DNA of 17,389 nucleotides from the NCBI GenBank assembly GCA_958420075.1, contig CATZIM010000011.1:1-17389 (forward strand). Reading direction: 5' to 3'. The notes beneath the pieces were generated by a model, which made no database searches, was not told the DNA's origin, and saw nothing but the letters and a program-made list of their open reading frames with translations. Below, in pieces: positions 1 to 17,389 of this stretch (within the stretch, counting starts at the first letter, position 1; the number at the start of each line of letters is the position of its first letter). The stretch is from an uncultured Clostridia bacterium. GTDB lineage: Bacteria > Bacillota > Clostridia > Lachnospirales > Anaerotignaceae. The translations under genes and the position numbers were made by a program.

Positions 1-3000
1 TGATCAGGGAAGGACCTTTGTAAGCTTCTGCTTCTTTCAGGGCTTTGATCAGCTGTGCAGGGTTAGCGCCCAGAGCAACCTGTGCAACGTAGATGTAGCC
101 GTAGCTCATTGCCAGCATACCCAGGTCTTTCTTCACAGTTGCTTTACCGCCTGCTGCGAACTGTGCCACAGCGCCGATAGGTGTTGCTTTAGAGGACTGA
201 CCGCCTGTGTTGGAGTAAACTTCTGTGTCAACAACCAGTACGTTTACGTCTGCGCCGGAAGCCAGTACGTGGTCCAGACCGCCGTAACCGATGTCGTATG
301 CCCAGCCGTCGCCGCCGTACATCCACATGGATTTCTTGGTCAGGTGTTCTTTGTTGTCCAGAATGAAGGCTTTCAGGTCTGCTGCTTCGCCGCTTACGGA
401 AACTTTTTCCAGAGCTGCCAGCAGAACTTTGGTGTCTTCTTTGCTTCTGTGACCGTCATCGTAGTTTGCCAGCCATACGTCAGCTGCTGCTTTCAGATCT
501 GCATCGTCGGTGAGAGCCAGCAGTTCTTTCAGCTTCATAGTTACGCGTTCTCTCTGCTGTTCTACTGCCAGAACCATACCCAGGGAGAATTCTGCGTTAT
601 TTTCAAACAGGGAGTTGCTCCATGCGGGGCCCCAGCCTTCTTTGTTTGTTGTGTAAGGTACGCAAGGTGCAGCAGCGCCCCAAGCCTGTGTGCAGCCTGT
701 AGCGTTTGCCAGATACATGCGATCGCCGTACAGCTGTGTCATCAGTTTTGCGTAAGCTGTTTCGCCGCAGCCTGCACATGCGCCGGAGAATTCCAGCAGA
801 GGCTGTTCGAACTGAGAACCTTTTACGCTGTATTTGTCCATAGGGTTCTTCTTATCGGACAGAGCAAGAGAGAAGTCCCAGTTAGGCTGTTCGTGCATCT
901 GTGTATCCAGAGGTTTCATTACCAGTGCTTTTTCTTTTGCGGGACATGCTGTTACGCAGACACCGCAGCCCTGGCAGTCCAGAGGATCCACCTGGATGCG
1001 GAAACGATACTGAGCGATTTCGCCAGCGCCTTTTGCGGGTTCTGTTACGTAGCCTTCGGGGGCGTTCTTCGCTTCTTCTTCTGTCAGCAGGAAAGGACGG
1101 ATACATGCGTGAGGACATACGTAAGAACACTGGTTACACTGGATACATTTTGTTGCATCCCATTCGGGAACGTCGATGGCAACACCACGTTTTTCGTAAG
1201 CGGAAGTACCCAGAGGTACAGTACCGTCTTCTCTGCCAACGAATACGGATACGGGCAGGGAGTCGCCTTTCAGTGCGTTCATGGGAACCAGCAGTTTTTC
1301 AACATATTCAGGCAGAACGCGTTTGATTTCTTCTTTGTCCACGTCTTTTGCGTCTTTCCAGCTTTCGGGAACGTCGATCTTCACCAGACCTGTCAGACCT
1401 GCGTCTACGGCCGCATAGTTCATGTTAACGACTTTTTCACCTTTTTTGCCGTAAGATTTTTCGATGGCTGCTTTCATGTAGCCAACTGCGTCATCAACGG
1501 GGATGATGTTTGCCAGTTTGAAGAATGCGGACTGCAGAACGGAGTTTGTTCTGTTGCCCAGACCGATTTCACGGCAGATTTCAACAGCGTCGATGGTATA
1601 GAAATTGATGTTGTTGTTTGCGATGTAACGTTTTACTTCAGCAGGCAGATGTTTTTCCAGTTCTTCGCCTTTCCAGCCGCAGTTCAGCAGGAAAGTACCG
1701 CCGGGTTTGATTTCGGAAACGATATCATATTTGGAGATGTAGGACTGGTTGTGGCATGCCACAAAGTCTGCTTTGAATACCAGATAGCTGGAGCGGATAG
1801 GCACATCACCGAAACGCAGGTGAGATTTTGTGATACCGCCGGATTTTTTGGTGTCATATTCAAAGTATGCCTGTGCGTATTTATCTGTATGGTCACCGAT
1901 GATCTTGATGGAGTTTTTGTTTGCACCAACAGTACCGTCGGAGCCCAGACCCCAGAATTTGCATGCGATTGTGCTTGCGTCTGTTACTTCGGGTTCTGCG
2001 CCAACTTCGATGGATGTCATGGAAACGTCATCAATGATACCAACGGTGAAGTGGTTTTTCTTTTCGCCTTTCATGTTGTCAAAGACAGCAACAACCTGTG
2101 CGGGTGTTACGTCTTTGGAGGACAGACCGTATCTGCCTGCCAGTACCAGAGGAGTTCTGCCTGCTTCTGTCAGTGCGGAACATACATCCTGGTACAGAGG
2201 TTCGCCCAGTGCGCCGGGTTCTTTTGTTCTGTCCAGAACGGTAACGATTTTTGCTGTTTCAGGCAGTGCGCCCAGGAAATGTTTCAGGGAGAAAGGACGG
2301 TACAGGTGAACCTGCAGGAAACCAACCTTTTCGCCTTTTGCTGTCAGGTGTTCTACAACTTCCTGTGCAGCGCCTGTGATGGAACCCATAGCGATCAGAA
2401 CGTGTTCTGCGTCGGGTGCGCCGAAGTAGTTGAACAGCTGATAGTTTCTGCCTGTGATTTTGTTGATTTCGTGCATGTAGTTTTCCACGATTTCAGGCAG
2501 ACGTGTATAGAAAGGTGTCTGTGCTTCTCTGTTCTGGAAGAATACGTCAGGGTTCTGTACGGTAGAACGCTGTACGGGATGTTCAGGGTTCAGCGCGTTT
2601 TTGCGGAATTTGCGCAGTGCGTCTTCATCCAGCAGTTTTGCGATGTCTTCGTAGTCCATAACTTCGATTTTCTGCAGTTCGTGAGAAGTACGGAAACCGT
2701 CGAAGAAATGCATGAAAGGTACGCTGCCTTTGATGGCTGCCAGATGTGCTACGCCGCCCAGGTCCATAACTTCCTGTACGGAAGCGGAGGAAAGCATTGC
2801 CACACCAATCTGACGACAAGCCATAACGTCGGAATGGTCGCCGAAGATGGAGAAAGCATGTGTACCAACGGTTCTGGAGCTTACATGGAATACGCCGGGT
2901 TTGAGCTGACCGGCAATACGGTAAATGCCGGGGATCATCAGCAGCAGACCCTGAGAAGCTGTGTATGTAGTTGTCAGAGTACCAGCTTCCAGTGCGCCGT

Positions 3001-3217
3001 GCATAGCACCTGCGGCACCTGCTTCGGATTCCATTTCTACCAGACGTACTGTCTGACCAAAGATGTTCTTCTTGCCGTTTGCAGACCAGCTGTCAACGTG
3101 TTCTGCCATGGGAGAAGAGGGGGTAATGGGGTAAATGGTAGCTACTTCTGTAAATGCGTAAGAGATATAAGCAGCTGCTTCATTCCCGTCCATGGTTTTC
3201 ATAATTTTTGTGTTCAT
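1..3217 (-). CDS. nifJ: Pyruvate:ferredoxin (flavodoxin) oxidoreductase, 3' end outside window
   Basis: Converts pyruvate and CoA to acetyl-CoA and CO2, passing electrons to ferredoxin or flavodoxin; a cytoplasmic, oxygen-sensitive enzyme central to clostridial fermentation. About 1072 codons are present; family members are near 1170, so roughly the last 100 residues are missing at the window edge. The N-terminal TPP-contact motif YPITPSSP lies near residue 29-36, with Glu65 and Arg115 where the family has its TPP/pyruvate contacts. A ferredoxin domain carries two CxxCxxCxxxCP clusters near residues 690 and 750. The TPP domain cysteines GACAGCGE lie near 810, and GGDGWAYDIG and YSNTGGQSS near 970-1010. 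The ATG at 3217 is preceded by GAAAGGAG at 7-base spacing, which decides the start. Codon use is strongly biased, with no TTA, CTA or TCA codon over 989 codons, typical of a highly expressed gene. It has its own promoter. The identification is secure. Confidence 0.97.
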   Translation of the reverse strand, partial: MNTKIMKTMDGNEAAAYISYAFTEVATIYPITPSSPMAEHVDSWSANGKKNIFGQTVRLVEMESEAGAAGAMHGALEAGTLTTTYTASQGLLLMIPGIYRIAGQLKPGVFHVSSRTVGTHAFSIFGDHSDVMACRQIGVAMLSSASVQEVMDLGGVAHLAAIKGSVPFMHFFDGFRTSHELQKIEVMDYEDIAKLLDEDALRKFRKNALNPEHPVQRSTVQNPDVFFQNREAQTPFYTRLPEIVENYMHEINKITGRNYQLFNYFGAPDAEHVLIAMGSITGAAQEVVEHLTAKGEKVGFLQVHLYRPFSLKHFLGALPETAKIVTVLDRTKEPGALGEPLYQDVCSALTEAGRTPLVLAGRYGLSSKDVTPAQVVAVFDNMKGEKKNHFTVGIIDDVSMTSIEVGAEPEVTDASTIACKFWGLGSDGTVGANKNSIKIIGDHTDKYAQAYFEYDTKKSGGITKSHLRFGDVPIRSSYLVFKADFVACHNQSYISKYDIVSEIKPGGTFLLNCGWKGEELEKHLPAEVKRYIANNNINFYTIDAVEICREIGLGNRTNSVLQSAFFKLANIIPVDDAVGYMKAAIEKSYGKKGEKVVNMNYAAVDAGLTGLVKIDVPESWKDAKDVDKEEIKRVLPEYVEKLLVPMNALKGDSLPVSVFVGREDGTVPLGTSAYEKRGVAIDVPEWDATKCIQCNQCSYVCPHACIRPFLLTEEEAKNAPEGYVTEPAKGAGEIAQYRFRIQVDPLDCQGCGVCVTACPAKEKALVMKPLDTQMHEQPNWDFSLALSDKKNPMDKYSVKGSQFEQPLLEFSGACAGCGETAYAKLMTQLYGDRMYLANATGCTQAWGAAAPCVPYTTNKEGWGPAWSNSLFENNAEFSLGMVLAVEQQRERVTMKLKELLALTDDADLKAAADVWLANYDDGHRSKEDTKVLLAALEKVSVSGEAADLKAFILDNKEHLTKKSMWMYGGDGWAYDIGYGGLDHVLASGADVNVLVVDTEVYSNTGGQSSKATPIGAVAQFAAGGKATVKKDLGMLAMSYGYIYVAQVALGANPAQLIKALKEAEAYKGPSLI

Positions 3218-3268
3218 GGAAAAACTCCTTTCATATAAATAAAATGTCCCCGTAATAACTGTAATTTT

Positions 3269-3297
3269 ATGATAATGTATTCTGCATACACTGTCAA
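3269..3297 (-). promoter_or_regulatory. nifJ sigma-A promoter
   Basis: Read on the minus strand: TTGACA (3292-3297), 17-base spacer, TATCAT (3269-3274). The -35 is perfect and the -10 matches 5 of 6. Transcription would start near 3262, giving a leader of about 45 bases before nifJ. High strength fits the codon bias of the gene. Confidence 0.82.
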
Positions 3298-3450
3298 GAA
3301 ATTACCAAGAAGAAAATAAAAAAAGTCAATTTGTTTGACATTCGACGGGAATTTTATGCAATTTGCCCATAAAAAATTCGGGAAAAAGGAGAAAACAGGA
3401 AAAATAGAGCAAAAATGAGATGGAATATCTGTGTACGGAAAAAAGAAAAA

Positions 3451-3465
3451 ACAATAATTTATTGT
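3451..3465. repeat. Perfect palindrome ACAATAA-T-TTATTGT
   Basis: Two 7-base arms around a single T. It is AT-only apart from one C/G pair. It could be a protein site or chance in AT-rich DNA. It does not match the Rex-type TTGT...ACAA operator orientation. Confidence 0.4.
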
Positions 3466-3502
3466 ATTTTCGTTGATACATCGCCAAAATAACAGGCGGT
3501 GA

Positions 3503-3518
3503 CATTTCCGCGGAAATG
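3503..3518. promoter_or_regulatory. Perfect 16-base palindrome, candidate operator
   Basis: CATTTCCGCGGAAATG is exactly self-complementary with no loop, GC-rich at its centre and set in AT-rich DNA, 114 bases before the start of the rightward gene and about 205 bases upstream of the nifJ -35. The form suits a dimeric repressor or activator. No known operator consensus is recognised. Confidence 0.45.
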
Positions 3519-3631
3519 GAAACAACAGGAAAATTAAGAAAAACAAAGGCCTAAATCTCGAAAAAACAAAGGATTGTATGACAAAAAATGCAAAAAGATT
3601 GTTTATGAATTAACAAATGGGAGGTGTTTCC

Positions 3632-4546
3632 ATGGAAATCATCAACATCACATGTCTGCGGCAGAAATCCCAGCGGCACCGTCCCAAATGGGTGGGGAAA
3701 CTGCCGGAAAGATTGGCGGAGAAATGGCAGCTGAAGTATTGCCCCTGGGTGGAAACAGCAGAGGGCTGCTGGTGTTTGCAAACAGACCGGGATGGCTGTT
3801 TTTTGCCTCCATGGCGGGAAAAAGCCAGAGAGCTGCTGGAACAGGCAGCAAAGCAGGGGGCAAAAATCGCCCTTTCTCCCATGGCGGCAGACCTGCCCCA
3901 AGATATTTTGCCCTTTGCCACAGGACGAAAACTCTATGCCATATTCGGAGCGGAAGGGGCAGCCACAGGACTGGAAGCCATGGGCAAACGGCCGGAAGGA
4001 GCATCTTTTGTGGTGGCAGACGGCGGCGGATGGGAAACGGAAGCGGTGCTGGCGGCTTTACCCGGCTGGGTGAACCGTCTGGGCATCCTCACAGACCGCC
4101 AGCCTTTTTTCGTGTCCTGGCAGGAACGGTTTCTGGAGGAAAGAGGGCTGGTGGTGGAAGTGTTCAGCTCCGTAGGCTATGGGGTTTTTCGAGAGGCGGA
4201 TGTGGTGCTTTCCTGTGCCAAGGGCAATGGCGCCATGGCTTATGCGCTGGCGGAAGGGGCTGTGTTTCTGGATTTGGTGGGCAATGGTACCGTTACGGAG
4301 AGTATTGCTCTTCGCCGCTCGGATGTGCTGGCGGCAGACGGCTTTTTCTTCGGCACCCAAAAAGAGATGGAAGCAGGCGCCCTGACAGAAGCCCGTGCAT
4401 ATTGTGAAAACCAGATGTTTCGGGCATATTTTAACGCGCTGGGAGCGGAAAAAGCGGCGGAGGCAAAAGCCCAGCTGGGACAGCTTTGTCCCGTTGGTTT
4501 TCTTCTGGGTGGAAAAAGACGAAAAATTCCGAAAAAACAGGGATAA
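3632..4546 (+). CDS. Unrecognised protein, possible Rossmann-like fold
   Basis: A 304-residue soluble protein I cannot assign. An in-frame ATG lies at 3617, but the GGGAGG at 3619-3624 is ideally placed (7 bases) for the ATG at 3632, so the shorter start is chosen. There is no signal peptide or membrane segment. The first 60 residues are rich in Trp, Cys and Lys/Arg. The middle has alternating hydrophobic strands and glycine-rich turns, for example FVVADGGGW, NRLGILTDRQ and ADVVLSCAKGNGAMAYALAEG, reminiscent of a nucleotide-binding Rossmann fold (inference only). The tail is basic (GGKRRKIPKKQG). Codon use is GC-rich (many GGG, GCG, CTG) and differs from nifJ and greA, suggesting modest expression. 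It stands alone: greA has its own promoter just downstream, and no clear terminator separates them. Confidence 0.75.
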   Translation: MEIINITCLRQKSQRHRPKWVGKLPERLAEKWQLKYCPWVETAEGCWCLQTDRDGCFLPPWREKARELLEQAAKQGAKIALSPMAADLPQDILPFATGRKLYAIFGAEGAATGLEAMGKRPEGASFVVADGGGWETEAVLAALPGWVNRLGILTDRQPFFVSWQERFLEERGLVVEVFSSVGYGVFREADVVLSCAKGNGAMAYALAEGAVFLDLVGNGTVTESIALRRSDVLAADGFFFGTQKEMEAGALTEARAYCENQMFRAYFNALGAEKAAEAKAQLGQLCPVGFLLGGKRRKIPKKQG

Positions 4547-4571
4547 AATCGCATTTTCCCGGGAGAAAACA

Positions 4572-4601
4572 TTGACAAAATTACTTACCTTAGTATATAA
4601 T
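4572..4601 (+). promoter_or_regulatory. greA-lysS sigma-A promoter
   Basis: TTGACA (4572-4577) and TATAAT (4596-4601) are both perfect consensus, with an 18-base spacer. Start of transcription is expected near 4608, leaving a leader of about 108 bases before greA. Confidence 0.88.
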
Positions 4602-4607
4602 TTATCA

Positions 4608-4634
4608 ATGAATTTTCGGAGGGCATTTCGGTAA
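4608..4634 (+). CDS. Possible leaderless 8-codon leader peptide
   Basis: ATG at 4608-4610 coincides with the expected transcription start. The frame reads MNFRRAFR then TAA. Three of eight codons are arginine (CGG, AGG, CGG), which are probably rare here. It runs through the 5' arm and loop of the first leader hairpin and stops just before the 3' arm, so a ribosome on it would melt that hairpin. There is no ribosome binding site. It may be coincidence. Confidence 0.2.
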   Translation: MNFRRAFR

Positions 4635-4666
4635 GCCCTCCCTTTTCCTTGTAATATCAAGGAAAA
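4618..4666 (+). promoter_or_regulatory. Two tandem hairpins in the greA leader
   Basis: Hairpin 1: GGAGGGC (4618-4624) pairs perfectly with GCCCTCC (4635-4641) over a 10-base loop. Hairpin 2: TTTTCCTTG (4643-4651) pairs perfectly with CAAGGAAAA (4658-4666) over a 6-base loop. They are adjacent, one base apart. Neither has a following run of T, so neither is a plain terminator. They may stabilise the 5' end or act in leader control; no known riboswitch is recognised. Confidence 0.5.
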
Positions 4667-4716
4667 TCCCTATTTTTGAAAAATTGGATAAAACCCGCAA
4701 GGAGATGAAATAAGCA

Positions 4717-5196
4717 ATGGCAGAAGCAAAAAAAGTAGTTATGACCTATGACGGTCTGAAAAAAATGGAACAGGAACTGGAAAACCTGAAAACCGTACGC
4801 AGAAAAGAAGTAGCAGAAAAGATCAAAGAAGCCAGAGGACAGGGCGACTTGTCTGAAAACGCCGAATATGACGCTGCGAAAGAAGAACAGGGCGAAATCG
4901 AAAGCCGTATCGTACAGCTGGAAAACCTGCTGCGCAACGCGGAAGTTATTGACGAAGACGTGCTGAAAATGGACGTAGTTAACCTGGGCTCCAAAGTAAC
5001 AGTACTGGACGTGGAATTTGACGAAGAAATGGAATACACCATCGTTGGTTCCACAGAAGCAGACCCTATGAACGGCAGAATCTCTAACGAATCCCCTCTG
5101 GGCATGGCACTGCTGGGTCAGAAGGTAGGCGCAACCGTTATGGCAGATACACCCGACGGCGAAGTAGCATTTAAAATTCTGAACATCCAGAAATAA
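4717..5196 (+). CDS. greA: Transcription elongation factor GreA
   Basis: Rescues backtracked RNA polymerase by entering the secondary channel and stimulating cleavage of the RNA 3' end. The protein is 159 residues, the usual GreA length (about 158). Residues 1-75 form the antiparallel coiled coil, with the conserved tip [16 protein letters not shown] at 43-58; the acidic Asp44 and Glu47 correspond to the metal-binding pair at the loop tip. The C-terminal globular half follows, containing [22 protein letters not shown] lies about 11 bases before the ATG, a slightly long spacing. lysS follows after 43 bases with no terminator, so the two form an operon behind the promoter at 4572-4601. Codons are highly biased, as in nifJ. 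Confidence 0.97.
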
Positions 5197-5239
5197 TTTT
5201 ATTTTTGCATAAGAGAACACGGAAACGGAGGAAAACAAA

Positions 5240-7177
5240 GTGGCAGAACAGAACAACCAGCCTGCACAGGAAATGACACAGCAGGAACTGAGCGAACAGA
5301 TCAAAATCAGACGGGAAAAACTGGCACAGCTTCAGGCTGAAGGCAAAGACCCCTTTGAAATTACAAAATGCGAAGTAACACATCACAGCGATGAAATCAA
5401 AGATAACTTCGACGAACTGGAAGGCAAAGACGTTGCCATCGCCGGCAGACTTATGAGCAAACGTATCATGGGTAAAGCGTCCTTCTGCAACATCCAGGAC
5501 AGAAACGGCAACATCCAGTCTTATGTAAGCCGTAACGACATCGGCGATGAAGCTTATGCCGCATTCAAAAAATTCGACATCGGCGACCTGATCAGCATCA
5601 AAGGCTTCGTATTCAAAACAAAAACAGGGGAAGTTTCCGTACACGCAAAAGAAGTGACACTGCTGTCCAAGAGCCTGCAGGTACTGCCCGAAAAATTCCA
5701 CGGTCTGAAAGACCAGGAACTGCGTTACCGTCAGAGATATCTGGACCTGATCGTAAACCCCGAAGTGCGTGACACATTCATCAAACGTTCCCGCATCATC
5801 ACAGAAATCCGTAAATTCCTGGATGGCAAGGGCTTCCTGGAAGTGGAAACACCTGTACTGCAGACCATTCCCGGCGGTGCTTCCGCAAGACCTTTCATCA
5901 CACACCATAACACACTGGATATCGACATGTACTGCCGTATCGCCCTGGAACTGCCTCTGAAACGTCTGATCGTCGGCGGTTTTGAACGTGTGTATGAAAT
6001 CGGCCGTGTATTCCGTAACGAAGGTATCTCCGTTCGTCATAACCCCGAATTCACCCTGATGGAACTGTATCAGGCTTACACAGACTACAACGGCATGATG
6101 GACATCACAGAAGAAATGTTCCGTACCGTTGCTCAGAACGTACTGGGTACCACAAAAGTGGTTTACGGCGGTCACGAACTGGATCTGGGCAAACCTTTCG
6201 CAAGAAAGACAATGGTGGACGCTGTTAAAGAATTCTCCGGCGTAGACTTCGACCAGGTAGCTGATACAGCAGAAGCAAAGAGAATCGCTGACGAACATCA
6301 TGTAGAATATGAAGAACGTCATGTAAAAGGCGATATCCTGAACCTGTTCTTCGAAGAATTCGTAGAAAAGAACCTGATTCAGCCTACATTCATCATTGAC
6401 TACCCCGTAGAAATCTCTCCTCTGACAAAGAGAAAACCCGATAAACCGGAATTCACAGAACGTTTCGAACTGTTTATCGTTGGTAGAGAATACGGCAACG
6501 CATACTCCGAACTGAATGACCCCATCGACCAGCGTCATCGTTTCGAATATCAGGAATACCTGAGAGAAGCAGGCGACGACGAAGCAAACATGATCGACGA
6601 AGACTTCCTGACAGCTCTGGAATATGGTATGCCTCCTACAGGCGGTCTGGGCGTAGGTATCGACAGATTCGTTATGCTGCTGACAGAATCCGTTTCCATC
6701 AGAGACGTTATTCTGTTCCCCACAATGAAACCCCTGGACATGCCTAAGAAAGCAGAAACAAAAGCTCCTGCTGCTGTGGCTGCTCCCGTTACAGAAAAAA
6801 TCGACTTCTCCAACGTAAAGGTAGAACCTTTGTTTGAAGAATTCGTGGACTTCGATACATTCGCAAAATCCGACTATAGAGCCGTAAAAGTAAAAGCATG
6901 TGAAGCAGTGCCTAAGAGCAAAAAACTGCTGAAATTCGTGCTGGATGACGGCAGCGGCACAGATCGTGTGATCCTGAGCGGTATCCACGATTACTATGAA
7001 CCCGAAGAACTGGTAGGCAAGACCTGCATCGCGATCACAAACCTGCCTCCTCGTAACATGATGGGCATTGATTCTTGTGGTATGCTGATCTCTGCTGTTC
7101 ATGAAGTGGATGGTCACGAAGGTCTGAACCTGCTGATGGTGGATGACAGAATCCCCGCAGGTGCAAAACTGTACTAA
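5240..7177 (+). CDS. lysS: Class II lysyl-tRNA synthetase with C-terminal tRNA-binding domain
   Basis: Charges tRNA-Lys with lysine in the cytoplasm. The protein is 645 residues; ordinary bacterial LysS is about 490-510. Domains: N-terminal helix (1-45), OB-fold anticodon-binding domain (about 60-150), class II catalytic core (about 165-497) with motif 2 at [15 protein letters not shown] (248-262) and motif 3 at [13 protein letters not shown] (468-480). A linker rich in Ala, Lys and Pro (about 501-520) leads to a C-terminal domain (about 530-645) resembling the MetRS beta/Trbp111/EMAP-II tRNA-binding fold, shown by [25 protein letters not shown] and [19 protein letters not shown]. The start is GTG at 5240, with GGAGG at 5227-5231 and 8-base spacing. 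It is co-transcribed with greA and ends at the terminator at 7195-7230. Confidence 0.96.
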
Positions 7178-7194
7178 TTAATAAGTAGAAATGT

Positions 7195-7230
7195 AAAAGG
7201 CGTTTTCTCGTAAGAGGAAACGCCTTTTTT
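7195..7230 (+). terminator. greA-lysS intrinsic terminator
   Basis: AAAAGGCGTTTTCTC (7195-7209) pairs with GAGGAAACGCCTTTT (7214-7228) with one G-T wobble and a GTAA loop, followed by T residues. It begins 18 bases after the lysS stop. The A-run on the left makes it potentially active in both directions. The left arm is nearly identical to the terminator at 15901-15934. Confidence 0.9.
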
Positions 7231-7250
7231 GTACCAAATAGGCATAACAA

Positions 7251-7294
7251 AACCCCCTTTTGTATCATCATTCGTTCCGATACAAAAGGGGGTT
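7251..7294 (-). terminator. Terminator of the amidohydrolase-MFS operon
   Basis: AACCCCCTTTTGTATC (7251-7266) pairs perfectly over 16 bases with 7279-7294, with a 12-base loop. On the minus strand it is followed by TTGTT, giving GGGGGTTTTGTT, as expected for the leftward MFS gene ending at 7323. The plus side has CGTTTTT after it, so it may also back up the lysS terminator. Convergent genes meet here. Confidence 0.85.
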
Positions 7295-7322
7295 CGTTTT
7301 TCAGAGGGAGTTTTTTCTATCT

Positions 7323-8621
7323 TTATGCAGATTGTTTTGCTACTTTTTCAGCTTTTTTTGCCTGATTGATTGCCAGAATCTGTGCACGTTTTTCTTTTGT
7401 CATGCGCAGCCAGATCAATGTCAGCAGGATACCTGCGGCGATTGTCAGTGTCAGCAGGATAAAGAAGATTCTATAGCCTGCAACGCCGGGGTATTTGTCC
7501 AGCATTGCCCCTGCAACGAAAGGACAGATTGCTTCGGGCAGGTAGCCGATGCAGCAGATAAAGCCAATGGCAGTACCAACGATTTCAGGAGGACAATCGA
7601 TTTCTGCCATGATGGCAAAATGCATACTCTGGCATACATACATGGTGGAGAAGATCAATACGCATGCAATCAGAATGGGGATGATGCCTGCGGATGCTGG
7701 CATGAACAGAACGATGCACATGCCGATAACCATGACGATCTGTCCCAGCAGCATCACTTTGGAGCTGTTGATGCGGTCACCCAGGATACCTGCCCCAAAT
7801 GCAGCTACAGGACGGATATACTGAGAGGAAGAGGACAGCATTGCTGCAAACAGTGTGCTTGCGCCAAATACCTCTGTTACATAGGGAGAGATATAGTAAT
7901 AACTCAGGTTCATGGTGTATGTTGTGAAGATGATACCGATCATCAGCCAGATGGAAGGCATCTTCAGCAGTCTGCCGATCATTTTCAGGCTAAAGCCGTC
8001 ACTGCCTTCTTCTTTGGATTCTTTCAGTCCTCTCAACAGGAAAATGCTTACGACACCAAGCAAAACGGTTCCGCCGGAAAAGAAGGTAATGATCCATTTG
8101 ATACCCATGCTTTCGCTGCCGGCAGCCATCATTCTGCCAAAAATGATTGCAGCAACAGCCAGATATACGGCATTGGTAATACCGCGACCGCCTTCAAAAA
8201 TACCGAAAGCTTTTCCTTGTTCGTTGGAAGCAGCCAGAGAACGAATGGCTTTCATTAATGCAGGCCAGAATGTCATCAGGGAAGTGATGCCCCAAATGCC
8301 ATGGATGATTGCGATAACCATAGGGGAGGGGCTGGTCAGCAGATAAAACCCAAGTCCGCCAGTGAGAATCATGGAAAAGGGAATCAGTTTTTTGATAGAA
8401 AATTTATCTGCGATAACCCCGCCAATCAAATAGGAAACTGCACCAAATAATCCAAAGTATGTACCGCATAAGCCCATTTCCGTATTGGTCATTTGGAATG
8501 TTGCCATAAAGGCATCATAGTAATATGACCGGAAGTAGGGCAGGGAGTAAATAAAAGCTCCTGACATTGTCAAAACAATCAACAGGAAAAAGTTCTTTTT
8601 CAATGATGAAGTATTTTCCAT
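7323..8621 (-). CDS. Major facilitator superfamily transporter
   Basis: A 432-residue inner-membrane protein with about twelve hydrophobic helices. The first follows a short charged N-terminus (FFLLIVLTMSGAFIYSLPYF), and the loop between helices 2 and 3 reads GGVIADKFSIKKL, the MFS A-loop signature. A long hydrophilic central loop (LRGLKESKEEGSDGFSLKMIGRLLK) separates the halves; the second half has the matching GILGDRINSSK. It ends in a lysine- and alanine-rich tail. A GTG at 8630 is in frame, but AAGGG lies about 10 bases before the ATG at 8621, so the latter is preferred. It starts 27 bases after the amidohydrolase ending at 8649, so it is the second gene of that operon and probably imports the hydrolase substrate or exports a product. 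The substrate cannot be read from sequence. Confidence 0.9.
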   Translation of the reverse strand: MENTSSLKKNFFLLIVLTMSGAFIYSLPYFRSYYYDAFMATFQMTNTEMGLCGTYFGLFGAVSYLIGGVIADKFSIKKLIPFSMILTGGLGFYLLTSPSPMVIAIIHGIWGITSLMTFWPALMKAIRSLAASNEQGKAFGIFEGGRGITNAVYLAVAAIIFGRMMAAGSESMGIKWIITFFSGGTVLLGVVSIFLLRGLKESKEEGSDGFSLKMIGRLLKMPSIWLMIGIIFTTYTMNLSYYYISPYVTEVFGASTLFAAMLSSSSQYIRPVAAFGAGILGDRINSSKVMLLGQIVMVIGMCIVLFMPASAGIIPILIACVLIFSTMYVCQSMHFAIMAEIDCPPEIVGTAIGFICCIGYLPEAICPFVAGAMLDKYPGVAGYRIFFILLTLTIAAGILLTLIWLRMTKEKRAQILAINQAKKAEKVAKQSA

Positions 8622-8648
8622 ATGTATCACACCCTTTTACGATATTTT

Positions 8649-9845
8649 TTATACATGAACAACATTGCCGTCTTTGATTACCAGTGCGACTTTTTCCAGA
8701 TCGTCGATACATTCGTCGGGTCTGCCGCTGAATGCTACCAGATTTGCTTTTTTGCCAACTTCAATGGTACCTACTTCATGATCGATTTTCAGGATTTCAG
8801 AAGTGTTCTTTGTTGCCTGAATCAGACAGTCCACAGGTCTGAAGTCCAGCAGATTGCAGCGTGCGCGGAATTCATAGATACCGTCGCCATGACCGCCTAC
8901 ATATACGCCGGCGTCAGTGGAGAAGCCCATTTTTACACCTGCTTCATAAGCGGCACGATAGCCTTCACACATCAATTTATGGAGTCTGCGGCTCTTTTCT
9001 ACATAGTGTGCGGGATGATCCTGGGCATGTTCCAGGAAGTTTGTCATGGGTGCCATGGTAGGCATCATAAATGTTTTATCTGTCTGCAAATACATGCGGA
9101 TACATTCTTCATCCATAATGGAGGAATGTTCTACAGTACGAACACCGATGCGGATAGCGGATTTGATGGCTTCTGTACCATGGGCGTGTCCCGCTACATA
9201 CAGTCCCAGCCGGTCAGCAGCTGTTACCATGGCTTCCAGTTCTTCGTCGGAAATGATGGAAGCGCCAGGTTCGCCGCCGGGGTTCATGATGGCGCCTGTA
9301 CCCATGTATTTGATGAAGTCTGCGCCTTTCTGCCACTGGGTGCGTACAGCTTTGACATATTCTTCGGGGCTGTCTGCTTCCAGATACATGCCGTCAAAGA
9401 AGTTGTTGCCTGCTTCTGTAGGAGAAAGGATCATGCCGCTTGCCAGAATGTCTGGGCCAACACAGTAGCCGCTGCGGATACCTTTTGCAAGCTGAATGAT
9501 AATGTCATTGCGGTCGCCCACATCACGCAGAGTGGTGTAGCCTTTTTTCAGGTTGTCCTGAGCTAAGCGCAGACCACGCAGAACGCGGTATGCGTTAGGC
9601 TGGATGTTTTCTTCAAATGTGTTCATGCCGCAAAGGTCCAGATGCACATGACCGTCAATCAGACCGGGAGTAACTGTTTTGTCTGTCATATCCAGGATAC
9701 AGTCCTCAGGTGCTTGTGCTGTCTTAGCAGCAACGATTTCCGCGATCTTGCCATCTACGATGACGATGTCAGCAGTGGGATTTTCGTAACCGGGTGTCAG
9801 TTCCGGTACAACACGGGCATTTCTTAAAACAAGCATTTCATTCAC
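8649..9845 (-). CDS. Metal-dependent amidohydrolase (COG1228/imidazolonepropionase-like), copy 1
   Basis: A 398-residue cytoplasmic hydrolase of the amidohydrolase superfamily. Metal ligands are visible in order: GHVHLD (His66, His68), Lys179 in ADFIKYMGTGAIMNPGG (expected carboxylated bridging lysine), His220 in GHAHGTEAIKSA, His240 in VEHSSIMD and Asp311 in FSTDAG. The usual small beta domain is formed by the N-terminus and the C-terminal GTIEVGKKANLVAFSG part. Characterised relatives include Xaa-Pro and Xaa-Arg type dipeptidases and other amide hydrolases, so a small dipeptide-like substrate is plausible but not proved. AAAGGA lies 7 bases before the ATG at 9845. It is first in an operon with the MFS transporter. 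It is a clear paralogue of the enzyme at 12662-13855, with long shared blocks such as SPTEAGN/TPTEAGN, MNPGGEPG and TTLRDVG/TTIRDVG. Confidence 0.92.
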   Translation of the reverse strand: MNEMLVLRNARVVPELTPGYENPTADIVIVDGKIAEIVAAKTAQAPEDCILDMTDKTVTPGLIDGHVHLDLCGMNTFEENIQPNAYRVLRGLRLAQDNLKKGYTTLRDVGDRNDIIIQLAKGIRSGYCVGPDILASGMILSPTEAGNNFFDGMYLEADSPEEYVKAVRTQWQKGADFIKYMGTGAIMNPGGEPGASIISDEELEAMVTAADRLGLYVAGHAHGTEAIKSAIRIGVRTVEHSSIMDEECIRMYLQTDKTFMMPTMAPMTNFLEHAQDHPAHYVEKSRRLHKLMCEGYRAAYEAGVKMGFSTDAGVYVGGHGDGIYEFRARCNLLDFRPVDCLIQATKNTSEILKIDHEVGTIEVGKKANLVAFSGRPDECIDDLEKVALVIKDGNVVHV

Positions 9846-9916
9846 ATTCCTTTCTGTTGTATAAATTGTGTAGATAGAGAGATAAATAAGATTGTGTGTG
9901 TTTTCTTGTACTCGAT

Positions 9917-9944
9917 TTTATACAGAAAGGTGCTTAAGGGTAAA
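9917..9944 (-). promoter_or_regulatory. Candidate promoter of the amidohydrolase-MFS operon
   Basis: On the minus strand, TTTACC (9939-9944), 16-base spacer, TATAAA (9917-9922); a shift to TAAAAT would give 18 bases. The match is moderate, which suits a regulated promoter. The start would be near 9910, about 65 bases before the gene. A shared TTTGGAATG element lies just upstream at 9960-9972. Confidence 0.45.
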
Positions 9945-9959
9945 GTACCGAACCTGATT

Positions 9960-9972
9960 TTTGGAATGTGCC
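9960..9972. promoter_or_regulatory. Shared element, copy B (TTTGGAATGTGCC)
   Basis: Plus-strand TTTGGAATGTGCC, between the mocR-like gene and the amidohydrolase operon, about 50-62 bases upstream of the proposed start. It shares the 11-mer TTTTTGGAATG (from 9958) with the element near 15491 and most of its bases with 11596-11607. Candidate binding site of the neighbouring regulator. Confidence 0.4.
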
Positions 9973-9979
9973 AAATGGG

Positions 9980-11461
9980 CTACAGGGAACGCTGATTTTT
10001 GCAGTAAGCAATGGCACGTTTTAATATTTCTACGCCTTCTTCGATCTGTTGTTCGTTGGGTGCAGAAAAACAGATCCTTAAAAATGTTTCACCTTTGCTG
10101 CCGCAAGGAAAAAATGCACAGCCGGGCATCAATAACAGCCCCATCTTTTCAGCAACGGAAACCAATAGCCTGTCGTTGATGCCTTCTTCCAGCTTGACCC
10201 AAAGATTTAATCCGCCATCTGGAATGTGGAAGGAGATCTCTGGAATTTCCGCCAGTTTGCGGCAAATGAGATCACGCCTTTTGCGGTAAAATTCTTTGAG
10301 AAATTGTTTGTGTTTGTCGTAGTAGCCTGTTTCAATGAATCTTGCCCAGAGATACTGTCCAAGGCTGTTGAGGAAAATCTGATCTTTGTTGATGATACGC
10401 CGATAGGTTTTGATGACGTTATCCGGGGCAACAATGTATCCGACTCTGGCACCGGGAAAGAATGCCAGTGTGGAAGAATCAATGTAAATAACGGAGTTGG
10501 TGTGGTCCATGGAATAGAGGCTTGGCAGCACTGTATCCGTATAATTGTATTCGTTTTGCGCATCTTCTTCGACGATAGGGATATGGTAGGACAGCACACA
10601 GTCCAGAAATTTTTGTCTTTTTTCGATGCTCATGGTGATGGATGAGGGGTTGTGGGAGTTCGGTATGGTATAGATCAGTTTTGGATGATAACGCTGAATC
10701 ATCTGCTCCAGTATTTCGATGGAGATACCGTCAGGTTCCATGGGAACAAAAAGCAGATTGGCGCCTGCGTGCAGAAAGATGTTTACAATAGCAGGGCAGG
10801 TAGGCTCCTCTACGATGACATAATCCCCTTTTTCCAGGTACATATAAGCGATATTGCTGAGGGCTTCAAAGGTTTCTGTGACAATCTGGATGTTATTGGG
10901 ATGCACATAAATATTCCTGCCAAAGAGCATCTTCACAAGACTGCGTCTGAGCCGCTCTGTGCCTTGAGGATCGCAGTGCCAAAACGGTTCCATGCTTTGA
11001 TTTTCTATGATTTCTGCCATCAGTTCTTTCAGATAGGCAATAGGCAAAGCATCCGGGTCCATAATCATGCCTGCAAAAGGAATGGCAGGTGTCATATAGG
11101 ATGAGTTATACAGTTCTTGAAAAGTGTTTTGCATACTGGTGAAATGATAATTCAAATTTTTGTCCAGAGAGGAAAAAGGTCTGTTTTTTCCCAATTGCTG
11201 AAAGGCGTTTTCATCTGCTTCGCTGCCTACAAAATACCCTCTGGGGGTTTTTCTGGAGGCAAAAATCAGACCTTCCTGTATCAGCGCTTCATATGCTTTG
11301 ACCACTGTGTTGCGGTGGATCTGCAATTTTTGGGCCAGTTGTCTTTCGGAAGGCAGCTTCAGTCCTTTGGTAAGCTGGGAAGATAAAATTTGAGATTTGA
11401 TATGATTTTTCAGTTGAAGATATAAGGGTGTTGAACTATTGCGATTTAACTGAATATCCAT
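9980..11461 (-). CDS. MocR/GntR-family regulator with a degenerate PLP site
   Basis: A 493-residue transcription factor: an N-terminal GntR winged helix (about 8-78; LPSERQLAQKLQIHRNTVVKAYEAL at 36-60) fused to a fold-type-I aminotransferase-like domain (about 120-490). MocR proteins normally bind PLP through a Lys in an (S/T)FSK(T)LxPGxRxGY motif. Here the stretch reads YIDSSTLAFFPGARVGY, with Leu332 where the Lys is expected. The usual EDDYDSE becomes EEDAQNE, replacing the pyridine-binding Asp by Glu299 and the nearby Tyr by Ala301. Arg339 and Arg462, at positions that contact substrate carboxylate in GabR, are kept. So it probably senses a carboxylated ligand without PLP (inference). The ATG at 11461 has GGAAGGAG 8 bases upstream. 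It lies between the two amidohydrolase operons and probably controls them and itself. There is no clear terminator after it, so some read-through into the next operon is possible. Confidence 0.92.
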   Translation of the reverse strand: MDIQLNRNSSTPLYLQLKNHIKSQILSSQLTKGLKLPSERQLAQKLQIHRNTVVKAYEALIQEGLIFASRKTPRGYFVGSEADENAFQQLGKNRPFSSLDKNLNYHFTSMQNTFQELYNSSYMTPAIPFAGMIMDPDALPIAYLKELMAEIIENQSMEPFWHCDPQGTERLRRSLVKMLFGRNIYVHPNNIQIVTETFEALSNIAYMYLEKGDYVIVEEPTCPAIVNIFLHAGANLLFVPMEPDGISIEILEQMIQRYHPKLIYTIPNSHNPSSITMSIEKRQKFLDCVLSYHIPIVEEDAQNEYNYTDTVLPSLYSMDHTNSVIYIDSSTLAFFPGARVGYIVAPDNVIKTYRRIINKDQIFLNSLGQYLWARFIETGYYDKHKQFLKEFYRKRRDLICRKLAEIPEISFHIPDGGLNLWVKLEEGINDRLLVSVAEKMGLLLMPGCAFFPCGSKGETFLRICFSAPNEQQIEEGVEILKRAIAYCKNQRSL

Positions 11462-11514
11462 TCAGCACACTCCTTCCTTGTCTTTGGTATACATACAGTT
11501 GTTTTTTTAAGATT

Positions 11515-11523
11515 ATTGTAACA
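11515..11523 (-). promoter_or_regulatory. Extended -10 promoter of the mocR-like gene
   Basis: On the minus strand TG-T-TACAAT, an extended -10 (TGnTACAAT). The -35 position (about 11538-11543) is poor and lies inside the inverted repeat 11530-11549, which fits autoregulation. The start is expected near 11508, about 46 bases before the gene. Confidence 0.5.
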
Positions 11524-11529
11524 CTAGTT

Positions 11530-11549
11530 TGGCACACTGGTGAGTGCCA
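11530..11549. promoter_or_regulatory. Inverted repeat over the mocR-like -35 region, candidate operator
   Basis: TGGCAC (11530-11535) and GTGCCA (11544-11549) form a perfect 6-base inverted repeat with an 8-base spacer. Related TGGTAT/GTACCA hexamers lie at 11485-11490, 11567-11572 and 11602-11607, giving five TGGYAY-type half sites in about 125 bases. Known MocR regulator GabR uses ATACCA repeats, so this is a plausible autoregulatory site. Confidence 0.45.
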
Positions 11550-11595
11550 TAATTGAACTTTAGACTGTACCATTATGAAAAAAAGATACAAAAAC

Positions 11596-11607
11596 TTTGG
11601 ATGGTAT
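11596..11607. promoter_or_regulatory. Shared element, copy C (TTTGGATGGTAT)
   Basis: Plus-strand TTTGGATGGTAT, about 90-100 bases upstream of the mocR-like start site. It resembles copies at 9960-9972 and 15491-15503 but lacks one A. Confidence 0.35.
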
Positions 11608-11669
11608 AGACAAAAAAGCAGCACAATGGCGTGTTTTGGGAAAAAAACGTCCAATGGTTTCGCAATAAA

Positions 11670-11711
11670 AAAAGCCGAAAAAACTGTATAGGACAATTTT
11701 TTTCGGCTTTT
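11670..11711 (-). terminator. Terminator of the DUF5058-to-YitT operon
   Basis: AAAAGCCGAAAAAA (11670-11683) and TTTTTTCGGCTTTT (11698-11711) form a 14-base perfect stem with a 14-base loop. On the minus strand it is followed by more T residues. It begins 8 bases after the YitT stop and separates this operon from the mocR-like gene. Confidence 0.85.
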
Positions 11712-11718
11712 GGCATGT

Positions 11719-12633
11719 TTACTTTTGATTTTGTAAGGATTTGACTTTTTGCTGGAATTGGATGGTGGTGGTGTTTTCGTCGTTCAGGTTTTCAAAACCG
11801 CTGCCCAATACCTCCGTTACCTTTTCTACCAGCATAAAGGCATGAGGGTCGTAGAGCTGGACCAGTTTGCGCACCTCTGCCACTTCATAAGGGCGTACCG
11901 TGACAAAATACACGTTTTTTTCCTGCTGTGCATACATACCGATACCCTGAAGCTGTGTCACACCTCGCCCCAGATGGTGCAGCAGTACATTGGAAATTTC
12001 AACAGAATCCTTGTTGCTGATGATGATACAGTTGCAGGCATTGTTGAAAATATCAATGATGTGATCGGTGACCGTTACATATGTGTAGATTGCCAAAATG
12101 GCGTACAGGCAGGATTCTGGGTCCCGATAGACCACAACGGACAACAGCACAACCAGACAATCGATGCACAGATACATTTTGCCTAAAGACAGATTTTTGT
12201 ACTTGAGCAGCATCAATTTGGCAAACAGGTCGGAGCCGCCTGTAGACAGACGTGCTTTTACCAGTAAAGCAGAACCAATGCCGTAGAGCACACCGCCGAA
12301 AATGGCAGCCAGGAACTTATTGGATGTCACCGAAGGCAGAAATGCCAGTGCGTCAACGGCAACGGAAAAAAGCAGTGTCAGGATCAATGTACTGATGGTA
12401 TATTCCTTGCCTTTGAGAAAAAAAGACAGAATCAGACAGGGAATATTCAGTATAAATAAGAATGCGCCAATGGAAATGGGCAGAAGGCTGCAAATGACCA
12501 TTGCCAATCCTGCAAAGCCACCGGATACAATTTGATTATGGACAAAAAACAGATCCATTGCCAAAGAGTATGTAATGATCGCACAAAAAGCCAAAAACCA
12601 TTTTTTTGCTTTTGCGTGAACGGTTTGGAGCAT
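11719..12633 (-). CDS. YitT family membrane protein (DUF161/DUF2179)
   Basis: A 304-residue protein of the YitT family, of unknown biochemical role. The N-terminal two thirds contain five or six hydrophobic segments with the family motifs VSGGFAGLA (about 37-45) and RLSTGGSDLFAKL (about 128-140). The C-terminal third, from about residue 215, is a soluble DUF2179-type domain (RGVTQLQGIGMYAQQEKNVYF, then HAFMLVEKVTEVLGSGF), with a charged, glutamine-rich tail. A GTG at 12639 is in frame but only one base from the Shine-Dalgarno; AGGGGG sits 7 bases before the ATG at 12633, so that start is used. It begins 28 bases after the amidohydrolase and is the last gene of the operon. YitT genes are usually solitary in genomes I know, so its place with a hydrolase and transporter genes is suggestive of a transport-related role, but this is inference. 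Confidence 0.9.
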   Translation of the reverse strand: MLQTVHAKAKKWFLAFCAIITYSLAMDLFFVHNQIVSGGFAGLAMVICSLLPISIGAFLFILNIPCLILSFFLKGKEYTISTLILTLLFSVAVDALAFLPSVTSNKFLAAIFGGVLYGIGSALLVKARLSTGGSDLFAKLMLLKYKNLSLGKMYLCIDCLVVLLSVVVYRDPESCLYAILAIYTYVTVTDHIIDIFNNACNCIIISNKDSVEISNVLLHHLGRGVTQLQGIGMYAQQEKNVYFVTVRPYEVAEVRKLVQLYDPHAFMLVEKVTEVLGSGFENLNDENTTTIQFQQKVKSLQNQK

Positions 12634-12661
12634 TGCCACGCCCCCTTAGTGTGTGTATAGA

Positions 12662-13855
12662 TCAATCATTTTTTACAACATTGCCGGATTTGATGACAGT
12701 TTTCACCTGATGCCGCAGCACGGAAATATCTTCCAAAGGATTGCCGTCAACAGCTACCAGGTCAGCCACCTTTCCTGTTTCGATGGTGCCATAATCCTTG
12801 TCGATACCCATGAGCATAGCGCTGTAAATGGTAGCCTGTTTGATGATGTCGATTTCGTCCATCTGCCAGAAATCTTTGCGGAGCATAAATTCATCACCAT
12901 TTTCTCCATGCGGCAGGGGAGTGGCACCGGAGTCTGTGCCAAAGCCCATGATCAGACCGGCTTCGTATGCTTTGCGAATGCCCACACGGACATGTTCCAA
13001 TACGGTTCTTGCTTTTTCCTGCATGAACAGAGAGGATTCTGGTACGCTTTCTGTCAGACCGTAAATGATTTTCAGTGTGGGAACGATGAAGGTTGTTTTG
13101 CTGTCTTTCAGCATTTCTATGGCTTCATCATCCAGTATGGACGCATGTTCCAGTGTTCTGACACCAGCCAGAATGGAATTTTTGATGGCACGAGTGCCAT
13201 GACAGTGGGTCGCCACATAGGTATCCTTAAAGGCTGCGGCATCTACCACGGCTTTCAGTTCTTCCAGTGTATAAATGGGCTGGCCGGGTTCGCCGCCAGG
13301 ATTCATAACCGCGCCTGTTCCCATAATCTTGATGAAATCTGCACCATGTTTCATTTCTTCCCGCACGGACTGCCAGATAGCAGTTTCGCCGTCCGCTTCG
13401 TTATACAGACCGGAGAAGAAATCATTGCCGGCTTCGGTAGGGGTGACGATCTTTCCGCAGGCGTAGATATTGGGTCCAACCAGTTTGCCGGCGTTGATGG
13501 CATCCCGCAGAGAAATGGCTACATTATAGTAACTGCCAACGTCACGAATGGTGGTGAATCCTGCCATCAGTGTATCATGGGCAAATTTTGCTGCATCCAG
13601 CGCCTGTTCCACAGGTGTTTTGGCGTTGTCGATCAAAGTATCGCCGCCGGAAAGGGACAGGTGAATATGCATGTCAAAGAAACCTGGCAATACATATTTT
13701 CCTTTCATGTCCAGGATGTAGTCTGCCTGGGGCAGCGGTGTGTCACAAGGCAGCAAAGAAGTGATGCGGTCGCCATCGATGACGATGTTACATGTGGTTT
13801 CCGGAAAATCACCGGATAATGCGGGGATGATGCTGCAATTTTTCAGTACGAACAT
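12662..13855 (-). CDS. Metal-dependent amidohydrolase (COG1228/imidazolonepropionase-like), copy 2
   Basis: A 397-residue cytoplasmic hydrolase and paralogue of the enzyme at 8649-9845. Metal ligands: His63 and His65 in DMHIHL, Lys176 in ADFIKIMGTGAVMNPGG, His217 in ATHCHGTRAIKNS, His237 in LEHASILD and Asp308 in GFGTDSG. All residues of the binuclear site are present, so it should be active. The loop after the catalytic Asp differs from copy 1 (ATPLPHGENGDEF against VYVGGHGDGIYEF), as does the region 257-280, suggesting a different side-chain preference. A TTG at 13870 is in frame, but GGAGG overlaps it and lies 8 bases before the ATG at 13855, which is chosen. It sits 26 bases after the second membrane gene and 28 before yitT, in a four-gene operon, so its substrate probably enters through the DUF5058-type pair. 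Confidence 0.92.
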   Translation of the reverse strand: MFVLKNCSIIPALSGDFPETTCNIVIDGDRITSLLPCDTPLPQADYILDMKGKYVLPGFFDMHIHLSLSGGDTLIDNAKTPVEQALDAAKFAHDTLMAGFTTIRDVGSYYNVAISLRDAINAGKLVGPNIYACGKIVTPTEAGNDFFSGLYNEADGETAIWQSVREEMKHGADFIKIMGTGAVMNPGGEPGQPIYTLEELKAVVDAAAFKDTYVATHCHGTRAIKNSILAGVRTLEHASILDDEAIEMLKDSKTTFIVPTLKIIYGLTESVPESSLFMQEKARTVLEHVRVGIRKAYEAGLIMGFGTDSGATPLPHGENGDEFMLRKDFWQMDEIDIIKQATIYSAMLMGIDKDYGTIETGKVADLVAVDGNPLEDISVLRHQVKTVIKSGNVVKND

Positions 13856-13881
13856 AACTATGACCTCCAATCATTTTTTTA

Positions 13882-14598
13882 TCAATCCGCAGAAGTGTTT
13901 TCTTCTGGTTCAGGATCAGGGTGAAATGTGAGTTTGCCAAACAGCATGGTTCCGAAAATGGGAATGATGATGGCTGGAATAAATGGATCAATGGGGAACC
14001 AGGCAAATAAGCCGTTTTGATAGAGCAAAAGGGAAATGATCGCCAGCGCCATGCCGCAGATGGCATCTTTTACGTCATCAACGGCAAATTGAGCAAATAC
14101 TGCCCCGAACAAAGCAGGCAGAAGGAAAGAAAATTTCTCCGTCACTGCTTCCGGCAGCATAGCGATGACTTTGCTTCCCACCAGTACCCCGATGACCAGC
14201 AAAATGGTGTTGACAAATATGGAAGCGGCTACACCAATGGTAGAGATGATGGAGCCTTCGGCAGTGCCGATCTGCGTATCTGTTGCTTTCAGGGCGGAAG
14301 CCGCGCAGGGCAGACGCAGGTTGCTGACATTCCCTGTCAGAAAAGACATATATGTGCCAGGTACTCCCAAAATCGGGAAGAACGAAATAGGCTCAATAAA
14401 CCACCAAACGGCGTTGATGGAAATTTGCGCGATCAAAGCAATGGTTAATTCCGTTTTGCCGGGAATGATCCCGAAATAAAACGTGACGAGCAGTGCGGGA
14501 ATAAAAACCAGAATGGAAGCCAGCCAGCAAGTCCACTTGCCGGTGCGGATGATTTGTGGAAGATAGGTATTTTTGTAGTAGTCATCTTGTTTTGACAT
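13882..14598 (-). CDS. Small polytopic membrane protein, partner of the DUF5058-type gene
   Basis: A 238-residue inner-membrane protein with about six hydrophobic segments (roughly 22-43, 50-72, 118-145, 155-178, 180-198, 203-225) and a hydrophilic, acidic C-terminal tail (HPDPEPEENTSAD). The conserved-looking central stretch ISFFPILGVPGTYMSFLTG followed by NVSNLRLPCAA recalls the gate-type domains of small paired transporters, but I cannot name a family with certainty. GGAGG lies 7 bases before the ATG at 14598, excluding the longer in-frame start at 14637. It begins 13 bases after the upstream membrane gene, so the two are almost certainly co-translated and may form one complex. The nearest analogy is E. 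coli yjiH-yjiG beside the isoaspartyl dipeptidase gene iadA, which is also an amidohydrolase next to two small membrane proteins. Confidence 0.85.
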   Translation of the reverse strand: MSKQDDYYKNTYLPQIIRTGKWTCWLASILVFIPALLVTFYFGIIPGKTELTIALIAQISINAVWWFIEPISFFPILGVPGTYMSFLTGNVSNLRLPCAASALKATDTQIGTAEGSIISTIGVAASIFVNTILLVIGVLVGSKVIAMLPEAVTEKFSFLLPALFGAVFAQFAVDDVKDAICGMALAIISLLLYQNGLFAWFPIDPFIPAIIIPIFGTMLFGKLTFHPDPEPEENTSAD

Positions 14599-14611
14599 GG
14601 TGATCCCTCCT

Positions 14612-15316
14612 TCAGAAAAAAGCTGCGGCACAGACACCGCTGACCATGGCGATGGTTAAGCCCCATTCGTTGAGCCATTTGATTTTTTTCTTTTTGTAGA
14701 TAAAAATAATGACTAACATCACAAAGAATCCGGAAAGAAGTGCAACGGTATTGGCATCCAAACCGATGGCGTAGCCTGCCGTCAGGTAACCATATGCGCC
14801 AAGCATTGCCGCAGTGGAAATGGCAGGGATCAGTTTAGAAGCGTTGCTTCCTTTGGATAAGCGGGTTTTGACTTTTTCCATTTTATCGGTAAACAGTGCC
14901 GTAACCACGATCCAGCCAATACAGCCGAAAGCCATACACCAAAGCGTTACAGAGAAAACTTCGGGGGGCAGATTGGGATCGCTGATGGTGACACCATAAG
15001 CATCGGCAGCAAATTCCGCTGCCAGCAGTTCATAGGCAACATTTCCGATATAGGCAAGACGCATCAGCGCCGTAGGTCCGCCCACAACGATCAAAAGGGA
15101 TACCATACCGATGACAACAACCATAGAAGGTCCGATGGCAGAAACTGCGCCAACCTTAAAAGCTGTATGCAGTGTTTTCTTTTCCAGTCCCATTTTTTCG
15201 CCGGCAGAAAAACTTTTTTTCAGAAAAACGATCACTTGAAATAATACGAGGGCAATAGCTGAAAAAGTAATCAGCCAAAGAATACCGCTGTTTGCAATTT
15301 CTTCATAACCTTTCAC
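14612..15316 (-). CDS. DUF5058-like membrane protein
   Basis: A 234-residue inner-membrane protein with about six hydrophobic segments (roughly 10-32, 55-80, 115-142, 162-182, 186-206, 214-233). The pattern of a short N-terminal segment, then FLKKSFSAGEKMGLEKKTLHTAFKVG split as cytoplasmic loop, then AVSAIGPSMVVVIGMVSLL, matches what I remember of DUF5058 proteins; the exact family name is from memory. The start is taken as GTG at 15316 because GAAGGG lies 7 bases before it; upstream in-frame codons to 15505 belong to the leader and run through the promoter. It is first of four genes (partner membrane protein, amidohydrolase, YitT). With its partner it probably forms a small two-subunit transporter; no ATPase or binding protein is present. 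Confidence 0.8.
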   Translation of the reverse strand: MKGYEEIANSGILWLITFSAIALVLFQVIVFLKKSFSAGEKMGLEKKTLHTAFKVGAVSAIGPSMVVVIGMVSLLIVVGGPTALMRLAYIGNVAYELLAAEFAADAYGVTISDPNLPPEVFSVTLWCMAFGCIGWIVVTALFTDKMEKVKTRLSKGSNASKLIPAISTAAMLGAYGYLTAGYAIGLDANTVALLSGFFVMLVIIFIYKKKKIKWLNEWGLTIAMVSGVCAAAFF

Positions 15317-15414
15317 ATAGATTCCCTTCCTTCTAAAAATGCAAATTTCAATCGACAGTATGTCTATAAAATGATTTTTGACAACAAAATCCCTATGGAG
15401 AAAAGAGAAAATAT

Positions 15415-15426
15415 AAAGGCGCCTTT
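15415..15426. promoter_or_regulatory. Perfect 12-base palindrome at the start of the DUF5058 operon transcript
   Basis: AAAGGCGCCTTT, exactly self-complementary, about +6 to +17 from the predicted start. The position suits a repressor operator. Confidence 0.4.
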
Positions 15427-15438
15427 TGTATTTGCCTG

Positions 15439-15468
15439 AGTATAGCATTTGCATTTTCTCATTGTAAA
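15439..15468 (-). promoter_or_regulatory. Promoter of the DUF5058-to-YitT operon
   Basis: On the minus strand: TTTACA (15463-15468), 18-base spacer, TATACT (15439-15444), with TGC immediately before the -10 giving an extended -10. Both hexamers match 5 of 6. The start is expected near 15432, so the leader is about 116 bases. Confidence 0.65.
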
Positions 15469-15490
15469 TGTATTTTGGAAGATTGCTTTT

Positions 15491-15511
15491 TTTGGAATGG
15501 TACATATACCA
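15491..15511. promoter_or_regulatory. Shared element, copy A (TTTGGAATGGTAC) with inverted repeat
   Basis: Plus-strand TTTGGAATGGTAC at 15491-15503, overlapping the inverted repeat TGGTA-CATA-TACCA at 15498-15511. It lies about 60-80 bases upstream of the predicted DUF5058 operon start, an activator-like position. It shares the 11-mer TTTTTGGAATG with the copy at 9960-9972. Confidence 0.4.
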
Positions 15512-15900
15512 ATTTTTATGTGCAGGATTGCTAAAATAAAAAATTATATGAAAAAGGAAAGTCAGATTTTTCTATATGAGGAAAAGATACTGGAGAATTT
15601 TGCTTTTAAATTTTTCAGTGGAATCTTTTCAGAAACAGCAGGGGAAAGAGATGTGTCCATAACCATTGCTTATAGTGTACCAAGGGAGAGTTTGTGCTTT
15701 TCTTAGGATGAAAGAATGAAAAAGATTGGAGGTTTTGCTGGCAGTCTTTGGTGTGTTTTTTTTGAAATACAAAATTATGTATACAATGGACATGCCCTCT
15801 AGACAAAAGAAGATGATTTTAGAATTGCATTTTTTGTACCACCCCCAAAAAGACTTACAGACAGAGCCATTAACGGAGTCTGGCAATGCCAACAATGCAA

Positions 15901-15934
15901 AAAAGGCGTTTTCTATAAAAAGAAAACGCCTTTT
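15901..15934 (-). terminator. Terminator of the sigma-54 activator gene
   Basis: AAAAGGCGTTTTCT (15901-15914) and AGAAAACGCCTTTT (15921-15934) form a perfect 14-base stem with a 6-base loop; on the minus strand six T residues follow the stem's GC core. It begins 15 bases after the stop codon and separates the activator from the DUF5058 operon. Confidence 0.9.
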
Positions 15935-15948
15935 GTTCTATTCTGATA

Positions 15949-17334
15949 TTATTCATTCCATTTGATTTTGTGTTTTTTTAATTTGCGCGAAACGGATGGC
16001 TGGCTGATCTGCAATGCCTCCGCGATTTCATAAGTGGTTTTATATTTTTTCGCGGCATTTTGTAAAATGGTGTGCTCCAAGTTATCATAAGCTTCTTTTA
16101 AAGGAATGATTTCATCCGCTTCCAATTCCAATATAGAAGCAACAGAAGGATTCCAAGGGAGCAATCCTGCTTTTGGTGTGATTTCATTTTCTTCGGATGT
16201 TACCAAGATACGTTCAATGATATTTTCCAGCTCCCGGACATTGCCCGGCCAGTCGTAATCCATCAGGCATTTGAGCATGCTGGGAGAAAGCTTTTTATTC
16301 ATTTTATACTTTTCGTTGATGTTGTTCACGAAGTACTCGATGAGGGGCGGGATATCCGTTTTTCTCTCCCGCAAGGGCGGCAGGACGATGGATACCACAT
16401 TCAGACGGTAGTATAAGTCTTGGCGGAATGATTTCTCCTGTACCATTTCTTCCAGATTGCGGTTGGTAGCGGCAATGATGCGGGTGTCGATGGGAATGGA
16501 CTTTGTGGAGCCGATACGGGAAATGGTTTTTTCCTGCAGGACACGGAGCAGTTTTACCTGCAAATGCAAAGGCATATCCCCGATTTCATCCAGAAAGACC
16601 GTTCCTTTGTTTGCCATTTCAAAAATACCGATATGCCCATTCTTTTTGGCACCTGTAAAGGAACCGCCTTCATAACCAAACAGTTCTGATTCCAGAAGAT
16701 TTTCTGGAATGGCGCCGCAGTTGATTTTCAAAAATAAGCTGTTGTTCCGGTGGCTCTGTTCGTGTATCTCTCTGGCAACCACCTCTTTGCCGGTACCGGA
16801 CTCGCCCAGTATCAGCACAGTGGAATCCACATTGGCAACTTTATGGGCCAAAGACATGACGTTTTTGAATTCCTGGCTTTCTGCCACATAATTCTGTGTT
16901 TTCTGCATTTTGTTGAGCCGCTGTTGGTATTGGTCAATGAGAAAACGCGAATGTTTCAGGTCTTCTTCAATTTTATTCAGTACGGTCACATCTCGAACAA
17001 AGGAAACCACCATCAGTATTTCGTCCTGATCGAAAATGGGAAAGCCGTTGAGGGCAACTTTTTTGCCGTTTTTGATTTCCTGTTCGATGCTGACTGGTTT
17101 TTTGGTCTCAATGACTTTTTGTGTAATGGAGGTAGAGAGATAACCTTCCTGTACGATCTGGGTCATATATTTTCCGATGAGATTTTCCGCATTCAGTCCT
17201 GTGATTTCTTCATAGGCACGATTTACCTGCAGCGTCAGACCATCGGCGTTGGTGATATAAATCCCGTCGGTAAAGGTATCAAAAACCTTTTCCCAGTTTT
17301 TTGGATCTTGCATATCCAATAGTTTTTTAGACAC
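15949..17334 (-). CDS. Sigma-54-dependent transcriptional activator with PAS sensor
   Basis: A 461-residue bacterial enhancer-binding protein. A PAS domain (about 10-118; VFDTFTDGIYITNADG, SFVRDVT) leads through a predicted coiled-coil linker (about 120-147) to the AAA+ sigma-54 interaction domain (about 150-375): Walker A GESGTGKE (177-184), sigma-54 contact loop GSFTGA (224-229, Ser replacing the usual Ala), Walker B FLDE (247-250), and the arginine-finger region FRQDLYYRL (303-311), with WPGNVRELEN at 362-371. The C-terminal helix-turn-helix (about 433-457; YEIAEALQISQPSVSRKLKKH) resembles the TyrR/Fis type. The start is GTG at 17334 with GGGAGG about 10 bases upstream. No receiver domain is present, so control is by a small molecule or redox signal at PAS. 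A divergent sigma-54 promoter lies 27 bases upstream (17361-17376), pointing to its likely target outside the window. Confidence 0.95.
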   Translation of the reverse strand: MSKKLLDMQDPKNWEKVFDTFTDGIYITNADGLTLQVNRAYEEITGLNAENLIGKYMTQIVQEGYLSTSITQKVIETKKPVSIEQEIKNGKKVALNGFPIFDQDEILMVVSFVRDVTVLNKIEEDLKHSRFLIDQYQQRLNKMQKTQNYVAESQEFKNVMSLAHKVANVDSTVLILGESGTGKEVVAREIHEQSHRNNSLFLKINCGAIPENLLESELFGYEGGSFTGAKKNGHIGIFEMANKGTVFLDEIGDMPLHLQVKLLRVLQEKTISRIGSTKSIPIDTRIIAATNRNLEEMVQEKSFRQDLYYRLNVVSIVLPPLRERKTDIPPLIEYFVNNINEKYKMNKKLSPSMLKCLMDYDWPGNVRELENIIERILVTSEENEITPKAGLLPWNPSVASILELEADEIIPLKEAYDNLEHTILQNAAKKYKTTYEIAEALQISQPSVSRKLKKHKIKWNE

Positions 17335-17360
17335 TTGAAATCCACCTCCCTATTTTTCAT

Positions 17361-17376
17361 TGGCATGAATATTGCT
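17361..17376 (+). promoter_or_regulatory. Sigma-54 (-24/-12) promoter directed out of the window
   Basis: TGGCATG-AATA-TTGCT on the plus strand, preceded by T. The invariant GG (17362-17363) and GC (17374-17375) are exactly ten bases apart and all bases fit the TTGGCAYR-N4-TTGCW consensus. Transcription would start near 17387, running right, away from the activator gene. Confidence 0.8.
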
Positions 17377-17389
17377 TCTTTTATATATT

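Follow-up and report, generated by a model that had tools for sequence, protein, structure and literature searches.

The window, that is, the whole 17,389-nucleotide stretch of Clostridia DNA analysed here, encodes a MocR/GabR-type regulator (positions 9980–11461, minus strand; 493 amino acids plus stop) that lacks the lysine anchoring pyridoxal phosphate (PLP) in this subfamily. At lower coordinates on the minus strand lie a COG1228-type amidohydrolase (8649–9845; best PDB match L-arginine carboxypeptidase Cc2672, 3mtw) and an MFS transporter (7323–8630). At higher coordinates, also on the minus strand, are a YitT-family membrane protein with a DUF2179 domain (11719–12639) and a second COG1228-type amidohydrolase (12662–13870; best PDB match Xaa-Pro dipeptidase 2qs8). 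Both amidohydrolases score below the 500-bit cut-off of the NCBIfam Xaa-Pro dipeptidase model NF051886 (270.7 bits for 8649–9845 and 309.4 bits for 12662–13870). The region preceding the second amidohydrolase (13882–17334, same strand) encodes a PAS-type sigma-54 activator, a DUF5058 membrane protein and a 251-amino-acid membrane protein without a Pfam match; a weak sigma-54-like site with two mismatches is located at 15826–15841. The window also contains two direct-repeat operator-like sites, both on the minus strand. The first, TGGTAC-N17-TGGCACT (11543–11572), lies upstream of the regulator gene, with an inverted box, TTTGGCACA, beside it on the plus strand (11528–11536). The second, TGGCAC-N17-CGGTACT (9944–9973), has C for T in its second box and lies upstream of the amidohydrolase–MFS pair. 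No match to the operator pattern was found upstream of the amidohydrolase at 12662–13870.

The regulator is composed of a GntR winged helix-turn-helix head (PF00392, residues 13–70; 5.4e-12, 45.6 bits against a cut-off of 27) and a C-terminal fold-type-I aminotransferase domain, a fold also predicted by confident structure models. Codon 332 is CTG, encoding Leu, and a phmmer alignment places Leu332 opposite the Schiff-base lysine of the Pyrococcus aminotransferase 3aov, which bears out the claim of the initial annotation that this leucine stands where the PLP-anchoring lysine is expected. In the same alignment, Glu299, Ala301 and Gln302 are paired with Asp, Pro and Tyr, respectively. The protein thus lacks the Schiff-base lysine of PLP-dependent MocR regulators, and it lacks their phosphate cup and stacking aromatic as well, carrying Glu196 for Gly, Phe198 for Gln and Cys222 for Tyr/Phe; Arg462, aligned with GabR Arg430, is kept. 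Column 222 lies opposite a Tyr of 3aov and presumably corresponds to GabR Tyr205, the aromatic residue that stacks on PLP. A substitute Schiff-base lysine elsewhere in the protein was also considered and rejected. The lysine columns common to at least 60% of the 46 Lys-less rows of our tree are 35, 55, 261 and 395, and none is suitable: columns 35 and 55 belong to the DNA head, column 395 is Arg in the window regulator, and column 261 is also Lys in 91% of the Lys-containing rows.

Of 421 proteins obtained in the homology search, 120 are listed and form the basis of the counts given here. Among those 120, residue 332 is Leu in 93, Lys in 16, Phe in 4, Ala in 2 and Met, Ile, Gly or Ser in one each, with one gap; Lys is thus absent from 103 of the 119 scorable homologues among the matches listed. 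Whether this loss is clade-wide, a question raised by the initial annotation, was addressed with a maximum-likelihood tree from which the trait columns were excluded. Before tree building, nine proteins were dropped as fragments and five loci because they contained partial genes or repeated the window; thinning at 70% identity then reduced 174 rows to 79. In a quick tree, all 46 Lys-less rows lie beyond one branch with an SH-aLRT support of 100, separate from the 33 Lys-containing rows. The same split was recovered with 100/100 support (bootstrap/SH-aLRT) in a more careful tree of 45 versus 32 rows, from which the long rows P0089 and L062 had been removed. The Lys-less rows are thus a single clade, in which PLP was, on the evidence of these alignments, apparently given up once; the Lys-containing rows came from the same queries, and a single loss event holds for this sample rather than for the whole subfamily. 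Within the clade, 14 rows form an arginine-deiminase branch (support 100/99), whereas the remaining Lys-less rows (hereafter referred to as the peptide group) are not recovered as a clade of their own and need two changes on the tree.

Sampling of genomes yielded Lys-less genes at low frequency. Searching genome contigs with the window protein alone found no relatives; an alignment query found 37 loci. The regulators of L022, L039 and L040 rest on the tblastn match, a longer opposite frame having won in ORF calling, and L129 is a locus identical to L046. L049 ([Clostridium] citroniae) was left out as a partial match; the match is limited to regulator residues 1–105 (63%), which points to truncation or breakage of this copy. 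When 398 phylum genomes were surveyed with a profile at E 1e-95, 16 matches were obtained from 15 genomes, and every one of them has Lys. In two surveys of 391 class genomes at E 1e-120, G098 (three) and G251 (one) were the two genomes that yielded Lys-less members. Scoring in these phylum and class surveys covered the top three or four candidates of each genome, and remoter Lys-less proteins would fall below the cut-offs. Among 30 loci fetched in a survey of 291 class genomes, two (L050 and L058) are Lys-less. The hosts of Lys-less loci include Clostridium, Hespellia, Enterococcus, Flavonifractor, Emergencia and Anaerovorax, and one homologue among the matches listed comes from Fusobacterium ulcerans. 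The three Lys-less MocR genes of G098 (L123, L124 and L125) are two of peptide type and one of arginine type, and one Lys-less copy in that genome is interrupted by an in-frame stop. A 718-amino-acid metagenome protein (P0080) joins the N-terminal part of the regulator to an M20 peptidase domain and is either a true fusion or an assembly artefact. In seven genomes (G126, G046, G074, G180, G236, G202 and G156), Lys-containing relatives adjoin a second aminotransferase-domain match without a DNA head, and AATTGG-type boxes can be seen by eye upstream of these relatives.

The rarity of Lys-less genes (found in 2 of 391 class genomes under the cut-offs applied) and the interrupted copy in G098 would be compatible with a sequencing or assembly error, or with a decaying gene. 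However, the matches listed include 103 Lys-less protein clusters, the frames are open, and neighbours and operators are conserved. Because the Lys-less proteins form one fully supported clade, we consider this explanation already refuted and give it next to no credence.

The loss of the lysine is accompanied by changes throughout the cofactor site. Residue 196 is Glu in all 103 Lys-less and Gly in all 16 Lys-containing homologues among the matches listed, and the thinned tree set shows the same division (Glu in 46/46 and Gly in 33/33, respectively). This Gly-to-Glu change turns the phosphate cup from SGSQQ to SETxxA in the Lys-less proteins. Column 222 is Tyr or Phe in 33 of 33 Lys-containing tree rows versus none of the 46 Lys-less rows, and Phe222 is retained in 2 of the 103 Lys-less homologues among the matches listed. 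Arg339 is present in all 33 Lys-containing rows versus 16 of the 46 Lys-less ones; it is replaced by Ser, Gly or Pro in every one of the 14 arginine-branch rows and kept in half of the peptide-group rows, the window regulator among them. Ser331 is found in 33/33 Lys-containing versus 13/46 Lys-less rows, 12 of those 13 belonging to the arginine branch (12/14). Asn271 is kept in 31 of the 46 Lys-less rows (26 of 32 in the peptide group), and Arg462 in all 46. Most cofactor contacts have therefore been lost jointly, whereas the contact to the ligand carboxylate has been kept.

These counts also bear on two narrower points of the initial annotation. It had read the change of an EDDY motif to EEDA as a sign of PLP loss. 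The substitutions, Glu299 and Ala301, are present, but they are weak evidence: Asp299 is retained in 45 of the 103 Lys-less homologues, and residue 301 is Pro in 13 and Ala in 3 of the 16 Lys-containing ones (both among the matches listed), so that Ala301 alone is uninformative. Judged by the alignments, the Glu196 change and the lost aromatic at 222, which that reading had missed, are the stronger signs. It had further assigned both Arg339 and Arg462 to the ligand carboxylate. According to Table 2 of PMC6917764, Arg319 of GabR contacts the PLP phosphate, and the GABA carboxylate is held by His114, Arg207 and Arg430. Arg462 fits the proposed role and, by its alignment with GabR Arg430, is the probable carboxylate residue for the ligand. 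Arg339 does not: a constant 20-residue offset matches it to GabR Arg319, making it the phosphate arginine.

Since Asn271, Ser331 (in the arginine branch) and Arg339 (in half of the peptide group) persist, some parts of the B6 site remain. The domain could thus still use PLP or another B6 compound noncovalently and sense a PLP–amino acid adduct formed in solution. In the window regulator, Arg339, Asn271 and Thr331 could help to hold the phosphate or the pyridine ring, and Ser331 is kept in 12 of the 14 arginine-branch rows. However, the phosphate-cup Glu that is invariant among the matches listed (103/103) should repel a phosphate, the aromatic at 222 is missing from 46 of 46 Lys-less tree rows, and all 14 arginine-branch rows have Ser, Gly or Pro in place of the phosphate arginine. 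We therefore regard residual B6 use as improbable.

The neighbourhoods of the Lys-less genes were compared over the fetched stretches, up to 8 kb on each side, in 21 peptide-group loci (20 plus the window) and the 16 other loci, which make up the arginine branch. In the peptide group, one MFS transporter cluster, to which the transporter of the window belongs, occurs in 16 of 21 loci. Ten loci contain the main M20 amidohydrolase cluster, and five, the window among them, contain COG1228 amidohydrolases. Four more loci have other M20-type enzymes (L013, L014, L015 and L030). Among these, NCBIfam models scored above their cut-offs for an M20 amidohydrolase in L013 and L015 and for a dipeptidase in L014, and the enzyme of L030 belongs to the cluster of that of L013. 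In four peptide-group loci the transporter resembles YfcC, named 'putative basic amino acid antiporter', at 275.6 bits, below the cut-off of 500. Given these transporters and the 3mtw match of the window amidohydrolase, basic amino acids are a recurring but unproven theme. A YitT-family gene is present in 4 of 21 peptide-group loci; it accompanies the regulator in five loci (L016, L025, L045, L126 and the window), an arrangement that recalls the YczR–YczE pairing.

The arginine branch is associated with the arginine deiminase pathway genes arcA (13/16 loci), arcB (10/16) and arcC (7/16). The usual order is regulator-arcB-arcA-arcC on one strand, and arcA directly follows the regulator in L035 and L043; in the three loci without arcA (L037, L044 and L048), the contig ends in or just behind the regulator gene. 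NCBIfam models confirm arginine deiminase in both L034 and L035 and, in L034, also ornithine carbamoyltransferase and carbamate kinase. L128, a later-fetched locus of genome G251, has the gene order of the arginine branch. Lys-less MocR regulators directly upstream of arginine deiminase genes are thus found in L031–L035, L037–L043, L046, L047 and L128. GntC and MppQ are enzymes acting on arginine derivatives; against their models the L034 and L035 regulators score 129–140 bits. The window protein scores 112 and 104 bits, and no score comes near the cut-offs.

The window sites match by sequence the layout described for MocR operators in PMC5320631, namely direct repeats, often with an inverted box. 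The pattern has two matches in the window against 0.03 expected, and none of 200 separate shuffles reaches two, the pattern having been made after the fact. All operator patterns were drawn up post hoc from upstream regions and loosened before the gap-scan counts, and a C at the start of the second box was allowed expressly to admit the site at 9944–9973. For the locus sets, expected numbers come from dinucleotide Markov resamplings. Sigma-54 promoters were considered as the origin of the TGGCAC boxes and rejected: the −24/−12 pattern with at most two mismatches has 15 matches in the window versus 13.45 expected, and neither operator is among them.

In the peptide group, TGG(YAC/ACT/AAC)-N17-[TC]GGYAC[TA] has 14 matches in 311,036 bases versus 0.25 expected. 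Eleven of these lie 90–160 bp upstream of a regulator, MFS, amidohydrolase or M20 gene; of the other three, two overlap the start called for a gene of this kind, and the third, in L022, precedes the regulator match by about 140 bp. With a wider pattern, 15 of 21 loci have a site at gap 17, compared with 0–4 loci at any other gap from 10 to 29. The pattern is absent from 6 of the 21 loci and from L126 and L127, which are of peptide type and were fetched later. In the arginine branch, the spacing is one base longer: TGGYAC-N18-TGGYACT has 10 matches versus 0.0 expected, 8 of them just upstream of arcB. A looser pattern is found at gap 18 in 15 of 17 loci (L128 included) and at other gaps in 0–2. 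L044 and L048, which have no site, break off within the regulator gene. Wherever the sequence behind the regulator is available (15 loci), it contains a site, if one with two mismatches in L042 is included. L128 was fetched after the arginine-branch pattern had been made and has a gap-18 site with one mismatch. Further N18 sites (L035, 6259; L039, 6374; L042, 5019; L043, 6373) precede, by 35–150 bp, the called start of a gene for a membrane protein with weak similarity to YlbJ; this protein may be a transporter of arginine or ornithine that is controlled in the same way.

By comparison, 46 Lys-containing MocR loci (200 kb, with flanks of about 1.5 kb per locus and three places fetched twice) show no gap peak, with two matches at gap 17 and none at gap 18. 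Pattern counts over whole genomes do not exceed those of a reversed control (13 versus 18 in six genomes; 7 versus 8 in eight genomes) and point to no additional sites. The case for an operator draws its strength from the fixed spacing and the promoter position of the sites. The groups are also distinguished by two DNA-head columns, with His49 against Asn and Tyr76 against Thr, and these changes are in line with an altered DNA target. The sites also speak to the idea that the protein is now enzyme-like, or a binding protein, with no regulatory role, and that the boxes belong to another regulator. The six peptide-group loci without the pattern would suit that idea, but the GntR head is intact, the sites stand before the regulator gene or adjoining genes, and the spacing differs by one base between the two regulator groups with no peak in Lys-containing loci. 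We regard it as very unlikely.

The initial annotation had proposed that the domain has become a PLP-independent sensor, perhaps for a substrate of the neighbouring amidohydrolases. The clade-wide loss of Lys, the remodelled phosphate cup and the retained carboxylate Arg favour such a sensor, as do candidate operators before amidohydrolase, transporter, peptidase and arginine deiminase genes; the site directly upstream of one of the two window amidohydrolases supports the link to these enzymes. We think it probable that the protein acts as a receptor without PLP, to which an amino acid or peptide product binds directly and whose target genes serve the breakdown of that product. Cofactor loss from the Lys-less clade is strongly supported by the alignments; the absence of PLP in the cell, direct ligand binding, the identity of the ligand, the dimer contacts and activation as against repression are what we infer beyond it.

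In the proposed mechanism, a branch of the MocR/GabR subfamily would have dropped PLP, and the empty aminotransferase site would have become a direct ligand pocket. The GntR heads of the dimer would read two TGGYAC-type direct-repeat boxes placed 23 bp start to start, or about two helical turns; in the window these would be the boxes in front of the regulator's own gene and of the amidohydrolase–MFS pair. The C-terminal domain would hold an amino acid, an N-acyl amino acid or a dipeptide through contact of the ligand carboxylate with Arg462. In what used to be the phosphate cup, Glu196 would put a negative charge where the PLP phosphate sat, repelling phosphate and attracting a positive group. 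Ligand binding may then close the domain and shift the DNA heads, as PLP–GABA is thought to do in GabR. The sister branch would apply the same design to arginine deiminase genes, with arginine as the natural candidate ligand. In the window regulator, Glu196 might pair with Arg339 instead of touching the ligand; in the arginine branch Arg339 is gone but Glu196 is kept, which favours a ligand role for Glu196 there.

Alternatively, the domain may serve as a dimerization scaffold only, a small molecule being either not sensed or sensed elsewhere. The Lys302His variant of EnuR, which is unable to bind PLP, is reported in PMC8739950 to be a constitutive repressor, and the variability of residue 332 (Leu, Phe, Ala, Met, Ile, Gly or Ser) would also suit a scaffold. 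However, Arg462 and Glu196 are each retained in 46 of 46 Lys-less tree rows, as expected for a pocket in use, and the regulators remain beside catabolic genes. A scaffold thus seems unlikely, although less so than residual B6 use. Returning to the PLP-free receptor, we tentatively put forward a fuller version, whose chances we place a little below even. It would be a clade of cofactor-free amino-acid receptors derived from a dead PLP aminotransferase by one loss of PLP, in which the invariant Glu takes the positive end of the ligand (the arginine guanidinium in the arginine-deiminase branch) and the carboxylate Arg is kept. Free arginine or peptide-derived amino acids would switch their own breakdown genes without B6, and the DNA head would have moved to a new operator, TGGYAC, along the same branch.

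A whole MocR branch lacking the lysine would mean that an enzyme-derived sensor can shed its cofactor and keep working; for Oscillibacter and other Clostridia, it would also provide a candidate for a regulator dedicated to the arginine deiminase genes. The Lys-less proteins would also be natural mutants for testing the role of PLP in MocR signalling. The database name 'PLP-dependent aminotransferase family protein', given to some of them (P0032 and P0043), would likewise call for caution.

Descriptions of MocR regulators present them as PLP-dependent. All MocR-like regulators are said in PMC2018728 to have the PLP lysine, and PMC6677901 gives Lys312 as conserved in all three clusters of 1331 sequences. 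The open-access literature, most subscription papers lying outside its scope, yielded nothing on a Lys-less MocR group, its operator or MocR control of arginine deiminase genes. The MocR/GabR subfamily is thus known, and the PLP-less clade, its operator and the arginine deiminase link, which did not turn up in that literature, are apparently new.

Among NCBIfam models, the regulator scores best against PdxR (NF052282; 312.1 bits over the full length, below the cut-off of 320). PdxR is a MocR-like regulator of vitamin B6 synthesis, from which the window protein differs in lacking the PLP lysine; no B6 genes were found among the neighbours looked at. The pairing of a MocR-type gene with a DUF161/YitT-like membrane protein gene resembles YczR–YczE. 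However, YczR retains the PLP Lys and Asp according to PMC4944035, and the YitT-like neighbour in the window has a DUF2179 domain that YczE lacks. Compared with LysN and kynurenine aminotransferase II enzymes, the regulator has an extra DNA-binding head and no PLP lysine. EnuR, the ectoine regulator, shares the MocR architecture, and PMC8739950 describes a substrate-derived inducer that switches catabolic genes and a requirement for Lys302-bound PLP. In the window regulator, by contrast, this lysine is naturally absent; in view of the constitutive repression by EnuR Lys302His, natural loss of the lysine with a retained ligand Arg is unexpected.

A close parallel in design is GabR of Bacillus subtilis and its MocR/GabR subfamily, although the score against the GabR model (NF052285) is 186.9 bits, below the cut-off of 600. 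The window regulator shares with them the GntR head and aminotransferase-fold domain, direct-repeat operators and the carboxylate Arg (GabR Arg430, here Arg462). The site upstream of its own gene further suggests self-regulation, as in GabR. It differs from GabR in lacking the Schiff-base Lys and the stacking aromatic at 222, in carrying Glu in its phosphate cup and in having an operator of the form TGG(YAC/ACT)-N17-TGGYACT.
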